A program made the position numbers and the translations under genes. The notes below the pieces were generated by a model. It ran no database searches and was not told the origin of the DNA. It saw only the letters and a list, made by a program, of their open reading frames with translations. DNA of 64,000 nt from Gemmatimonas groenlandica (GTDB lineage Bacteria > Gemmatimonadota > Gemmatimonadetes > Gemmatimonadales > Gemmatimonadaceae), in NCBI RefSeq assembly GCF_013004105.1, contig NZ_CP053085.1, forward strand, positions 4,092,001 to 4,156,000, in the 5' to 3' direction. Positions 1-64,000 of the stretch are shown in pieces. Every line of letters begins with the position of its first letter. The first letter of the stretch is position 1.

Positions 1-536
1 CATCCTCGCCGCGCTTTGACGCGAGCAAGATGATGGCCGTGCTGAAGCTCGCCACCGACAAGGCGAACTGGGGACAGCAGCGTCCACGCGGAGAGGGGCA
101 GGGATTCGCCATCTGTTTCGCCAACAACGCGTACGTCGCCATCGTCGCCGATGTCGCGGTGAGTCAGGCGGGCGAACTCAAGATCAAGAAGCTCACCGCC
201 GCGGTCGATGCCGGCACCATCGTGAACTTGAGCGGCGCCGAGGCGCAGGTGCAGGGCTCAATGCTCGATGGCATCAGCGCCGCATGGTTCCAGAAGGTTA
301 CGGTCGAGCGTGGCGCGGCGGCGCAGACGAACTTCAACAAGTATCCGATGCTGCGCATGAACCACGCGCCGCCGGTTGTCGAGGTGCATTTCATCACGTC
401 GTCGGCGCCGCCAACGGGTCTGGGTGAACCGGCACTGCCGGCTGCCGCGCCCGCCGTGTGCAATGCGATCTTCGCGGCGACGGGAAAGCGCATTCGTACG
501 CTGCCGATCGCCGACGACACGCTCAAATGGACGTAG
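1..536 (+). CDS. Molybdopterin-binding aldehyde/isoquinoline oxidoreductase large subunit, C-terminal part
   Basis: The reading frame is open from the left edge, so only the last ~178 residues are visible. It belongs to the xanthine dehydrogenase/IorB superfamily of molybdenum hydroxylases. The visible part has the family's closing sequence: 'DAGTIVNLSGAEAQVQGS' (cofactor-binding region), then 'PTGLGEPALPAAAPAV' followed by 'NAIFAATGKRIRTLPI'. The Glu of the GxGEP motif is the family's active-site base. Such enzymes hydroxylate aldehydes or N-heterocycles using water and pass electrons to [2Fe-2S] clusters on a small subunit. The IorB-type single-chain large subunit is the likelier match, but the substrate cannot be told from the tail. 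The small subunit, if adjacent, lies outside the window. Confidence 0.85.
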   Translation, partial: SSPRFDASKMMAVLKLATDKANWGQQRPRGEGQGFAICFANNAYVAIVADVAVSQAGELKIKKLTAAVDAGTIVNLSGAEAQVQGSMLDGISAAWFQKVTVERGAAAQTNFNKYPMLRMNHAPPVVEVHFITSSAPPTGLGEPALPAAAPAVCNAIFAATGKRIRTLPIADDTLKWT

Positions 537-573
537 CTGGCCTCACGTGCTTGGCGGGCTTTCACGCACGCCA

Positions 574-1962
574 ATGAATAACACCTCGCCTCACGATGCG
601 GTGAGCGCGGCACCCGTATCGAACTCAGGTACCGTTGAACCGCTCATCGAGCGTGTTCTGGGCCCGTTTCAACGATTCTTCTCCACGAACGCGTCAGGCG
701 GCTTGCTCCTGCTCGCGACCACTACCGTCGCGCTCGGTTGGGCCAACTCGCCGTGGGCGGAAGTCTATCACCACCTCTGGGAAACGCCGTTCAGCATCGG
801 TACACCGGCGTTCAGTCTCGCGCTGCCGCTGCACGCGTGGGTGAACGATGGGCTGATGGCCATCTTTTTCTTTCTGGTTGGGCTTGAGATCAAGCGTGAG
901 GTGCTCGTTGGTGAGCTCTCGACACGTCGATCCGCAGCGCTACCAGTCGCCGCGGCGCTGGGTGGAATGCTGGTCCCTGCGCTCTTGTACGCGAGCGTGA
1001 ACGTGGGCCGACCAGGGGCCTCTGGGTGGGGCGTCCCGATGGCCACCGACATTGCCTTCGCGCTTGGTATCCTGGCGCTGCTCGGCAACCGCGTTCCGTC
1101 CAGTGTGCGTGTGTTTCTCGCCGCGCTCGCGATCGCCGACGACTTGGGGGCGGTACTCGTCATCGCCGTCTTCTACACGAGCGCCATCGACTGGTCGGCA
1201 CTCGGTGCGGCAGGCGTCGTGTTGCTGGTACTGATCGGCCTCAACCGCGCCGGTGCACGGCGACCTGCCACGTACGCGCTTCTCGGTGCGGTGCTGTGGT
1301 TCTTCATGCTCAAGTCGGGGATCCACGCGACGATCGCTGGCGTCTTGCTCGCCCTCGCCGTGCCGGCACGGACGCGCATTAGCGAAGACGAGTTTCTCGC
1401 TTCGGCCGAGGCGAGTCTCGCCGATTTTCGTGCGTCCGACGAAGAAGGCACGACCGTGCTGACCAACCAGGGACACCAGGATGCCCTGCAGTCACTCGAG
1501 TCCGCCGCCGACGCCGCGCAGTCTCCCTTGCAGCAGATGGAGCACGCGCTGCACGGCGTCGTGGCCTTTTTCATCATGCCGATCTTTGCGCTCGCGAACG
1601 CCGGCGTCTCGCTTGGTGCAGACCTCGGCGCGGCGGCTTCCGACCCAATCGCGATTGGTGTCGTGCTCGGTCTGCTGCTGGGTAAGCCGATCGGGATCAC
1701 GCTGGCCAGTGTGCTGGCCGTTCGCAGCGGGGCAGCCGACTTGCCGAGCGGCGCATCCTGGGGGCACGTCCACGGTGCGGCATGGCTTGGTGGTATCGGC
1801 TTCACGATGTCGCTGTTCATCGCCGGACTCGCGTTCAAATCGGCCGCGCAGCTCGATATTGCCAAGCTGGCGGTGCTTGGCGCGTCGACGCTGGCGGGCG
1901 TCGTTGGCTACTCGCTGCTGAGATTGGGGGTTGGCGTGCGTCCGACGGCGGCCGAGCGATGA
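574..1962 (+). CDS. nhaA: Na+/H+ antiporter NhaA
   Basis: This 462-residue polytopic inner-membrane protein exchanges cytoplasmic Na+ for periplasmic protons. The family's ion-binding residues are present: Asp159 in 'MATDIAFALG' and the Asp189-Asp190 pair in 'AIADDLGAV', equivalent to the essential aspartates of E. coli NhaA. The C-terminal 'GGIGFTMSLFIAGLAF' segment is also diagnostic. The ATG at 574 ('MNNTSPHD') is chosen because the frame upstream of it is arginine-rich antisense-like sequence overlapping the previous gene. A ~60-residue polar insertion (around residues 270-330, 'SEDEFLASAEASLADFRASDEE') makes it longer than the E. coli protein. It stands alone 37 bp after the preceding gene. 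Confidence 0.95.
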   Translation: MNNTSPHDAVSAAPVSNSGTVEPLIERVLGPFQRFFSTNASGGLLLLATTTVALGWANSPWAEVYHHLWETPFSIGTPAFSLALPLHAWVNDGLMAIFFFLVGLEIKREVLVGELSTRRSAALPVAAALGGMLVPALLYASVNVGRPGASGWGVPMATDIAFALGILALLGNRVPSSVRVFLAALAIADDLGAVLVIAVFYTSAIDWSALGAAGVVLLVLIGLNRAGARRPATYALLGAVLWFFMLKSGIHATIAGVLLALAVPARTRISEDEFLASAEASLADFRASDEEGTTVLTNQGHQDALQSLESAADAAQSPLQQMEHALHGVVAFFIMPIFALANAGVSLGADLGAAASDPIAIGVVLGLLLGKPIGITLASVLAVRSGAADLPSGASWGHVHGAAWLGGIGFTMSLFIAGLAFKSAAQLDIAKLAVLGASTLAGVVGYSLLRLGVGVRPTAAER

Positions 1963-2106
1963 TCGCGACGCGCAGTCGGCCGCTCATCGACGAGCGATGA
2001 CGCGCCGCGCACAGCGCGGGCTCAACTACTCGTGAGCGACGTACTGCTGCCGTCGTCGTTCGCGCCCGGCGCGTCCGCGTCGTTGTCGAACGGAATTTCG
2101 CTGGGT

Positions 2107-2400
2107 TCAGTCCGGCGTCATTACGAGTGCGAGCAGCCCCAGCAGCGGCGTGGCGATCATGCCACCAAGCCCCCACTTTCCACCGAGCCTCGCCCCGACC
2201 AATACCCGGGGGCGATTACCGCCCGCCCCGTACCGCTGGCGTAGCTGGGCCACGTGCACGGAGAGAGCGGCCCGATCTGAGAAATTGAGCGCGACCTGCC
2301 CGCTGAGTCCCGTCGAATACGCAATGCCCGGTGAGACGTCGAGACTGACGCTGCGATCGATCCAGTATCGATAGCGAGGACGCACGCCGACACGTTCTTC
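2107..2400 (-). pseudogene. Fragment of a conserved exported barrel-like protein
   Basis: The minus-strand frame ending at 2107 gives ~95 residues with real-protein character: 'RPRYRYWIDRSVSLDVSPGI', then a 'NFSDRAALSVHVAQLRQRYG' segment, then 'RVLVGARLGGKWGLGGMIAT' and a hydrophobic tail. The alternating polar/aromatic pattern resembles surface beta-barrel or exported proteins. Upstream of ~2400 the same frame becomes arginine- and cysteine-rich and no signal peptide can be found, so the gene appears to have lost its N-terminus. An adjacent frame carries a possible continuation ('VDAAYDFRRGV'), which would imply a frameshift. Product unknown. It could be intact with an unrecognised start, but a truncated relic is more likely. 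Confidence 0.4.
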
Positions 2401-2591
2401 ATCCGGCCTAGTCCCAATGTGATTCGTACGCGATTCGACCCCGCGGGGGGCGTTACGCCGCGGCGGAAATCGTATGCAGCATCGACCATGCTCGCTGGCC
2501 GAGGAATTTCGATGCAGTTTGGTACGGAGAAAGGCCGATGAAATCGTTTTCCGGCAAGCCGGGGTCCCAAACACCAGGAGACTCGAATCAC

Positions 2592-3533
2592 ATGCCCACA
2601 CGACTCAGCATGCGTCTGCTGTGCCACGTCCGCTGCATCGGTCTCGCCGCGCTGGCGATCGCGTCAGCCTGCGGATCCCCTCCTGCTGAAAAGGCACCGG
2701 CGGAAAAGGCTCCCGCCCAAAACCCTCCAGCGCCCGGCGCGGAAAAAGGGGTCGTCGCGGTCATCGGGACGGGCACGCTGGCCGGAGCCCTTGGGCCGGC
2801 GTTGGGTGCCCAAGGCTATCGCGTGATCTACGGCAGCCGTGACCCCGGGCGTGATGTGGTACGAGCGTTGGTGCAGCGATCCGGACCGAAGGCAACGGCG
2901 GTCACGCAGCCCGAGGCGGCCGCGCAGGCGCCTGTTGTCGTCCTCGCGGTCCCCGGTGAAGTGGTCGTTGACGTCGCGGGCACGTTGGGTGACCTGAGCG
3001 GCAAAGTCGTTATCGACGTGAGTGGCGGTGACAAGAAATTGGCGCCGGATGGCTACCAGGAACTCACATCCGACAGCGCCAAAGCGGAGCGCATTCAGGC
3101 CCGGCATCCGACCATGCGCGTGGTCAGAATCAACTTGCCGAACATCGTCTACTTCATGGACCCGCTGGTCACGAAGACGCGCGCCACGGTGTTCGTCGCG
3201 GGCAACGATCCAACGGCGCGAGAGACGGTAGCCAACATGATGTTCGATCTCGGCGTCGATCCCTGGGACGCCGGCCCCCTGCGTTTCGCGCGTCTGTTCG
3301 ACGCGTTCAATACGCTGGCCAATATCCCCGGACAGCAGCGGCGTGCGGAGGGCTATCAGGTGGTGATGATGCCCACCGTGCCCTTCTCCTGTTTCTTCGA
3401 CATGGTGGATTACTTCAAGTTCGGAGAGCCCGCCGAGCTGAAGCAGCTGCCGAAGTTTCCGCGGCGCGAGCCGGCGCCGACCTGCGAGGAATGGATGCGA
3501 CGCCTTCCGCCGATGGGGCCACCACCGCAGTGA
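2592..3533 (+). CDS. Lipoprotein with NADP/F420-dependent oxidoreductase-like Rossmann domain
   Basis: The 313-residue protein starts with a lipoprotein signal: basic residues, a hydrophobic stretch, and a lipobox 'ASAC' with Cys27 as the lipidation site. A short Pro/Ala/Lys-rich linker ('AEKAPAEKAPAQ') follows. The body is a Rossmann fold: 'VVAVIGTGTLAGALG' (residues ~53-67), 'VIYGSRDPGR', then 'VVVLAVPGEVV' and 'GKVVIDVSGG'. This is the layout of the F420_oxidored (NADP oxidoreductase, coenzyme F420-dependent) family. Family members are normally cytoplasmic, so export is odd: a nicotinamide cofactor would be scarce outside the membrane. The ATG at 2592 is preferred over 2538 because it places the signal peptide correctly. 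Substrate unknown. Confidence 0.75.
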   Translation: MPTRLSMRLLCHVRCIGLAALAIASACGSPPAEKAPAEKAPAQNPPAPGAEKGVVAVIGTGTLAGALGPALGAQGYRVIYGSRDPGRDVVRALVQRSGPKATAVTQPEAAAQAPVVVLAVPGEVVVDVAGTLGDLSGKVVIDVSGGDKKLAPDGYQELTSDSAKAERIQARHPTMRVVRINLPNIVYFMDPLVTKTRATVFVAGNDPTARETVANMMFDLGVDPWDAGPLRFARLFDAFNTLANIPGQQRRAEGYQVVMMPTVPFSCFFDMVDYFKFGEPAELKQLPKFPRREPAPTCEEWMRRLPPMGPPPQ

Positions 3534-3706
3534 CGATCGATCGTCGTATACCGTCTGCCGTAGGTGCAGGCGATGCGACAGCAACCGAGGCGTCATCATC
3601 GACGCTTTCGGCAGTTCGATGTCACGTCGCTTCTCTGCGGGTCGGCAACGATTCTCGATGGCGCGTTGGTGGACCGCTGGAGAGACCATGAGCGTATGAG
3701 CTTCGC

Positions 3707-4486
3707 ATGAACATCCATCACCTGAACTGCGGCGTGCTGCATGCACCGCCAAGTCCGCCGGCGGCCTGTCACTGTCTGCTTCTGGAGCACGGCGGCCGCC
3801 TCGCCCTCGTCGACACCGGCATCGGCCTGGCGGACATCGCACATCCGGTCGAGCGCATCGGTCAGTCGGCGATTGACGGCGCCGGGTTCCAGTTCCACGA
3901 GCATCGCACCGCCGCTCGGCAGATCGAACGACTCGGCTTCAGCACCGCCGCCGTGACCGACATCGTGCTGACGCACGCCGACCCCGATCACGCCGGCGGA
4001 CTGGCTGATTTTCCGGACGCTGCCGTGCACCTCTCGGCCGAGGAGTTCGCGCAGCTGGGACGCGGAAACTGGCGCTATGCACCGGCACAGTTCGCGCACG
4101 AACCACGCTGGGTTACACATGCTGCGGTACCCGACCAGGCGTCGCCAACTCGTTGGTTTGGGCTCGAGGCCCGCGCGTTGCCGTTGGCGCTCGATGTGGA
4201 GGCGGTGCTGGTCCCGTTGGTTGGCCACACCGCGGGGCACTGCGGTGTGGCCGTGCACGATGGGAGCCGCTGGCTGTTGCACGTGGGCGACGCGTACTAC
4301 CTACGGGTTGAACTGTCGACCGACGAACACCCCGTGTCCCAACTGGCGACCATGCGCGCCGAGAACGACAGCCAACGTCGAGCAAGCCTCCACGAACTTC
4401 GACGGTTGGCCCGCGATCACGCCAATGAGATCGAGATGTTCGGGTACCACGACCTCACCGAGTTTCCCAACGGCGTTTCAGGCTGA
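3707..4486 (+). CDS. MBL-fold metallohydrolase
   Basis: This 259-residue cytoplasmic protein has the metallo-beta-lactamase fold. The metal-binding loop is 'LTHADPDHAGGL' (His90, Asp92, Asp94, His95), followed by His174/His178 in 'VGHTAGHCGV' and Asp195 in 'LLHVGDAYY'. The usual HxHxDH is HxDxDH here, a variant also seen in some lactonase-like members. 'LVDTGIG' near residue 35 is the conserved first strand. Hydrolase activity on an ester, lactone or thioester is likely from the fold; the substrate cannot be assigned. It lies alone between the Rossmann lipoprotein and a convergent lipoprotein gene. Confidence 0.85.
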   Translation: MNIHHLNCGVLHAPPSPPAACHCLLLEHGGRLALVDTGIGLADIAHPVERIGQSAIDGAGFQFHEHRTAARQIERLGFSTAAVTDIVLTHADPDHAGGLADFPDAAVHLSAEEFAQLGRGNWRYAPAQFAHEPRWVTHAAVPDQASPTRWFGLEARALPLALDVEAVLVPLVGHTAGHCGVAVHDGSRWLLHVGDAYYLRVELSTDEHPVSQLATMRAENDSQRRASLHELRRLARDHANEIEMFGYHDLTEFPNGVSG

Positions 4487-4569
4487 TGACATGGCGCGAA
4501 CGTCCGATGGTGCTGCGCGTGATCACGGGGCCGTTGTGTCTTAGACGGTGAAACCCATCGCGTCATGCA

Positions 4570-5871
4570 CTAGAGCGGCTGCTTCCCACTCCAGCTGTAG
4601 TTGAAGCCGATATTGCCGGCGAGGGCCTTGAGAAAATATCCCCCGTCATTGGCGCTCCACGAAGCCGCCCCCGTCGAGATGCGGCCATTCTGGCCGGTGC
4701 GCGGCGCCCAGCCGTTATTCCAGCCGGCCACGCCCGTAAAGTTCGGGGTCGTCAGATCCAGGGCCGTGCCGGTGAGGTACGCGCGCGAGAAGTACGTATA
4801 GAAGCTGTTGTCGTCGGTGTCACCCGAGATGCCGACGTAGAACGACTTCAGCGTCGCCGGTGCCGTGAAGGTGGTACGAAGCCGCAGGTATCCCGTCGTG
4901 GACGCCACCGTGTTCGTCGGCATGGTCAGCGTCTCGAACGCGGGAACCTCCACGTTCGCAATGGACGATACGTAGCCCTGCGACCCACGGGTCAAGAAGG
5001 TGGTGCCACTCACCAACTGCGGATCGTAGTAGGTGTAGAACTCATAGAGCTCGCCCGGCTGGCGGCGGTCGTCGGGGAGGCCAAACAGCGTCACCGTGCC
5101 GCTCTTCGGCTTGAGGCCATACGCCATCTGATGGCGTGCATCGGCCGTCCGGTACCACATGCTCATATCTCTCGGCGCCTCACCCAGGAACCGCAAGCTG
5201 CCGGTCACGGGACTGAACGCCTCCGTGGCGGAGAAGTCCACGGGCGCTGGCGCGATTGGCGAGATGCCGCGGCGGAGCACCATCTTCGTCACGGCCGTAT
5301 CGGTCTTGCCCAGCACCGCCAACAGCGTCGTGGTCCCGCTCCGAGCATTCAGGTTCGACGACTGATCGCCAGGCCCGTACATATACGCGGAGTTGAACCC
5401 CAGGCTGACCCCGGCAATCTGGCCGGCCTGCAGCCCCTTGACCTGTACCGTTGTCGGCGTCTGCGAACTGCACGAGTAGGTCAGAGAGGCCTGCAACTCG
5501 TCCACCGTCCCGTAGTAGGCGTACGTTTCGTGCGACGGGGCGTACTCCTCGGTGATCGCCGCCGCGCCCTTGGCGCTGGCGAACTTCATCTCGTAGCTGC
5601 TGCCCACCTTCGTGGCCTGTTTCCAGGTACCGGTCGTACCGTCCTGATAGCCCACCCACACGACCGGCGACGTCCCTGCCGTTGCGCACGGGGTAAAGGT
5701 CAGCGTCGTGGTCGGACCGGCCGGGGGCGTACCGCCATTCGTCCCGGGATCGGTAATCCCATCGGAACCGCCGCCGCAAGCGGCCAAGGTCAGGAGGCCA
5801 AGCGATGTGGCAGCCACGGTGGCGAGGCGCCGGGAGGGCCGCGCGCGCGTATCAGAGAGCGAGAAGAACAT
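4570..5871 (-). CDS. Hypothetical secreted lipoprotein
   Basis: The 433-residue protein begins 'MFFSLSDTRARPSRR', a basic n-region followed by a hydrophobic core ending in 'LTLAACGGGSDG', with lipidated Cys32 and a Gly/Asp/Thr linker. The mature part is rich in Tyr, Ser, Thr and Gly, as in beta-rich surface proteins, and contains no catalytic motif I recognise. The start at 5871 is chosen over the longer frame (to 5964) because it gives a normal signal length. Its function is unknown. Gemmatimonad genomes commonly carry such 'CGGG' lipoproteins. It is convergent with the MBL-fold gene. Confidence 0.75.
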   Translation of the reverse strand: MFFSLSDTRARPSRRLATVAATSLGLLTLAACGGGSDGITDPGTNGGTPPAGPTTTLTFTPCATAGTSPVVWVGYQDGTTGTWKQATKVGSSYEMKFASAKGAAAITEEYAPSHETYAYYGTVDELQASLTYSCSSQTPTTVQVKGLQAGQIAGVSLGFNSAYMYGPGDQSSNLNARSGTTTLLAVLGKTDTAVTKMVLRRGISPIAPAPVDFSATEAFSPVTGSLRFLGEAPRDMSMWYRTADARHQMAYGLKPKSGTVTLFGLPDDRRQPGELYEFYTYYDPQLVSGTTFLTRGSQGYVSSIANVEVPAFETLTMPTNTVASTTGYLRLRTTFTAPATLKSFYVGISGDTDDNSFYTYFSRAYLTGTALDLTTPNFTGVAGWNNGWAPRTGQNGRISTGAASWSANDGGYFLKALAGNIGFNYSWSGKQPL

Positions 5872-6019
5872 GGTTGGTTCGCAGGCGTGGAGTTGCGGGG
5901 TACCGGCGCCGAGCGGTGAGCGCCGTTGTGAACGGAAGGGAAGCTCGTTCGCGCAATCATCCACTTCTCACCTCACATCACCGGCGATCACCTGGCTCCA
6001 CCACCGCCGCCGACGGGGC

Positions 6020-7000
6020 CTATTCGGTGACCACAACACTCCCGCGTTTTCGCATGGTCTCAACACGTGCGTGCGCCGCGGCGATATCGGTTAGTGTGAA
6101 GCGGGAATCAATCAGCGGTGTGAAGCGGCCGTCCGCCGCCATGTCGACCAGGGTGCGCAGGTCGTCCACACACTCTGCTGCGGGGCCAAACACAATACGA
6201 TGCCGCGACGTGGCGTTCACCCACGGCGCACGGAGCATTTCGGGCAGCGTGGCCAGTACCAGCAGCAGACGCCCGTGTGACGTGAGGGCGCGGCGTACGC
6301 GCGAGTACGGCGCGTTGCCCACCGCGTCGGCGATCACGTCGTATCGCTGGCCTTCCCCGGCGAAGTCGACGCGCGTGTAGTCGACCACGTGTACGGCGCC
6401 GAGCTGCTGCATCGCCTCAGCATTGGCGCCACTGCACACCGCCGTGACTTCTGCGCCCGCCGCGACGGCGAGTTGCACCATCGCGGAGCCAACGGCGCCC
6501 GACGCGCCATTGATCAGGACGCGGTCTCCAGCTCGCAACGCGCCGCGTCGGAAGAAATCGAGCGCCGTGGTGCCGCCAAAGGCGAGTGCTGCCGCGGTCT
6601 CGTACGAGAGTGTCGGCGGCTTGCGCACTACCACGGCATCGGCACGCATACAGCGGTACTCCGCGTGAGCGCCCATCGTTGCACCAGAGAAAGCCACGAC
6701 CGCATCGCCCACGGCAAAGTGGTGTACGGCGGCACCAATCTCGACGACATCGCCAGCCAGTTCACTGCCAAGAATCGGTTGACGCGGTGCGGTCACACCG
6801 AACGCAAGCCGCCCGACCACACCGAAACCGTATGGCATGCTATGGCTGCGAATTCTCCAGTCGGCCGACGACACCGTGCTGGCGCGCACGCGAATCAGCA
6901 CGTCATCCGGGCCGGGAACCGGCTTCGGCCAACTCTCGATCGTGACCACGTCGGGAGGTCCGTATCGCCGGCACACCGCGGCTTTCATCTGTGCGATCAT
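6020..7000 (-). CDS. NAD(P)-dependent alcohol dehydrogenase / quinone reductase (MDR family)
   Basis: The 326-residue protein is a medium-chain dehydrogenase/reductase. The N-terminal GroES-like domain contains 'GPDDVLIRVRASTVSSADWR' and 'LGSELAGDVVEIG'. The Rossmann domain has 'INGASGAVGSAMVQLA' around residues 163-178. No structural or catalytic zinc cysteine cluster is visible, so it fits the zinc-independent quinone oxidoreductase branch, which reduces quinones or enones with NADPH. Its ATG overlaps the stop of the upstream gene by 4 nt (ATGA), so the two are translationally coupled and probably share the promoter region facing the TetR gene at 7868. Confidence 0.88.
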   Translation of the reverse strand: MIAQMKAAVCRRYGPPDVVTIESWPKPVPGPDDVLIRVRASTVSSADWRIRSHSMPYGFGVVGRLAFGVTAPRQPILGSELAGDVVEIGAAVHHFAVGDAVVAFSGATMGAHAEYRCMRADAVVVRKPPTLSYETAAALAFGGTTALDFFRRGALRAGDRVLINGASGAVGSAMVQLAVAAGAEVTAVCSGANAEAMQQLGAVHVVDYTRVDFAGEGQRYDVIADAVGNAPYSRVRRALTSHGRLLLVLATLPEMLRAPWVNATSRHRIVFGPAAECVDDLRTLVDMAADGRFTPLIDSRFTLTDIAAAHARVETMRKRGSVVVTE

Positions 7001-7743
7001 GGCGCCGGAGCAGCCTCGCGAGGCCTCCGACTGAGCGCTTTCGTCACGCCGATCCGAATGGCGTACAGGTCCGCCTTCGAGCGCTTCACGTCAAAACCGA
7101 GCGACCCATCAGGTTGGTCCGTCAATCCCCCCTTGATGAGATAGGCCCGCTCGCCGTGGCTCTCATAGCCGACGCCGATGTCAATGCTGGTGCTGCGGTT
7201 CACGGGCAACTGCAGACCAATACCGCCACGCCACACCAGACCGTTATCACCAAAGTTCTCGTCGGCGGCCACGAAATCCGGAACGAGGCCGCCGCCGAGT
7301 CCACTGACGGTGGCGAAGCGGCTCATGCCCAGGAGTGCGTAGCCGTATGTCCGGACTCGGCCGAGCGGCACGGAGAGCTGGGGCCCAAGTGCCAACGAGA
7401 AGATCCCGTTGGCCGTGGTCACGTTCACGGCCACGCGACAGTGCGGCGCCGTGCCCAGACAGCTGCGCTGGCTCTCGTGTCCGTAGTTGAGCCACCCACC
7501 TTGCAAGCGCAGCGAGGCCAAGCCGTATCGGTCGAGCCGCAGCAACACGTGGGCCTGCCCACCCGCCGCGTTGTTCACGTTTCGTTTGAAAGCGCCGACC
7601 GGTTGGCCGACATCGGCGGCGAGCCCAACGTGCCAACGGGGAATGCGCACGGCGTTGGTGTCGGACGAGGGCGATGTCTGCTGCCCGGAGGCGAGGGGCG
7701 CCACCGCAATCAGCCCGGCGAGGGCGGCCAGGACATAACGCAT
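6997..7743 (-). CDS. Exported outer-membrane beta-barrel-like protein
   Basis: The 248-residue product starts 'MRYVLAALAGLIAVAPLASG', a Sec signal peptide ending before 'QQTSPSSD'. The mature part alternates hydrophobic and polar residues in short segments ('WHVGLAADVGQPVGAF', 'LVWRGGIGLQLPV', 'SIDIGVGYESHG') typical of small barrels such as the OmpW/PF13505-like folds. No enzymatic motif is seen. It is the first gene of a two-gene minus-strand operon with the quinone-reductase-like gene and is divergent from a TetR regulator. A role in the envelope under TetR control is plausible but is inference. Confidence 0.75.
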   Translation of the reverse strand: MRYVLAALAGLIAVAPLASGQQTSPSSDTNAVRIPRWHVGLAADVGQPVGAFKRNVNNAAGGQAHVLLRLDRYGLASLRLQGGWLNYGHESQRSCLGTAPHCRVAVNVTTANGIFSLALGPQLSVPLGRVRTYGYALLGMSRFATVSGLGGGLVPDFVAADENFGDNGLVWRGGIGLQLPVNRSTSIDIGVGYESHGERAYLIKGGLTDQPDGSLGFDVKRSKADLYAIRIGVTKALSRRPREAAPAP

Positions 7744-7766
7744 AAGGAATGGGAAAGAGGGGGAAC

Positions 7767-7808
7767 GCAAACTTACAGTGTATGTTGAAACGTACGCCGT
7801 AAGTTTGC
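7767..7808. promoter_or_regulatory. Perfect 10-bp inverted repeat, putative TetR operator
   Basis: The arms GCAAACTTAC (7767-7776) and GTAAGTTTGC (7799-7808) are perfect reverse complements separated by 22 bp. They lie between the divergent barrel-protein gene (start 7743) and the TetR gene (start 7868). A further copy of the inner sequence occurs at 7836-7845: CTTACACTGT is the reverse complement of ACAGTGTAAG, which matches ACAGTGTATG at 7775-7784 at 9 of 10 positions. This second site overlaps the predicted -35 of the TetR gene. Autoregulation plus control of the divergent operon is the natural reading. Confidence 0.6.
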
Positions 7809-7831
7809 CTCGGTCAAGTGCGTCCGTCTGC

Positions 7832-7860
7832 TTGCCTTACACTGTCAGTCCCGGTAGTGT
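7832..7860 (+). promoter_or_regulatory. Predicted promoter of the TetR gene, leaderless geometry
   Basis: TTGCCT (7832-7837), a 17-bp spacer and TAGTGT (7855-7860) are followed by only 7 nt before the ATG at 7868. No purine-rich ribosome-binding site precedes the ATG. The transcript would begin at or very near the start codon. The operator-like CTTACACTGT overlaps the -35. Confidence 0.45.
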
Positions 7861-7867
7861 GTCTCGC

Positions 7868-8521
7868 ATGCCCCCCGCTCGACGCGCGCCACTGAGTCGC
7901 GACCGCATTCTGCACGCCGCCATCAAGCTCGCAGACCGGCACGGTCTCGAGGCGCTCTCCATGCGCAAACTCGCCACGACGCTCAAGGTCGAAGCGATGT
8001 CGCTCTACAATCACGTCGCGAACAAAGACGAACTGCTCGATGGCATGGTCGATGTCGTGATTGGAGAAATCACGCGGCCGACGCGCGGCGGCGACTGGAA
8101 AGCCGCCATGCGTGCGCGCGCCACATCGGCGCTGGCGGTGATGACGGCACATCCGTGGGCACCAATGCTCGTCGTGTCACGCATCAGCGTTGGCCCCAAC
8201 ATGCTCGGCTACATCGACGCCACGCTCGCCACGCTGCGCGAGGCGGGGTTGCCGTGGTTCGAGACGGATCGCGCGTGGAACGCCATAGACAACTACATCT
8301 ATGGGTTCGCGTTGCAGCAGCAGAACTTTCCCGTGAACCCTGACGAATACGCGTCAGCGGCGGCGGCCTACCTGCCCATGTTGCCCGCCGATGTGTACCC
8401 CTACATGCACGAACTCTCGGCGCGTGTGGCCGATGGTTCGCACGACGGGACACTCGATTTTGGGTTTGGGCTGGAACTGATTCTCGATGGATTGGAGCGG
8501 CTCCGGAATACACGCGAGTAG
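7868..8521 (+). CDS. TetR/AcrR family transcriptional regulator
   Basis: This 217-residue repressor begins at the ATG at 7868 ('MPPARRAPLSRDRIL'). Its DNA-binding domain runs over residues ~9-55, with 'GLEALSMRKLATTLKVEAMS' then 'LYNHVANKDELL' as the helix-turn-helix. The 'AMSLYNHV' form and the C-terminal part resemble the TetR_C_1 class that includes tetracycline-type repressors. The ligand is unknown. It is divergent from the barrel/quinone-reductase operon, with a strong inverted repeat in between, so that operon is its most likely target. Confidence 0.9.
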   Translation: MPPARRAPLSRDRILHAAIKLADRHGLEALSMRKLATTLKVEAMSLYNHVANKDELLDGMVDVVIGEITRPTRGGDWKAAMRARATSALAVMTAHPWAPMLVVSRISVGPNMLGYIDATLATLREAGLPWFETDRAWNAIDNYIYGFALQQQNFPVNPDEYASAAAAYLPMLPADVYPYMHELSARVADGSHDGTLDFGFGLELILDGLERLRNTRE

Positions 8522-8541
8522 GCGCGTCCTCGCCGGCTGGC

Positions 8542-8762
8542 GAGCTCGCCGCGACGTCGCACGAGTATCGTCCGACGCCGGGCCAGCGCAGCGCGCGCGA
8601 ACTGGTGACGGAAATCGCGTCTCGCGCGGTGCGTTTCTCGCCAACCTCGTGCTCTCCGGCGGCGCGATGTATCGGATGCAGCTGTTCCTTCACCTCAAGG
8701 CGTGCGGACTCCCGCTGACGTCGGCCAATCTCTGGACGGGACAAGACGCTCCGCCGGCTTGA
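8542..8762 (+). pseudogene. DinB-family (DUF664/DinB_2-like) gene relic with missing middle
   Basis: Two frames carry the two ends of a DinB-superfamily domain. The frame from 8542 reads 'ELAATSHEYRPTPGQRSARE' and continues 'LVTEIASR', the early DinB helix with its 'RPTPxQRS' motif. The frame ending at the TGA 8760-8762 reads 'FLANLVLSGGAMYRMQLFLH' and then 'LKACGLPLTSANLWTGQDAP', the closing helix ('MYRMQLFLxLKACG...NLWxGxDAP') typical of the family. Roughly 60-70 central residues, including the central metal ligand region, and the N-terminal start are absent, and the two pieces are out of frame. DinB proteins are four-helix-bundle, often metal-dependent transferases. This copy should be inactive. 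Confidence 0.6.
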
Positions 8763-8868
8763 GCGCGCGTGGATGGACTTGCGCGCGGGCACGATCGTCT
8801 GCAACGCTTCGCCGAGCACGGCTGCATCCGATCGGATGTTCTGGTCTCTCTCATTGCCGACGATGATC

Positions 8869-9552
8869 ATGCGAATTCCATCGGTCGCGAGCGTGCGGTC
8901 CGCGCTCTTGGTGCTCATCGGGTTCATCGCTCCTGTGGCCGGCGCACAGAGTGCGGGCGTCGACGCCCCGCGCGAGATCTACGCCACGCGGCGCGATGAG
9001 TACACGGCAGAAGCGCGCGAACTCAGAGCCACGAGCGGGCGCGTCACGCGTCGCGCCGGCAAGCTGGTCATTCGGCTCGCCTCGGGCCGAATCGTCACCT
9101 TAGCAGATACGCTGGCGAACGCTGATCACTTTCATCGCTTCGTGTATCTGAAATTTCTGCCCGCGCGAGCCGTCCACGTCGTCGCCACGTCCTTCTACGA
9201 AGGAGGCACCTACCACGTGATTCACGATCGAAGCGGACAGGACGTGACCGTGCCGGCTGAACCGCTCTGGTCACCTGACAGCGCACACTTTGCGATCGCA
9301 TCGAGTGACCTTGAAGCGGGATACTCTCCGAATGTCCTGGAGCTTTGGCGCGTCGATGGGCGCGGTCTCACACGCGCATACGTCCTGGATGGCGGGGATC
9401 AGTGGGGGCCCGAGGAGGTCAGGTGGCTTTCGCGAGATCGGCTGTCCTTCGTCCGCATGACCTTGCGCGCTCGAGATGGGCAAACGCGCGTGCCGCCCCA
9501 ACAGCTTCAGTTCACGCAAGGGCGATGGGTCCTGCGCGCGTCCGGTCGCTGA
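8869..9552 (+). CDS. Hypothetical exported protein
   Basis: The 227-residue product begins 'MRIPSVASVRSALLVLIGF' and carries a signal peptide ending near 'VAGAQSAG', so it is predicted to be periplasmic. The mature part has strand-like segments and 'LWSPDSAHFAIASSDL', reminiscent of one TolB/PD40 propeller blade ('WSPDSxxFAxxS'), but a full propeller is not visible. No catalytic motif was recognised. An ATG at 8863 would add two residues. Its TGA overlaps the next gene's ATG by one base (TGATG), indicating coupled translation with the GyrI-like gene. Confidence 0.7.
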   Translation: MRIPSVASVRSALLVLIGFIAPVAGAQSAGVDAPREIYATRRDEYTAEARELRATSGRVTRRAGKLVIRLASGRIVTLADTLANADHFHRFVYLKFLPARAVHVVATSFYEGGTYHVIHDRSGQDVTVPAEPLWSPDSAHFAIASSDLEAGYSPNVLELWRVDGRGLTRAYVLDGGDQWGPEEVRWLSRDRLSFVRMTLRARDGQTRVPPQQLQFTQGRWVLRASGR

Positions 9553-10046
9553 TGGATTGCATGTCACTCGAACACTACGAAGTACGTGAAACGATCGTGG
9601 AAACACGACCGGTAGCCGGCGTACGGGTGCAGGTACCGCGTGGTCGTGTCGGGCAGGAGTTCGGGCGGCACTTGGATCAGGTGTATGCGGCGGCGCGAGA
9701 GGGCGCGGTGCTCCTCGACGGGCAGAACATCTTCATCTATCGCGACGCGACCGACGAGGAGTTCACGGTCGATTTCTGTGTAGGCGCGACGGCGCGATTC
9801 GCGGCGGTGGGTGTGGTCCTGCCGTTGGAGACACCGCGTGGCGTCGCCGCGATGACGACGCATCACGGCGACTACAGTGGGCTCGGGCGCGCGCATGCCG
9901 CGATTCTCGCGTGGTGCCGAGCACACGATCGTGCGCTCGCGGGGCCATCATGGGAAGTGTACGGCCATTGGCATGCTGACCCGGCGCAGCTGCGCACGGA
10001 CGTGTACTATCTGTTGACGGTACCCGGCACCGAGGCCGGACCGTAG
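9552..10046 (+). CDS. GyrI-like small-molecule-binding domain protein
   Basis: The 164-residue cytoplasmic protein resembles the stand-alone GyrI-like/SHS2-type effector-binding domain seen at the C-terminus of AraC and MerR regulators. Visible features are 'RETIVETRPVAGVRVQVPRG', the central 'IFIYRDATDEEFTVDFCVGA', 'AAMTTHHGDYSGLGRAHAAI' and the closing 'WEVYGHWHADPAQLRTDVYY'. These match the family order 'Y.....D.......G......G.Y...Y..W......' and the final 'E.Y......P.....E.Y'. No DNA-binding domain is present. The ATG at 9552 overlaps the preceding TGA; an internal ATG at 9561 is an alternative. Such domains bind hydrophobic cations; the ligand is unknown. Confidence 0.75.
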   Translation: MDCMSLEHYEVRETIVETRPVAGVRVQVPRGRVGQEFGRHLDQVYAAAREGAVLLDGQNIFIYRDATDEEFTVDFCVGATARFAAVGVVLPLETPRGVAAMTTHHGDYSGLGRAHAAILAWCRAHDRALAGPSWEVYGHWHADPAQLRTDVYYLLTVPGTEAGP

Positions 10047-10103
10047 TTCTCTACGGGCGTTCGTGCGGCCATACGCCGCAGTACCGGGCCAACAGACGTG
10101 ATA

Positions 10104-10682
10104 ATGCGTTCCTTCTTTGTGCGTACCGCAATGCTGCTTGGCTTGGCGTCAGGGACCGCCGCAGCACAGCCCGCGCGAGAGAGATCTTTGGATCTGTCGA
10201 TTGGCGCGGCCGGCGTGGTGGGGGGAGCGAGCAGAACGTATCGCTCGAGTCTCGGCGGGGCACTGGATGCCATGTTCAGTGCGCCGGTCGGCAGGCACCT
10301 GCGATTGGGCGCGTCGTGGTCGGCGCAGTCCGGGCTTCAGAACACCGACGAGTGCACCGTGATCGATCCGGGTTCACTCCCCAGCCGATGTCTGGTCGCG
10401 TTGCCGCTCGTGACGTCCTGGACCGCGCTAGTCAGTCGCGACTGGCATCTGCATCGCGCGTTGTCGCTGCGTGCCTCGGGAGGACCGAGCCTCGTGAGTG
10501 TCTATCGACGGACTACGTCACCGTACTCGTGGTCATCGATGGGTGGTGTGACCGGCCGCCTCGATTTCATTGTCGGAGGGCCTGCCAACGTCGTGGCGTC
10601 GATCCGTGGTGCCCTCGTGCCGGCATTGCCCAATAACGCCAGTGGCACGTTCGCGTTCGGACTCGGCATCGGACTTCACTAG
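10104..10682 (+). CDS. Exported small beta-barrel-like protein
   Basis: The 192-residue product starts 'MRSFFVRTAMLLGLASG' with cleavage predicted near 'TAAAQP'. The mature sequence has repeated amphipathic strands ('LRLGASWSAQSGLQ', 'VTSWTALVSRDWHL', 'GTFAFGLGIGLH') and ends in a strand, as outer-membrane barrels often do. No enzymatic residues are recognised. An ATG two codons upstream (10098) is possible. A Cys pair sits in the middle ('DECTVIDPGSLPSRC'). Confidence 0.6.
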   Translation: MRSFFVRTAMLLGLASGTAAAQPARERSLDLSIGAAGVVGGASRTYRSSLGGALDAMFSAPVGRHLRLGASWSAQSGLQNTDECTVIDPGSLPSRCLVALPLVTSWTALVSRDWHLHRALSLRASGGPSLVSVYRRTTSPYSWSSMGGVTGRLDFIVGGPANVVASIRGALVPALPNNASGTFAFGLGIGLH

Positions 10683-10769
10683 GGCGCCTTTCCGCTCCCG
10701 TCGATGGGTATGCGGCAACGTCCCCAGGAATGGACTCGCGCGACTCCTTTCGAGCGGTACATTCACCCG

Positions 10770-11948
10770 ATGACACGACCCTACTTCACAGCGGCTGCCC
10801 TCGCGCTGCTTGTGGCTTCGTCGCTCGCGGCCCAGGTGGCACCATCCCCATGGCCCACCTCGACCCCGTCGAAGGTCGGCCTCAACCCCGCTGTCCTCGA
10901 CAGTCTCGACGCCGAGATCACGGCCGGGAAGTACGGTAACATCGACCGCCTGCTCGTGATCCGTCGCGGCCAGATCGCGATGGACAAGACGTATCCGCGC
11001 GACTACGACCGCATCTACGGCGATTCGTCGCGCTCCAGCTCCGCGCTCAATAACTCGCACGACCCCACCGGTCCGTTCAACTACTTCAACCCATGGTGGC
11101 ATCCGACCTATCGTCGGGGCACGCTCCACACGCTGCAGTCGGTATCCAAGACGGTGGCTTCGGCGGTCATCGGCGTGGCGGTCACTCGTGGCGACTTTCC
11201 CGACCTCGATACGCCGATCCTCAAGTATTGGGATACCACGGCTGTGGCGAATCTTGATGAGCGCAAGCGGCGCATCACCATTCGCCACCTGCTCACGATG
11301 ACGGGCGGATTCGACTGGAACGAGAGCGTGCCGTACAGCGATCCGCGTAACACGGCCGGCCCGCTCGAAGCCAGCCCGGACTGGGTCAAGTTCACCATCG
11401 ACCGGCCGATGATGCGCGAGCCCGGCACCCAGTTCAACTACAGCAGCGGCGAGAGCGCTCTGCTCGCGCACATCTTCTTCCGCGCAACCGGCGTGGACAT
11501 CGAGGAGTACGCCGCGCGCTATCTCTTCGCGCCGCTCGGCATTACCGACTGGCACTGGAAGCGCACACCGTCGGGCACCATCGACACCGAGGGTGGCCTG
11601 TATCTCGAAGCGCGCGACCTGGCGCGGATCTGGCAGCTCTGGCTGCAGGGCGGTCGCTGGAAGGGCACGCCAATCGTGTCGGAACGCTGGGTGCGCGAAT
11701 CGGTCACGCCGCAGGTCGCCACCAGCGCCCGCGCCGGTGCGCCACGCTACGGATACAAGTGGTGGCTGTACACCAATCCAGTAAAGCCGGACGCCCTGAT
11801 CTGGGCCGGCTCGGGCTTCGGCGGACAGTTCCCGATGGCGTTTCCAGACCAGGACATGGTGGTGGTCATCAACGCGTGGAACATCAGCGGCGGGCCAACA
11901 CTGCCGCTGCGCGCTGTGCAGGAGCGCCTGATCAAAGCGGCGAAGTAG
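10770..11948 (+). CDS. Secreted serine hydrolase, class C beta-lactamase/PBP fold
   Basis: The 392-residue protein has a signal peptide ('MTRPYFTAAALALLVASSLA', cut before 'AQVAPSP'). The catalytic SxxK is Ser124-Val-Ser-Lys127 ('TLQSVSKTVAS'). The second motif is Tyr224-Ser-Ser in place of Tyr-x-Asn, and the third, KTG-like, region is probably 'WAGSGFGGQF'. Members of this family (EstB, DD-peptidase and LACTB-like) act on esters, amides or peptidoglycan peptides in the periplasm. True beta-lactam resistance cannot be inferred. The ATG at 10770 is chosen because the longer frame lacks a signal-like N-terminus. Confidence 0.9.
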   Translation: MTRPYFTAAALALLVASSLAAQVAPSPWPTSTPSKVGLNPAVLDSLDAEITAGKYGNIDRLLVIRRGQIAMDKTYPRDYDRIYGDSSRSSSALNNSHDPTGPFNYFNPWWHPTYRRGTLHTLQSVSKTVASAVIGVAVTRGDFPDLDTPILKYWDTTAVANLDERKRRITIRHLLTMTGGFDWNESVPYSDPRNTAGPLEASPDWVKFTIDRPMMREPGTQFNYSSGESALLAHIFFRATGVDIEEYAARYLFAPLGITDWHWKRTPSGTIDTEGGLYLEARDLARIWQLWLQGGRWKGTPIVSERWVRESVTPQVATSARAGAPRYGYKWWLYTNPVKPDALIWAGSGFGGQFPMAFPDQDMVVVINAWNISGGPTLPLRAVQERLIKAAK

Positions 11949-12048
11949 TCGATGCGGAGCAGAGAACGATGACGTCAAAGGTGGCTGGTGGTGAGTCCGT
12001 GCGGTCCGTCGCGGGCAACGACGCCGTTTCACTCGTGACCTAACTGTT

Positions 12049-12061
12049 GGAGGACATGATC
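12049..12061 (+). promoter_or_regulatory. Strong Shine-Dalgarno deciding the start at 12062
   Basis: GGAGGA at 12049-12054 is 7 nt from the ATG at 12062. It would be too close to the ATG at 12056, so the 12062 start is preferred. Confidence 0.7.
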
Positions 12062-12667
12062 ATGCCAACGCTTTACTCGCCATCCGCGCGTGCGCTTCAG
12101 GATCGTTTCGACTCTCGCCGACTTGCGGATCGCCTCGAGAAAGTGAAGGTGCACGACTCGATCACCGTCGACGATCGCGCGTTCATCGAACAGCAGGACA
12201 TGTGCTTCATGGCGACGGTCGATCCGCAGGGCCAGCCCACCTGTTCGTACAAGGGTGGCGCCCCGGGATTTGTCGTCGTGCTAGACGAACACACGCTTGC
12301 GATGCCGAACTATGACGGCAACGGGATGTACCTCTCGATGGGGAACGTCGAAGCCACGGAGCGTGTGGGGCTGCTTTTCATCGACTTTGTGGCGCAGCGT
12401 CGCATCCGCGTCGAGGGCGCGGCCGAGTTGCGCCACGATGATGCGCTGCTGCGTCGGTATCCCGGTGCTCAATTCATGCTCTACCTGCACGTCGAGCGGG
12501 TGTATCCGAATTGCGGACGATACATTCACCAGATGGCGCGCGTGGAACCGTCGGCCTTCGTTCCCGACGAGCACGGTGCCGCGCCGGTGCCCGGCTGGAA
12601 GCGCACGGACTGGGCGCGCGACGTACTTCCGGCACCCACAACACCGCCACGAGCGGAAGACCGGTAG
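12062..12667 (+). CDS. Pyridoxamine 5'-phosphate oxidase-like FMN-binding protein
   Basis: The 201-residue protein has a split-barrel flavin-binding fold. 'FIEQQDMCFMATVDPQGQPT' and 'SYKGGAPGFVVVLDEHTLAM' are the classic first strands of the PNPOx-like family. They are followed by 'YDGNGMYLSMGNVEATERVG' (phosphate-binding region) and 'RIRVEGAAEL'. The C-terminal 'CGRYIHQM' is typical of the general-stress or 'pyridoxamine 5-phosphate oxidase family' subgroup that uses FMN to reduce unknown substrates. It is not the vitamin B6 enzyme PdxH, whose C-terminal motif is missing. The next gene starts 9 bp downstream. Confidence 0.88.
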   Translation: MPTLYSPSARALQDRFDSRRLADRLEKVKVHDSITVDDRAFIEQQDMCFMATVDPQGQPTCSYKGGAPGFVVVLDEHTLAMPNYDGNGMYLSMGNVEATERVGLLFIDFVAQRRIRVEGAAELRHDDALLRRYPGAQFMLYLHVERVYPNCGRYIHQMARVEPSAFVPDEHGAAPVPGWKRTDWARDVLPAPTTPPRAEDR

Positions 12668-12676
12668 CCTCCTGAA

Positions 12677-14659
12677 ATGATTCGTCCTTTCCTGATCGCC
12701 CTCGCCGCTTTGGCGTTATCGGGCCGACCCATTACGCCGCCGCTGCGCGCCGCGCTTCCCCTCGCGCAGCTGGAGGACTATCGCCGGCCCGCCGGGACGC
12801 GCGTCGCGGACACGCTCAACGCATCCTTCAGTATTCGCGAGGTGCGCTGGCGACCCGAGGGGGCGAGTGGCGCCGAGCTCAGCGCCTTTGCGTTCGTCGA
12901 AGACGGGAAGCTGGGCAAGGTACCCGGGCCATTGCTGCGCGCCCCTGCCGGCACCACGATGCGGGTGACGCTGCACAACACGCTCGGCGTGCAGCTCATC
13001 GTCTTTGGGTTGCACGATCGCGCGGCTGGCCGCGGCATGGATTCCGTTACCCTCGCGCCCGGCGCACACGTGACCGTCGCGTTTCTGGCGTCGACCGCCG
13101 GCACCTACTACTACTGGGCGCGAGTCCGCCCAACGGTGCAGCACCCGACCGCACCGGTGCCGGATGACTGGCCGAGTGGAGAGAAGGGAGAGGGACCGTT
13201 GGTGGGTGCACTGGTCGTGGACGCTGCCGGCACCGTGCCGCCGCGTGGCGAGCGGATTCTGCTGATCAGCCGTTGGCTCGACGACGACGATGCGCGGGTC
13301 CATCACGATCCCGCGTTCAGGATGATGATCAACGGCGCGAGCTGGCCTCACACGGAGCGGCTGGGCTACACCGTGGGTGACACCGTGCGGTGGCGCATCA
13401 TCAACGCCAACGCTGCGGCGCATCCGCTGCATCTGCATGGGTTCTACTTCACGGTCACGGCGCGCGGTGACGGCCAGCTCGACACGCTGTATGCCGACGG
13501 GCAGCAACGCCGCGTCGTGACGGAATTGCTCCCGCTCAACGGCACGATGGCGATGACGTGGGTGCCGGAACGTCCCGGCAACTGGTTGTTCCATTGTCAT
13601 CTCGTGCGGCACATGGCGTTGGTGCAGAGTATCGCGCCGCGCATCGCGCCGCGCGGCGGTTCGGACGAGTCCGCGCACACGGCGTCGTCGGTGCATCACG
13701 CCGAAGAAAACATGGCGGGTTTGGTGATGGGCGTGCAGGTCACCCCGCGCGCTGGCGCGACGGCCGCGCGAGCGCTGGCGTTGGCCTCGGGCCGCAATCC
13801 TGGTGCGCCGGCGGTGCGGTCGCTTCGCGTGGTCGCGACGCAGCGGGCGAATGTGTTTGGCTCGTCGCCGGGGCATTCGTTCGTGTGGCAGCGCGGCAGC
13901 GTGGCGCCCGCGCGCGATTCGATGCAGTTCCCCGGCTCCACGCTCGTGCTGCATCGTGGAGAGCCGACGGCGATCACGGTGGTGAATGGTCTCTCCTCGC
14001 CGCTCGCGGTGCACTGGCATGGCATGGAAATCGAGAGCTGGTTCGATGGCGTGGGCGGATGGAGTGGTGCCGGTCGCAGTGTGCGGCCTCCCATCGCACC
14101 GGGGGACTCATTCGTGGTGCGACTGACCGCCGCCCGCGCCGGCACCTTCATCTACCATACGCACGACGAAGCCGGCAGCGAACTCTCGACGGGATTGTAC
14201 GGCGCGCTGATCGTGGAGGAGCCCAACGCGCCGCGCGATACGACGCGTGATCACGTGATCGTGATGGGGATACTGGGCCATGCCGCGACCGGGTCGTTGG
14301 CGATCAATGGACGCACTGACGGAGCGCCGCTTACGCTCTCACCGGGAACGCATCGGCTCCGGTTTGTCAGCATACCGGTCGACGAGCAGATTCGCGTCGC
14401 GTTCCTGCGGGATTCGACGGTGCAGCGGTGGCGTTCCCTTGCCACCGATGGCGCCGAATTGCCGGCGGCGCAGCAAGTACAGAGCGCAGCGCGGCGCACG
14501 GTAAGTGCGGGGCAGACGTTCGACGTCGAGGTCATGATCCCCGCCGATGCGCCGGCCAACTACGCTCTGCGCTTCACGACCGTCTGGTATCCGACTGATG
14601 TGCGTGGAGCGCAACCCGCGCCGGTACTGCGCGTGCCGATTGTCGTGCGAGAGCCGTGA
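12677..14659 (+). CDS. Multicopper oxidase with permuted copper motifs
   Basis: This 660-residue exported protein is built from four cupredoxin-like domains. The copper motifs occur in an unusual order: HPLHLH (His249, 252, 254) and HCHLVRH (His306, Cys307, His308, His312) come first, and HWHG (His446, His448) and HTH (His494, His496) come afterwards. In ordinary laccases HWHG and HxH precede the other two. The first domain has only a degenerate 'FGLHDR' (His113) where HWHG would stand, and the fourth has no copper ligands. The residue at the axial position of the type 1 copper (Cys307+10) is Gln317 rather than Met or Leu. All ten usual His plus the Cys are present, so oxidase activity is plausible. 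The substrate is unknown. Its stop overlaps the next start (GTGA). Confidence 0.88.
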   Translation: MIRPFLIALAALALSGRPITPPLRAALPLAQLEDYRRPAGTRVADTLNASFSIREVRWRPEGASGAELSAFAFVEDGKLGKVPGPLLRAPAGTTMRVTLHNTLGVQLIVFGLHDRAAGRGMDSVTLAPGAHVTVAFLASTAGTYYYWARVRPTVQHPTAPVPDDWPSGEKGEGPLVGALVVDAAGTVPPRGERILLISRWLDDDDARVHHDPAFRMMINGASWPHTERLGYTVGDTVRWRIINANAAAHPLHLHGFYFTVTARGDGQLDTLYADGQQRRVVTELLPLNGTMAMTWVPERPGNWLFHCHLVRHMALVQSIAPRIAPRGGSDESAHTASSVHHAEENMAGLVMGVQVTPRAGATAARALALASGRNPGAPAVRSLRVVATQRANVFGSSPGHSFVWQRGSVAPARDSMQFPGSTLVLHRGEPTAITVVNGLSSPLAVHWHGMEIESWFDGVGGWSGAGRSVRPPIAPGDSFVVRLTAARAGTFIYHTHDEAGSELSTGLYGALIVEEPNAPRDTTRDHVIVMGILGHAATGSLAINGRTDGAPLTLSPGTHRLRFVSIPVDEQIRVAFLRDSTVQRWRSLATDGAELPAAQQVQSAARRTVSAGQTFDVEVMIPADAPANYALRFTTVWYPTDVRGAQPAPVLRVPIVVREP

Positions 14660-15843
14660 CGGTGATGTCGGCACCGCGACGATCTCCGCCGCCGGCGGTG
14701 CGCGTCGACGCCGTAGACGTGGTTCGCGGCATCATCATGATCGTGATGGCGCTCGACCACACCCGGGACTTTTTCGGCATGCCCGGGGCACAGCCGACCA
14801 ACCTGGCGACGACGACGGTCGCGCTGTTCGCCACGCGCTGGATCACGTACTTCTGTGCGCCCGTCTTCTTCCTGCTGACCGGCGTTGGTGCCAGACTCTC
14901 GCTCGGCAAGAAGACCAAGGGTGAACTGACGCGATTCCTGCTCACGCGCGGGATCTGGCTGATTGTCGTCGAGCTGGTGGTCGCGCGGTGTCTGGCGTAC
15001 CAGTTCAACGTGGACTATCGCGTCACCATGCTGTTGGTGCTATGGGCGCTCGGCTGGGCGATGATCGCGTTGGCCGCGCTGATTCGGCTTCCGGTTCGCG
15101 CGATTCTCGCGGTGGGGCTGCTCATGATCGTGGGGCACAACCTGCTGGATGGAGTGCAGCTCGCGAGCGCGATGTGGACGATCCTGCACGTGCCGGGATT
15201 TCTGGTGAACAGACCAGACTTCACGGTTTTTGTCGCCTATCCCCTGATTCCGTGGATTGGTGTGACGGCGGTCGGATATTGCTTGGGATGGGTCTACGAC
15301 TGGGAGCCGGACCGTCGCCGCATGTTTCTGGTGCGCCTAGGTGTCGCGCTGACAGCGGCGTTCGTCGCGCTCCGATGGCTCAATGGGTACGGTGACGCGG
15401 TGCGATGGAGTGTGCAACCGACAGTGATCTTCACCGCGCTGTCGTTTCTGAACACATCCAAGTATCCACCGTCGCTGCTGTTCCTGCTGATGACGCTTGG
15501 CCCTGCGTTGTTGCTGCTGCGGGCGGCGGATCACGCCACGCCGACCTGGCTGCGGCCAGCCCTGGTGATCGGGCGCGTGCCACTGTTCTACTATCTGCTG
15601 CACTTCATGCTGATTCATGCGCTCGCCGTCATTCTGTGTATTGCGCGATACGGTTCGGCCCATTGGATGTTCGCGTCCCCCGATCTTGGCAATTATCCAT
15701 TTACCGCGCCACCGGGCTGGGGATACGCATTGCCCGTCGTGTACGTCGTGTGGGCGGCCGTCGTGCTGGTGATGTATCCGTTGTGCCGATGGTTCGCGGC
15801 CGTGAAGCAGCGACGCCACGACGTGTGGCTGAGCTACCTGTAG
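14656..15843 (+). CDS. DUF1624-like polytopic membrane protein, acyltransferase-related
   Basis: The 395-residue protein has about ten membrane segments. Its N-terminal 'VDAVDVVRGIIMIVMALDHT' followed by 'RDFFG' is the signature of the DUF1624/heparan-alpha-glucosaminide N-acetyltransferase-like family. 'PVFFLLTGVGARLS' and 'FLLTRGIWLIVVELVV' support this. These proteins sit in the inner membrane and are thought to move acetyl groups across it, but this family is largely uncharacterised. The GTG at 14656 overlaps the multicopper oxidase stop by 4 nt; the ATG at 14665 is an alternative start. Coupling suggests co-expression with the oxidase, though no shared pathway is known. Confidence 0.85.
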   Translation: MTVMSAPRRSPPPAVRVDAVDVVRGIIMIVMALDHTRDFFGMPGAQPTNLATTTVALFATRWITYFCAPVFFLLTGVGARLSLGKKTKGELTRFLLTRGIWLIVVELVVARCLAYQFNVDYRVTMLLVLWALGWAMIALAALIRLPVRAILAVGLLMIVGHNLLDGVQLASAMWTILHVPGFLVNRPDFTVFVAYPLIPWIGVTAVGYCLGWVYDWEPDRRRMFLVRLGVALTAAFVALRWLNGYGDAVRWSVQPTVIFTALSFLNTSKYPPSLLFLLMTLGPALLLLRAADHATPTWLRPALVIGRVPLFYYLLHFMLIHALAVILCIARYGSAHWMFASPDLGNYPFTAPPGWGYALPVVYVVWAAVVLVMYPLCRWFAAVKQRRHDVWLSYL

Positions 15844-15886
15844 CACCGACCCGCGCCCAGGCATTTCCCAGAGAGGAGTTCGTCCG

Positions 15887-16726
15887 GTGAGCTATATCGC
15901 CAAGACTTTCAACGTGATGATCGCGTCGCCGGGGGATGTCGCCTCGGAGCGGGCGATCGTGCGCGATGTCGTGTACGAATGGAACGCGGTGCATTCGAGC
16001 ATCCGCAAGATCGTGCTGCTGCCGATCGGCTGGGAATCACATGCCTCACCGGAGATGGGGGCGACGGCACAGGACATCATCAACCATCAGGTGCTGCAGA
16101 AATGCGACTTGCTGATCGGCGTGTTCTGGACGCGCATCGGCACCGCGACGGACGACTACTCGAGCGGCACCGTGGAAGAGATCGAACGCCACATCGATGC
16201 CGGTCGTCCAGCCATGCTGTACTTCTCGAGTCAGCCGGTGGCGCTCGACACGGTCGACATGGCGCAGGTGGAGAAGCTGAAAGAGTTCAAGGCATCGTGC
16301 CGGACACGGGGCTTGTACGAGGGGTACGACAGCCATTCAGACTTCAAGGCCACGCTCTATCACCACCTGCAGCTGAAGGTGAATGAGCATCCGCTGTTCC
16401 GGCTCGAAGCGTCGCTGGAGCACGGCGACGTCGTCGAATCGACGACGGAACTCCCGCGGCTCTCCCCGGAAGCGCGCACGCTGTTGAAGGAAGCGAGCAT
16501 GGATCCCCAAGGGATGATCATGCATCTGCGTTTCGGTGGCGGGGCGGAGCTGCAGGCGAACGGCAACAACCTGCTGACGTCGAACGACCGGCGCGACGTG
16601 GCGAAGTGGGAAGAGTCGTTGGAGGAGCTGGTGCGCCTGGAGCTGATCCTCGCGCGCGGAGAGGCGCGCGAGGTGTATGAGGTGTCCAATCTCGGGTATC
16701 AGATCGCGGACATGATCACGTTGTAG
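15887..16726 (+). CDS. DUF4062 (TIR-like fold) domain protein
   Basis: The 279-residue cytoplasmic protein opens with 'FNVMIASPGDVASERAIVRD', the SPGDVxxER signature of DUF4062. It continues with 'LPIGWESHASPEMG', 'QDIINHQVLQKCDLLIGVFW', 'TRIGTATDDYSSGTVEEIER' and 'GRPAMLYFSS', which match the rest of the domain (residues ~6-125). The C-terminal ~130 residues look helical and are not recognised. DUF4062 is related in fold to TIR and nucleoside deoxyribosyltransferase domains and is often found on signalling or suspected immune proteins. The GTG start at 15887 is supported by GAGGAG at 15873-15878, 8 nt upstream. It lies 43 bp after the DUF1624-like gene. A defence role is possible but unproven. 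Confidence 0.8.
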   Translation: MSYIAKTFNVMIASPGDVASERAIVRDVVYEWNAVHSSIRKIVLLPIGWESHASPEMGATAQDIINHQVLQKCDLLIGVFWTRIGTATDDYSSGTVEEIERHIDAGRPAMLYFSSQPVALDTVDMAQVEKLKEFKASCRTRGLYEGYDSHSDFKATLYHHLQLKVNEHPLFRLEASLEHGDVVESTTELPRLSPEARTLLKEASMDPQGMIMHLRFGGGAELQANGNNLLTSNDRRDVAKWEESLEELVRLELILARGEAREVYEVSNLGYQIADMITL

Positions 16727-16747
16727 CGATCAACGGGGTTCAGGGTG

Positions 16748-17050
16748 CTATGGCTTCGCGTGCGTGTCTTTGTCGGAGATCGTGCCGACTTCATCTTCCG
16801 GGTGATGATGTCGCGCGACGTCCTTCTCCAGGCGATTGCGATCGCTGGCTTTGTCGGCGTCGTCGTGCTGAATGCGCCCCTCGAACAGCCGATCCTTTCC
16901 GACATCGTCGTGCTCCCGAATCTTCGCGGGGTCGTGCCCCGCATGCTTCTTCGAGTCCGCTGACGCACCGTCGGCTTTCGCCTCATCGGCGGCGTGGTCG
17001 AGCTTCTTGTCGCTCGCGTCGTGCGTGTACCCGCTGGGTTCGTTCGCCAT
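16748..17050 (-). CDS. Small highly charged hydrophilic protein
   Basis: This 100-residue product is almost entirely Asp, Lys, His, Ala, Glu and Gly ('ASDKKLDHAADEAKADG', 'SKKHAGHDPAKIREHDD', 'RNRLEKDVARHHHPEDEVG'). It has no hydrophobic core, so it is probably intrinsically disordered, like hydrophilin or stress-protective proteins. The frame is read as real because its composition is biased to acidic and basic residues rather than the Arg/Pro/Ser bias of shadow frames. Function unknown. It is convergent with the DUF4062 gene and divergent from the DUF3224 gene. Confidence 0.65.
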   Translation of the reverse strand: MANEPSGYTHDASDKKLDHAADEAKADGASADSKKHAGHDPAKIREHDDVGKDRLFEGRIQHDDADKASDRNRLEKDVARHHHPEDEVGTISDKDTHAKP

Positions 17051-17167
17051 GATCTGTGCTCGTTGGTGAGAGGGAATTGCGAGCAGTGAGACCCCACTCC
17101 CTTGAAACGTTCCGAGCAGGCAAGTTCTACCGTTCCCGTATCCGCTTTCAAACTCAGAGGCTCAGCA

Positions 17168-17569
17168 ATGGCGTTCGCCCGCGGCACGTTCGACATCACG
17201 AGAGCACCACACCCCATGGCGATCGCGGCGGAGGGATCACGCCTCGCCCGGTTCTCGCTCGACAAACAGTACCACGGAGACCTCGAGGCGACCGCGATCG
17301 GCGAAATGCTGGCCGCCGGAAGCAGCGAGCCGAACTCGGCGGCCTACGTCGCGGTCGAAGAAGTGAAAGGCACGCTGCACGGGCTGCAGGGCACGTTCAA
17401 TCTGCAGCACGCCGGGACGATGACGCGTGGTGTTGGCACGCTCTCGGTGACGGTCGTGCCCGACTCCGGCACCGAACAGCTGCGCGGTCTGACAGGAACG
17501 CTGGCGATCATCATGGATGGTAAGCAGCACGCGTATGAGTTCGAGTATTCGCTACCCGCTTCGCATTGA
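17168..17569 (+). CDS. DUF3224 family protein
   Basis: The 133-residue cytoplasmic protein shows the DUF3224 pattern: 'ARGTFDITRAPHP' at the start, 'ARFSLDKQYHGDLEATAIGE' and 'MLAAGS' in the middle, 'AAYVAVEEVKGTLHGLQGTF' and 'NLQHAGTM', and a final 'GTEQLRGLTGTLAIIMDGKQ' followed by 'HAYEFEYSL'. The family adopts an allene-oxide-cyclase-like beta-barrel and its function is unknown. The ATG at 17168 is chosen from the family's usual N-terminus. Confidence 0.88.
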   Translation: MAFARGTFDITRAPHPMAIAAEGSRLARFSLDKQYHGDLEATAIGEMLAAGSSEPNSAAYVAVEEVKGTLHGLQGTFNLQHAGTMTRGVGTLSVTVVPDSGTEQLRGLTGTLAIIMDGKQHAYEFEYSLPASH

Positions 17570-17588
17570 TGCGCCACGCCCTGAGGTC

Positions 17589-18869
17589 ATGCTGACATCG
17601 CGCGAAGCCGGCTCTTCCGGCATTCGGTGGCGTATCGTCGCCCTGCTCGTGCTCGCCAGCTTTGTCGCCTATCTGCTGCGCAGCAATCTGTCGGTTGCCG
17701 GCGAGCGCATGATCGTCGATCTCGGACTCTCGAAGGTGCAGCTGGGCGCCGTCCTCGCGGCGTTCGCGTGGGGATACGCGATTTTCCAGTTCCCCGGCGG
17801 CATCTGGGGCGATCGCGTCGGGAGCCGGAAGGCGATCGCGATCCTGGCGGTGGGCTGGGGTGTGGTGAACCTGGCGGTGGGCTTCACGCCGAGCACGTCG
17901 GTTGCGTCGCCGATGGTCGTCATCGCGTCGCTCATGACGCTGCGTTTCCTGATGGGTGTATTGCAGGCTCCGCTCGTCGTCTTCGGCGGCACGATCGCCA
18001 GTTGGTTTCCCGTGACCGGCTGGGCGGTCCCGAACGGATGGGTGAATGTCGGGCTGACGTTCGGCGCGGCCGCGACCGGACCCCTGATCACGTGGCTGGT
18101 TTCCACGGTGGGATGGCGCGGGTCGTTCATGGCGACCGCGCCGCTCGGCCTCATGCTCGCGGGGATATGGTGGTGGTATGTTCGCGACACACCGGCGGAG
18201 CATGCGGGCGTGCGTCAGGCCGAACTCGAACTCATCACCGGCGATCGACCAGCTGAGCGTCCGCGATCAGAGCCCGGCGCGTGGAAGCGGGTGCTGCGCA
18301 ACCGACAGGTCGTGTTGCTTTCCCTCGGCTACTTCTGCAGCAACTATCTCTTCTACTTCTTCTTCAACTGGCTGTACATCTACCTGATCGAGTCGCGCAA
18401 GTTCACGATGCTCGAGGGCGGATGGTACGCCTCGGCGCCGTGGATTACGGGCGCGATCGGCGCCGGTATCGGCGCGTATCTGTGCGATGGATTGTCGAAG
18501 CGCATTGGTAAACGACGCGGCATGCGGACCATCGGCGCGACCGGACTCACACTGGCCGCCGGCCTGATGCTACTGGCGGCGAACGCGCAGAGCGCGTACG
18601 TCTGCGTGCTCTTTCTTTCGCTCTGCCTCGCCTGCCAGCAGCTGACCGAAGGTGCCTACTGGGCGGCGACCATTTCTGTCGCGGAAGCGGACGCCGCCAC
18701 GGCGTGCGGCGTGCTCAATACCGGTGGCAACGTGGTCGGCGGCATCGGTGCGTTGATGGTCCCGCTCATGGTGGAGTCGCTTGGCTGGCCCGCAGCGCTC
18801 GCCGCCGCCTCGGTGTTTGCACTGCTCGGCGCAGGGCTCTGGTTCCTGATAGACGCCGACGCTCCCTAG
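17589..18869 (+). CDS. Major facilitator superfamily transporter
   Basis: The 426-residue inner-membrane protein has twelve predicted helices. The loop 2-3 motif 'GGIWGDRVGSRKAI' is the MFS motif A, and 'YLLRSNLSVAGERM' in helix 1 resembles the anion:cation symporter (ACS) family, where 'R.N.S.A' is conserved. Members carry organic acids such as hexuronates, phthalate or glucarate. The substrate is not inferable here. The ATG at 17589 avoids overlapping the DUF3224 stop and begins 20 bp after it. Confidence 0.88.
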   Translation: MLTSREAGSSGIRWRIVALLVLASFVAYLLRSNLSVAGERMIVDLGLSKVQLGAVLAAFAWGYAIFQFPGGIWGDRVGSRKAIAILAVGWGVVNLAVGFTPSTSVASPMVVIASLMTLRFLMGVLQAPLVVFGGTIASWFPVTGWAVPNGWVNVGLTFGAAATGPLITWLVSTVGWRGSFMATAPLGLMLAGIWWWYVRDTPAEHAGVRQAELELITGDRPAERPRSEPGAWKRVLRNRQVVLLSLGYFCSNYLFYFFFNWLYIYLIESRKFTMLEGGWYASAPWITGAIGAGIGAYLCDGLSKRIGKRRGMRTIGATGLTLAAGLMLLAANAQSAYVCVLFLSLCLACQQLTEGAYWAATISVAEADAATACGVLNTGGNVVGGIGALMVPLMVESLGWPAALAAASVFALLGAGLWFLIDADAP

Positions 18870-19003
18870 CGCAGGTTCGCAATCGTGCCTGAACCCGTGG
18901 TCGGGGATCGAGTAATCCCCCAACTTCGGCGTCGGATGTGCGCTCTCCTTATTTTTGGACGAGAAATTCGCATGTGCCATGCAACACTATCGTCATCGGA
19001 ATC

Positions 19004-21439
19004 ATGACGCTTCGCTCGGTGCTGTCGCTCATCCTCTCGCTCTGTCTGGCGCAGGCCACATTCACGCCGGCCGCGTTCGCGCAGTCGCCTGCCAACGGCG
19101 TCACGCTCTTCGGCAAAGTTCAGGACGCCCAGACCAAGGCGGCGTTGCCGTTTCTGACGCTCCAGATGCAAACGGAGAAGGACAGCGCATTCGTGAGCGG
19201 ACGGCTTACGAACGAGCAGGGCGCGTTCACGTTCACGGGGCTCAAGAAGGGCACCTACGTGCTGGTCGTTCGCTCGATTGGCTACCAGCCCATCCGTCAA
19301 CGGGTGCTGATCGGTGAACTGAGCGCGTTCCTCGACCTCGGGGCCATCCTGATGGTCAAAGAGGTCCGCGTGCTCGGCGATGTCAAAGTGACCGCGAATG
19401 CCGACGCGGTGGCCGGCACCATGGACAAGAAGACGTTCACGGTCTCCGACAACATCAGTCAGTCGGGTGGTTCGGTGTTGCAGGCGATGTCCACCTTGCC
19501 GGGTGTGACGGTGGCGCAGGACGGCAAGGTGCAGGTCCGCGGCAGTGACAAGGTGGTGGTGCTGATCGACGGCAAGCAGACCGCGCTCACCGGCTTCGGA
19601 TCACAGAACGGACTGGACAATCTCCCGGCGTCGGCCCTCGAGCGTATCGAGATCATCAACAACCCCTCGGCCAAGTTCGACGCGAATGCCAGCGCCGGTA
19701 TCATCAACCTGATTTTCAAGAAGCAGGAGCAGGAAGGATTCAACGGCAAGATCGGCGTGATGGGCGGCGCGGGTGCGTTGTGGGTAAAGAAGGAGAACCT
19801 GCCCACCATTCGGCCGCAGTATCAGGGCACCCCGAAGTTCAATCCGTCGGTTGCCGTGAACTATCGCAAGGGCGCCACCAACAGCTTTCTGCAGGCCGAT
19901 TGGCTGTACTCGCCCACGCTGAACAAGAACGAGTTCTCGACGCGCACGTACGACGACGGCACGGTGATCATTCAGCAGATCAAGCGTAACCGGCGCACCG
20001 ACTATGCGACGCTCAACGGCGGAGTCGACCACACGTTCGATGAGCGCAACACGTTCAGCGTGTCCGGGCTGTTCAACCGTGAGAAGATTCTCGACAACGG
20101 CGACAATCCGTACTTCAGCGGCACGCTGCAGAATCGGTACCGGCTGTGGCAGTTCCTTGAAGACGAAGTGAAGTACACGGCGTTCGGCTCGGCGGTGCTC
20201 ACGCACAAGTTTCAGGAGCCGGGACACTCACTCGTGTTCACCAGCAACTACTCGTTTCATCGGGAAGACGAGAAGTACTTCTTCACGAACACCGTACCGA
20301 GTTTCGTCGGCACGGATGCGTTCAAGTTGCTGTCGGACGAGCACGTGGTGGACTTCAACGCCGACTACACGAAGCCGCTGAAGCAGGGGCGCGTGGAGGC
20401 CGGCTTCAAGGGGCGGTACCGTTCGATCCCGGTGAACATGCAGTTCTTCGCCGGCCGGAACTCACCGCTCGACACCGGTGCCGGTGGGTGGGCCACCTAT
20501 CGCGAGACGATTCCCGCACTCTACGGCACCTATGTGTTCGAGAGTCAGCGCGTTGAGCTCGAGGGTGGAGTCCGGTTCGAGCAGGTGCAGGTGGACTACG
20601 ATGTGAACCCCGATCACAACACCTACAAGAGTGATGGATATCGGTACTTCCAGCCATTTCCGAATGTGCGCGCGGCCTACAAGTTCGACGACGCGAACAA
20701 GCTGTCGCTGTTCTTCAACCGGCGCGTCGATCGCCCCAACGAAGTCGACATCCGCATCTTCCCCAAGTACGACGAGCCGGAGCTGATCAAGGTCGGCAAC
20801 CCCGCGTTGCAGCCGCAGTACTCCACGTCGTCCGAGCTGGGCTACAAAACCAGCTGGTCGAAGGGCAGCGTGTACGCCTCGGCGTATCATCGTATCGTTG
20901 ACGGCACCATCACCCGCATCGCCACGCAGGCGCCCGGCAGCGTGCTGCTGTACAACGTCTTCCAGAATGGTGGACGCAGCCGGAGCACGGGTACGGAGGT
21001 GGTGTGGCAGCAGACGATCTCGCGGCGTCTGTCACTGAGCGCCAATGCCAACGCGTTTCGCCGAAACATCGACGCCTTCGCGGTTGTCAATCAGTATCCG
21101 GTCCCGGTATTGTATGCGGCGGAACGTCAAACGCTCACGTCGGGAAACGGCAAGCTGAACGCGACGATCAAGCTGCCGCATGATTGGCAGACGCAGATCT
21201 CCCAAGTCTATCTCGCTCCCGATCTCTTGCCGCAGGGACGCATCGGGAGCCGCTATTCGCTCGATCTCGGCATGAAGAAGAGCGTCCAGCAGGGCCGCGG
21301 CGAGATCGTGGTGAATGCGACCGACCTGTTGAACACCATGCAGGCCGAGCGCACTATCCGCGGGACGAACTTTCGCCTGGTGAGCACGGACTACCTGGAG
21401 ACGCAGGTGGTCCGGGTGGGCTACAGCTGGAAGTTCTAG
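19004..21439 (+). CDS. TonB-dependent outer-membrane receptor
   Basis: The 811-residue protein has a signal peptide ending in 'TPAAFAQ'. An N-terminal carboxypeptidase-regulatory-like (CarboxypepD_reg) Ig domain follows ('GVTLFGKVQDAQTKAALPFL', 'GAFTFTGLKKGTYVLVVRSI'), then a plug domain ('SVLQAMSTLPGVTVAQDGKV', then 'SALERIEIINNPSAKFDANA'). The C-terminal half is a 22-strand type barrel of the OMP_b-brl_3 class ending in 'VRVGYSWKF', with the terminal aromatic needed for barrel insertion. This class, typical of Bacteroidota and Gemmatimonadota, takes up peptides, glycans or siderophores. The substrate is unknown. It is convergent with a LytTR response-regulator gene. Confidence 0.92.
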   Translation: MTLRSVLSLILSLCLAQATFTPAAFAQSPANGVTLFGKVQDAQTKAALPFLTLQMQTEKDSAFVSGRLTNEQGAFTFTGLKKGTYVLVVRSIGYQPIRQRVLIGELSAFLDLGAILMVKEVRVLGDVKVTANADAVAGTMDKKTFTVSDNISQSGGSVLQAMSTLPGVTVAQDGKVQVRGSDKVVVLIDGKQTALTGFGSQNGLDNLPASALERIEIINNPSAKFDANASAGIINLIFKKQEQEGFNGKIGVMGGAGALWVKKENLPTIRPQYQGTPKFNPSVAVNYRKGATNSFLQADWLYSPTLNKNEFSTRTYDDGTVIIQQIKRNRRTDYATLNGGVDHTFDERNTFSVSGLFNREKILDNGDNPYFSGTLQNRYRLWQFLEDEVKYTAFGSAVLTHKFQEPGHSLVFTSNYSFHREDEKYFFTNTVPSFVGTDAFKLLSDEHVVDFNADYTKPLKQGRVEAGFKGRYRSIPVNMQFFAGRNSPLDTGAGGWATYRETIPALYGTYVFESQRVELEGGVRFEQVQVDYDVNPDHNTYKSDGYRYFQPFPNVRAAYKFDDANKLSLFFNRRVDRPNEVDIRIFPKYDEPELIKVGNPALQPQYSTSSELGYKTSWSKGSVYASAYHRIVDGTITRIATQAPGSVLLYNVFQNGGRSRSTGTEVVWQQTISRRLSLSANANAFRRNIDAFAVVNQYPVPVLYAAERQTLTSGNGKLNATIKLPHDWQTQISQVYLAPDLLPQGRIGSRYSLDLGMKKSVQQGRGEIVVNATDLLNTMQAERTIRGTNFRLVSTDYLETQVVRVGYSWKF

Positions 21440-21452
21440 TAGCCTCGAGACA

Positions 21453-22202
21453 CTACACACCCAGTCGCCGCAGTTCCTGCGCCCGCACGCGGCTGACCGC
21501 GAGTAGCTCGCCGCCGCGCAATTCGGCGACCATGCCGCCCTTGCCATGGCTGCGAAAGGCGAGCACGTGGTCGAGATTCACGAGATGGGCGCGATGAATG
21601 CGCACGAAGCGCTTGGGGTCGAGTTGCGCTTCGAGCCGTGCGAGCGAGAGTGACAGCACGTGGCGACCACGCTCGACGTGCGCGATCACGTAATCTCCAT
21701 CGGCCTCGAACCAGCGCACATCCGACACCGGCAGCGGTACGATGGCGCTTCCAGTGCGGATGAAGAGCCGCCGAAGCGGCCCCTTGCCGAGGATTTCGCC
21801 AAGCCGATCTCCGGGGCTATCGGCCGAGGGTTCGCCCAACGCGACACGAACTCGATCGAGCGTCGCGGTGAGTCGCGCGGCGCCGAATGGCTTCAGCAGG
21901 TAGTCTACCGCGCCAAGTTCGAACGCCGTGACGGCGTGCTCCGCATACGCCGTCGTGAAGACGGCGAAGGGATTCTTGGTGAGGCGCCCGAGCACCTCGG
22001 TCCCGAGCAGTCCAGGCATCTGGATATCGAGGAAGACGAGCTCGGGTTGCAGCCGTTCGATCGTCTCGATCGCCGCGAGTCCGTGCGCCGCCTCACCGAC
22101 TACGTCGATCCAGTCGAAGGCGCCGAGCATGCGTCGGAGTCCAGCGCGGGCGATGGCCTCGTCGTCGGCGATCACTACCCGGATGCGACGGTCGATGCTC
22201 AT
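21453..22202 (-). CDS. LytTR-family response regulator
   Basis: The 249-residue protein has an N-terminal receiver domain (residues ~7-125). The acidic pocket is Asp13/Asp14 ('IADDEAIAR'), the phosphoacceptor is Asp59 ('LVFLDIQMPG'), and the Lys is in 'YLLKPFGAARL'. The C-terminal LytTR DNA-binding domain (about 150-247) has 'VRWFEADGDYVIAHVERGRH' and the closing 'RIHRAHLVNLDHVLAF'. It works with the histidine kinase encoded immediately upstream, whose stop overlaps this ATG by 4 nt. Targets are unknown; the convergent TonB receptor is not obviously controlled by it. Confidence 0.93.
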   Translation of the reverse strand: MSIDRRIRVVIADDEAIARAGLRRMLGAFDWIDVVGEAAHGLAAIETIERLQPELVFLDIQMPGLLGTEVLGRLTKNPFAVFTTAYAEHAVTAFELGAVDYLLKPFGAARLTATLDRVRVALGEPSADSPGDRLGEILGKGPLRRLFIRTGSAIVPLPVSDVRWFEADGDYVIAHVERGRHVLSLSLARLEAQLDPKRFVRIHRAHLVNLDHVLAFRSHGKGGMVAELRGGELLAVSRVRAQELRRLGV

Positions 22203-23263
22203 GCGACATCGTCCGCATCGTCAGCAGGCAAGGACACGCGCGCGGTGAAGCCTGCTCCAGGACGACTCTCACACGTCAGTGCGGCGCGTGAGCCGTACAG
22301 CGCATCGAGCCGTTCGCGCAGCCTGCGCAGTCCGGTGCGGCCGCTGTCCGGGGGTGCCGACAAATCTGCGCCGGCACCATCGTCTGCCACGGTCAGCGTA
22401 AGCGTCGTGCCGTTCCGCTGCGCTGACACCGTGATCTTCGTGGGGTCCACGCGCGACGCGGCTCCGTGCCGGACGGCGTTCTCGACCAGCGTTTGCAGTG
22501 CGAACGCCGGTACGAACAGCGCAGACGCCTCCTGCGGTACGTCCCACTGCACCACGAGTCGCTCGCCAAATCGTACCTGTTCGAGTTCCACGTACCGCGA
22601 TACGAACGCGCGCTCTTCCTGGAGTGTGACGCGATCACGGTTCTCCTCGAGCACGGTGCGCAGCAGCGCAGCTAACCGCTCGGCACTGTCAGCCGCAAGA
22701 TCGGGCGCCACCGGGATCAGGTGAACGACACTGTGCAGCGCGTTGAAGAGGAAATGCGGATTGAGTTGGCCGCGCAGCGCCGCGAGTTGCGCGCGCACGG
22801 CAGCCGCCTCGGCGTGCGCCGCGCGGTCCGTCGCCTGCACGGCGTACGACACGCCGGCCACCGCCACATACAGCCAGACACCGAGCAGGAGAAACGGGGC
22901 CACCAAGGGCGGTGCGGTCAGCACGATGGCGCCGCGCGCGATGCTCTCCACAATGTTCGAAAGCACCACCCAGGCGACGGAGAACCCGATGGCCGCGCAC
23001 ACCTGCAACAGGATGAATCCGGGTCGGACCGGTCGAGGCCACGGCGTGCGCCCCACGAAGCGCAGTACGACCACACCAAGCAGCGCCGCGCCAACGATGG
23101 CCCTGGTCGAGACGACGAGCGCGCGCGCCAGCGGGACACCGTGCACCACGGACATCGTAGCCGCATAGAGCGCGAGCACGGGCAGCCAGCCGATCGCCAG
23201 CTGGAGCGAGAACCAGCCGCGCGCGCGGTAGGTGTCGGCGCGCGCGGGCGCAGCGGCCGTCAT
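22199..23263 (-). CDS. LytS/YehU-type sensor histidine kinase
   Basis: The 354-residue protein has four predicted membrane helices in its first ~145 residues with no large periplasmic loop. The His_kinase domain follows, with phosphoacceptor His170 in 'LRGQLNPHFLFNALHSVVHL', the N-box 'LQTLVENAVRHG' and a G-box 'GRTGLRRLRERLDAL'. This is the HPK7-like family that pairs with LytTR regulators. The ATG at 23263 overlaps the stop of the upstream gene by 4 nt, giving a three-gene coupled operon. The ligand or stimulus is unknown. Confidence 0.92.
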   Translation of the reverse strand: MTAAAPARADTYRARGWFSLQLAIGWLPVLALYAATMSVVHGVPLARALVVSTRAIVGAALLGVVVLRFVGRTPWPRPVRPGFILLQVCAAIGFSVAWVVLSNIVESIARGAIVLTAPPLVAPFLLLGVWLYVAVAGVSYAVQATDRAAHAEAAAVRAQLAALRGQLNPHFLFNALHSVVHLIPVAPDLAADSAERLAALLRTVLEENRDRVTLQEERAFVSRYVELEQVRFGERLVVQWDVPQEASALFVPAFALQTLVENAVRHGAASRVDPTKITVSAQRNGTTLTLTVADDGAGADLSAPPDSGRTGLRRLRERLDALYGSRAALTCESRPGAGFTARVSLPADDADDVA

Positions 23264-23871
23264 CGCGGCGCGGTCGCCGCGACGCGACGGGCGGTCATCC
23301 GGAGAACGGCCGTCTCCCACGACTTCTCCCCGTTCGTGGAGCGGTCGGCCTGATACTTGAAGCTCGTGGGTGTGATGTCGTAGAAGCGCACCCGCTGAAC
23401 ATACGCAGAACCATCGGCGTCGCGACCCGCGCTGCGGATCTGCATCTCGCCGTTCGCCCACGTGGCGGTCGCGGGAGTGAAGCGCGCCCGATACACATCG
23501 AGCGACATCTGCGACCACACGCGTTGCGCGGCATCGAAGAGGCGCGTGGTGCGCAGGAAGGCATTGGGATTGCCGGAGCCGTCCACAATGCGGAGTTCGT
23601 CCTCGATGCCGAAGCCATCCATCGCACGCCACGCCTTCCAGACGGCGCTCAACTTGGGCACCCCATGGATGCGGGTGGCGAGGGTGGTGGCCTTGGGCGT
23701 CACCGTGACCTCCCACTGTCCGATCAGAAAGTCAAACTGGGTCGCCTCGCGTGGTGCCGCCGAGAGCGTGCGGGGTGCGGCTCCGCCTGGGGCTCCGCCA
23801 CCGTGTTGTGCGAACGACGGCGAGGCGAGCACGACGAGCGAAACGAGGGCGGCGGCGAAAGGGCGCATCAT
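23260..23871 (-). CDS. Exported DUF1579-like protein
   Basis: The 203-residue product starts 'MMRPFAAALVSLVVLASPSF' with cleavage before 'AQHGGG'. The mature domain has 'FDFLIGQWEVTVTP', then 'FGIEDELRIVDGSGNPNAFL' with 'RTTRLFDAAQRVW', which resembles DUF1579 proteins ('FxxLxGxWxgxg...RxYDxxxxxW'). Such proteins adopt lipocalin-like barrels and no activity is established. It is the first gene of the coupled kinase/regulator operon and could be an accessory periplasmic sensor, which is inference. Confidence 0.75.
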   Translation of the reverse strand: MMRPFAAALVSLVVLASPSFAQHGGGAPGGAAPRTLSAAPREATQFDFLIGQWEVTVTPKATTLATRIHGVPKLSAVWKAWRAMDGFGIEDELRIVDGSGNPNAFLRTTRLFDAAQRVWSQMSLDVYRARFTPATATWANGEMQIRSAGRDADGSAYVQRVRFYDITPTSFKYQADRSTNGEKSWETAVLRMTARRVAATAPR

Positions 23872-24017
23872 ACATGGCTCCGGGCGAATGGACGGCATAT
23901 GGGTCACGAACGGAGAGTACTGTCGCGCGGTCGGTGGAAGGTCATGGCATCGCCGAGTGGTCGAACGGGCCCGACGAACGGCGCCCCGACGGGTCGGGGT
24001 GAACGCATTGTTCCGTC

Positions 24018-24746
24018 ATGCCACAGCCTCCCAACACTTCCGTTGCCGAATCCCCGCTCATCGCGCTACGCGGTGTGAGCAAGCAGTACCCCAGCGCGGC
24101 GGGCGCCTTCACGGCGCTGGTCGACGTCGACCTCGAGATCGGCCGCGGCGAGTTCGTCGCCGTCGTTGGCGACTCAGGGAGCGGCAAGTCCACACTGCTC
24201 TCGCTGGTCGCGGGCATCGACCGCCCGAGTTCCGGCGACGTCGTGGTAGACGGCACGCCGGTGCACGCGTTGAGCGAGTCGGCCATGTCGGCGTGGCGCG
24301 GGGGCGCAGTGGGCATCGTGTTTCAGTTCTTTCAACTGTTGCCCAGTCTCTCGGTGGCTGAGAACGTCATGCTCCCGATGGATTTCTGTGATCGATGGCC
24401 CGTTCGGGAACGACGCGCCCGCGCCTTGGCGCTGCTCGATTCGGTGGGCGTGGCCGATCAGGCCGACAAGTTGCCCTCGCGTCTCTCGGGTGGACAGCAG
24501 CAGCGCGTGGCCATCGCGCGAGCCCTGGCCAACGACCCGCCACTGTTGTTAGCCGACGAGCCGACCGGCAATCTCGACTCGCGCACGTCGGACGCGGTGC
24601 TCGCGCTGTTCGGCCGCATCGTCGCCGATGGCCGTACGTTGGTGTTGGTGACGCACGCGCAGACTGCGATGGCGCATGCGCATCGTGCGATCACAATCGC
24701 TGACGGCCGTGTGGTGCACGACACCGCAGGCGCGCCCCGTGCTTAG
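24018..24746 (+). CDS. ABC transporter ATP-binding protein, MacB/LolD type
   Basis: The 242-residue cytoplasmic ATPase has Walker A 'GDSGSGKST' (residues 51-59), Q-loop '[19 protein letters not shown]', signature '[19 protein letters not shown]', Walker B '[13 protein letters not shown]', and the H-loop His in '[11 protein letters not shown]'. The 'DEPTGNLDS' form is characteristic of the MacB/LolD/FtsE group, which power extrusion of lipoproteins, peptides or macrolides. It forms a transporter with the permease that follows; the permease start codon lies inside this gene's last codons. Confidence 0.95.
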
Positions 24747-27117
24747 TCCACGTTGGCGCAAAGCGCTGGGCGATCTTCGGCAACATGGCGGACGCACCGC
24801 GCTGGTGGTCGTCGCGATCGCCACCGGTCTTGCCGCCGCCGGAACGATCCTGAACGCGTGGGCGCTCGTGCAAGTGGCGACCAAAGAAGGATATCTGGCC
24901 AGCGACCCTGCGGCGGCGACGATCCGTGTCGACGCGGTAGACGACTCCATGCTGTCGCTCGCGCGCGCCTTCCCGGGTGTTCGCGACGTGCAGGCCCGAC
25001 GCACGACCATGGCCCGCGCGCAGGTAGGTGGTGCGACGGTGACAGCGATGCTGTTCACCGTGGACCCACGCGAGGCCGTACGCATTGGCGCGGTGACATG
25101 GGAGAATGGTGCGCCCCCAGCGGATAGCACGCTGACGGTCGAGCGTTCTTCGCTCGACTTCTCCGGCGCCGTCGTTGGCGAGGAGGTGATGCTGAGCGTC
25201 GGCGATGCGCCGCCGGCCGCCGTTGCCGTGCGCGCGGTGGCGCGCGACGTTGGCCTCGCGCCCGGCTGGATGGAGCACGTGCTGTATGGGTTCGTCTCAC
25301 CCGCAACACTCGCGCAGCTCGGTGTGCCCAATACGATGAATGAGCTGCGCGTGGTTCTTGTCGATGGGTCGCTCGACCAGGCGGCCGTTCGTGCGCTCGC
25401 GTTCAAATTGCGCGCGGCGATCGAAGCCGCGGGACACACGGTGCGCGATGTCGATGTCCCGGTGCCAGGGGAGCATATGCATGCGGCGCAGATGGACTCG
25501 TTGCTCTACACGCAGTTTGCGTTCGCGGTGCTCGCGATGGTGTTGAGTGCGTTCCTGGTCGTCAATCTTGTGACCGCCATGCTGGTCGGGCAGACGCGCG
25601 AGATCGGCGTGATGAAGGCGCTCGGCGCGCGTCCGCATCAGCTGGCCCTGATGTACCTCGCGGTGGCCGCCGCCCTTGGCATCGCGGCGGCCGCTCTTGC
25701 GGTGCCCATCGCGTTGATCGCCGGACGAGAGTACGCGGCGCTCAAGGCCGAGATGCTCAACTTCGATCTCAGCGGCTACGCGGTGCCGTGGTGGGTGATC
25801 ACGCTCGAAGTCGGTGTCGCGGTGCTGCTGCCGGTGATCGCTGCGGCATTTCCAGTGTGGCGCGGCTGTCGTGTGCCCGTGAACGACGCCCTGCGTGACG
25901 TCGGTATCGTGGGTGCTGGCCTCGGTGAGCGCGCACTGCGCGTGCGTGGACTGCCACGTCCCCTCCTGCTCGCGCTGCGCAATACCTTCCGCCGCACGCA
26001 GCGCACGCTGCTGACGCTCGGCACCCTCTCGCTTGGTGGCGCCGTCTACCTCGGTGCCAACAATTTGCGAGCGGCGGTGCTCGGTGTCACCGACACAATC
26101 TTTGCCGCGAACCACTACGACTTCACGCTGCGCCTGGCGGTCGCGGGAAATGCCGATTCACTCGAAGCGATCGCGCGCGCGGTGGACGGTGTGGCGGGTG
26201 TGGAAGCGTGGACCGCGGTGCGTGCGTCGCTCGATCACGGCGACGGTACCGTTGGCAACACGTTCGTGATCACCGCGCCACCGGCCGCGACGCGCTTGTT
26301 GCAACCCGAGATGGAGGAGGGGCGCTGGCTTCGTGCGGACGACGAGCGTGCTCTCGTCATCGGGCTCGCATTGCAACGTGCCGAACCGCAGCTGCGCGTG
26401 GGAATGCAGGTGCCGTTAATGGTCAACGGCACGGTCGCACCCTGGACGATCGTCGGCGTCGCGAGTGGCGGGCCCAGCGTGTCGGCGTACGCGTCGCGCG
26501 AAGCGGTGAGCGAGATACTGGGTGTCCGCGGAGCAGCCAGCGGAGCAGCCAGCGGAGCGTCGCTCGTGGTGAAGAGTGCGTACGAGGGCGAGGCATCGCG
26601 GCTCGATTTGATTGCCCGCTTGCGGACGGCGCTGGCGGAGCATGGACAGGTGGTGAGCGCGAGTACGATGCTGTCGGAGGCGAAGCGAGGCGTCGACGAC
26701 CATCTGCTCATGGTCGTGTCGTTTCTCGGCGTGATGGGGTGGGTGATGATACTCGTGGGCGGACTCGCGCTCGCCTCGACGATGGGACTCGCCGTGCTGG
26801 AGCGGACGCGTGAGATCGGTGTGCTCCGCGCGATCGGCGCGCGGCACGGGTCAATCTTCGCGCTGGTGCAAGTTGAAGGACTGACGATCGGGCTGCTGAG
26901 TTGGCTGGTCGCGATCCCCCTCTCGGTGCCCATGAGCCTCGCGCTCGGGGAAGCGTTCACTCGGATCATGCTGCCGGTTCCCGCCCGCTATGCGCCCGAC
27001 GCGATCGGCGTGGTCATTTGGCTGGGTCTGGTGACGGTCGTGTCGGTGGCGGCGTGCGCCTGGCCGGCGATGCGGGCGATGCGTGTACCAACTGCGGCGG
27101 CGCTGGCGTACGAGTAG
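24739..27117 (+). CDS. ABC transporter permease, FtsX/MacB family with two FtsX domains
   Basis: The GTG at 24739 overlaps the ATPase gene by 8 nt and gives a 792-residue protein ('[20 protein letters not shown]'). A first helix is followed by a periplasmic MacB-like domain and an FtsX domain around residues 260-380 ('[20 protein letters not shown]' followed by '[14 protein letters not shown]'). A second periplasmic domain and second FtsX domain follow near the C-terminus ('[20 protein letters not shown]' followed by 'AIGAR'). This fused arrangement supplies both halves of the exporter in one chain. The substrate is unknown. A 12-bp direct repeat near 26539 encodes '[11 protein letters not shown]' in the second periplasmic part. 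Confidence 0.92.
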
Positions 27118-27120
27118 GCG

Positions 27121-27729
27121 CTACGGCGTGCGTTGGCTGGCATGCTTCCGCCACGGCGCCAGCACCGCGTCCATCTCTCGCCGGCTCCACGTGCTCTCCG
27201 TGCCCTTGCCGCCGGTGGCCCATTGCAGCCGCGCGCCATGCAATGCGGCCTGCAGGGTGCGCGCGAGATCGGCGACGGGCGTCTCGGGCCGCAATGCGCT
27301 CGCGGCGAGCGCCTCGGTCAGTCGCTCGGTAATCCAGCGTCGTTCGCCCTCAAACCATTTCGCGATGACGGGCACCAACGTGGGGTCGTCGGCCAGCTGC
27401 AGAAAGAAGCTGGCCAGATGACGCAGGTATGCCGTCCGTTTCACGCTGTACGGGCGCGAGTGTCCGCTGAGCGCGAGCAGCGCTTGCATCGGATCGGCCT
27501 GAGCATCCACGAGCGCGCGCAGCATGTCCGGCTGCGCCGCCAACTGCTGCTGCATGAATGCCGCGAACAGCCCCTGCTTCGATCCGAAACGACGGATGAG
27601 AGCGGGTGCCGTGACGCCCAGCCGCTGCGCGACGAGTCCGAGGGTCACGCCGTTGGGGCCGTGTTCGGCAATCGCTGCATCGAAGGCGGTGAACACGTCG
27701 TGGTCGGAGACCAGGCGGGGGCGGGACAT
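27121..27729 (-). CDS. TetR/AcrR family transcriptional regulator
   Basis: The 202-residue repressor starts 'MSRPRLVSDHDVFTAFDAAI'. The helix-turn-helix is 'GVTLGLVAQRLGVTAPALIR', followed by 'RFGSKQGLFAAFMQQQL' (residues ~30-66). It is divergent from the SDR gene at 27804. Its own predicted promoter (TTGATA 27763-27758, 17-bp spacer, TATTGT 27740-27735 on the minus strand, then 5 nt to the ATG) overlaps the SDR promoter, and both enclose the same palindrome. This strongly suggests it represses itself and the SDR. Inducer unknown. Confidence 0.9.
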   Translation of the reverse strand: MSRPRLVSDHDVFTAFDAAIAEHGPNGVTLGLVAQRLGVTAPALIRRFGSKQGLFAAFMQQQLAAQPDMLRALVDAQADPMQALLALSGHSRPYSVKRTAYLRHLASFFLQLADDPTLVPVIAKWFEGERRWITERLTEALAASALRPETPVADLARTLQAALHGARLQWATGGKGTESTWSRREMDAVLAPWRKHASQRTP

Positions 27730-27731
27730 GC

Positions 27732-27763
27732 TTGACAATAAGTAAATAGCTATTCACTATCAA
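27732..27763. promoter_or_regulatory. Overlapping divergent promoters around an 18-bp palindrome
   Basis: On the plus strand TTGACA (27732-27737) and CACTAT (27755-27760) are 17 bp apart. On the minus strand TTGATA (27763-27758) and TATTGT (27740-27735) are also 17 bp apart. The shared spacer holds AGTAAATAG/CTATTCACT (27741-27758), a palindrome with one mismatch over 9-bp arms. An exact copy of nine bases of the left arm lies inverted at 27781-27789 (GCTATTTAC), in the SDR leader. A TetR dimer on the palindrome would block both promoters at once. Confidence 0.65.
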
Positions 27764-27803
27764 GCACGTGTTAGTGTATGGCTATTTACAAACGGAGATC
27801 GTG

Positions 27804-28613
27804 ATGCAGCGACTCACAGGACGGGTGGCGCTGGTGACCGGCGCGGCGAGAGGGATCGGGCTGGCGGTGGCGCGTCGCTTGGTGGACGAAGGCGCCCAGG
27901 TCGTGTTGACGGACCTCCGCGATGACGACGGCGCGCTGGCGGCCCAGGAACTCGGCGCATGCGCCGTGTATCGGCGTCTCGACGTGCGAGAGGCGTCAGA
28001 CTGGGCGCGCGTGGTCGGCGAGTGCGTGCAACGGCATGGCCGGCTCGATGTGCTGGTGAACAACGCTGGCATCACCGGATTCGAGTCGCATCCCGGCGCG
28101 CACGATCCGGAGCATGTGTCGCTCGCGGCCTGGCGCGCGGTGATGGCCACGAATCTCGAAGGGGTCATGCTCGGCTGCCAAGCGGCCATTGGGGTCATGC
28201 GTGCCGCGGGTGGCGGCAGCATCATCAACATTGGCTCACGGTCCGGCGTGGTGGGCATCCCCGGCGCGGCGGCGTATGCGGCGAGCAAAGCGGGGGTGCG
28301 GAATCACACCAAGTCGGTCGCACTCTGGTGCGCCGAGCAGGGCCTCGGGATTCGCTGCAACGTGGTGCAGCCCGCGGCGGTGCTGACGCCAATGTGGGAG
28401 CCGATGTTGGGCGCCGGTCCCGATCGCGATGCCAACATCGCCGCCGCGGTCGCCGGCACGCCGCTCCAACGCTTTGGCGCCCCCGAGGAGGTGGCGGCGT
28501 TGGTGGCCTATCTCGCCAGCGAAGAGTCGGCGTATTGCACCGGCGGCGAGTTCAACATCGACGGCGGGCTGTTGGCGGGCACTGTGGCCGCACCCGCGCG
28601 GATCAATAATTAG
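27804..28613 (+). CDS. Short-chain dehydrogenase/reductase
   Basis: The 269-residue enzyme has the classical SDR layout. The cofactor loop is '[14 protein letters not shown]' (TGxxxGIG from residue 12), the acidic '[10 protein letters not shown]' suggests an NAD preference, and 'LVNNAGITG' is the NNAG motif. The catalytic Ser-Tyr-Lys set is in '[20 protein letters not shown]' followed by Lys. It oxidises or reduces an alcohol/ketone pair; the substrate is unknown. The ATG at 27804 has GGAG 27794-27797 six nt upstream. It is divergent from, and probably controlled by, the adjacent TetR regulator. Confidence 0.93.
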
Positions 28614-28642
28614 ACATCTGGTGCGTGATGCGTTAACATCAC
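28610..28642 (+). promoter_or_regulatory. Putative vapBC promoter and operator
   Basis: The perfect inverted repeat GTGATG-N6-CATCAC (28625-28642) with GTTAAC at its centre ends 3 nt before the antitoxin ATG at 28646. A weak promoter TTAGAC (28610-28615), 16 bp, GTTAAC (28632-28637) overlaps it. Binding of the VapBC complex here would give the usual autorepression, and the short distance suggests a leaderless mRNA. Confidence 0.45.
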
Positions 28643-28645
28643 CCT

Positions 28646-28903
28646 ATGCGAACCACCCTTGATATTGCCGATGATGTGCTCGCGGCGGCGAAGGAGCGTG
28701 CTAAGCGCGAGCACAAGTCCATGGGGCAGGTCGTCTCGGAGTTGATGCGGCAGGCGCTCACGGCGCCTCGCGAGTCGTCGGGGCTCGCGCCGTCGGCGGT
28801 TCACGAGCCGCCTGCCATCTACGGTGTGCAGCCCTTCGCGTCGCGCGGCGCTGTCGTTACAAATGACCTGATCTACCGACTCCGACAGGACGACGCGTAC
28901 TGA
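28646..28903 (+). CDS. VapB-type ribbon-helix-helix antitoxin
   Basis: The 85-residue protein opens with 'MRTTLDIADDVLAAAKERAK', then 'KSMGQVVSELMRQAL', the beta-strand plus two helices of a ribbon-helix-helix DNA-binding domain (residues 1-40). The C-terminal half ('YGVQPFASRGAVVTNDLIYR') would bind and neutralise the toxin. Its TGA overlaps the toxin's ATG by one base, as in standard vapBC pairs. It is expected to bind the palindrome just upstream of its start codon. Confidence 0.88.
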   Translation: MRTTLDIADDVLAAAKERAKREHKSMGQVVSELMRQALTAPRESSGLAPSAVHEPPAIYGVQPFASRGAVVTNDLIYRLRQDDAY

Positions 28904-29331
28904 TGCGCGCCTTGCTCGATGTGAACGTGCTCATCGCGTTGTTCGATGCGGATCACATCTCGCATCACGCGGCAGTCGCCTGGTTCGCGGCGAATGCGGT
29001 CAATGGCTGGGCCTCTTGTCCCATCACGCAAAACGGATGCGTGCGGATCATGAGTCATCCTGGTTATCCCGGCGCACATGCGGTCGTGGACATCGTCGGA
29101 AAGCTGCGTCGTGCAAGCCTCGAGTCCGTTCATGAGTTTTGGGCCGACGACGTCAGCGTACTCGACGATCAGCTATTCGACACGACACGCATTCACGGAC
29201 CGCGGCAACTGACCGATGTCTATTTGTTGGCGCTCGCCGTGAGGCACGGCGGTGTGCTGGTCACGTTTGACCGGTCGATTGCCGTCGATGCCGTACGCGG
29301 GGCCACCGCCGCCTCGCTGGTCGTGCTCTGA
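28903..29331 (+). CDS. VapC-type PIN-domain ribonuclease toxin
   Basis: The 142-residue toxin has the PIN fold: Asp6 in 'LLDVNVLIALFD' is the first metal ligand. 'WASCPITQNGCVRIMSHPG' is the second motif, and 'LTDVYLLALAVRHGGVLVTF' with the following Asp supplies the last acidic residues. Position 43 is Gln where many relatives carry Glu; Gln variants are also known, so activity is not excluded. PIN toxins cleave tRNA or rRNA with Mg2+/Mn2+ when freed from VapB. Confidence 0.9.
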   Translation: MRALLDVNVLIALFDADHISHHAAVAWFAANAVNGWASCPITQNGCVRIMSHPGYPGAHAVVDIVGKLRRASLESVHEFWADDVSVLDDQLFDTTRIHGPRQLTDVYLLALAVRHGGVLVTFDRSIAVDAVRGATAASLVVL

Positions 29332-29352
29332 CGTTGCGCTGGCGAATGCACC

Positions 29353-29390
29353 ACAGCCGCACGGATGCGATGCGCATCTCGTACGGCTGT
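29353..29390. terminator. Long hairpin between convergent genes
   Basis: ACAGCCG (29353-29359) pairs with CGGCTGT at the other end. The helix continues inwards through ACG/CGT and GATGCG/CGCATC with a mismatch and a bulge. It lies between the ends of vapC and the convergent phosphate-binding-like gene. There is no T-run, so it may act as a bidirectional terminator or mRNA-stabilising stem rather than a canonical rho-independent terminator. Confidence 0.5.
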
Positions 29391-29420
29391 GAACGACCAG
29401 TGCCTTCGTGAAGCGAACCG

Positions 29421-29858
29421 CTACTTCACGTCAATCACTTTCACGCCAGCGGTGGACGCGCCGGCACTCACATAGCCGATCGCGCCCGGATTGGCCTTCA
29501 CGAACGCGATAACATCATCATCAGAGGCCTTTGCGGGCGGCGGGACATCCTTGCCTGAAAAGATTTGCTGCTGCCAATACGTCTCGACCGCTGAACTCGG
29601 ACGGCCCAGCACCGCCTTGCTGAATGCAGCCCGAACGGCGCTGGCTTTGGCCAGATCAACCGGCTGTGCCGCCGTGCCGCTCGCGAACTTCGCCGACTGC
29701 TTGAGGAACAGCTTGGACGTGGCGTCGATCGAGAGCTCGCTCGTGGGGTTGGCGCTGTTGACGATGACCTTGAAGTCCTGAGCCGCGAGCGATGACGTGC
29801 TGGCCACCGTCGCGACGAGGGCGACGACGAGCGTACGGAGAATGCGATGCATGCTCAT
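29421..29858 (-). CDS. PstS-like periplasmic phosphate-binding domain protein
   Basis: The 145-residue product has a signal peptide ('MSMHRILRTLVVALVATVAS', cut near 'SLAAQ'). The mature part resembles short stand-alone phosphate ABC transporter substrate-binding proteins: 'FKVIVNSANPTSELSIDATS', 'LFLKQSAKFASGTAAQPVDL' and 'VIAFVKANPGAIGYVSAGAS'. It is about half the length of full PstS, as is usual for this subgroup. It is probably not a transporter component itself but a periplasmic anion or phosphate binder. It follows the porin-like gene by 4 bp, so they are co-transcribed. Confidence 0.82.
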   Translation of the reverse strand: MSMHRILRTLVVALVATVASTSSLAAQDFKVIVNSANPTSELSIDATSKLFLKQSAKFASGTAAQPVDLAKASAVRAAFSKAVLGRPSSAVETYWQQQIFSGKDVPPPAKASDDDVIAFVKANPGAIGYVSAGASTAGVKVIDVK

Positions 29859-29862
29859 CTCC

Positions 29863-30975
29863 TCAGAAGGACATGGCGACAGACGCCAGCCAGTAATTCG
29901 TGGAACGCGCCGGATTCACGGTGACCGTGTTGCCGACCTGTGTGGTGGGCGACACGAAGGCGTCGTAGGTGTATCCCTTGCGCCAGCGGTGTTCGAACTT
30001 CATCACCGTGCCGACGGGGCCAAAGAGATTGATCGCCGCGCCGGTTTCGCGAACGGACGGGATGTCCGTATTCAGCCGTGTGTCGGTGAAGAACACGCGC
30101 TGCTCCTGCCGGATGTGCTCGACCGCGAGGTGAGCCCGGCTGTGCACCTTGGCGATACCTTGCACGTACGCGCTCTTGAGATCCGATCCCGGTGACTCGC
30201 CGGACTCCCGGAAGTGCTCGGCGCGCAGGGTGCCGAAGGGCCGATCAATCTGTCCGGAATAGGCGACGAAGTTGCGGAAGCCGTTTTGGGTTGGCGTGCG
30301 CCGCTCATACTTGTTGGCGAAGAGACCCAGACGTACGCCGCCGGGTGCATCGAGGTAGCCTTGCGCACCAACCATGTTGTGGGCGCGCGAGGTACGTACC
30401 GTCAGCTCGGTGGCCGTGGCTCGCACCGATCGGTTCTCGCTCGCCCCGAAGTGCCCGATCCCTTCCACGCTGAACCCACTGCCCAGATTGCGGCGTGACG
30501 ACACCACGATGCCGTCCACGGCGTCAAAGGCATCGCCGCTGATCTCGAAGGGCACGCGGAAGAACGGGAGGACGGTGCCGATATAGCGCACCTCGTTGAG
30601 CAGGCCGCGCGCCAACGGGTTGCGACCGACCTTGAAGGTGACGGCGCCTTCGCGGTGCTGCCAGAAGGCCAGCTGTGTGGTAAGGTCGTTCAACACGCCG
30701 GCCAGCGGCGATGACCCGAGGCGACGATTGAGAAACTGCGTCACGAACGCGTCGTTGTCCGACAGCGCATAGCGGAACTGCAGCGTCATGATGCGATAGT
30801 CCGCCGTTCCCTCTTTTGGAATTCCGAGAACGGGAAGATCACTGGACTTACCGTAGCCTGCGTTCAACGATGCGTGGATGGCGAGTCGCTCGTCGAGTCC
30901 CTGCGCAGCGGAATTTGTGGCGATGACCAATGACATTCCCGCCGCGACAGACGCGACGAGGCCGAGGTGTTTCAC
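29863..30975 (-). CDS. Outer-membrane porin-like protein
   Basis: The ~370-residue protein starts with a GTG ('VKHLGLVASVAAGMSLVIAT') and a signal peptide ending near 'NSAAQGLDER'; the exact start is uncertain (GTG 30975 or 30981). The mature sequence is strand-rich ('FRYALSDNDAFVTQFLNRRL', 'YIGTVLPFFRVPFE') and ends 'STNYWLASVAMSF' with a terminal Phe, as in outer-membrane barrels. It resembles phosphate-selective porin-like or uncharacterised 16-stranded barrels. Together with the downstream phosphate-binding-like gene it may be a small uptake or sensing unit. Confidence 0.75.
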   Translation of the reverse strand: MKHLGLVASVAAGMSLVIATNSAAQGLDERLAIHASLNAGYGKSSDLPVLGIPKEGTADYRIMTLQFRYALSDNDAFVTQFLNRRLGSSPLAGVLNDLTTQLAFWQHREGAVTFKVGRNPLARGLLNEVRYIGTVLPFFRVPFEISGDAFDAVDGIVVSSRRNLGSGFSVEGIGHFGASENRSVRATATELTVRTSRAHNMVGAQGYLDAPGGVRLGLFANKYERRTPTQNGFRNFVAYSGQIDRPFGTLRAEHFRESGESPGSDLKSAYVQGIAKVHSRAHLAVEHIRQEQRVFFTDTRLNTDIPSVRETGAAINLFGPVGTVMKFEHRWRKGYTYDAFVSPTTQVGNTVTVNPARSTNYWLASVAMSF

Positions 30976-31095
30976 GATCACGAGAGTTCGTCCTAGGATC
31001 CGGAGAGAAGTGTGGGCTGCACCGTGCGTCCGGTGCACCACCCGACAGCAATTCATTGTCTACATCCGCGCTGCGAACGCGCGCGGCATTCATGT

Positions 31096-31129
31096 GACGA
31101 GTAGCACACGTGGTATGTAACCACTCGTC
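31096..31129. repeat. Inverted repeat in the intergenic region
   Basis: GACGAGTAG (31096-31104) and CCACTCGTC (31121-31129) pair at 8 of 9 positions across a 16-nt loop. They sit in the ~295-bp region between the porin-like gene (minus strand) and the DUF892 gene (plus strand). This region otherwise shows nothing I can name. The repeat may be an operator for the divergent genes. Confidence 0.3.
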
Positions 31130-31270
31130 CCGTAGTGACGGTCCTGTGTGGCGGTCCGGTGCGGCCCACGTCACACGGTGCACCTCGTGGGCACGGATGA
31201 TGCTTCTGCCGTTCATCCTGGCTGCTCACCGACGAGTGAGGCTGCATTCCAACCCCTGAGGGACCGCATC

Positions 31271-31789
31271 ATGGAACTCGCATCGCTGCACGAGCTGTAC
31301 GTTGAAGGCTTGCGCGATCTCTACAGCGCAGAACACCAGATTCTCAAGGCGCTGCCGAAGTTGCACAAAGGCGCGACGAGTCCGAAGGTGAAGGAGGCGT
31401 TCGCGACGCATCTCGCGCAGACGGAAGAGCATGTTCTGCGTCTGGAGGAGATCTTCACCGAACTCGGCATCAGCCCGAAGGGGAAGCACTGCAAGGGCAT
31501 GGAAGGACTCGTGGCCGAGGGCGCGGATCTGCTCAAGGAAGATGCGAATCCGGAGGTGCTCGACGCTGGTCTGATCTCGAGTGCCCAGCATGTCGAGCAC
31601 TACGAGATGGCGGGGTACGGCACCGCGCGCACGTACGCGCAACTGCTCGGCTTTCAGAAACAGGCCGAACTGTTGCAGCAAACGCTAGACGAAGAGCAGG
31701 CCACTGATTTGTTGCTGACCGAGCTCGCGCTCTCGGTCAACGTGGACGCGATTGTTCCTGACAACGAGATGTCGGACACGTCGCGATGA
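31271..31789 (+). CDS. DUF892 (YciE/YciF-like) ferritin-fold protein
   Basis: The 172-residue protein is a helical, ferritin-like DUF892 member. 'LHELYVEGLRDLYSAEHQIL' with following 'KALPKLHKGA' is the first helix, 'EEHVLRLEEIFTELGISPKG' with 'KHCKGMEGLV' the middle, and 'SAQHVEHYEMAGYGTARTYA' the third helix. Conserved Glu/His residues there form the di-iron site in relatives. The family is linked to stress or stationary-phase response. The ATG at 31271 is chosen by homology. Its TGA overlaps the ATG of a 42-residue membrane peptide gene by 4 nt. Confidence 0.92.
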   Translation: MELASLHELYVEGLRDLYSAEHQILKALPKLHKGATSPKVKEAFATHLAQTEEHVLRLEEIFTELGISPKGKHCKGMEGLVAEGADLLKEDANPEVLDAGLISSAQHVEHYEMAGYGTARTYAQLLGFQKQAELLQQTLDEEQATDLLLTELALSVNVDAIVPDNEMSDTSR

Positions 31790-31914
31790 GCAAGCTGTTA
31801 CGCGGCGTCGCCGCCGGATGGGGCGCGAAAAAGCTCGGCGGTGGTTGCTTCACCACGCTCCTGATCTTCGCGCTGTTGTGGTGGCTGCTTGGCAGTTTTG
31901 ATATTTTCCGCTAG
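31786..31914 (+). CDS. 42-residue single-span membrane peptide
   Basis: The ATG at 31786 overlaps the DUF892 stop (ATGA) and encodes a 42-residue product. A basic N-terminus ('MSKLLRGVAAGWGAKKLGGG') is followed by a hydrophobic span 'CFTTLLIFALLWWLLGSFDI' and a final 'FR'. It is therefore a likely inner-membrane micro-protein with its N-terminus in the cytoplasm. The translational coupling and clean amphipathic layout argue that it is real. Function unknown; it may anchor or regulate the DUF892 protein. Confidence 0.6.
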   Translation: MSKLLRGVAAGWGAKKLGGGCFTTLLIFALLWWLLGSFDIFR

Positions 31915-31932
31915 ACACGCGCTACGTCGACG

Positions 31933-32478
31933 TCAGATCCGCCGCACGCCGCGGAATCCTCTCGCGGCGTAGTACGACGAGGCGCCGTTGTGATACACGA
32001 ACACCGTGTCATACCGACGATCGCAGAACAGCGCACCGCCGAGCGTTCGAATGCTGCTCGGGGTGCTGATCCAGCTCGAGGTTTTGAGATCGAACTCGCC
32101 AAACTCCTGGAGCGCGCGGTACTGCGCTTCAGTGAGGAGCTCGACGCCCATGTCGGCGGCCACCGCCATTGCGCTGGCTGCCGGCTTGTTCTCTTTCCGG
32201 GAATCGAGCGCGGCCTGGTCGTAGCAATAGCTGCGCCGGCCAATCGGGCTTTCCGGGGCACAATCGCAAAAGGTATATCCGGCTGACGTCGCGTCGAGCC
32301 GCACGACATCAGGTTCGCCGCCCGTTGCCTCCATCGCATGCAACGTGCTCAGGGCGGCCGCATTCTTGGTCAGCGCCGCGCGCACCGGTGTCCATGCCAC
32401 GCCGGCATGACGGCGCATGTTGGCGGCAAATCGTGCTTCGAGGGTAGTCAGTAAAGCGTCCCGATCTTTCGCGTTCAT
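31933..32478 (-). CDS. DUF4256 family protein
   Basis: The 181-residue protein matches DUF4256 along its length: 'LLTTLEARFAANMRRHAGVA', 'LHAMEATGGEPDVV', 'AGYTFCDCAPESPIGRRSYC' with following 'YDQAALDSRKENKP', 'MGVELLTEAQYRALQEFGEF', and the end 'YDTVFVYHNGASSYYAARGF' with 'RGVRRI'. No function is established for the family. The protein is cytoplasmic with several cysteines. It is convergent with the DUF892 operon. Confidence 0.93.
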   Translation of the reverse strand: MNAKDRDALLTTLEARFAANMRRHAGVAWTPVRAALTKNAAALSTLHAMEATGGEPDVVRLDATSAGYTFCDCAPESPIGRRSYCYDQAALDSRKENKPAASAMAVAADMGVELLTEAQYRALQEFGEFDLKTSSWISTPSSIRTLGGALFCDRRYDTVFVYHNGASSYYAARGFRGVRRI

Positions 32479-32689
32479 AGTGTCCCGAGGGGCGAAGGGC
32501 TGTCCACTTTCGATGAGGGCGGTGTCCTGAATCGAGGATACCTTACGCCCCTCGGAAATGAAACGCGAGGGTCAAGTCGTTGTGATACAACGCACTTCGC
32601 AGCGCAACAGTTGAGGTACGAATCCTGCACCTCACGTCGAATGTGAGCTCTGTTCGTGTACCTGCTGGTTCCCCTGCCGGAGCGGCACC

Positions 32690-34123
32690 ATGTCCCGTCC
32701 TTCGTACGTTCCCTTGCTGGCGCTGTCGCTGGCAGCCGCCACGCCCCTCGTGCCGCTCACCGCACAGGTCGTCGTTCCGCAGCTGAACACCACATTCGAC
32801 GCGACGCGGTACACCGAAAGCCAGCTCGACAATCTCGTCGGTCCGATTGCCCTGTACCCGGACGCGCTGCTGGCCCAGGTGCTGGTGGCCGCCACCTTCC
32901 CCGATCAGGTCGCGGACGCGGCCCAGTGGGTCCGTGAGCACGGCACGGCCGCCATCGACGATCAGCCGTGGGATGTGAGCGTGAAATCGGTCGCGCACTA
33001 TCAGTCGGCGCTGAATATGATGGCCGACAAGGGCGACTGGACGGCTACACTCGGTCGAGCGTACGCGTATCAGTCGAGCGAGGTCATGGCGGCCGTGCAG
33101 CGCATGCGCCGCCTTGCCGACACGCAGGGCAATCTGTTGTCGACCGCGCAGCAGCAGGTGATGCGCGAGTCGAACAACTACGTGATTGTGCCAGCGCAAC
33201 CGCGTGTGATCTACGTGCCGGTGTACGACCCGGTGCTGGTGTACACGCGACCGATTTTTGCCACCGGATTTTCCAGCCGGTATTGGTCGTTCGGTGTGGG
33301 TTTCCCCATCGGAGGCTGGCTGAACTACGATCTCGATTGGGGTCGCCGCTCGGTGTATTACAACGGCTGGGATGACCGGTACGTGGGGTACGGCGGCGGA
33401 TGGCGGGCACGCGCGCGTCCGTTCATCCAAGTCACGAACATCTACATCAGCCCGCGCTATCGGGACGTGTACGTGAATCGCGACATCCGCTATCGCGTGG
33501 TCGACTACCGCAACGTGGATCGCTACGCCGGCTATCACCGCGACGTGTACTTCGATTCGCGTCGGGATGGTAATCGGGATGGATACCGGGATGGGTACCG
33601 TGACGGGCGCAGCGATGGACGCACCCGTGAAGTCAGCAACGGCGTGAGCATCTACCGCACCGCGCAGCCGCGTTCGGAAAGCGGTTCGGCGTCGCCGGAG
33701 GGATATCGCAACGGACCGCAACGTGACGCGGACCGGCGCGACGAAGGGCGGGGTGACGCGACACGGGGTGGGTCGCTCGGCAATGGCGTCATGCTGGGGC
33801 AGCCGATGGCGAGCGAGCGTCGGCGGGAACCGATGGCGCCTACGGTGACGGCCGGTACGGGGTCGAACGAGTCTCGCGGTAGCGAGGCGCGCGGAAGCGA
33901 TGGGCGCGGGATCGAGTCGCGTGGCTACGACGCACGTCGCGGCGACGGACGGGCCGAGCGTGCGCCGCAGCCACGTGCGCCGGAGCGCGAGGCCCGGCAG
34001 GCGCCGCCGCAGTCTGCGCCGCAGGCGCGGCCGTCGGAGCCGCAGAGCGCGCCGACGCGTTCGGCTCAACCGCGAAATCCGTCCGACGGGAATCGCGGGA
34101 GTCGCGAGCGCCGCGGAGAGTAG
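32690..34123 (+). CDS. Exported DUF3300 protein with long disordered tail
   Basis: The 477-residue protein has a signal peptide ('MSRPSYVPLLALSLAAATPL') and a DUF3300 domain over residues ~45-230. The domain contains 'LDNLVGPIALYPDALLAQVL', 'TFPDQVADAAQWVREHG', 'WDVSVKSVAHYQSALNMM' and 'YVIVPAQPRVIYVPVYDPVL'. From residue ~290 the sequence becomes Arg/Asp/Gly-rich with RDGNRDGYRDGYRDG repeats and then Pro/Gln/Arg-rich low complexity, so the C-terminal third is probably disordered and cationic. DUF3300 proteins are periplasmic and of unknown function. It is convergent with the serine hydrolase gene. Confidence 0.9.
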   Translation: MSRPSYVPLLALSLAAATPLVPLTAQVVVPQLNTTFDATRYTESQLDNLVGPIALYPDALLAQVLVAATFPDQVADAAQWVREHGTAAIDDQPWDVSVKSVAHYQSALNMMADKGDWTATLGRAYAYQSSEVMAAVQRMRRLADTQGNLLSTAQQQVMRESNNYVIVPAQPRVIYVPVYDPVLVYTRPIFATGFSSRYWSFGVGFPIGGWLNYDLDWGRRSVYYNGWDDRYVGYGGGWRARARPFIQVTNIYISPRYRDVYVNRDIRYRVVDYRNVDRYAGYHRDVYFDSRRDGNRDGYRDGYRDGRSDGRTREVSNGVSIYRTAQPRSESGSASPEGYRNGPQRDADRRDEGRGDATRGGSLGNGVMLGQPMASERRREPMAPTVTAGTGSNESRGSEARGSDGRGIESRGYDARRGDGRAERAPQPRAPEREARQAPPQSAPQARPSEPQSAPTRSAQPRNPSDGNRGSRERRGE

Positions 34124-34136
34124 TGGACGACTGCCT

Positions 34137-35639
34137 TTAGCGCAGCCGCGTTTGATACCCGTCGCCGACGTACATGCGGGTCACGGTGCCGTTCTCCTCG
34201 ACAAAGCGCACGACCTCCCCGATGGCACCGCCGCCGCCCGGTGCCATCAGGCGAAAGCGACCGCCGCCAAGCGGCTCGAGGGTCGATGGCGTGCCGATGG
34301 TGGTCGACGTAGGCGAGATCATGGCCAGCTTGTCGTTCAGCAGCACCACCCGCGAGTCTCCCATCGCGCTGCGATACCAGCCGGCAAAGCGCGCCCATGA
34401 CGGATCCCACGCCACGTTTTGCGCCCGCGCTGGCGCGGCCTTGGCCACCGCCGCTCCGACCGTCGCGATGAGCTGCTCGGCAATCTGCCGCGGATCGGAG
34501 TCGTTGGTATTGGTGAGGACAATGACGCCGACTTTGTCGTTCAGCTGAAAGAGCGTGTGCGTGGTATTGCCAGGATAGCCGCCGCCGTGGCCCACCCACG
34601 TGCGGTTGTCGACGCGAATGAAGTCGAAGCCGAGGCCACTGCCACTCTGCCACGTTTCATCGACGGCGCGCACGCGATGCATCTCGCGCCATGAACCCGC
34701 GCTGAGAATCTGTGCGCCTCCACGTGGGCCGCGACGGAACTGCGCCGAGACGAATTTGGCGAGATCGTCCACGTTCGACGTCATGCCAGTGGCGGACGCC
34801 ATGCCACGGGCATCCACGAAGGGCAGCACGTCGCGCGATCCGTCGGGCAAGCGACGCATGTACGGCACGGTCAGTCCCGACACATTCTGGTCGACGCTCG
34901 TGGCGCTCATCCCGAGCGGTGATAGCATCTGCTGCTGCACATACGTCGCCCACTTCTGTCCGGTGATCTGCTCGACCACCAGTCCCGCTACGGCGAACGC
35001 CAGATTGGAGTACTTCCATCGCACGTTCGGAGCAAATGCCGCCTGACGGTCGCTGAAGAGGCGCTTGAGCTCCGCTTCCGTGGGGAAGTTGAAGGTCGTC
35101 CAGTGGTCGCCGGCCTCACGCTGCAATCCCGATGTATGCGACAGAAGCTGTTCGATAGTGATCACGCCATCGTCATCACCCGCCGGCTTTGCCTTGAACC
35201 AGGGCAGGTATTTCTCGACGGGATCATCGAGTCGAATCCTCCCTTCCTCGCGCAGCTGCATGATGGCGATGGCGGCGAACATCTTGCTATGCGACGCGAT
35301 ACGGAACTTCACCTGCGGCGTCATGGCCACGTGGTTCTTCACATCAGCGAAGCCGAAGCCCTGCGACCACACCAGCTGCTGATCGTGCACGACGCCTACC
35401 GCGACACCGGGAATGCCGCGATACGCGAGTTGTCCGTCGAGCCAGGCGGAGAACAGACGTTCGGCCGCAAGCACGTCGGGGTGCGCGGCGAGATTCACTA
35501 CGGAGGTGCTGGTATTCTGCGCGTGGGCAGTCGCCGATGCGCACGGCGCCGCTGCCAGCAGCGTCATCAGCAAGGCTCTGCGTCGTGCGAGCACGCCAAG
35601 ACGGCTGCTGTGGGAGCGGAGGCGGGCGAGCATTATCAT
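34137..35639 (-). CDS. Secreted serine hydrolase, class C beta-lactamase/PBP fold
   Basis: The 500-residue protein starts 'MIMLARLRSHSSRLGVLARR' with a signal sequence ending near 'ATAHAQ'. The SxxK motif is 'RIASHSKMFAAIAI' and the Tyr-x-Asn motif is 'WKYSNLAFAVAG'. 'WVGHGGGYPGNTTH' is the HxG third motif. The C-terminal ~110 residues form a separate beta-rich domain seen in DD-peptidase or esterase-like members of the Beta-lactamase (PF00144) family. Substrates may be peptidoglycan-derived or D-amino peptides; it need not confer resistance. It is a distant paralogue of the 10770 gene. Confidence 0.9.
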   Translation of the reverse strand: MIMLARLRSHSSRLGVLARRRALLMTLLAAAPCASATAHAQNTSTSVVNLAAHPDVLAAERLFSAWLDGQLAYRGIPGVAVGVVHDQQLVWSQGFGFADVKNHVAMTPQVKFRIASHSKMFAAIAIMQLREEGRIRLDDPVEKYLPWFKAKPAGDDDGVITIEQLLSHTSGLQREAGDHWTTFNFPTEAELKRLFSDRQAAFAPNVRWKYSNLAFAVAGLVVEQITGQKWATYVQQQMLSPLGMSATSVDQNVSGLTVPYMRRLPDGSRDVLPFVDARGMASATGMTSNVDDLAKFVSAQFRRGPRGGAQILSAGSWREMHRVRAVDETWQSGSGLGFDFIRVDNRTWVGHGGGYPGNTTHTLFQLNDKVGVIVLTNTNDSDPRQIAEQLIATVGAAVAKAAPARAQNVAWDPSWARFAGWYRSAMGDSRVVLLNDKLAMISPTSTTIGTPSTLEPLGGGRFRLMAPGGGGAIGEVVRFVEENGTVTRMYVGDGYQTRLR

Positions 35640-35672
35640 GGGTGAGTCCGGATGGTGAGGCGATCGTAAGCG

Positions 35673-36422
35673 CTAGTGCGTCAATCCGTACACAACAAAG
35701 TTGGTCGCGAACTTGTAGGCATCGTTGGAGAGATTGACGGGAAACCACCCCTCGCCAGACCACTCCATGTAATCTCCGATGTCGTTGTTGAAACTGATGA
35801 CGGCGAGCATGCGGCGCGTCGGGTCGTTGCCTTCGTACACCGCATAGTACTCGGCCACCGCGGCCGTGGTCGCGGGGTGGTGCATGCCGTCCAGCTTCTT
35901 GAGCGCAAAGAAACCATTGAAGATCGGATGCTGTGCATCGAGACGAAAGAACTTCACGTCGGGGAGAACCATACGCATCGATCGCTCGAACACATCCCAC
36001 TGACGCTGGTAGTAGAAGTCGTCCACGATCAGGAAGCCGCCACGTTGCAGCCAGGTTCGGAGCCCCAGTGCTTCGGCCTCCGTTGGCACCCAGTACCCCG
36101 GCTCGGTCAGCCAGGCGACTGTGTGCCTCGCCAGGCCCGGATCATCGAGCGTATACACATTCGTCTCCGACTTCCGCAACGACATCGTGGTGAGATTGTC
36201 GAGGATGACGAGAAAGTTGCGCTCCATTCGCGGATAGTCCACGCCCCACGCCAAGCGGTACCCCTGTGTGTACCGGATACGCGCGAACGTGTACCGACCG
36301 TCATAGGGCGCATTGGGCTCCAAACGCGCCGAACGTTGTGACCAGGCAACCGGCGCCAAAACACAGATGACCATCGCTGCACACACAGCGAGACTCCATC
36401 GGCGTCCTCGATGTGTGTGCAT
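35673..36422 (-). CDS. Exported DUF4159 protein
   Basis: The 249-residue product has a signal peptide ('MHTHRGRRWSLAVCAAMVIC', ending near 'VAWSQ') and a DUF4159 domain. This includes 'YTFARIRYTQGYRLAWGVDY' with 'PRMERNFLVILDNLTTM', 'LRTWLQRGGFLIVDDFYY', 'HPIFNGFFALKKLDGMHHPA', and the end 'GEGWFPVNLSNDAYKFATNF'. The fold resembles a class I glutamine-amidotransferase-like (ThuA) domain without the catalytic triad. The family often accompanies MoxR ATPase loci, but none is seen here. Function unknown. Confidence 0.88.
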   Translation of the reverse strand: MHTHRGRRWSLAVCAAMVICVLAPVAWSQRSARLEPNAPYDGRYTFARIRYTQGYRLAWGVDYPRMERNFLVILDNLTTMSLRKSETNVYTLDDPGLARHTVAWLTEPGYWVPTEAEALGLRTWLQRGGFLIVDDFYYQRQWDVFERSMRMVLPDVKFFRLDAQHPIFNGFFALKKLDGMHHPATTAAVAEYYAVYEGNDPTRRMLAVISFNNDIGDYMEWSGEGWFPVNLSNDAYKFATNFVVYGLTH

Positions 36423-36467
36423 GCGGTACCTGGGAACAGGAAGTGTGCAATTCGGGTGAAGGGTTTA

Positions 36468-37523
36468 CTACCGGTACTGCTCCATCAGCGACTGCAGCGC
36501 CGCATTTCCCGGGCACAGATCGGCGAAGGGCAGATCCACCAGCGGCTGCGTCGTGGTCTTGGCCATCGCGTGCATATCCTGCCCGCTTTCGTCGATGAAC
36601 AGCAACCCCGTGGCTACTTCGTGACGCAGCTGGCAGGCGCGCACATGGGCGTATGCTTGCTCACGGTCAGTGGGGTCGTAGCTGTCGGCCGTCTTCCTGA
36701 ACCGCACCGTGCTGCCGTCATGCATTGCCACGACCGACACTTCGCTGTCGGTGTCGGGCGCCGTGATCTCGCGGCGCAGCGGCACGAAGTCCGCCGCCGA
36801 AATCTCGACCTCATGCTCGCGCGTGAACTTGTAGCTCTTGGTGGAGCCTTCGTGGTCGTTGAAGGTGACGCACGGCGAGATGACATCGATCAGGGCGAGG
36901 CCGTTGTGTGACAGTCCGGCCTTGAGAATCGGCACGAGCTGCGCCTTGTCGCCCGAGAAACTGCGGGCCACGAAGGTGGCGCCCAGCGACAGCGCCAGCA
37001 GCACCGGGTCGATAGGCTGCTGCATGTTGGCTTCACCCTTCTTGGACGTGGAGCCGATGTCGGCGGAGGCCGAGAACTGTCCTTTGGTGAGGCCGTAGAC
37101 GCCGTTGTTGTCGATCACGTACAGCATCCGCACGTTGCGACGGATGGCGTGCGAGAGCTGTCCGAGACCAATGCTGAGCGAGTCGCCGTCGCCAGAAATG
37201 CCGATGTATGTGAGGTCACGATTGGCGGCGCTCGCCCCCGAGGTGACCGACGGCATGCGCCCGTGTACGCTGTTGAAGCCGTGCGACTGCTTCATGAAGT
37301 ACGCGGTGGTCTTCGACGAGCAACCGATGCCGCTCATCTTGGCCGCACGATGCGGTGGCAGCGACAGCTCCCAGAACGACTGCACGAGCGCCGCGGTGAC
37401 CGAGTCGTGTCCGCAGCCGGCGCACAGCGTGGACATCGCGCCTTCGTAATCGCGGACCGTGAAGCCAAGCGCGTTCCGCTGCAGTCCGGGGTGTCGGACT
37501 GGTGGTTTGGCGATGGACGTCAT
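36468..37523 (-). CDS. korB: 2-oxoacid:ferredoxin oxidoreductase beta subunit
   Basis: The 351-residue protein is the thiamine-diphosphate-binding beta subunit of the KGOR/OGFOR family. 'STLCAGCGHDSVT' carries Cys ligands of the [4Fe-4S] cluster, 'MSGIGCSSKTTAYF' another Cys, and 'GISGDGDSLSIGLGQLSHAI' to 'YVIDNNGVYGLTKGQ' is the GDG...NN thiamine/Mg motif. With the alpha-gamma chain it decarboxylates a 2-oxoacid to acyl-CoA and reduces ferredoxin, or runs in reverse. 2-oxoglutarate is the most usual substrate of this subfamily, but the sequence alone does not exclude others. Its ATG overlaps the korA stop by 4 nt. Confidence 0.92.
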   Translation of the reverse strand: MTSIAKPPVRHPGLQRNALGFTVRDYEGAMSTLCAGCGHDSVTAALVQSFWELSLPPHRAAKMSGIGCSSKTTAYFMKQSHGFNSVHGRMPSVTSGASAANRDLTYIGISGDGDSLSIGLGQLSHAIRRNVRMLYVIDNNGVYGLTKGQFSASADIGSTSKKGEANMQQPIDPVLLALSLGATFVARSFSGDKAQLVPILKAGLSHNGLALIDVISPCVTFNDHEGSTKSYKFTREHEVEISAADFVPLRREITAPDTDSEVSVVAMHDGSTVRFRKTADSYDPTDREQAYAHVRACQLRHEVATGLLFIDESGQDMHAMAKTTTQPLVDLPFADLCPGNAALQSLMEQYR

Positions 37524-39319
37524 GCGGATACCTCGGCGAAATGGTTCGCGACGGCGGTGACGACGACGTTCGCCGTGAGCGGCATTCCGCCGTAGTCGAG
37601 CACTGGCGTCATGTTGTCGCGAGGGACACCGGTTTCAATGGCGAGCAACGACCGCAGCTGCGCGTCGCGGTTCTGCTCGACGACGAACACCGCGTCGTGG
37701 GCGTCGATGAACTCGCGCACGCTGCTGTTGAATGGGAACGCTTTGATGCGCATGTAGTTGGCCACGATGCCCTGGTCGCGCAGGCGATCGATGGCTTCGA
37801 GGACCGCCGTGTGACAGCTGCCAAGCGAGACGATGGCGACATGCGCGTCGGGCTGCATGTGAAATTCCGGTGCCGGCACCACGGTCGCGGCGGTCGCAAA
37901 CTTTCGCGTGAGCCGATCGACGACTTCCTGATACGCGTCGGAGTCTTCGGTATACGCGCCGTGCTTGTCGTGGCCCGAACCGCGCACGAAGTAGGCGCCG
38001 TTGGGGTGTACGCCCGGGAGCGTACGTGCGGCGATGCCGTCGCCGTCCACATCGAGATACCGCGAGAACTTCTTCACCTGCTCGAGCTCGGTCGCGTCGA
38101 GCACCTTGCCGCGATCGGGCTGGTAGCTGTCATCCCACACGAGACGTTTGCACATCCAGTCGTTCATGCCGATATCGAGATCACTCGCCACGAACACGGG
38201 CGTCTGGAACCGCTCGGCCAGGTCGAACGCCGTCGTGCCGATGTAGAAGCACTCTTCCGGACTGCACGGGAACAGTACGATGTGCTTCGTATCGCCATGC
38301 GATGCATAGGCCAGCGACATCAGGTCGCACTGCTGCGTGCGCGTGGGCATGCCGGTAGCAGGGCCCGTACGCTGCACGTCGTAGAAGACGGCCGGAATTT
38401 CAGTGTAGTACGCGAGGCCGATGAACTCCTGCATGAGCGAGATGCCGGGGCCTGACGTGTTCGTGAACGCGCGCGCGCCCGCCCAGCCAGCGCCGATCAC
38501 GATGCCGGCCGCCGCCAACTCGTCCTCGGCCTGGATGATGCAGTACTTGTGCAGTCCCGTGTCGGGTTCCACACGGAAGCGCTCGCAGAAGCCACGGAAC
38601 GCTTCCATGAGCGATGTGGACGGCGTGATCGGATACCACGCGCCGACGGTCGCGCCAGCGTACACGGCGCCGAGTCCAGCGGCGGTGTTGCCATCGATGA
38701 GGATGGAATCACCGGTCGCGTCCATCTTTTCGAGATGGAAGGGCAGAGGACACGCGAAGTGCTGCTTGGCGTAGTCGTAGCCCAGCCGGATGGCCGTGTT
38801 GTTCGACTCGAGCAACTTCTTCTTCTTGGAGAACTTCTCGATCAGCATCTGCCCGATGATATCCATGTCGATCTCGAGCAGTGCGGCGAGCGCACCGGCG
38901 TACACGATGTTGCGCAGCAGCGTGCGATCCCGGTCACCGATGAACGTGTCGACGCACATTTGACCGAACGGAATGCCGATGATCGTGATGCCTTCGCGCT
39001 CGAGCTCCGATTCCAGCGGCCACGACGAGTCGTATACCAGGTATCCACCAGGGCGCACCGTGGCGACATCCTTGGCATAAGTGCTGGGGTTGAGAGCGAC
39101 CACGAGATCCACATGCTGTGGACGCGCGGTGTATCCGTCCTTGCTCACGCGCACTTCGTAGAACGTGGGCAGTCCTTGAATGTTCGACGGGAAGATATTC
39201 TTGCCCGTGACCGGGATGCCCATCCGGAAGATCGCCTGCATCAGCAAGCTGTTCGCGCTGGCCGAGCCGGTCCCGTTCACCGTCGCCATCTTGAAGGCGA
39301 AATCGTTGATGCCACTCAT
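37520..39319 (-). CDS. korA: 2-oxoacid:ferredoxin oxidoreductase alpha subunit with fused gamma domain
   Basis: The 599-residue protein ('MSGINDFAFKMATVNGTGSA') has an N-terminal gamma domain (residues ~1-190; 'MATVNGTGSASANSLLMQAI' and 'VRPGGYLVYDSSW'). The alpha pyrimidine-binding domain follows from ~215 ('AAGLGAVYAGATVGAWYPIT' and 'YCIIQAEDELAAAGIVIGAG', with 'GISLMQEFIGLAYYTEIP'). The gamma-alpha fusion is typical of KorA in aerobic actinobacteria and gemmatimonads. The start at 39319 is chosen over 39349 to fit the family. It is the middle gene of the operon, with the GltD-like flavoprotein upstream, which it trails by 22 bp. Confidence 0.92.
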   Translation of the reverse strand: MSGINDFAFKMATVNGTGSASANSLLMQAIFRMGIPVTGKNIFPSNIQGLPTFYEVRVSKDGYTARPQHVDLVVALNPSTYAKDVATVRPGGYLVYDSSWPLESELEREGITIIGIPFGQMCVDTFIGDRDRTLLRNIVYAGALAALLEIDMDIIGQMLIEKFSKKKKLLESNNTAIRLGYDYAKQHFACPLPFHLEKMDATGDSILIDGNTAAGLGAVYAGATVGAWYPITPSTSLMEAFRGFCERFRVEPDTGLHKYCIIQAEDELAAAGIVIGAGWAGARAFTNTSGPGISLMQEFIGLAYYTEIPAVFYDVQRTGPATGMPTRTQQCDLMSLAYASHGDTKHIVLFPCSPEECFYIGTTAFDLAERFQTPVFVASDLDIGMNDWMCKRLVWDDSYQPDRGKVLDATELEQVKKFSRYLDVDGDGIAARTLPGVHPNGAYFVRGSGHDKHGAYTEDSDAYQEVVDRLTRKFATAATVVPAPEFHMQPDAHVAIVSLGSCHTAVLEAIDRLRDQGIVANYMRIKAFPFNSSVREFIDAHDAVFVVEQNRDAQLRSLLAIETGVPRDNMTPVLDYGGMPLTANVVVTAVANHFAEVSA

Positions 39320-39341
39320 ACGCGCACGCTCATGTCTGCAC

Positions 39342-41150
39342 TCATACACTCACCGGAACGACGGTGCCCGACGCGCTGAAGGCATAGGGCAATACGAGGG
39401 AGAATTTCTGCATGTCCCACGCGGCGGTGGGGCAACGTTCAGCGCAGAGCCCGCAATGCAGGCAGATGTCTTCGTCTTTCACCATGATGCGTTGTGTCTG
39501 CGGCAACGCGTCCGACACATACAAATCCTGGGAGAGGTTCTCCGCTGGCGCCTTGAGACGCGTGCGGAGTTCTGCTTCTGTCTCGGCCACCGGCGCGATC
39601 GTGAGGCAGTTCACCGGACACACATCGATACACGCATCGCACTCGATGCACAGCTTCGCCGTGAAGTGTGTTTCGATATCGCAATTCAGGCAGCGCTGCA
39701 CTTCGGTCGCGGTCTGCTCCGGGGTGTAGCCGAGCTCCACCTCTTCACTGACGCTGGCGAATCGCTTCACGAGCTCGGCGTGCGACATCTGCGCACGCGG
39801 TGACGGGTTGAACTCGTTGCTGTACATCCACGAGTGCATGCCCATCTTCGTGCTGGTCAGGTGCATACCCTGCGCGGGGCGATTCGTGACATCTTCGCCG
39901 AGGCAGTGCTTGTGAATCGAGATCGCGGCCTGATGTCCGTGCTCGACGGCCCAGATGATATTCTGCGGTCCCCACGCGGCGTCTCCGCCGAAGAACACGT
40001 CGGGGCGCGACGACTGGAATGACGCCTTGTTCACGACCGGCATGTCCCACTGGTCGAATTCGAGGCCGATGTCGCGCTCGATCCACGGGAAGGCGTTGTC
40101 CTGTCCGATGGCGAGGATGACGGTATCGCACGGCATGATGATCGTATCGATCACGGTGCTCGTCTGACGCCCGTTCGCCTCGCTCCACTCCAGTCGCTCG
40201 AATTCCATGCCGACCAGCTTGCCGACTTCGATCACGAATCGCTTCGGCGCGTGATTCTCGATGATGTGGATGCCTTCTTCCTCGGCATCCTCGAGTTCCC
40301 ACGGCGAGGCTTTGAAGAACTTGCGGCCGCGGCGCGCAATCACGTTGGTGTTGGTGCCGCCGAGCCGGCGCGAGGTGCGGCAGCAGTCCATGGCGGTGTT
40401 GCCGACGCCGATGATGAGGACGTTCTCGCCGATCGATTCGATGTGGCCGAAGTGGACGGAGCTGAGCCACTCGATGCCAATGTGGATCTGGTCGCGTACG
40501 GCCGGATCCCATCGTCCCGGAATGTCGAGCTCCTTGCCCTTGGGGGCACCGCTGCCCACGAAGACCGCATCGTACTGCTCATCGAGCAGCGTGCGCAGGC
40601 TCTCCACCGGCGTGTTGTACCGTACTTCGGCACCCATGTCGATGATGCACTGTGTCTCTTCGTCGAGCACCTGCTCGGGGAGCCGGAACGACGGAATGTT
40701 CACGCGCATGAGGCCACCCGCCTGCGCATTCTTCTCGTAGATCACGACCTCGTAGCCGAGCGGGAGCAAGTCGTTGGCCACAGTGAGCGACGACGGGCCG
40801 GCCCCGATGAGCGCGATACGCTTGCCGTTGCGGTCGGTAACGGGCTTGGGGAGATAGGCGCTGATATCGTCGCGGAGATCAGCCGCAACACGCTTGAGGC
40901 GGCAGATAGCGACGGGCTTGCCATCGACGCGGCCGCGCCGGCAGGCGGGCTCGCAAGGGCGGTCGCAGGTTCTTCCCAAGATGCCAGGAAAGACGTTGGA
41001 CTCGCGGTTGAGCAGATACGATTCGGTGTACCGACCCTGCGCAATCAGCCGGAGGTACTCCGGCACATTGGTGTGCGCGGGACAAGCCCACTGGCAGTCG
41101 ACCACCTTGTGATAGTGGTCGGGCGTGCTGACATCCGTGTGCAAAGCCAT
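39342..41150 (-). CDS. FAD/NAD(P)-dependent iron-sulfur oxidoreductase, GltD-like with C-terminal 2x[4Fe-4S] ferredoxin domain
   Basis: The 602-residue protein starts at 41150 ('MALHTDVSTPDHYHKVVDCQ'). The N-terminal Fer4_20 domain binds an Fe-S cluster ('CQWACPAHTNVPEYLRLIAQ', 'GRTCDRPCEPACRRG'). The pyridine-nucleotide-disulfide domain has the FAD motif 'LIGAGPSSLTVANDLLPLGY' and the NAD(P) motif 'IGVGNTAMDCCRTSRRLGG'. The C-terminus carries two ferredoxin clusters ('CIECDACIDVCPVN' and 'CLHCGLCAERCPTAAW'). It probably moves electrons between NAD(P)H and the ferredoxin used by KorAB, linking the oxidoreductase to the nicotinamide pool. It leads the minus-strand operon. No ferredoxin gene is separate, so the C-terminal clusters may serve instead. 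Confidence 0.88.
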   Translation of the reverse strand: MALHTDVSTPDHYHKVVDCQWACPAHTNVPEYLRLIAQGRYTESYLLNRESNVFPGILGRTCDRPCEPACRRGRVDGKPVAICRLKRVAADLRDDISAYLPKPVTDRNGKRIALIGAGPSSLTVANDLLPLGYEVVIYEKNAQAGGLMRVNIPSFRLPEQVLDEETQCIIDMGAEVRYNTPVESLRTLLDEQYDAVFVGSGAPKGKELDIPGRWDPAVRDQIHIGIEWLSSVHFGHIESIGENVLIIGVGNTAMDCCRTSRRLGGTNTNVIARRGRKFFKASPWELEDAEEEGIHIIENHAPKRFVIEVGKLVGMEFERLEWSEANGRQTSTVIDTIIMPCDTVILAIGQDNAFPWIERDIGLEFDQWDMPVVNKASFQSSRPDVFFGGDAAWGPQNIIWAVEHGHQAAISIHKHCLGEDVTNRPAQGMHLTSTKMGMHSWMYSNEFNPSPRAQMSHAELVKRFASVSEEVELGYTPEQTATEVQRCLNCDIETHFTAKLCIECDACIDVCPVNCLTIAPVAETEAELRTRLKAPAENLSQDLYVSDALPQTQRIMVKDEDICLHCGLCAERCPTAAWDMQKFSLVLPYAFSASGTVVPVSV

Positions 41151-41407
41151 GCGGCGGTGCCTCGAGGCCAAGTCTGTGCCGAAATCGAGAAGGCTTTCGA
41201 CTCGGCGTGCGAAAATCAAATCGTCCCTGACAGAGTATGCGTGCCGTTGGTCGCGTCCGCCATGCGGTAGGGCAAGACTGGGATGCGTGAGACGGACTGG
41301 TTCGGGCACCGTTCGCGGGACGGGGGACGCCGGTGCTGGCGAATGCAGTTCGGCGACTGCCTATTTGAGGTCACTCCCGTTCCGCCCCCACATCACGCGA
41401 GCGTTTC

Positions 41408-41578
41408 ATGCCACTGTATCTGATCGAACGCAACATCCCGGGCGCTGGCAAACTCTCCCCGGATGACCTGAAGGCGATCTCGCAGAAGTCCTGCGGTGTG
41501 CTCAGCGAGCTGGGTGGATTCCCGGCGGACCGCGCGTCGGAGATCGTCACGACGATCGATCCCACGACGGCACAGTAG
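41408..41578 (+). pseudogene. DUF4242 gene with in-frame internal deletion
   Basis: The open frame encodes 56 residues. The first ~36 match the DUF4242 start ('MPLYLIERNIPGAGKLSPDD', then 'LKAISQKSCGVLSELG'), and the last ~20 match its end ('GFPADRASEIVTTIDPTTAQ'). Family members are about 90 residues and have a central 'WxxSYVTDDKxYCVYxAP...REHA' segment of roughly 35 residues that is absent here. The join is in frame at Leu-Gly-Gly. The small ferredoxin-like barrel could not fold without its central strands, so the product is probably non-functional even though no stop was created. The 257 bp upstream, back to the KorA operon, shows no other gene. Confidence 0.7.
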
Positions 41579-41598
41579 CGGGTCAACGCGAGCTCATC

Positions 41599-42537
41599 AT
41601 GATCATCCCTGTGCTCGTGCGCTATGCGGCGATGCTGGTTCTGATGTTCGCGTATGCTGACGTCGTGTGCGGTCAGTCACGCTCGAACGGCTTCACCGTA
41701 CCGAAGGCGGTCGGCTCCGTGAACGACTACGCCAATGTCATCCCCGACTCGACGCGTCGTAGCCTGTCGGATTCGCTGCTGCAGCTGAAGAACCGCACCG
41801 AGGGGGAAGTCGTCGTGGTCACGCGCGCCACGCTCGAGGGGCTCGACGCGAGTGACATGGCTCGTCGCATCGGCACGACGTGGGGCGTTGGGGCCAAGAG
41901 CGGGCGTGCCAAGAACGCCGGCACGATCGTGCTGCTGATCCCCAAGGAAACGTCGACCGACGGACGTGGATACTGTCGCATTGAGCTAGGCGACGGCGCG
42001 AACGTGTTCATTCCCGACTCCGTCGCCATGTCGATCTGTGTGGCCGCCACGCCGGCGTTTCGCGCGCGCAAGTATGGCGAGGCGCTGCAGGGAATCGTGT
42101 TGGCACTTTCGAAGCGATACGACGCGCAACTCGCCGCTCCCGTTCGTGCGACCATGATCGACACACTGCCATCCGTGCCGTTGCCGCCGGCGCTCGACCG
42201 GGTGCTCCGCGACTACGAGCGCGCGTGGCGCGCCCGCGATGTATCGGCGTTGGTGGCGCTCTTCACCGAAGATGGTTTCGTGCTGCAGCCCGGTCGCGCC
42301 CCGGCACGTGGGCGCGCCGCGCTGGCCCGCGTGTATGCGGGACAGGGCGGCGGCGCGTTGCGTCTCCGGGCGTTGGCGTACGCCCACGCCGACACCGTTG
42401 GATATCTCATCGGTGCGTACGGCTACGGCGACGCACCCGGCGACGAGGGCAAGTTCACGCTGACATTGCGGCGGGTGCGCGACGGCCGCTGGTTGATCGC
42501 GTCGGACATGGACAACGGCAGCAAACCACCGGGTTGA
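41599..42537 (+). CDS. Exported TPM-domain protein fused to a SnoaL/DUF4440-like domain
   Basis: The 312-residue protein has a signal peptide ('MIIPVLVRYAAMLVLMFAYA', ending near 'VCGQ'). A TPM domain (residues ~35-180) has 'VNDYANVIPDSTRRSLSDSL', 'GEVVVVTRATLEGLDASDMA' with 'RRIGTTWGVG', and 'NAGTIVLLIPK'. The C-terminal ~115 residues look like a SnoaL/DUF4440 cone domain: 'VLRDYERAWRARDVSALVAL' and 'FTEDGFVLQPGRAPARGRAA', ending 'VRDGRWLIASDMDN'. TPM domains (YgcG, TLP18.3) are periplasmic or thylakoid; some hydrolyse phosphate. The fusion is not one I know from characterised proteins. It is probably periplasmic. Confidence 0.85.
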   Translation: MIIPVLVRYAAMLVLMFAYADVVCGQSRSNGFTVPKAVGSVNDYANVIPDSTRRSLSDSLLQLKNRTEGEVVVVTRATLEGLDASDMARRIGTTWGVGAKSGRAKNAGTIVLLIPKETSTDGRGYCRIELGDGANVFIPDSVAMSICVAATPAFRARKYGEALQGIVLALSKRYDAQLAAPVRATMIDTLPSVPLPPALDRVLRDYERAWRARDVSALVALFTEDGFVLQPGRAPARGRAALARVYAGQGGGALRLRALAYAHADTVGYLIGAYGYGDAPGDEGKFTLTLRRVRDGRWLIASDMDNGSKPPG

Positions 42538-42618
42538 GGGGTCGATCGTCGCGGTGGTGACGCGCCGACCGCTTGCCGCGGTTTACATGGCGTACCCAGT
42601 GTCGAGCCGAGAAACGTC

Positions 42619-43086
42619 ATGACCACGATTGCCAAGCTGTTCCCGTTGATCGCCTTGGGGTTTGCGGCCTGTCGCAGTGCCACCGAGGTGTCGTCGCCTC
42701 TCGACATCTCGCTGTGGCTCAGCGCGACGTCGGCGGCGCAACCGGCGACGATCGACGTTGAAGTCACGGTCGTGAACCGCGATTCCCGCGTGGTGCAGAC
42801 CGCCGATCCGCGCAGCTATGCCTGTTTCCCACCGTACCATGTCAGTGATGCGTTTGGCCGTACGGTCGAGCTGCCCGGCCGCATCTGCGCGGCGATCGCG
42901 TTTGCACCGATCCAGCTCGCACCCGGAGCGCGCGTCGTGATCCGTGATCGCTGGGCGCTCGACGCCAGCGACCGGGACCGCGGCTCGCTACCGGTGGATG
43001 CGGGGCAGTATCGTGTGCGCGCCCGGGTGTTCGGCGCTGAGCAGGAACGCGTGAGCGCACCGATCACAGTCACGGTGCGTCGTTGA
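42619..43086 (+). CDS. Small hypothetical lipoprotein
   Basis: The 155-residue product starts 'MTTIAKLFPLIALGFAACRS' with a lipobox ending in Cys18. The mature domain is beta-rich ('IDVEVTVVNRDSRVVQTA', 'YRVRARVFGAEQERVSAPIT') and resembles the BsuPI-like intracellular proteinase inhibitor / transglutaminase-type Ig fold. No specific function can be given. It precedes the 157-bp repeat array by about 20 bp. Confidence 0.7.
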   Translation: MTTIAKLFPLIALGFAACRSATEVSSPLDISLWLSATSAAQPATIDVEVTVVNRDSRVVQTADPRSYACFPPYHVSDAFGRTVELPGRICAAIAFAPIQLAPGARVVIRDRWALDASDRDRGSLPVDAGQYRVRARVFGAEQERVSAPITVTVRR

Positions 43087-43105
43087 TGTGGATACGCGTA
43101 GCCGT

Positions 43106-43456
43106 ACCGCGGATCAACGCGAATGCGCGCCGATGAACAGCTTCTTCTTAATTGGAAGACGTCGCATGCGACGGAGTGTCGGGGCACGCCGGGTGATTCG
43201 TGCGAATTCGTGTCAATCCGCGGCAAAGTGGTTCCCTTGCTGGGCCTTTGAGCAACAGCTTTACCGCGGATCAACGCGAGTGCTCGCCGATGAACAGCTT
43301 CTTTTTAATTGGAAGACGTCGCATGCGACGGAGTATCGGGGCACGCCGGGTGATTCGTGCGAATTCGTGTCAATCCGCGGTGAGGCGGTTTCGTTGCTCG
43401 ACCCTCGAGCAACAGCTTTACCGCGGATCAACGCGAATGGTCGCCGATGAACAGCA
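43106..43456. repeat. 157-bp tandem repeat array with palindromic core
   Basis: Unit 1 is 43106-43262, unit 2 is 43263-43419, and a third unit begins at 43420 but breaks off around 43456 where the RES gene context starts. The period is exactly 157 bp with scattered substitutions. Each full unit holds a 117-bp segment (43107-43223 and 43264-43380) bounded by CCGCGGAT and ATCCGCGG, with the inverted similarity extending over 18 bp (15 matches). The remaining 40 bp is a linker ending GAGCAACAGCTTT. No protein is convincingly encoded. It has the look of a dispersed palindromic intergenic element expanded in tandem. Confidence 0.85.
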
Positions 43457-43486
43457 CTATTGTCGCGCGACCGGCCGCGCCTTCGC

Positions 43487-44239
43487 TCACGGCCACGGCA
43501 GTCGATCAGCCACCAGAAACTGCGCTCGTTCGAACAGGTGCGTGTCACGCACCCGCGAGAGGTCGCCGCGGGTGAAATCCACCGAGCTTCGTGTGGCCGT
43601 ACAATGCCAGCGCTCGACGTGCTGCGGTGTGGCCTGATGAAACACGGCCGGTGAGAATGCTCCTACGTTGGTCCCGTGCTCGGCGTCTCGTGCCGAGGGA
43701 AACCGGAACAGCTCGACCTTCGCTTCACGCATGGCGCGGCCGAGTGTTTGGGACGACTGGTACGACACTGGCGACGAGATCTCGGCCGCATGATCCGAGA
43801 ATGGCGGTGCCGCCAGATCGACCGCACGTATGCTGCGCATCCGTACGGTGAAGCTCGTGAGCGCGGTAGTGACCGGCTCGAGCTCGGCGTGTGTGCCCTC
43901 GAGAAAAAGCAGCCGGTAGTAGGCCACCTCGGCGAAGGCGGTGCGTTGCTGCTCGGAGCCGTACCAGATACCGCGTTCGTGTCGCGTACCGAAGCGGGAG
44001 CCATGACGTAGCGGCGGATAGCGGAACGGCGTGAAGAGCAGATAGTGCAAACGCGCCCCGACGGTGACCGGCGGCTTCACGCGATCGATCAGCTCCTCCA
44101 GCAACTCCTGCTCGGCGGCGGAACTCACGAGCTTGCGGGTCGAGACTTCGTGCTGCGATTCCACCACGCGCCACGCGACCAGCCGCAGCGCTCGAAGCTC
44201 AGAGTCGCCCGCGCATTGCATCCAGATATTGGACGACAT
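43487..44239 (-). CDS. RES-domain toxin
   Basis: The ~250-residue protein contains a RES domain: 'RLVAWRVVES' at the start, 'GSRFGTRHERGIWYGSEQQR' with 'TAFAEVAYYRL' in the centre (the conserved Arg, Tyr and Glu that form the NAD-binding active site), and 'AVDL' then 'SSQTLGRAMREA' further on. RES toxins degrade NAD+ or ADP-ribosylate targets and are neutralised by a Xre/MbcA antitoxin. Its start (44239, or 44221 for the shorter form) overlaps the antitoxin gene by 23-41 nt, showing they are one operon. It is longer than many RES toxins (~150-230 residues). Confidence 0.88.
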   Translation of the reverse strand: MSSNIWMQCAGDSELRALRLVAWRVVESQHEVSTRKLVSSAAEQELLEELIDRVKPPVTVGARLHYLLFTPFRYPPLRHGSRFGTRHERGIWYGSEQQRTAFAEVAYYRLLFLEGTHAELEPVTTALTSFTVRMRSIRAVDLAAPPFSDHAAEISSPVSYQSSQTLGRAMREAKVELFRFPSARDAEHGTNVGAFSPAVFHQATPQHVERWHCTATRSSVDFTRGDLSRVRDTHLFERAQFLVADRLPWP

Positions 44240-44576
44240 CCACCAGGCCCTCGACGGTTCGGATTCGCTCGGCGGGGACGCCGCTCAGATGATCGTTCAT
44301 GGCGTGCAGCCAGGCCCGGGCCTTGGCGTCATCCCCGCCGACCAATGCATCGAGCGATCGGAAGAGCCGGACGAACATCAGCGCCAGTTCGCCTTCCTTA
44401 CTGGCCGGATCGACGCCTCGGCCGCTCTGCATGCGGGAGACGGAGGCCTCACTGACACCGATGACGGTGGCCAGGTGGCGACTGGTCAGCCCCAATCGTT
44501 CGGCGGCGGCGAGCGCCGCTTGGGCGATCACTGCCGCTGGATCAGGCTTGGTGCGGAGCGTGGTACGCGCTTGCAT
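44199..44576 (-). CDS. Xre/MbcA/ParS-type antitoxin for the RES toxin
   Basis: The 125-residue protein begins at 44576 ('MQARTTLRTKPDPAAVIAQA'). It has an N-terminal helix-turn-helix ('LGLTSRHLATVIGVSEASVS', then 'RMQSGRGVD') and a C-terminal MbcA/ParS (DUF2384) toxin-binding region: 'LMFVRLFRSLDALVGGDDAK' followed by 'ARAWLHAMNDHLSG', and a final 'TVEGLVDVVQYLDAMR'. It binds RES and represses the operon. The nested inverted repeats just upstream (44569-44614) are its likely operator. Confidence 0.9.
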   Translation of the reverse strand: MQARTTLRTKPDPAAVIAQAALAAAERLGLTSRHLATVIGVSEASVSRMQSGRGVDPASKEGELALMFVRLFRSLDALVGGDDAKARAWLHAMNDHLSGVPAERIRTVEGLVDVVQYLDAMRGRL

Positions 44577-44614
44577 GAATGAAAGAATATAGGCCGATTC
44601 TTGCACATGCAAGC
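44569..44614 (-). promoter_or_regulatory. Nested inverted repeats and promoter of the Xre/RES operon
   Basis: The outer arms GCTTGCATG (44569-44577) and CATGCAAGC (44606-44614) are perfect. The inner AAGAAT-N8-ATTCTT is perfect too. The outer left arm overlaps the antitoxin start codon (44576-44574, minus strand). On the minus strand TTGCAT (44612-44607), 15 bp and TATATT (44591-44586) could be the promoter, with the -10 only 9 nt from the ATG. The layout fits autorepression. The remaining ~240 bp up to 44854 shows nothing else I can support. Confidence 0.55.
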
Positions 44615-44854
44615 GTGCACCGCCCATTTTCCCCGCACGAAGGCAAGCAGGTCGCGAGCTCGGCGGCGCCGATCGGCACCACGGTCGGCGAGTACCCCAC
44701 GCCCTTCAATCCTGCACCGACGGAGGAGCAAGCCGTTCTACGAGGATGGAGTGCCAGCCTGCCGTGGGAGCCCACGCACCGTGCGAGGCTGTATGTTTTT
44801 TGGTGTACGCCGATGCCCGACGACAGGTGGCACTCAATTTCACAGTGATCGACT

Positions 44855-45283
44855 ATGTACCATGTATTGATGATTCCCCTCGCGTCATTGGTTGGCGCTG
44901 CGCTCGCGCTGAACGAGCAGACCGCGACGTCTCCGCTGCGGCCCTGTCGCGATGTGGTGGTCGCGGTGTTCGATACCACGGTGACGTGGCCCAGCGCCGA
45001 CTCGCTCGTGCAATTTCAGATCGGACGCCCGGGACCGGAGTATCCCGCCGACCTCCGGTCGGCACGTAACGGCCGTGTGGTCGCGAGATTCGTCGTCGAT
45101 ACAAATGGCCGAGTGGTGAAGGGGAGTGCCATGATCGTCTCGGAGTCGCACCGCGGCTTCGGTCGATCTGTCTGCCAGTTTCTGGCGCAAGCCCAATTGA
45201 AGTCGCCGGTGGTCAATGGTCGAAAGCTGACCGTCGAAGTGTCAGCAGCGCCATTCACGTTTCAATACGGCAGCCGTGACTAG
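44855..45283 (+). CDS. Secreted TonB-C-like domain protein
   Basis: The 142-residue protein has a short hydrophobic N-terminus ('MIPLASLVGAALALN', ATG 44855 or 44870) and a domain with 'GPEYPADLRSARNGRVVARF' followed by 'VVDTNGRVVKGSAMIVSES', then 'FGRSVCQFLAQAQLKSPVVN' with 'GRKL'. This is the 'P..l......G.V...F.vd..G.v....v..s' pattern of the TonB C-terminal/energy-transducer domain. It lacks the TonB membrane anchor plus proline-rich spacer, so it is probably a periplasmic protein that borrows the fold. A paralogue starts at 63709 ('ATFVVDTTGRVMPASAEILS'). Confidence 0.7.
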   Translation: MYHVLMIPLASLVGAALALNEQTATSPLRPCRDVVVAVFDTTVTWPSADSLVQFQIGRPGPEYPADLRSARNGRVVARFVVDTNGRVVKGSAMIVSESHRGFGRSVCQFLAQAQLKSPVVNGRKLTVEVSAAPFTFQYGSRD

Positions 45284-45385
45284 GGAGGCGCTGCGGACGA
45301 TGTTCGCAACTCGAGCGGCTGCATCCGTGCCTGAGATCGACGCGGCCGATACAGACTCTCGGGACAGCAACGGATCCAAACCGTT

Positions 45386-45575
45386 CCTGCCTGACACGGA
45401 TACGAACCGATAGTAACGGCTACGAACGGATTCGTTCTGTGTCGACGACGGAGTCTCGGCGGTTGCGCACGTTTCAATCTTCGAAATGCCCAGCGGTGGA
45501 GCCGCCGAGCTTGTCGCGCAACGACGATGATCGGTTGTTATCTGTTCATGTCAGTTCGTATCCGTGTCAGGCAGG
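45386..45575. repeat. 190-bp inverted-repeat element
   Basis: The 22-bp arms at 45386-45407 (beginning CCTGCCTGACACGG) and 45554-45575 (ending CCGTGTCAGGCAGG) are perfect reverse complements, 146 bp apart. Inside are an 8-bp perfect pair CTCGGCGG/CCGCCGAG (45455-45462 and 45502-45509), a GAACG-gatt-CGTTC hairpin, and a partial extension of the arms. It fills most of the 344-bp gap between the TonB-C-like gene and hldD. No protein is convincingly encoded. A MITE-like element or a structured RNA are the leading options. Confidence 0.75.
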
Positions 45576-45627
45576 AGCTGTGTGTTTCCGCTCTGATCCG
45601 CAGCCCGACAACGCATCGCGTGAACTC

Positions 45628-46626
45628 TTACGCCGCCGGTTGCGCTGCCAGCCACGTTACGTAGCTCGCGATACCGGTGGCTACGTCCGCGAAGCGGTGA
45701 TCGCAGCCGGTGCTGCGCAGTTGCGTGAGATCCGCCTGCGTGAAGCACTGATACTTGCCTTTCAGCGCCTCGGGGAACGCGATGTATTCGAGCAGGCCCT
45801 GCGCGATCAGGTCGTTGATGGGGAGCGCGGCTTCACCGCGCAGCGCGCGCACGGCGTTCACGGTGGACACGGCGACGTCGTTGAAAGGCTGTGCGCGGCC
45901 GGTGCCGAGGTTGAAGATGCCACGCTGGTCGGGATGTTCGAGGAACCAGAGGTTGACCGCGACCACGTCGTTCACGAAGACGAAGTCGCGTGACTGTTCG
46001 CCGGGCGCATAGCCGCCGTATTCGCCGAACAGGCGGACCTTGCCGGTGTCACGGAACTGATTGAAGTGGTGGAATGCTACCGACGCCATGCGGGCTTTGT
46101 GCTGCTCGCGCGGTCCGTACACGTTGAAGTAGCGAAAGCCCACCACCTGAGAGGTGGCTGATGGCAGCATACGGCGCACGACGTTGTCGAACAGCAGCTT
46201 GGAGTACCCGTACACGTTGAGCGGCTGCTCGAACTCGGGCTCCTCGCGGAACGAGGCGCTGCCGCCATACGTTGCCGCTGACGAGGCATACAGCAGTCGC
46301 GTGCCTTGAAGCTGGCAGGCGTCGAGCAGGTCCTTCGAGTTGCGATAGTTGTTGTCGAGCATGAAGCGGCCATTGTGCTCCATGGTGTCGGAGCAGGCGC
46401 CGTCATGGAACACCGCATCGACCTTGCCGAATTCGCCGCGCGCGAAACGGTGGTAGAAGTCGGACTTGTCGAAGTAATCGCTGATCTGTGCGCCGTTCAG
46501 GTTCCGGTACTTCTGGCCGTCGGTGAGATCGTCGACGGCGATCACATCATCGATGCCGATGGCGTTCAGTCCATGCACGATGTTGCTGCCGACCATGCCG
46601 GCGGCGCCTGTGACGACAACTTTCAT
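45628..46626 (-). CDS. hldD: ADP-L-glycero-D-manno-heptose-6-epimerase
   Basis: The 332-residue cytoplasmic enzyme makes ADP-L-glycero-D-manno-heptose, the heptose donor for LPS inner core. The nucleotide-binding loop is '[20 protein letters not shown]'. The family-specific pieces are '[20 protein letters not shown]' with '[13 protein letters not shown]', the SSAATYG Ser/Thr, '[17 protein letters not shown]' with the Tyr-x3-Lys catalytic pair, and '[20 protein letters not shown]'. The length is normal. Its presence indicates an LPS-bearing outer membrane. It is a single gene here, not clustered with other hld genes. Confidence 0.95.
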
Positions 46627-46711
46627 CTTGACGGAAATCCTTCACGAAGTGGACCCGGAACGGCTGGTTTGCTGGGGTTGAAGTATGGGCAACGTCGCGT
46701 GGCCACGCGAC

Positions 46712-47161
46712 TCACGGTTCCAAACGCGTGTGATCGCGACGGCCGAACCGCTTCCGTAAATAGGCACCCGGTCCTCGCGCCAGAAGCAGGGAGCCGGTCG
46801 CGGCGGCGGTACCGGCCACGGTCATGATGCCCAGAAACATCACGGGCGCCCCGATCGCCATCGCGATCGCGCCGAGCGCCAGGCCGGCCACTGCCCCCAT
46901 GGCGGCGAAGGTCGGCAACGAGAGTTCGTCGAAGCGCTGACGCCGCGCCGCGATCATGAGCACGACGGCGAAGATCACACCGCCGATGAAGCCGGGGATG
47001 GCCAGCGTCTGCGGCCACATGTCCACTTTGGATGCCATTGCGAGCCCGCCGGGGAGCACGTTGTCGAGCAATTCGATCAGACCGCCGACTCCTATCCCGC
47101 CGACGGCCCAAAGCACGCCCATGCCGAGCGTGGCGCGCACACGTTTCAGCCAGATCGGCAT
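46712..47161 (-). CDS. Small membrane protein, paralogue of the upstream gene
   Basis: The 149-residue protein has four predicted membrane helices. Its key segments ('RVRATLGMGVLWAVGGIGVG', 'LAIPGFIGGVIFAVVLMIAA', 'RFDELSLPTFAAMGAVAGLA') repeat the pattern of the gene at 47184-47723 ('LRGTLVMALLWAVG', 'LAVPGFVGGALFSVLLGI', 'RRRFDELSVRRFAGWGAVGG'). The conserved RRxRFDELS loop is the clearest family mark. I do not recognise a named domain. The two genes are adjacent, 22 bp apart, and probably co-transcribed. Confidence 0.75.
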   Translation of the reverse strand: MPIWLKRVRATLGMGVLWAVGGIGVGGLIELLDNVLPGGLAMASKVDMWPQTLAIPGFIGGVIFAVVLMIAARRQRFDELSLPTFAAMGAVAGLALGAIAMAIGAPVMFLGIMTVAGTAAATGSLLLARGPGAYLRKRFGRRDHTRLEP

Positions 47162-47183
47162 TAGACGGACCTCAGGAGAGGAG

Positions 47184-47723
47184 TCATTCGGCGAGCGCGA
47201 TCAGATCCTTCGCCTGCCCGTCGGTGAGCCACAGATCATCGACGACCCGGCCGGCCTCGAGCTCTCGACTTCCTTTGGCGCGACGCGCCAGCCACAGCGA
47301 TCCCGCGGCCGACGCGGCGCTCAGCGTCGTGAGCGGCACGACGAGGATGCTGGTGAGCGCCCAGAACTCGTGTGCGAGATCGGCGCCGGTGGCGGATCCG
47401 GACAGCACCGCCGACGCCGGGATCATGGTCAGCAACAGGCCGCCCACGGCGCCCCAGCCGGCAAAGCGACGCACCGAGAGCTCGTCAAAGCGTCGTCGAT
47501 GCTCGCCGATTCCGAGGAGCACCGAAAAGAGCGCGCCCCCGACGAACCCTGGCACCGCCAACGCGGGTAGCGGGGCGTCGAAGACCGCGAAGAGCGGGTC
47601 CCACGGCAACCAAGGCAGCAGGATGCTGCTGATGCCGAGGAGGAGGCCGGCGATGCTCCACCCAACGGCCCACAGGAGCGCCATGACGAGGGTGCCGCGT
47701 AGTCGTTTCAGCCAGCGGTGCAT
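47184..47723 (-). CDS. Small membrane protein, paralogue of the downstream gene
   Basis: The 179-residue protein starts at 47723 ('MHRWLKRLRGTLVMALLWAV') and has about four membrane helices with the 'RRRFDELSVRRFAGWGAVGG' loop shared with its neighbour. It has a longer cytoplasmic C-terminus ('LWLARRAKGSRELEAGRVVD', then 'DLWLTDGQAKDLIALAE'). Function unknown. It is divergent from the membrane protein/winged-helix operon at 47820, and the intervening 96 bp contains a promoter-overlapping motif that could control both directions. Confidence 0.75.
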   Translation of the reverse strand: MHRWLKRLRGTLVMALLWAVGWSIAGLLLGISSILLPWLPWDPLFAVFDAPLPALAVPGFVGGALFSVLLGIGEHRRRFDELSVRRFAGWGAVGGLLLTMIPASAVLSGSATGADLAHEFWALTSILVVPLTTLSAASAAGSLWLARRAKGSRELEAGRVVDDLWLTDGQAKDLIALAE

Positions 47724-47765
47724 CGAGACTCCGGGAATTGGGGTCAAATCGGCAGATACGGTTTG

Positions 47766-47812
47766 CTTTACAGCATAAAGTACTTGACACATTCCGCAAG
47801 TCTGCCGATACT
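47766..47812 (+). promoter_or_regulatory. Leaderless promoter with 24-bp shared motif
   Basis: TTGACA (47784-47789), 17 bp and GATACT (47807-47812) are followed by 7 nt and the ATG at 47820. Immediately upstream and overlapping the -35 is a 24-bp sequence (47766-47789) beginning with the inverted repeat CTTTA-N5-TAAAG and ending AAGTACTTGACA. Eighteen of its 24 bases recur at the DUF4173 promoter (56988-56965). The encoded winged-helix regulator (48445) is a candidate binder. Confidence 0.55.
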
Positions 47813-47819
47813 CAATCAT

Positions 47820-48452
47820 ATGGCTGCCCCGTTATCGGATCCGCCCGCGCTCCATGACCGGGCCCTGCAGGACCTGTCGTTCATCCGACGCACCATGGAA
47901 GGGGCGGCGTCGTTCACCGACGTGCCGGGGTGGGGATTGGTGTGGGTCGGTGCCACGGCGTTGGTGGCTGCACCGCTCGCCGACGCGCAGTCGGATCCGG
48001 CGCGATGGCTGACGGTGTGGATGGCGGCGGCGACGATGGCCGCGTCGATCGGTGGCGCGGCGATGTACGCCAAGATGCGAAAGCGCGTGGGCGACGGTGA
48101 CGCGCTCCGGCTCAGCGTACCGGCACGCAAATTTCTGTTCAGTTTCTGGCCCGCGATTCTCGTCGGCGCCGTGCTCACGTGCGCGCTAGTCGATCCGTAC
48201 ACCCCGGGCATTCCGTCGCATCTCACGGCGCGCGTGCTCCCCGGCCTCTGGTTGTTGCTGTACGGCATGGGTGTCACCACGGCCGGAAGCTTCTCCATCC
48301 GCGCCGTGCCGCTGATGGGTTTTGGTTTCATCACACTCGGCGTGCTCGCGCTGTTCGTGCCCGCCGCCGACGGAGATCTCATGATGGCGCTCGGCTTTGG
48401 CGTACTGCATCTGGTGTTCGGCGTCCGCATCGCGCGGAGGCACGGTGGATAA
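47820..48452 (+). CDS. Hypothetical polytopic membrane protein
   Basis: The 210-residue protein begins at the ATG at 47820 ('MAAPLSDPPALHDRALQDLS'). A soluble N-terminus ('FIRRTMEGAASFTDVPGWG') is followed by about five to six membrane helices. 'FIRRTMEGAASFTDVPG' is a short sequence I associate with gemmatimonad and acidobacterial membrane proteins encoded next to winged-helix regulators; that is recollection, not a search result. The next gene's GTG overlaps its stop by 8 nt, so the two proteins are co-produced. Confidence 0.75.
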   Translation: MAAPLSDPPALHDRALQDLSFIRRTMEGAASFTDVPGWGLVWVGATALVAAPLADAQSDPARWLTVWMAAATMAASIGGAAMYAKMRKRVGDGDALRLSVPARKFLFSFWPAILVGAVLTCALVDPYTPGIPSHLTARVLPGLWLLLYGMGVTTAGSFSIRAVPLMGFGFITLGVLALFVPAADGDLMMALGFGVLHLVFGVRIARRHGG

Positions 48453-48846
48453 GCGTGCCGGCAGTGCTGCGCGCGCCCGTCGCGAAGCACCCGATGACCG
48501 CCCGCGCGATGAGGGAACGCCCTTGAAGGCCATCGACGGAGACGCGTTGACGCCGATGGCGCTCGATCGTCTCATCCACGAGCGTGTTCGACTGGCGATC
48601 GTGAGTGCGCTGGCCGTGCATGCATCACTGACGTTCAACGAACTCAAGGCACTGCTCGAGACATCGGATGGCAACGTGTCGGTGCATGCCCGGAAGCTCG
48701 AAGACGCTGGCTACATCACGTGCACGAAAGGCTTTGACGGGCGCGTCCCGCGCACCGAGTACCAACTCGCGGCCGCCGGTCGCGCCGCCCTCGAGCGGTA
48801 TCTCTCGCATATGGAAGCGCTGATCAAGCGCGTGGGGGGCGCGTGA
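48445..48846 (+). CDS. Winged-helix transcriptional regulator
   Basis: The 133-residue protein starts with GTG inside the preceding gene ('VDKRAGSAARARREAPDDRP'). The winged-helix domain lies at residues ~45-115: 'LDRLIHERVRLAIVSALAVH', 'LTFNELKALLETSDGNVSVH' with 'ARKLEDAGYITCTKGFDG', and 'RTEYQLAAAGRAALERYL'. This is the HTH_34 / 'winged helix DNA-binding' family of PF13601 type. The ~40-residue basic N-terminal extension is atypical. It probably regulates its own operon and may bind the 24-bp promoter motif. Its last codons overlap the uppS start. Confidence 0.88.
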   Translation: MDKRAGSAARARREAPDDRPRDEGTPLKAIDGDALTPMALDRLIHERVRLAIVSALAVHASLTFNELKALLETSDGNVSVHARKLEDAGYITCTKGFDGRVPRTEYQLAAAGRAALERYLSHMEALIKRVGGA

Positions 48847-49529
48847 CGCGTGTACCGCAACATCTGGCGTTGATCATGGACGGCAACGGCCGGTGGGCCA
48901 CCGGCAAAGGACGCCCGCGCTGGATGGGACATGTGCGTGGCGCACACACCGCGCGCGAAGTCGTGTCGTACTGCGCGCAGCGTGGCGTGGAGCAACTCAC
49001 GCTGTACGCGTTCTCCAGCGACAACTGGAAGCGTCCGGCGGACGAAGTGGGATTTCTGTTCGATCTGTTCGCATCGCATCTCGAACGTCAGTTGGCCAAG
49101 CTGCTCAAGCATGGCATCCGCCTGTCGGTGATCGGCCGACGTGACCGCTTGCCGCGCGCGCTGTGCGACGCCATTGCGGCCGCCGAAGCGCGCACGGCCG
49201 ATGGACGTCGCATGCACTTGCGTGTGGCGGTGGACTACTCGAGTCGCGCGGCGATTCACGAAGCGTTCGCCATGGCCGAAGGGCGAGGCGATGCGCTGTC
49301 GAGCCCGAACATCCTGCCGCCGGTCGATCTCGTGCTGCGCACCGGCGGCGAACGCCGCTTGTCGGACTTCCTGCTGTGGGAGAGCGCGTACGCCGAACTG
49401 GCGTTTCTCGACGTGAACTTTCCCGATCTCTCGACCGCCGATCTCGATGGCGTCTTTGCCGACTACGCCAAGCGGGAACGGCGGTATGGCGACGTCCCCG
49501 CTCCGGCGAACGCGAAGGTGAGTGCCTGA
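48843..49529 (+). CDS. uppS: Undecaprenyl diphosphate synthase (cis-prenyltransferase)
   Basis: The 228-residue enzyme adds isopentenyl units to farnesyl diphosphate to make the C55 carrier lipid for peptidoglycan and LPS. The signature motifs are present: 'HLALIMDGNGRWATGKG' (catalytic Asp13), 'RGAHTAREVVSYCAQRGVEQ', 'LTLYAFSSDNWKRPADEV', and 'DLVLRTGGERRLSDFLLWES' (with Glu and Arg binding the pyrophosphate) followed by 'AYAELAF'. The GTG start overlaps the regulator's stop by 4 nt, so it is translationally coupled. Two or more cis-prenyltransferases in one genome are common; this may not be the only one. Confidence 0.93.
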   Translation: MTRVPQHLALIMDGNGRWATGKGRPRWMGHVRGAHTAREVVSYCAQRGVEQLTLYAFSSDNWKRPADEVGFLFDLFASHLERQLAKLLKHGIRLSVIGRRDRLPRALCDAIAAAEARTADGRRMHLRVAVDYSSRAAIHEAFAMAEGRGDALSSPNILPPVDLVLRTGGERRLSDFLLWESAYAELAFLDVNFPDLSTADLDGVFADYAKRERRYGDVPAPANAKVSA

Positions 49530-49542
49530 GTTAGCTCGACGC

Positions 49543-50775
49543 TTAGCGCTCCGACGATCCCAGTGACTTCGGTGCACCGCCGATGATCTCAGGGAGTGCG
49601 GCGGCCACCGCCCGCATTTCGTCGGGCGTGCCGATCGAGATACGCGCCCAGTCGGTGTACGGCGGAAAGGCGCGGCCGATCATGAAGCCCTTCGCGAGCA
49701 TCGCCTTTTGTACCTGTTCCACCGGCATGCCGGCGTGGAAGAAGACGAAGTTGGTCTGCGAGTCGGTCATCTTGCGTCCCATCTTGGCGATGGCCGTCTT
49801 CATGATTTCGCGACCTTCCACGTTGCGCTGCTTGCACATCGCCTGAAATGCGGTGTCCTGCAGCGACGCCGCCGCGCCGAGGGCACCGAACACGCCGGGC
49901 GCGCTCGTGCTGAGTGGCTGCAGGCGCGCAATGATATCGGGGCGCGCGATCACGAACGCGGTGCGCAGTCCGGCAAGGCCGTGGATCTTGGACCCGGTGC
50001 GCGAGATGATCACGTTCTCGCCCTTCTTCACCATGTCCACGAGCGACGAGTACGAGGGGTCGGTCACGAAATCATGATACGCTTCGTCGACCAGCACCAT
50101 CGAACGGCGCGACGCATTGCTCACGAAGCTGCGCAACTTTGCGTTGTCGGTGACGTTGGCCGTGGGATTGTTCGGGTTGCACACGAACGTGAGATCGACC
50201 GCCTGCGTGAGACGGCGGTCCATGGTGTCGAGGTCGTGCGTGAGATCCGCCGCCAACGGTACCTTGTGCACCCTGATGCCGAGCGACTCGGCGTAGCGCG
50301 GCAGTCCTTCGTAGGTGGGCCACGCGGTGAGTACGTCGCCTTTCATGCCGTAGGCCAGGCAGACGATGCTCAGCAGCTCGCTCGAGCCGGCGACGATCAT
50401 GATGTGATCGACCGGTACGCCCACGGAATCGGCGTAGACCTTCTTCAGATTCGGCAGTGACGGTGCGCCGTACCAGGCGTGCTGCTTCCAGCCGTCCTCG
50501 ATCGCCTTGCGGGCGCTCGGCGCCATGCCGTACGGGTTCTCGTTAGAGGCGAGACGGATGGGCCCGTCAGCGCGACGCGCGGCGGCCACCATCTGCTCGT
50601 GCGCCGCGAATCCGGCCGCCGTCGTCTGCCCATCGATCACGTGCACGGCATCGCTTTCGAGTGCCGGAAGCAGCGAGGGCGTCAGGGATCCGGTGGCCAT
50701 GGCCCCGCCGGCCACGAGCCCCGACGACTTGAGCCACTGGCGGCGGGAGAGCGGCGATGGCGTGAACGGCGTCAT
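49543..50775 (-). CDS. Tat-exported PLP-dependent aminotransferase, HisC-like
   Basis: The 410-residue protein starts 'MTPFTPSPLSRRQWLKSSGL' with a twin-arginine motif (S-R-R-Q-W-L-K) followed by 'VAGGAMATGS' and a hydrophobic core, so it should be folded with cofactor and exported. The body is a fold-type I aminotransferase: 'IRLASNENPYGMAPSARKAI', 'MIVAGSSELLSIVCLAYGMK', 'FVCNPNNPTAN', and the PLP lysine in 'IISRTGSKIHGLAGLRTAFV'. The closest known relatives are histidinol-phosphate aminotransferases, but a periplasmic location makes histidine synthesis unlikely. The ATG at 50775 is chosen to expose the Tat signal. Confidence 0.88.
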   Translation of the reverse strand: MTPFTPSPLSRRQWLKSSGLVAGGAMATGSLTPSLLPALESDAVHVIDGQTTAAGFAAHEQMVAAARRADGPIRLASNENPYGMAPSARKAIEDGWKQHAWYGAPSLPNLKKVYADSVGVPVDHIMIVAGSSELLSIVCLAYGMKGDVLTAWPTYEGLPRYAESLGIRVHKVPLAADLTHDLDTMDRRLTQAVDLTFVCNPNNPTANVTDNAKLRSFVSNASRRSMVLVDEAYHDFVTDPSYSSLVDMVKKGENVIISRTGSKIHGLAGLRTAFVIARPDIIARLQPLSTSAPGVFGALGAAASLQDTAFQAMCKQRNVEGREIMKTAIAKMGRKMTDSQTNFVFFHAGMPVEQVQKAMLAKGFMIGRAFPPYTDWARISIGTPDEMRAVAAALPEIIGGAPKSLGSSER

Positions 50776-50962
50776 GAGCAGATCCTCTGGTTGTGGTGGC
50801 ACAGCGAGCACAACGGAGACTCGAGGGGGCCGGACGGAGGCGCATACGCTCCGAACCAACCACACAAAATGGTACGGCCACCGGGGCGGAACCGCACGTT
50901 AAGATGTCGGCACCTTGTTGGGCTGTGGCCCTCGGGCGGCTGGCGGAGGCCGATCGGTCAGC

Positions 50963-51907
50963 TCATCGCGCGTTGAGTCGCTGCTGCACCATGCGGCGCA
51001 GCGTGCCGTCCTCGAGATACCGTCGCAGATACTTTCCCGGGCAGCCCGTTTCGGCGTAGTTGTAGTGTCCACCGATACGATCGATAGGCAGGTTGTTGGC
51101 CTTCAGCGCCCACGCCATCAGATCGGCGATCGCGTCCAACTGCCCGACACTCGGCTCTTGCACGTCGTAGTTGCCGATCATGCTGATGAGAAAGTGTCCG
51201 CCGGGATCGTAGGTGGTGTTGGTCTCGCCCTGGAAGTGCCAGTCTCGTCCCTCGAACGCGCGTCCGTCGAGGTCGAGCAAAAAGTGATAGGGCACATCCC
51301 ACCAGTTGCGATCGCTGGCACCCCATGACTGCAGGTTGCGCAGTCGCTGGGCCGGATCATCGGCGCGCGTGAGCGGCTTGCTGTCGCCGGTGTGATGCAG
51401 CGTGACGTGCGTGATGATGTGCGGAATGCGTAGTCGCATATCGGCGCCACCGGCCACGACGGCGTTGGCGATGCTGGCGGGCAGCGACGCGAGCGTCGCC
51501 ACCTCGAGCGCCACCAAGCCCGCGCCGAGTTCACCGGGACCGTATACGGCCACGACGGCAATGTGAAACGTGCGCCAGTTGAACGCGGCCCCCTCGCGCA
51601 CGAGGCGTTCCTCGCTCACGCCCTTACCGGCTGCGGTGGTGGCAAGCTTCACGCGCGCTACGTCGACGGGCTTCGCGCCACTCGAGTCGACCAGGGTTTG
51701 CAGGACGGTGACCGTGAGCTCACGAAACGAGAGCGAGTCACCGGCCTTCTTGTTTCGGCGCGCGGCATCGGCGGAAATACCGAGCGGGGGCTTGGCCTGC
51801 CACACGCTATGCGGAATGACCGACGGTGGTCCCGACGGTTGGGCGGCGAGGGCTGTGGCCCGTACGAGTGCGCACAGGCCGACCAGAAGCAACGGGAAAA
51901 AGCGCAT
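50963..51907 (-). CDS. Secreted N-acetylmuramoyl-L-alanine amidase / PGRP-fold protein
   Basis: The 314-residue protein starts 'MRFFPLLLVGLCALVRATAL' and is cut near 'AAQPSG'. An N-terminal region of unknown fold (~160 residues, 'FRELTVTVLQTLVDSS') is followed by an amidase_2/PGRP domain. The zinc ligands are in 'THVTLHHTGDSKPLT' and 'IGGHYNYAETGCPGKYLRRY' (His and Cys), and the fold is confirmed by 'WWDVPYHFLLDLDGRAFEGR' with 'DWHFQGETNTTYDPGGHFLI'. It would cut the amide bond between MurNAc and the stem peptide. It is divergent from the amidohydrolase gene at 52001. Confidence 0.9.
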   Translation of the reverse strand: MRFFPLLLVGLCALVRATALAAQPSGPPSVIPHSVWQAKPPLGISADAARRNKKAGDSLSFRELTVTVLQTLVDSSGAKPVDVARVKLATTAAGKGVSEERLVREGAAFNWRTFHIAVVAVYGPGELGAGLVALEVATLASLPASIANAVVAGGADMRLRIPHIITHVTLHHTGDSKPLTRADDPAQRLRNLQSWGASDRNWWDVPYHFLLDLDGRAFEGRDWHFQGETNTTYDPGGHFLISMIGNYDVQEPSVGQLDAIADLMAWALKANNLPIDRIGGHYNYAETGCPGKYLRRYLEDGTLRRMVQQRLNAR

Positions 51908-52000
51908 GCTGTCGAATATGGGGGATTGCCGATAGCTTCGCGCATGGGTCCGTCGCCTCGGGAGGGCCCGCGACTTCACCGTGGTATCGGAGACCAGTGC

Positions 52001-55000
52001 ATGACGCTGCAGCGCCTGATCGGTTCCTCCCTGGCGATCGCTATGGTCGTCGCCGCGCCGGCTGGCGCACAGACGCCCGCGCAGAATGACAGTGCGGTCC
52101 GCGCCGTCGCGCGAAGCAGTGGGCTTCCGCTGGCCACGCCGCGCACACTCCGGTTCACGACCGACGAAGCGTCGTGGATCTCGCTCGACGTCTCGCCCGA
52201 CGGCAAGACCCTCGCCTTCGACATTCTGGGCGATCTGTACACCCTGCCGATTGCCGGTGGAACAGCGACCCGCATTACCAGCGGCACCGGCTGGGATCAA
52301 CAACCGCGCTTCTCGCCCGACGGCAAGCAACTGGTGTTCGTGAGCGACCGGAACGGGTCGAAGAATGTCTGGATCGCCAACGCGGATGGTACGAAGCCGC
52401 GCCTGATCACGCGCAGCGAGCGGATCAATTTCGCGTCGCCGATCTGGTCGGCCGATGGGCAGTACATCATTGCCACGCGCGTGGGCCAGTTGTGGATGTA
52501 CAACACGAGCGGTGGCTCGGGTGTCCAGCTGACCGGCCTTCGCGCCGAGGGCGCCGCCGCACCCACTGGCGCCGTGCCGTCGCACTTGGCGGCCGCGCCG
52601 TCGGGCGACGCGCGCTATCTGTGGGTGAATGTGAGCGGCAGCGTACCAGCGGTGCTGGCATCGGGCTTACACGACGATCACGCGACCTCGGCGCGCGAAG
52701 AGGCCGAGGAACTCGAAGCGCGCAGCAATGCGCGGCGGGTGGGGCAGTATCAGGTGGCACAGTTCGAGCGCAGCACCGGGCGCACGTTGGTACGCACCAA
52801 CGAGGTGGAAGGCGCCTTTCGTCCGGTGGCGAGTCCCGATGGTAAGTGGCTGGTGTACGCGACGCGCTACGACGCGCGTGGAGCGCTCAAGCTGCGCGAT
52901 CTGAGCACCGGCGCCGAACGATGGCTGGTGATGGACGTGCAGCGCGACAACTCGCAGGGCGGTGGCGGTAACGATCGCGACTTGTATCCGGCGTCGGCCT
53001 TCACGCCCGACTCGAAGGCGCTGATCACCAGCTACAACGGAAAGATCTGGCGCGTGGAGGTACCGACGGGCGCGGTGACGCCGGTGCCGTTCACGGCGCA
53101 GGTGGATCAGCAGATGGGCGCGCTGGCGAAGTTCGAATATCCCGTGAACGATTCGTCGCTCGTCGTCACGCAGATCCGCGGTGCGCGTCCGTCGCCTAAC
53201 GGTCGCACGCTCGCCTTCACCGCGCTCGACCGCCTGTATGCCGGTGACATCGATTCGACAGCGCAGATCCGCAATCCGCGACGCCTGACAACCGGCGCTA
53301 CGGTGGAGCATGCACCGGTGTGGTCGCCGGATGGTCGCTACCTCGCCTACGTCACGTGGAGCGACACGGTGGGTGGGCACATCTATCGGGTGCGCGCTGA
53401 TGGCAGCGCACCGGCCGAGCGACTCACGCGCGCGGCAGCGTTCTACGACAAGATCGCGTACACGAAGGACGGATCTCGCATCATGGCGGTGCGCGGGTCG
53501 CGCTTCAGCCGTCTGCGGCAATTCGAAGATTTCGGCAACATCGCCAACGGCGAGTTGGAGTACATCACGCTGCCGGCCGCAGGTGGCGAGGTCACGCGCA
53601 TCGCGTGGACCGGCAGCGGTCAGTCACAGCAGGGGCGCAACGTGCCGCACGTCGGACCCGACAGCACGCGCTTGTATGTGTGGGCGGGCAGTGAAGGCTT
53701 GATCTCCATGCGTTTTGACGGCACCGATCGCAAGGTGGTGGTGCGCGTCGCGGGCCCGCCGCCGCCGGCGCAGGTGCTGCCGCCCGGCGCCACGCCGCCA
53801 CCGCCGCCGCCGACTCCCGACGAAGTTGTGCTCTCACCCGATGGTAGCCGCGCGCTGGTGCTGGCCAACAACAACGTCTTCATAATCACCGTGCCACCGG
53901 TGGTTGGTCAGGCTCCGGCCGTGGCCGTGTCGGCGAGCTCAGTCCCCACGGCGCGACTCACGCGCGTGGGCGGTGAGTTCATCGGATGGGGATCCGACGG
54001 TGCGTCGGCGTTCTATTCGATCGGACGCAGCTGGTTCCGGTACGATGTGCGCACCGCCGAGGTGGCGATTCGTGATTCCGTGTCGCGCGCCGATTCGATC
54101 GCGACGGCGCCGCCAGGAACAGCCGGTGCGCCAGCGCCAGTCGCGCCGCGCGATAGCACGCGTACGCCACCGCGAGCCTACGAGGCGCGACGGTTCGACG
54201 TGACGATCACCGCGGCCAAGGACAAGCCGCGCGGTGTGGTGGTGCTGCGGAATGCGCGATTGATCACGATGAAGGGCGCCGACGTGGTCGAGCGCGGCGA
54301 TGTCGTGGTGACCGACAATCGCATCACTGCCGTTGGTGCCAGCGGGTCAGTGATGATTCCCAGTGGTGCTCGTGAGATCGACATGGCCGGGAAAACGATT
54401 CTCCCGGGATACGTCGATATCCACGCGCACAACTGGTTTGGCTGGGGCGTGCATCGCGATCAGGTCACGCAACTGCTGGCGAACCTTGCGTACGGAGTGA
54501 CCACGCAACGCGATCCGCAGACGTCGGCGACCGACATTCTCACGTACTCCGATTTGATGGAAACGGGCGCCCTGATCGGGCCGCGCTTGTACTCCACGGG
54601 CCCCGGCATCTTCGCCGCCGATAATATCAAGAGCCTGGACGAAGCGCGGGATGTGTTGCGCCGCTACGCCGATCACTACAACACGAAGACGATCAAGCAG
54701 TATCTCGCCGGCGACCGCAAGGTACGGCAGTGGGTGATCATGGCAGCGAAGGAGCTGGGGCTCACGGCCACCACCGAGGGTGGCTCCAACCTCACGATGA
54801 ACCTCACGCTCATGCAGGACGGCTATCCTGGGCTCGAGCATGCGATGCCGATCTTCCCGCTATTCAAAGATGTCGTGCAGTTGCAGGCCGAAAGTGGGAT
54901 CACCTATACGCCGACGCTGGTGGTGGGATACGGTGGGCCCATTGGTCTCAACTACTGGCTCACGCACTACAACGTGGACGACGACACGAAGCTGCGTCGC

Positions 55001-55468
55001 TTCACCCCGCACGATGAACTCGACGCGTGGAAGTCGCTGCCGTACAACCGCGACGACCAGTACATCTTCAAGGGGCTCGCCGAGCAGCTGAACAAGATGG
55101 TGAAGGCGGGTGGCCGCGTGGGTCTGGGCTCACATGGCGAACTGCAGGGACTCGGTGTGCACTGGGAGCTGTGGATGATGCAGTCCGGCGGCCTGAGTGA
55201 GTTCGAGACGCTGCGCGCCGGCACGCTACATGGAGCTGAAGCCATCGGGCTCGGCAAGGATCTCGGCTCGCTCGAAGTCGGGAAGCTAGCCGACCTGCAG
55301 GTGCTCGATCGTAATCCGCTCACCGACATCAAGAACACGAACTCGGTGCGTTTCGTGATGAAGAACGGCCGGTTGTACGACGGGAACACGCTCGATGAAG
55401 TGTGGCCGCGCGCGAAGGCGCTGCCGCCGCAGTGGTGGTGGACGGAGGATCCGGCAGTGAAACGCTAG
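52001..55468 (+). CDS. Secreted beta-propeller amidohydrolase (TolB-like + imidazolonepropionase-like)
   Basis: The 1155-residue protein has a signal peptide ('MTLQRLIGSSLAIAMVVAAP', ending near 'AGAQTP'). Residues ~50-640 form TolB/PD40-type blades ('DVSPDGKTLAFDILGDLYTL', 'FSPDGKQLVFVSDRNGSKNV' with 'WIANADG', 'WSPDGRYLAYVTWSDTVGGH'). A low-complexity Pro-rich stretch follows near 590 ('PPPAQVLPPGATPPPPPPTP'). Residues ~735-1150 are an amidohydrolase domain with 'GKTILPGYVDIHAHNWFGWG' (metal His pair), 'YGVTTQRDPQTSATDILTYS' and a final 'GLGKDLGSLEVGKLADLQVL'. The fusion occurs in Gemmatimonadota and Bacteroidota. It is likely a periplasmic peptidase or prolidase-like enzyme. Confidence 0.9.
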   Translation: MTLQRLIGSSLAIAMVVAAPAGAQTPAQNDSAVRAVARSSGLPLATPRTLRFTTDEASWISLDVSPDGKTLAFDILGDLYTLPIAGGTATRITSGTGWDQQPRFSPDGKQLVFVSDRNGSKNVWIANADGTKPRLITRSERINFASPIWSADGQYIIATRVGQLWMYNTSGGSGVQLTGLRAEGAAAPTGAVPSHLAAAPSGDARYLWVNVSGSVPAVLASGLHDDHATSAREEAEELEARSNARRVGQYQVAQFERSTGRTLVRTNEVEGAFRPVASPDGKWLVYATRYDARGALKLRDLSTGAERWLVMDVQRDNSQGGGGNDRDLYPASAFTPDSKALITSYNGKIWRVEVPTGAVTPVPFTAQVDQQMGALAKFEYPVNDSSLVVTQIRGARPSPNGRTLAFTALDRLYAGDIDSTAQIRNPRRLTTGATVEHAPVWSPDGRYLAYVTWSDTVGGHIYRVRADGSAPAERLTRAAAFYDKIAYTKDGSRIMAVRGSRFSRLRQFEDFGNIANGELEYITLPAAGGEVTRIAWTGSGQSQQGRNVPHVGPDSTRLYVWAGSEGLISMRFDGTDRKVVVRVAGPPPPAQVLPPGATPPPPPPTPDEVVLSPDGSRALVLANNNVFIITVPPVVGQAPAVAVSASSVPTARLTRVGGEFIGWGSDGASAFYSIGRSWFRYDVRTAEVAIRDSVSRADSIATAPPGTAGAPAPVAPRDSTRTPPRAYEARRFDVTITAAKDKPRGVVVLRNARLITMKGADVVERGDVVVTDNRITAVGASGSVMIPSGAREIDMAGKTILPGYVDIHAHNWFGWGVHRDQVTQLLANLAYGVTTQRDPQTSATDILTYSDLMETGALIGPRLYSTGPGIFAADNIKSLDEARDVLRRYADHYNTKTIKQYLAGDRKVRQWVIMAAKELGLTATTEGGSNLTMNLTLMQDGYPGLEHAMPIFPLFKDVVQLQAESGITYTPTLVVGYGGPIGLNYWLTHYNVDDDTKLRRFTPHDELDAWKSLPYNRDDQYIFKGLAEQLNKMVKAGGRVGLGSHGELQGLGVHWELWMMQSGGLSEFETLRAGTLHGAEAIGLGKDLGSLEVGKLADLQVLDRNPLTDIKNTNSVRFVMKNGRLYDGNTLDEVWPRAKALPPQWWWTEDPAVKR

Positions 55469-56934
55469 AACGCGGCCTTCGCTCGGATCCGAGACAGATT
55501 CCATTCGAACCATCGCTCCGTAGCCGGCAACGGGTGCGTGGCGTAGCGCTGCTGCATGGCGTTCCGAAGCTCGGTGCGCGTCGGCTCCGGCAGCAACGTG
55601 AGCGCATCGACGATGGCTGGAATAGCATCGGCTGAGAGTTCGCCCGTGAGGTAGGCCACATCGAGCTTCCCCGTGCTGGCGAATCGCTCGATGTTGCGGT
55701 GTGCGATCCACGACTCGTGGTTCCAGTAGAGCAATCCGACGAACAACGCCACCGCGACAATCGCGGCGCGCCGGAACAGCCGACCGGTATCGAGACCGCG
55801 CACCACCTCGAGCGCCAGCAGGGCGAGCGCGGTAGCGACCACCAGCATATAAACCTGCGCGTACAGCCTTGCGGTGGTGAATCCATACGCGACTTCGTAG
55901 AGCAGCACGCGGTGAAACGCCGAACCGAGCACCAACACGTCGGCGACGATGAGTGAGAGCGCAAGCCCACGGGCCAATCGTGCGTTGCGGTCGCGCTGTC
56001 CGTACTGCTCGGAGAGCAGAATGAGCACGGCGCTGGCTGACGCGACGATCGTGAGCTCACCGAATCCGCGCCGCGCATATTCGGCGAATGTCATAGTAGA
56101 TGCCTGCAGGCGCGGCAGCGATCCGAACAGATAGCCGAGTTGTAGTGCGAGGAAGAGCCAGAGCAACGCGGTCACAGCAGCGAGCAGCATGACACGCTCG
56201 GTCGCGCCGAGCCAACGCACGGGCTCGCGCGGCTCTGTCGACGAGGCGTTGGCCGGGGTGGTCAACGCGTAGCCATACGCGCCGACCACGAGCCCCAATA
56301 AGGCCGCGAAGAAGACGATGCGCGGGAGGAATGCCCAGTTCGAGACGACCGCGTCGATCACATCGCGCCACTGCGCCAAGGTCGGATCGGCCTCGGCCAG
56401 GAGCAGCGCGAACACGATCGAGACCGGAATGGTCAACGCGAGACCGCGTATCCACGCGCGCGCTCGCGTGGAGCGGATCTGTTCCGTGGCCTCGGCTGCG
56501 CATCGAAGGGCGCATGGTACCGCGTTGAACAGCGCCACCGGGGGCGCCGTGATCGCGAAGCGCGCGGTGACTCGCGACCGCGACGGATCGACGGACAGCA
56601 GCATCTGCATGGCCAGCAGCACGAGCACACTCGCCACGATCACGGCGTGCAGTACGTTGCTGGCCGTGACGGCCGCCGCGCCGGCAATCAGTGTGGCGGC
56701 GATGCCGAGCAGCAGTACGGAATTCGCGCTCCATTTGGCGCGGATGTGGCTGTGCAGCGCGACCAGTCCCGCGGCGGCCGCGCCGGTCCAGATTGCCCAG
56801 TTGAGGCCGGGCCGCGCGTCAAAAAGCACCCACGCCCCGAGCGCAGCAACTGCCGCAGCAGGCGCCCAGAGGCGAGTGGAGCGGTGCACCGCTCCACTGG
56901 GCCGTGGTTTTTGATCACCGATGCTCGTTCCCAT
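55465..56934 (-). CDS. DUF4173 (DUF4153-like) polytopic membrane protein
   Basis: The 489-residue protein has ~12 membrane helices. 'GATERVMLLAAVTALLWLFL' with 'ALQLGYLFG', 'TFAEYARRGFGELTIVASAS', and 'YVLIVADVLVLGSAFHRVLL'-type segments are characteristic of DUF4173; the soluble tail 'WIAHRNIERFASTGKLDVAY' is shared with the pseudogene at 59500-59829. Function unknown. It is convergent with the amidohydrolase gene (4-bp overlap of stops). The ATG at 56934 follows a -10 by only 7 nt. Confidence 0.85.
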   Translation of the reverse strand: MGTSIGDQKPRPSGAVHRSTRLWAPAAAVAALGAWVLFDARPGLNWAIWTGAAAAGLVALHSHIRAKWSANSVLLLGIAATLIAGAAAVTASNVLHAVIVASVLVLLAMQMLLSVDPSRSRVTARFAITAPPVALFNAVPCALRCAAEATEQIRSTRARAWIRGLALTIPVSIVFALLLAEADPTLAQWRDVIDAVVSNWAFLPRIVFFAALLGLVVGAYGYALTTPANASSTEPREPVRWLGATERVMLLAAVTALLWLFLALQLGYLFGSLPRLQASTMTFAEYARRGFGELTIVASASAVLILLSEQYGQRDRNARLARGLALSLIVADVLVLGSAFHRVLLYEVAYGFTTARLYAQVYMLVVATALALLALEVVRGLDTGRLFRRAAIVAVALFVGLLYWNHESWIAHRNIERFASTGKLDVAYLTGELSADAIPAIVDALTLLPEPTRTELRNAMQQRYATHPLPATERWFEWNLSRIRAKAAF

Positions 56935-56941
56935 GGACTAG

Positions 56942-56988
56942 AGCATCGGACAAGTAGTTCATTATGTCAAGTACTTCGTGCAACAAAG
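56942..56988 (-). promoter_or_regulatory. Leaderless promoter with 24-bp shared motif
   Basis: On the minus strand TTGACA (56970-56965), 17 bp and GATGCT (56947-56942) are followed by 7 nt and the ATG at 56934. The 24-bp block 56988-56965 ends AAGTACTTGACA and matches the block at 47766-47789 at 18 of 24 positions, with CTTT and AAGTACTT conserved on either side of a variable centre. Confidence 0.55.
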
Positions 56989-57002
56989 TGCATTTATTGC
57001 CA

Positions 57003-57557
57003 TTACAGAGACGGGTGGCAGATGCGGCCCTGAAGCGAGACGGAAAGTGAGTTGGTGTTGAAGTCGATGATACCGTGATTGCGGAACGATCCCTTGGCGC
57101 CAGCAAATACACCGGTACCGCTTACGACCGTCAGCACATCGTTCACGCGGCAGGTCCCGGCGTCCTTCCCGGCGGGAGCGCACACCGCACGGTCCATCGT
57201 GGTAAATCCGCCTTGCTCTGAGGCGAAGAAGTGGATGAGGGTGAGATGCTGGGCGCCTTGAGCTGTCTTGCCAGACGGATCAAGTCCGGTCACGATCGAC
57301 CCGAGTACGCCGCTGACTCCGCCGACGGTCGCCGGGAAGGGAAGCGCGCCGACGGTGAATTGGCCCGGCGCGTATTCGATCGTGCCGAGTGTGGCAGTGG
57401 TTTCCACCCGCACCTGGTCACAGTTCGCCGGCGTGCTCGCGGTGCGCGAGGCTTCCGGCTCCAACATGGTTGGTGTCGCGTCGCGGCAACCGGACGAAAG
57501 CAGACCGACGACGGCAACGATGCATCGCGTGAGGAAACGAGTCGTGTGGTGCGGCAT
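57003..57557 (-). CDS. Hypothetical lipoprotein
   Basis: The 184-residue product starts 'MPHHTTRFLTRCIVAVVGLL' with a lipobox ending 'SSGC' (Cys24). The mature domain is a beta-rich barrel-like sequence: 'TIEYAPGQFTVGALPFPATV' with 'GGVSGVLGSIVTGL', 'GAQHLTLIHFFASEQGGFTT', and 'LTVVSGTGVFAGAKGSFRNH' with 'GIIDFNTNSLSVSLQGRIC'. It resembles allene-oxide-cyclase or dirigent-like barrels by pattern. No function can be assigned. It lies between the DUF4173 gene and the BTAD regulator. Confidence 0.7.
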   Translation of the reverse strand: MPHHTTRFLTRCIVAVVGLLSSGCRDATPTMLEPEASRTASTPANCDQVRVETTATLGTIEYAPGQFTVGALPFPATVGGVSGVLGSIVTGLDPSGKTAQGAQHLTLIHFFASEQGGFTTMDRAVCAPAGKDAGTCRVNDVLTVVSGTGVFAGAKGSFRNHGIIDFNTNSLSVSLQGRICHPSL

Positions 57558-57666
57558 GTGCTCCTCCGTAACAGGGATGAGAAGTGTGGGCGAGTTCCTT
57601 GCGCCATCTTAGATTGCTCGCGTTAGTTGATCGTTAGCTCGCTTCGACCGGCGCTTCGTCCCATGC

Positions 57667-59490
57667 ATGCCCCTGAACCATTCGAACCAACCCGCCGTGA
57701 GCTTGTTCAGGGGCCAGGACGACGACACAGCGCAACCGCTCTCGCTTGGCCTGTTTGGCATGCCGCGATTCGACGGTCTGGGCGCGCCGCTGGCCACGGA
57801 ACTGCTCGGCAAGCCTAAAGCGTTCTCGCTGCTCGCGTTTCTGGCACTCGCCGGCGGTGATCTCCGAAGTCGCGATGAAGCTCTCGCCCTCTTCTGGCCA
57901 GAGTCGGACACCACACGCGCACGCAATGCGCTGCGGCAGAGTCTCTTCCTGCTGAAGCGCTATCTACCGGCCGATGCGTTGGTGGTGATTGGACAGGAGC
58001 GCATCGGACTGTCTGCCGAGCGCGTACACGTCGACGCGATCACGTTTGCTTTGCTGCTCGGGCAGGGGCGCGTACGCGAAGCCCTCGCGCTGTATCGCGG
58101 ACCGCTTCTGCCGGGCTTCACTCTGTACGAAGGATCCGACGTCACGGCGTGGCTCTCGATCGAGCGTGACCGCCTGCATCGCCAAGCGATGCGCGGCGCG
58201 ATGGCGCTGGCGCGAGCGAGCAGCCTTCATGGCGACGCGGACGGTGCCGCTGCGTTGGTGCGTTTCGCGGTGGAGCGGTCGCCGTACGACGAAGAGTTGC
58301 TTCGCGCCGGCATCACGCTGCTGAACGAAACCGGTGATCGCCGTGGTGCGGCGGCGCTGTATGACGAGGCCGAAGTGCGGTTTCGCGAGACACTCGAGAT
58401 CGCCTTATCGCCCGAGACGGAAGACGCCGGACGCGCTCTGAACGACGCAACCGCCCCACCAGCGTACGTCGCGCCAGTCGCGAGTACGATGGCGCGTGCG
58501 CGCAGCGTCTCCCCCGAGGCCCGGCGGTGGCACCTCAAGGCGCGTGCGTTCGCCGGTCAACGTTCGCCCCTCACGATCATGAAGGCGATTGATGGCTTCG
58601 AGCACGCCATTCGACTGAGCCCGGACTATGCCGAAGCGCACGCGGGACTCGGATTTGCGCTGTGCCAGGCGGCCGTCTACGTGGACTATCCGGGAAGCGA
58701 TGTGTGGGCGCGCGCGAAGGCGCATGCCGCGCGCGCCAGCCGACTCGATCCGCAATTGGGCGAAGCGCACGCGGTGCTCGCCCACGTCACCGTCTGTTAC
58801 GACTACGATTGGCAGGCGGCCGAGTCGCTCTATCAGAAGGCCATCGCCGTCGATCCCGCGTCGACGGTGACCCGGCATTCGTATGCGCTGTATTTCCTGG
58901 CCGCCGCGAATCGCACCGACGAGGCGCTGGCACTGCTTGACCGCGCGCGTGACCAAACGCCGGAGAATCCTGGGCATAGTGTGTACTATGCCCTGTGCTG
59001 CATATTCGGCCGGCGATTCGAGCGTGCGCAGCAGGAGGCGGAGTCGGTCATCGAGGCGCATCCCACCCTGGTGCAGGCGCAATGGATACGCGGCATGGCG
59101 CGCGAAGGGATGGGTGACTTGCCAGGTGCGATCACAGCCTTTGAACACGCGGTGTCGACGACTGGACGCAGCTCGATGTTCCTGTCGCAGCTTGGGCGTG
59201 CTCTGGCGCGCGCGGGCGACCATGCGGGCGCGCGCCGGATACTCGCCGAACTCGACGGACGCGGAAGCGACTGTGCGGCTGCGCTGTATAACAGCGCCGA
59301 AATACTCGCCGCGATGGGTGAGATTGAGCCGGCGCTCGACTGCCTCTACGGCGCGTACCGCCAGCGCAATCCGTATCTCATTTTCGCCGGCGTCAAGTAC
59401 GCCCTGGATCCGCTGCGCGGTGCGAAGCGGTTTCGTGATCTCCTGACGCGCGTAGGCGTACCCAGCGCCGCGCAGTCGCCTTCCTGCTGA
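57667..59490 (+). CDS. BTAD-domain (SARP-like) transcriptional regulator with TPR repeats
   Basis: The 607-residue protein has an N-terminal OmpR/PhoB-like winged helix ('LSLGLFGMPRFDGLGAPLAT' through 'RARNALRQSLFLLKRYLPA') and a BTAD domain (~115-250: 'ALALYRGPLLPGFTLYEGSD' with 'VTAWLSIERDRLHRQAM', then 'VERSPYDEELLRAGITLLNE'). From residue ~280 about nine TPR-like helical pairs follow ('IRLSPDYAEAHAGLGFALCQ', 'DPASTVTRHSYALYFLAAAN', 'AHPTLVQAQWIRGMAREGM'). Such proteins activate or repress by binding DNA via the winged helix and partners via the TPRs. Targets are unknown. The length and domain order are typical of gemmatimonad BTAD regulators. Confidence 0.9.
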   Translation: MPLNHSNQPAVSLFRGQDDDTAQPLSLGLFGMPRFDGLGAPLATELLGKPKAFSLLAFLALAGGDLRSRDEALALFWPESDTTRARNALRQSLFLLKRYLPADALVVIGQERIGLSAERVHVDAITFALLLGQGRVREALALYRGPLLPGFTLYEGSDVTAWLSIERDRLHRQAMRGAMALARASSLHGDADGAAALVRFAVERSPYDEELLRAGITLLNETGDRRGAAALYDEAEVRFRETLEIALSPETEDAGRALNDATAPPAYVAPVASTMARARSVSPEARRWHLKARAFAGQRSPLTIMKAIDGFEHAIRLSPDYAEAHAGLGFALCQAAVYVDYPGSDVWARAKAHAARASRLDPQLGEAHAVLAHVTVCYDYDWQAAESLYQKAIAVDPASTVTRHSYALYFLAAANRTDEALALLDRARDQTPENPGHSVYYALCCIFGRRFERAQQEAESVIEAHPTLVQAQWIRGMAREGMGDLPGAITAFEHAVSTTGRSSMFLSQLGRALARAGDHAGARRILAELDGRGSDCAAALYNSAEILAAMGEIEPALDCLYGAYRQRNPYLIFAGVKYALDPLRGAKRFRDLLTRVGVPSAAQSPSC

Positions 59491-59499
59491 TCGCCAGCA

Positions 59500-59829
59500 G
59501 TCGTGCTTGGACGGAAGGCGAGCGTGATGCGAGGTATTGCACGTCGATCTTCCCGGTACTGGCGAATCGCTCCCGGTTGCGCCGCGCGATCCACACTTCG
59601 TGATTCCTGTAGCGTGGCCCCGCACAGCAGGATTCGCGCGACCGTCGCCGACCGTCGGAACAGGCGACCCATGTCGAACCCCGTCGCCACTTCGAGTGCG
59701 AGCAGCATCAATCCAGCGGCAACCACGAGCATGTAGGCCTGCGCATACCCTCAGGCGGTGGTGAATCCGGTCGCGTCACCGGTCCGGCGTGGCCAATCAA
59801 GGCCGGGGTGGGCATCGAACATGACCCAT
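59500..59829 (-). pseudogene. DUF4173 pseudogene with deleted middle
   Basis: The minus strand from 59829 reads 'WVMFDAHPGLDWPRRTG' then 'DATGFTTA', a stop codon, and 'YAQAYMLVVAAGLMLLALEV' followed by 'ATGFDMGRLFRRSATVA'. In the intact DUF4173 protein at 55465-56934 the first piece is near residue 35 ('WVLFDARPGLNWAIWTG') and the second near residue 360 ('GFTTARLYAQVYMLVVATAL'). About 300 residues are missing between them while the reading frame is kept. Further along, a frameshift separates 'RRSATVARILLCGAT' from 'NHEVWIARRNRERFASTGKI', and the gene stops before its C-terminus. Most of the 397 bp between the BTAD and NmrA genes is this relic. Confidence 0.8.
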
Positions 59830-59887
59830 GTGTCTGTGTAGGAGCTTACTATTGACCTGCTTCCTTCCTCATGCCTCCTCTCCGCCA

Positions 59888-60724
59888 ATGAAAACCATCC
59901 TCGTCCTCGGTGCGAACGGCTCCGTCGGCAGCGAACTCTCGCGGTTGCTCGAACAGGTTGGTCACACTGTTCGACGGGCCACGAGTCGCAGCTCTGACGC
60001 CGGTGCGGTGCACGTCAATTTGCTGTCCGGTGACGGTATCGCGAATGCCATGCACGGCGTCGATGCCGCTTTCCTGCTGTCGCCGACGGGACACGTGAAT
60101 GTCGATGAACTACTTAGCCCGGTCGTCGAGCAGGCCCGCGAACATGGTGTGCAGAAGCTGGTACTCATGACGGCTATCGGTGTCGACAGCGGGCTTTCTG
60201 TGCCGATGCGCACGGTGGAGCGCGAGGTGGAAGCGTCCGGCATCGCGTGGAATGTGATCCGCCCGAATTCATTCATGCAGAACCTGAGTAGCTATTGGCT
60301 GCACGGTATCGCTCACGCCGACGCGATCATGCTGCCCGCTGGCACCGCGAAAGGAAGTTTTATCGATGCGCGCGACATAGCATCGGTGGCTGCCGCACTG
60401 CTGCAGCACAACACGTTCGACAATCGCGCCTTCGATCTCACGGGTGGCGAAGCGCTCGACTACGATACTGTCGCGCAGCTACTTAGCGTCGAGTCATGTC
60501 GTGCCATTCGCTACCAAGAGATCAGCCGGGATGACATGCGCGCCGGATTGATAGGTGCCGGACTTCCCGAACCGTACGCTGACTTTATTCTGCTCACGCT
60601 CGACTACTTCAAGCGCGGCGAAGCGGAGCGCGTGACTGATGCCGTCCCACTCATCACTGGTCGTTCAGCGCGGACGATGACTGCCTACGCGAAGGACTAC
60701 CGAGACGCCTTCGTGCGATCATGA
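59888..60724 (+). CDS. NmrA-like NAD(P)-binding reductase
   Basis: The 278-residue cytoplasmic protein begins at 59888 ('MKTILVLGANGSVGSELSRL'). The NADP-binding loop is 'VLGANGSVGSEL' (GxxGxxG-like), followed by 'VRRATSRSSDAGAVHVNLLS' and 'KLVLMTAIGVDSGLSVP'. The later 'NVIRPNSFMQNLSSYWLHGI' matches the NmrA/quinone-reductase (QOR2/ytfG) family, which have Tyr/Lys-free active sites and act as redox sensors or reductases. Its stop overlaps the kinase ATG by 4 nt, so the two are translationally coupled. A regulatory link between redox sensing and kinase is suggested but unproven. Confidence 0.88.
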   Translation: MKTILVLGANGSVGSELSRLLEQVGHTVRRATSRSSDAGAVHVNLLSGDGIANAMHGVDAAFLLSPTGHVNVDELLSPVVEQAREHGVQKLVLMTAIGVDSGLSVPMRTVEREVEASGIAWNVIRPNSFMQNLSSYWLHGIAHADAIMLPAGTAKGSFIDARDIASVAAALLQHNTFDNRAFDLTGGEALDYDTVAQLLSVESCRAIRYQEISRDDMRAGLIGAGLPEPYADFILLTLDYFKRGEAERVTDAVPLITGRSARTMTAYAKDYRDAFVRS

Positions 60725-63678
60725 TCGACACGCTTCGCGAAAGTTTGCAGGCTGCGCTCGGCACCGCCTTCCTTCTCGGGCGTGAACTCGGCGGCGGAGG
60801 CATGAGCCGCGTCTTCATCGCCCGCGATACCACGCTCGAGCGCGAGGTGGTGGTCAAGATGCTGTCACCGGAGCTCGCGCAGGAGCTGTCGGTGGAACGG
60901 TTCGGGCGCGAGATCGCGCTGGCTGCCGCACTGCAGCACGCGAACATCGTTCCCGTGCTGTCGGCCGGGGTGACCAGCGAGGGGCTGCCTTTCTACCTGA
61001 TGCCCTTCGTGGAGGGCGCCTCGCTGCGCGATCGGGTTGGCGGCGGCCGCATGATGCCGATCGCGGAGGTCCTGCTGGTGCTCAACGATGTCGCGCGCGC
61101 GCTGGCCTACGCGCACGGCCGCGGTGTGGTGCACCGCGACATCAAGTCGGACAATGTGATGCTCTCCGGTGGGGCGGCTCTGGTGACCGACTTCGGCATC
61201 GCCAAGGCGATGAGCTCGGCCCGCACGACATCGAGCGACAGCCAGAGCACCAGCCAGCTGACCCGCATGGGCACGTCCCTGGGCAGTCCGGCGTACATGG
61301 CGCCGGAGCAGGGCGCCGGCGACCCCGATACCGATCATCGCGCCGACCTCTACGCGTTCGGTGCGATGGCGTATGAGCTTCTGACCGGATCAACGCCGTT
61401 CGGCGATCGACCGGCACACGCGCAGCTGATTGCCCACCTGTCGGAAGCACCGGTGCCGGTGGCGACGCGGCGCGCTGATGTGCCCGAGCCGCTTGCCCGA
61501 CTCTTGATGCAATGTCTGGAGAAGGATCCGGCCGATCGCCCGCGCCAGGCAGCGGATGTGATCGAGCAGTTGGCCGATGCGGCGTCGGCGTCGCGCACCG
61601 GCACGACGGGGCAGTTCGCGGCAGGCGCGACGGCCGCGAGCCCCGTGACGAGTGCGACCAACGCCGCACCGCGTCGGGGCACGCGCGGATTCGTGATCGG
61701 CGGTGTCGCGCTTGCTGCAGTGGCCGCAGTCGCGTGGTTTGCCACGCGCGGGCCAGCGAAGGCTGCAGGCCCCGATGCCTCGTTGGTGGCGGTGATGCCA
61801 TTTGCCGTGCGCGACGCGTCGCTGAATGTGTGGCGTGAAGGACTCGTGGACATTCTGGCGCGCAGTCTCGATGGCGCCGGCGCACTGCGCTCGGTGTCGC
61901 CCTCAATGAGCATTGCGCAATCCCCCGAGCGCGCTGACGTCACGACGGCCACCGCGCTCGGCACATCCCTTGGCGCCGGCCTGGTGCTCTTCGGCGACAT
62001 CAGCCCCTTGGGCAAGGACTCGGTGCGTTTGCGTGCGGCGCTGGTGAATGTGGCGGACAGCGCGGTACGGCAGGAGGTCGACGTGAGTGGGTCAACGCTG
62101 CGCATCGATGCGCTGGCCGACTCGCTCGCTCTGCGGCTGTTGCGCGCCATGGGGGGCAGCGGGTCGCTGGCCAAGGGCGCGCGCATTTCGTCGATGGGCA
62201 CGTCGTCGCTGGCGGCACTCAAACTGTATCTGCAGGGACAGCAGTTCTATCGACGCGGCGTCGTGGACTCGTCGCAGCTGTCATACGAAGCGGCCGTGGC
62301 GACCGACTCGACGTTCGCGCTGGGCTGGCGCGGTGTGGCGTCGGTCTACATTCGGACAGGGCGCGAAGCCGCGCCGGAAGCGCAGGCGGCGCTCGACCGC
62401 GCCATTCGCCTGTTCCGCGGCGGCAGTCCGCGCGACAGCCTGCTGCTGCACGGTGACGCGCTTCGACTGGCCGTTGTCCGGCGCACACCAGCGGTGAATG
62501 AAGCGATCGCTGACATTCCCGCCGTCACGGCGTTGCTCACGGCCCTTCGCGAGTCCACCGGTCGGTATCCTGGTGACGCCGAGCTGTGGCTCGAGCTAGG
62601 CGATGCCGGTTATCACTTCGGGGAGCTGGCCGGCGTTTCGGATACCGCGATACTCCGTGACTTTGCGCGGGCGATCGAACTCGACTCGATGCTGCTGGTC
62701 CCGTACGTGCACGCCTACGGCATGGCGCTGCGGATGGCCCGCTTTCGCGAGGCAGCCACGTATGCCCGCGGGCTGCAACGTTTGTCGCCACCCACCACGG
62801 CGCCCTACTATTCGCTGCAGGCTAGTCTGCTCGACTCGGCGCCGTCGTTAAGCGCCTTGGCCAAGGCGAAGATCGATTCGCTGCCGTTGGCGTATGTCGC
62901 GAAGAGTCTGCAGGATCTGGGGACGTCGCCGGAGGCGAGCGCCTTGTCGCTGGCCATCACCGCGCACCAATCGGCACGACTGGCGGCGAACCCGACCCTT
63001 CCTGACTCGGCGGCGTTCGCCCAGCGCCTGCTGTTCGCGCAGGCGCAGCGCGGCAAGTCGATCGCGACTCCACAGCTGCTCACCTTCAGCGACCGGGCGC
63101 TGCTGGCGCAGATGGGACAGCTGCCGTCGGCGGATCTCCTGAGTGAGGCGCGGCCACTCCTCGCACGTCAGCCCGCGACGCTGGGATCGATGTTTGCGCT
63201 ATATGCCGGCGCGCGTGACACCGCGTCGATACAGTTGCTGGTGAGTGCCTTCGATAGCGTGGATGCGGCAGCACGGGCACGTGGACAGGACCGCATCGCG
63301 CACTACGGCGATGTTGCGCGATCGTATCTGGCACTCGCCCGTGGTGACACGGCGGCCGCGCTGCGCGGCTTCCTCGCCTTGCCGATGGCGATGTGTAGCA
63401 GTGCGCCATGTGCCGCCACGACCACGAGCCGGCTGCTCGTGCAGGCCAAACGTGATGCCGATGCGGCGCGGCTGCTGGATCGCGCGATCCCCACGGCGAT
63501 GTCAGCGCTCAACGCCGCGCCGCTGATGCTGCTACGCGCGGAGATCGCCGAACGGCTGGGGGATCGCGCCAGCGCACAGAAGTGGTACGCGCGCGTGGTG
63601 GCGCAGTGGGGCGGCGGCGATGGGGCCGTGCAGGGCGCGGTCAGTGCCGCGCGTGCTGGTTTGACGCGCGTGCGCTAG
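60721..63678 (+). CDS. Transmembrane Ser/Thr protein kinase with C-terminal TPR-like region
   Basis: The 985-residue protein has a Hanks-type kinase domain (residues ~15-290): glycine loop 'LGGGGMSRVFIARD', Lys46 in 'VVVKML', Glu64 of helix C, catalytic loop His138-Arg-Asp140 ('HRDIKSDN'), and DFG at 157-159 ('TDFGIAKAM'). 'TSLGSPAYMAPEQ' is the activation-loop end. One membrane span lies at ~320-344 ('FVIGGVALAAVAAVAWFATR'). The periplasmic C-terminus (~345-985) has a TolB-N-like domain ('SLVAVMPFAVRDASLNVWRE' then 'GLVDILARSL') and alpha-helical repeats. This architecture is typical of Gemmatimonas kinases. The NmrA-like gene is coupled upstream. The activation ligand and substrates are unknown. 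Confidence 0.93.
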   Translation: MIDTLRESLQAALGTAFLLGRELGGGGMSRVFIARDTTLEREVVVKMLSPELAQELSVERFGREIALAAALQHANIVPVLSAGVTSEGLPFYLMPFVEGASLRDRVGGGRMMPIAEVLLVLNDVARALAYAHGRGVVHRDIKSDNVMLSGGAALVTDFGIAKAMSSARTTSSDSQSTSQLTRMGTSLGSPAYMAPEQGAGDPDTDHRADLYAFGAMAYELLTGSTPFGDRPAHAQLIAHLSEAPVPVATRRADVPEPLARLLMQCLEKDPADRPRQAADVIEQLADAASASRTGTTGQFAAGATAASPVTSATNAAPRRGTRGFVIGGVALAAVAAVAWFATRGPAKAAGPDASLVAVMPFAVRDASLNVWREGLVDILARSLDGAGALRSVSPSMSIAQSPERADVTTATALGTSLGAGLVLFGDISPLGKDSVRLRAALVNVADSAVRQEVDVSGSTLRIDALADSLALRLLRAMGGSGSLAKGARISSMGTSSLAALKLYLQGQQFYRRGVVDSSQLSYEAAVATDSTFALGWRGVASVYIRTGREAAPEAQAALDRAIRLFRGGSPRDSLLLHGDALRLAVVRRTPAVNEAIADIPAVTALLTALRESTGRYPGDAELWLELGDAGYHFGELAGVSDTAILRDFARAIELDSMLLVPYVHAYGMALRMARFREAATYARGLQRLSPPTTAPYYSLQASLLDSAPSLSALAKAKIDSLPLAYVAKSLQDLGTSPEASALSLAITAHQSARLAANPTLPDSAAFAQRLLFAQAQRGKSIATPQLLTFSDRALLAQMGQLPSADLLSEARPLLARQPATLGSMFALYAGARDTASIQLLVSAFDSVDAAARARGQDRIAHYGDVARSYLALARGDTAAALRGFLALPMAMCSSAPCAATTTSRLLVQAKRDADAARLLDRAIPTAMSALNAAPLMLLRAEIAERLGDRASAQKWYARVVAQWGGGDGAVQGAVSAARAGLTRVR

Positions 63679-63696
63679 CTTGGACGAATCACTCTT

Positions 63697-64000
63697 GGGG
63701 GAATACCAATGATTCAGACCGTTGCATTTATGCTGGCCGTCGCGGGCATCCCGGTAAACGGTGCGGAGCGGCCGTGTCGCGGTTGGACCATGATCTACGC
63801 GGACACGACGGTCGACGCGAAGAGCAGCATTCTGACGCATACGAGCAAGTCCGGACCCGCCTTTCCGCAGGAGCTTCACAAGTTCAGCCCCGGCAAGGTG
63901 ACGGCGACATTCGTCGTGGATACCACGGGCCGCGTGATGCCAGCCAGCGCCGAGATCCTGTCGGAGTCCCATGTGGAGTTCGGTAAGTCCGTGTGCGAAT
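63697..64000 (+). CDS. Secreted TonB-C-like domain protein, partial at window end
   Basis: The ATG at 63709 ('MIQTVAFMLAVAGIPVNGAE') has GGGGGA at 63697-63702 six nt upstream; the listed start includes this ribosome-binding site. The open frame runs to the right edge with 97 residues visible. After the signal peptide it carries 'KFSPGKVTATFVVDTTGRVM' with 'PASAEILSESHVEFGKSVCE', the same TonB-C-like pattern as the protein at 44855 ('VVDTNGRVVKGSAMIVSESH'). It is 30 bp after the kinase stop and could belong to its transcription unit. Incomplete. Confidence 0.75.

What the first reader, a model, noticed from the sequence alone, without database searches (positions are those of the whole stretch)
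12677..14659. Multicopper oxidase whose copper motifs are in permuted order
HxxHxH and HCHxxxH come before HWHG and HTH, the opposite of laccases, and the first domain has lost its own motif. The trinuclear site would have to be built from the second and third domains in reverse chain order. The axial position of type 1 copper is Gln317, as in stellacyanin-like proteins, which would lower the redox potential.
Basis: partly seen in the sequence, partly recalled or inferred. Interest (0 to 1): 0.6.

Follow-up and report, generated by a model that had tools for sequence, protein, structure and literature searches.

The report
Four-domain multicopper oxidase, reversed copper motifs
This gene encodes a secreted copper enzyme made of two joined copies of a small two-domain oxidase, each copy having lost the half of the copper site that the other kept; the reversed motif order is known from larger (six-domain) oxidases, but I found no description of a four-domain version, which here turns out to be a common family in one bacterial phylum.

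Summary
The 660-aa ORF carries HPLHLHG and HCHLVRH before HWHG and HTH. All 11 predicted copper ligands (10 His, 1 Cys) are invariant in the relatives I aligned, and the order is the same in all of them. The protein has four cupredoxin domains, not three. Profile comparison assigns them, in order, to classes D1-D2-D1-D2: two tandem two-domain (type-B 2dMCO-like) units. Unit 1 lost its D1 half-site and unit 2 lost its D2 sites. The trinuclear cluster would then form between domains 2 and 3, which in a two-domain trimer is the interface between neighbouring subunits, here placed in one chain. That placement and motif order are already published for six-domain MCOs (MnxG, algal Fox1). A four-domain form is not in the literature I could search, yet 117 of 395 Gemmatimonadota genomes have it, often in 2-3 copies. 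The Gln317 axial-ligand claim fails: position C+10 is variable and lies in an inserted His-rich loop; the invariant M-x-G-L after the loop places Leu349 (or Met346) at the axial position. The structure model is too weak in domain 2 and the linker to prove the domain 2/3 contact. Function in vivo is unknown; no gene neighbour is conserved.

The parts
12677..14659 (+). Multicopper oxidase gene, 660 aa (P0001), four cupredoxin domains
12677..12751 (+). Probable Sec signal peptide (MIRPFLIALAALALSG...), read by eye, no predictor run
   Evidence: sequence
12758..13225 (+). Domain 1 (res 28-183): D1-class cupredoxin without copper ligands; HWHG replaced by FGLHDRAA, HxH by YYYWAR
13247..13747 (+). 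Domain 2 (res 191-357): D2-class cupredoxin with T1 copper and four His of the trinuclear cluster
13421..13441 (+). HPLHLHG (res 249-255): T1 His249, cluster His252 and His254
   Evidence: invariant 36/36
13592..13612 (+). HCHLVRH (res 306-312): cluster His306 and His308, T1 Cys307 and His312
   Evidence: invariant 36/36
13613..13711 (+). Inserted loop (res 313-345) between T1 His312 and the last strand; 24-41 aa in the family, His-rich (10.4% H against 3.7% overall); contains the variable Gln317
13712..13741 (+). M346-A-G348-L349-VMGVQV last strand of domain 2; M-x-G-L in 36/36; Leu349 at the aligned axial T1 position
13817..14224 (+). Domain 3 (res 381-516): D1-class cupredoxin with the other four His of the trinuclear cluster
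14012..14023 (+). HWHG (res 446-449): cluster His446 and His448
14156..14164 (+). HTH (res 494-496): cluster His494 and His496
14237..14650 (+). Domain 4 (res 521-658): D2-class cupredoxin that lost T1 and cluster ligands

Best explanation
It is a secreted four-domain multicopper oxidase that arose by joining two copies of a type-B two-domain MCO unit (D1-D2) head to tail. In a two-domain trimer each trinuclear cluster is made by D2 of one subunit and D1 of the next. After fusion the cluster between unit 1's D2 and unit 2's D1 lies within one chain and was kept; the sites in the outer domains (unit 1 D1, unit 2 D2) were lost. T1 copper in domain 2 (His249, Cys307, His312, probable axial Leu349 with a His-rich loop beside it) takes electrons one at a time from a reductant and passes them through the Cys-His path to the cluster held by domains 2 and 3, which reduces O2 to water. 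Shown: motif order, invariance, domain classes, tandem homology. Inferred: that domains 2 and 3 pack in cis, that copper is bound, and oxidase activity. The substrate is unknown (metal ion or phenol).
For: Unit 1 (36-358) aligns end to end with a two-domain MCO profile (hhalign E 4.8e-34) and unit 2 aligns with the same profile (2.7e-27); a single 2dMCO hits P0001 twice, at 65-312 and 417-617. Unit 1 against unit 2: E 8.9e-18; D1~D3 1.2e-11, D2~D4 2.3e-9, while D1~D4 is only 1.6e-4. Domain classes against 2d and 3d references: D1 matches D1s (2.6e-13), D2 matches D2/D3s (2e-19), D3 matches D1s (2.8e-23), D4 matches D2s (2.8e-8). All ligands invariant in 36 members, fixed order. The model aligns by Foldseek along most of its length to six-domain rings: factor V, ceruloplasmin and MnxG 9bxa (E 6e-20, TMq 0.51); unit 1 matches two-domain MCO 3gdc at Z 24.4 and unit 2 matches SufI at Z 21.7. 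Published six-domain MnxG/Fox proteins have the cluster between domains 2 and 3; type-B trimer geometry is given in PMC13151041.
Against: Four domains cannot close the six-domain ring of a trimer, so the fold must be open or oligomeric. The domain-class test used few reference sequences. No copper or activity data.
Confidence: 0.75

Rival explanations
1. The cluster forms in trans: domain 2 of one chain pairs with domain 3 of another chain in a homo-oligomer, as in two-domain MCOs.
For: Two-domain relatives build the cluster between subunits; the connection between the domain cores is long (77-89 residues from the end of domain 2 to HWHG), so both arrangements are reachable.
Against: Covalent joining of the two halves in chain order D2-D3 reproduces the six-domain proteins, where the cluster lies between domains 2 and 3 of one chain; in-trans pairing would not explain why the outer half-sites were lost in every member.
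Confidence: 0.17
2. It is a circularly permuted three-domain laccase (order D2-D3-D1-D2 or similar), as the word 'permuted' suggests.
For: Domains 3-4 also match D1-D2 of three-domain laccases.
Against: Domain 1 is D1-class (E 2.6e-13 to Nostoc D1, 3.1e-12 to Peribacillus D1), not D2-class (0.0011 to L051 D2, 1.5e-5 to Peribacillus D2); unit 1 aligns end to end with a two-domain MCO.
Confidence: 0.06
3. It is a copper-binding or electron-transfer protein or pseudo-enzyme that does not reduce O2.
For: No experimental data; domains 1 and 4 are already copper-less; structural relatives such as factor V lost all copper sites.
Against: All ten His and the Cys are invariant across 36 members sharing about 37-80% identity, as expected for a selected catalytic site.
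Confidence: 0.06
4. One reading: Gln317 axial, stellacyanin-like, low potential.
For: Gln is the commonest residue at C+10 (15/36).
Against: The position is variable within a variable-length loop; the invariant residues lie after the loop (M-x-G-L, 36/36), and the profile alignment puts this strand, including G348-L349, on the last strand of the two-domain MCOs.
Confidence: 0.1

Closest known systems
Type-B two-domain multicopper oxidases (2dMCO, e.g. SLAC, CjMCO; here Nostoc, Deinococcus and Rhizobium plasmid proteins)
   Same: Same D1-D2 unit; half-cluster in D1, T1 plus half-cluster in D2; cluster made by D2 of one unit and D1 of the next
   Different: Two units are joined in one chain; the first D1 and the second D2 lost all copper ligands; one T1 and one cluster per chain; long His-rich loop before the axial residue (2dMCO relatives have a shorter one)
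MnxG-type bacterial and Fox1-type algal six-domain MCOs
   Same: Cluster between domains 2 and 3, T1 in domain 2 (the only T1 in the bacterial ones), hence the same motif order
   Different: Six domains, over 1200 aa in the bacterial ones; the window protein has four domains in 660 aa; no direct sequence comparison with MnxG was made
Three-domain laccases, CueO, CopA, ascorbate oxidase
   Same: Same ligand set and motifs; domains 3-4 resemble their D1-D2, domain 2 resembles their D3
   Different: Opposite motif order; an additional N-terminal D1-class domain
Ceruloplasmin, factor V and factor VIII
   Same: Model aligns along chains of cupredoxin domains
   Different: Six domains; in ceruloplasmin the cluster lies between domains 1 and 6 with three T1 sites; eukaryotic

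Membership tests
Multicopper oxidase superfamily | Pfam Cu-oxidase_2 and Cu-oxidase_3 domains above cut-off | tested here: met
   85.6 bits (cut-off 20.4) and 97.5 bits (cut-off 21)
Multicopper oxidase superfamily | Ten His and one Cys of the T1 and trinuclear sites | tested here: met
   All present and invariant
Multicopper oxidase superfamily | Copper content and four-electron O2 reduction | not testable with these tools
   needs purified protein
Three-domain laccase | Order HWHG, HxH, HxxHxH, HCHxxxH in three domains | tested here: not met
   Reverse order, four domains
Type-B two-domain MCO | D1-D2 unit homologous to 2dMCO | tested here: met
   Both units match, E 4.8e-34 and 2.7e-27
Type-B two-domain MCO | Two cupredoxin domains, with half-cluster in the first and T1 plus half-cluster in the second | tested here: not met
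   Four domains; domain 1 and domain 4 empty
MnxG/Fox-type six-domain MCO | T1 in domain 2 and cluster between domains 2 and 3 (by motif position) | tested here: met
   Motif positions; definition from PMC3600357
MnxG/Fox-type six-domain MCO | Six cupredoxin domains, over 800 aa | tested here: not met
   660 aa, four domains; several relatives are bounded stop to stop at 632-661 codons
CopA, CueO and other NCBIfam equivalogs | Score above curated cut-off | tested here: not met
   copper_res_A 102.6 bits against 478.95; CueO 55.8 against 525
Gemmatimonadota four-domain MCO (as described here) | HxxHxHG, HCHxxxH, M-x-G-L, HWHG, HxH in this order in D1-D2-D1-D2 | tested here: met
   36 of 36 aligned members (one truncated); D1-D2-D1-D2 class tested on the family profile

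The most novel reading that the evidence does not exclude
An undescribed four-domain class of multicopper oxidase: a covalent dimer of two-domain units with complementary loss of half-sites, working as an open (incomplete) ring with its T1 site and His-rich loop exposed, and representing a step between the two-domain trimers and the six-domain MnxG/ceruloplasmin rings.
Probability: 0.5. Interest if true: 0.6.

Novelty: new variant of a known kind. Interest (0 to 1): 0.47.

Why it matters
MCOs are described as having two, three or six cupredoxin domains (PMC13151041), and schemes for their evolution go from two to six domains through hypothetical ancestors (PMC3600357). A widespread four-domain form with visible tandem homology would be a real protein between these, would show how half-sites are shed in a complementary way after fusion, and offers a small single-chain model for the MnxG-type placement of the cluster.

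Tried and rejected
A first structure model with 6 sequences was poor (mean pLDDT 53.5); adding a two-domain MCO and laccase pieces from viral contigs raised it to 62, still too weak for the domain 2/3 contact, and coordinates could not be measured. Viral-contig scans with the family profile found no relative. One hhalign run printed a stale file and is disregarded; one search replaces it. Circular permutation of a laccase was rejected by domain class. Assembly or gene-fusion artefact rejected: the same intact architecture occurs in many independent genomes. Gene neighbourhood as a clue to function: no recurring neighbour seen, by eye, among the 21 loci examined; upstream and downstream genes differ even in close orthologues. 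Literature search for a four-domain MCO found none, but only open-licence papers are held. MnxG did not appear among the listed sequence hits in the PDB, so no direct sequence comparison was made.

Full report
What is there. The ORF at 12677-14659 (+) encodes 660 aa with a Sec-like N-terminus. Pfam finds Cu-oxidase_2 (the laccase C-terminal domain) at 216-313 and Cu-oxidase_3 (the laccase N-terminal domain) at 417-517, reversed relative to laccases. The copper motifs are HPLHLHG (249-255), HCHLVRH (306-312), HWHG (446-449) and HTH (494-496). No NCBIfam MCO equivalog reaches its cut-off.

Is it more than chance? The same genome holds two paralogues at 44% and 42% identity. In the phylum, 117 of 395 genomes have a match at E below 1e-30, most of the listed matches covering nearly the full length. 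I aligned 36 members. All ten His and the Cys are invariant (36/36, or 35/35 where one contig is truncated), and every complete member has one copy of each motif in the same order. Several members are bounded by stops at 632-661 codons, so the protein is not a piece of a six-domain protein.

Four domains, two units. The second model (mean pLDDT 62) shows four beta-sandwich regions, about 28-183, 191-357, 381-516 and 521-658. A two-domain MCO from Nostoc matches P0001 twice by BLAST, 65-312 and 417-617. With profiles, residues 36-358 align with the two-domain MCO end to end (E 4.8e-34) and residues 380-655 align again (2.7e-27). The two units are homologous to each other (E 8.9e-18), D1 with D3 (1.2e-11) and D2 with D4 (2.3e-9), whereas D1 with D4 is weak (1.6e-4). 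Against separate domains of two- and three-domain MCOs, domain 1 is D1-class, domain 2 is D2/D3-class, domain 3 is D1-class and domain 4 is D2-class. So the order by ancestry is D1-D2-D1-D2. This contradicts a permuted laccase, which would need domain 1 to be of D2 class. In the alignment the HW of HWHG is a two-residue gap in domain 1, and YHxH became YYWAR. Whether the two units come from duplication, from fusion of two genes, or from a six-domain protein that lost two domains is not decided.

How it most likely works. In type-B two-domain trimers the cluster is made by domain 1 of one subunit and domain 2 of its neighbour (PMC13151041). Joining two units end to end makes that pair (domain 2 and domain 3) part of one chain. 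This is where the intact motifs are; the outer domains are empty. The same placement (T1 in domain 2, cluster between domains 2 and 3) is published for bacterial MnxG-type and algal Fox six-domain MCOs (PMC3600357). The model aligns along its length with six-domain chains including ceruloplasmin, factor V and MnxG (9bxa), and unit 1 alone matches two-domain MCOs with Z 24. This is consistent with a partial ring, but the model is poor in 308-349 and 361-379, and the domain 2/3 contact was not measured. In-cis assembly and oxidase chemistry are therefore inference; in-trans assembly remains possible.

The axial residue. C+10 is Gln317 in the window protein but Q in only 15 of 36, otherwise A, L, T, S, N, V or G. 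It lies in an insert of 24-41 residues, rich in His (10.4% against 3.7% overall), between T1 His312 and the last strand. The last strand begins with an M-x-G-L motif kept in 36 of 36. The profile alignment puts it on the last strand of two-domain MCOs, and from general knowledge of MCOs (Gly-Met in CueO and SLAC, Gly-Phe in fungal laccases) the residue after this Gly is the axial one, so Leu349 is the best candidate, with Met346 second. A Leu would give a higher potential than Met; in B. aclada laccase L499M lowered it by 140 mV (PMC4220974, abstract).

Function. The gene sits between a PNPOx-fold gene (ends 9 bp upstream of the start) and a HGSNAT-like membrane acyltransferase gene that overlaps its stop codon, but its close orthologues have other neighbours, and 21 loci gave no recurring neighbour. 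The substrate cannot be named; the His-rich loop next to the T1 site would suit a metal ion substrate or copper handling, which is speculation.

Known or new. The reversed order and the domain 2/3 cluster are known from six-domain proteins; the two-domain unit is known; the combination in four domains was not found in the searchable literature, and a 2026 paper lists only two, three and six domains. I rate it a new variant of a known kind. Spread outside Gemmatimonadota was not properly tested: the plasmid collection gave one full-length match, on a Gemmatirosa plasmid, and the genome scan used patterns that reach close relatives only.

Noticed in passing
12047-12667 and L010 flank: A PNPOx-fold gene lies immediately upstream of the MCO; in the 73%-identical orthologue (L010) a different PNPOx-like sequence lies immediately downstream (Pfam E 1.3e-5, below cut-off). 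Could be chance.
   Followed up: partly
L016, L018, L026 (C-terminal part of the ORF): Three family members appear to carry an extra C-terminal region of about 150-200 aa; the one tested (L016) has no Pfam match.
   Followed up: partly
14656-15843: HGSNAT_cat-type membrane acyltransferase gene whose GTG start overlaps the MCO stop codon; not retained beside close orthologues.
   Followed up: partly
15887-16726: DUF4062-like protein (Pfam match just below cut-off) in this ordinary metabolic context.
   Followed up: no
L039, L042 (plasmids): Two-domain MCOs closely related to each other occur beside, or fused to, DUF4396 membrane proteins on plasmids of different phyla (Nostoc, Rhizobium).
   Followed up: no
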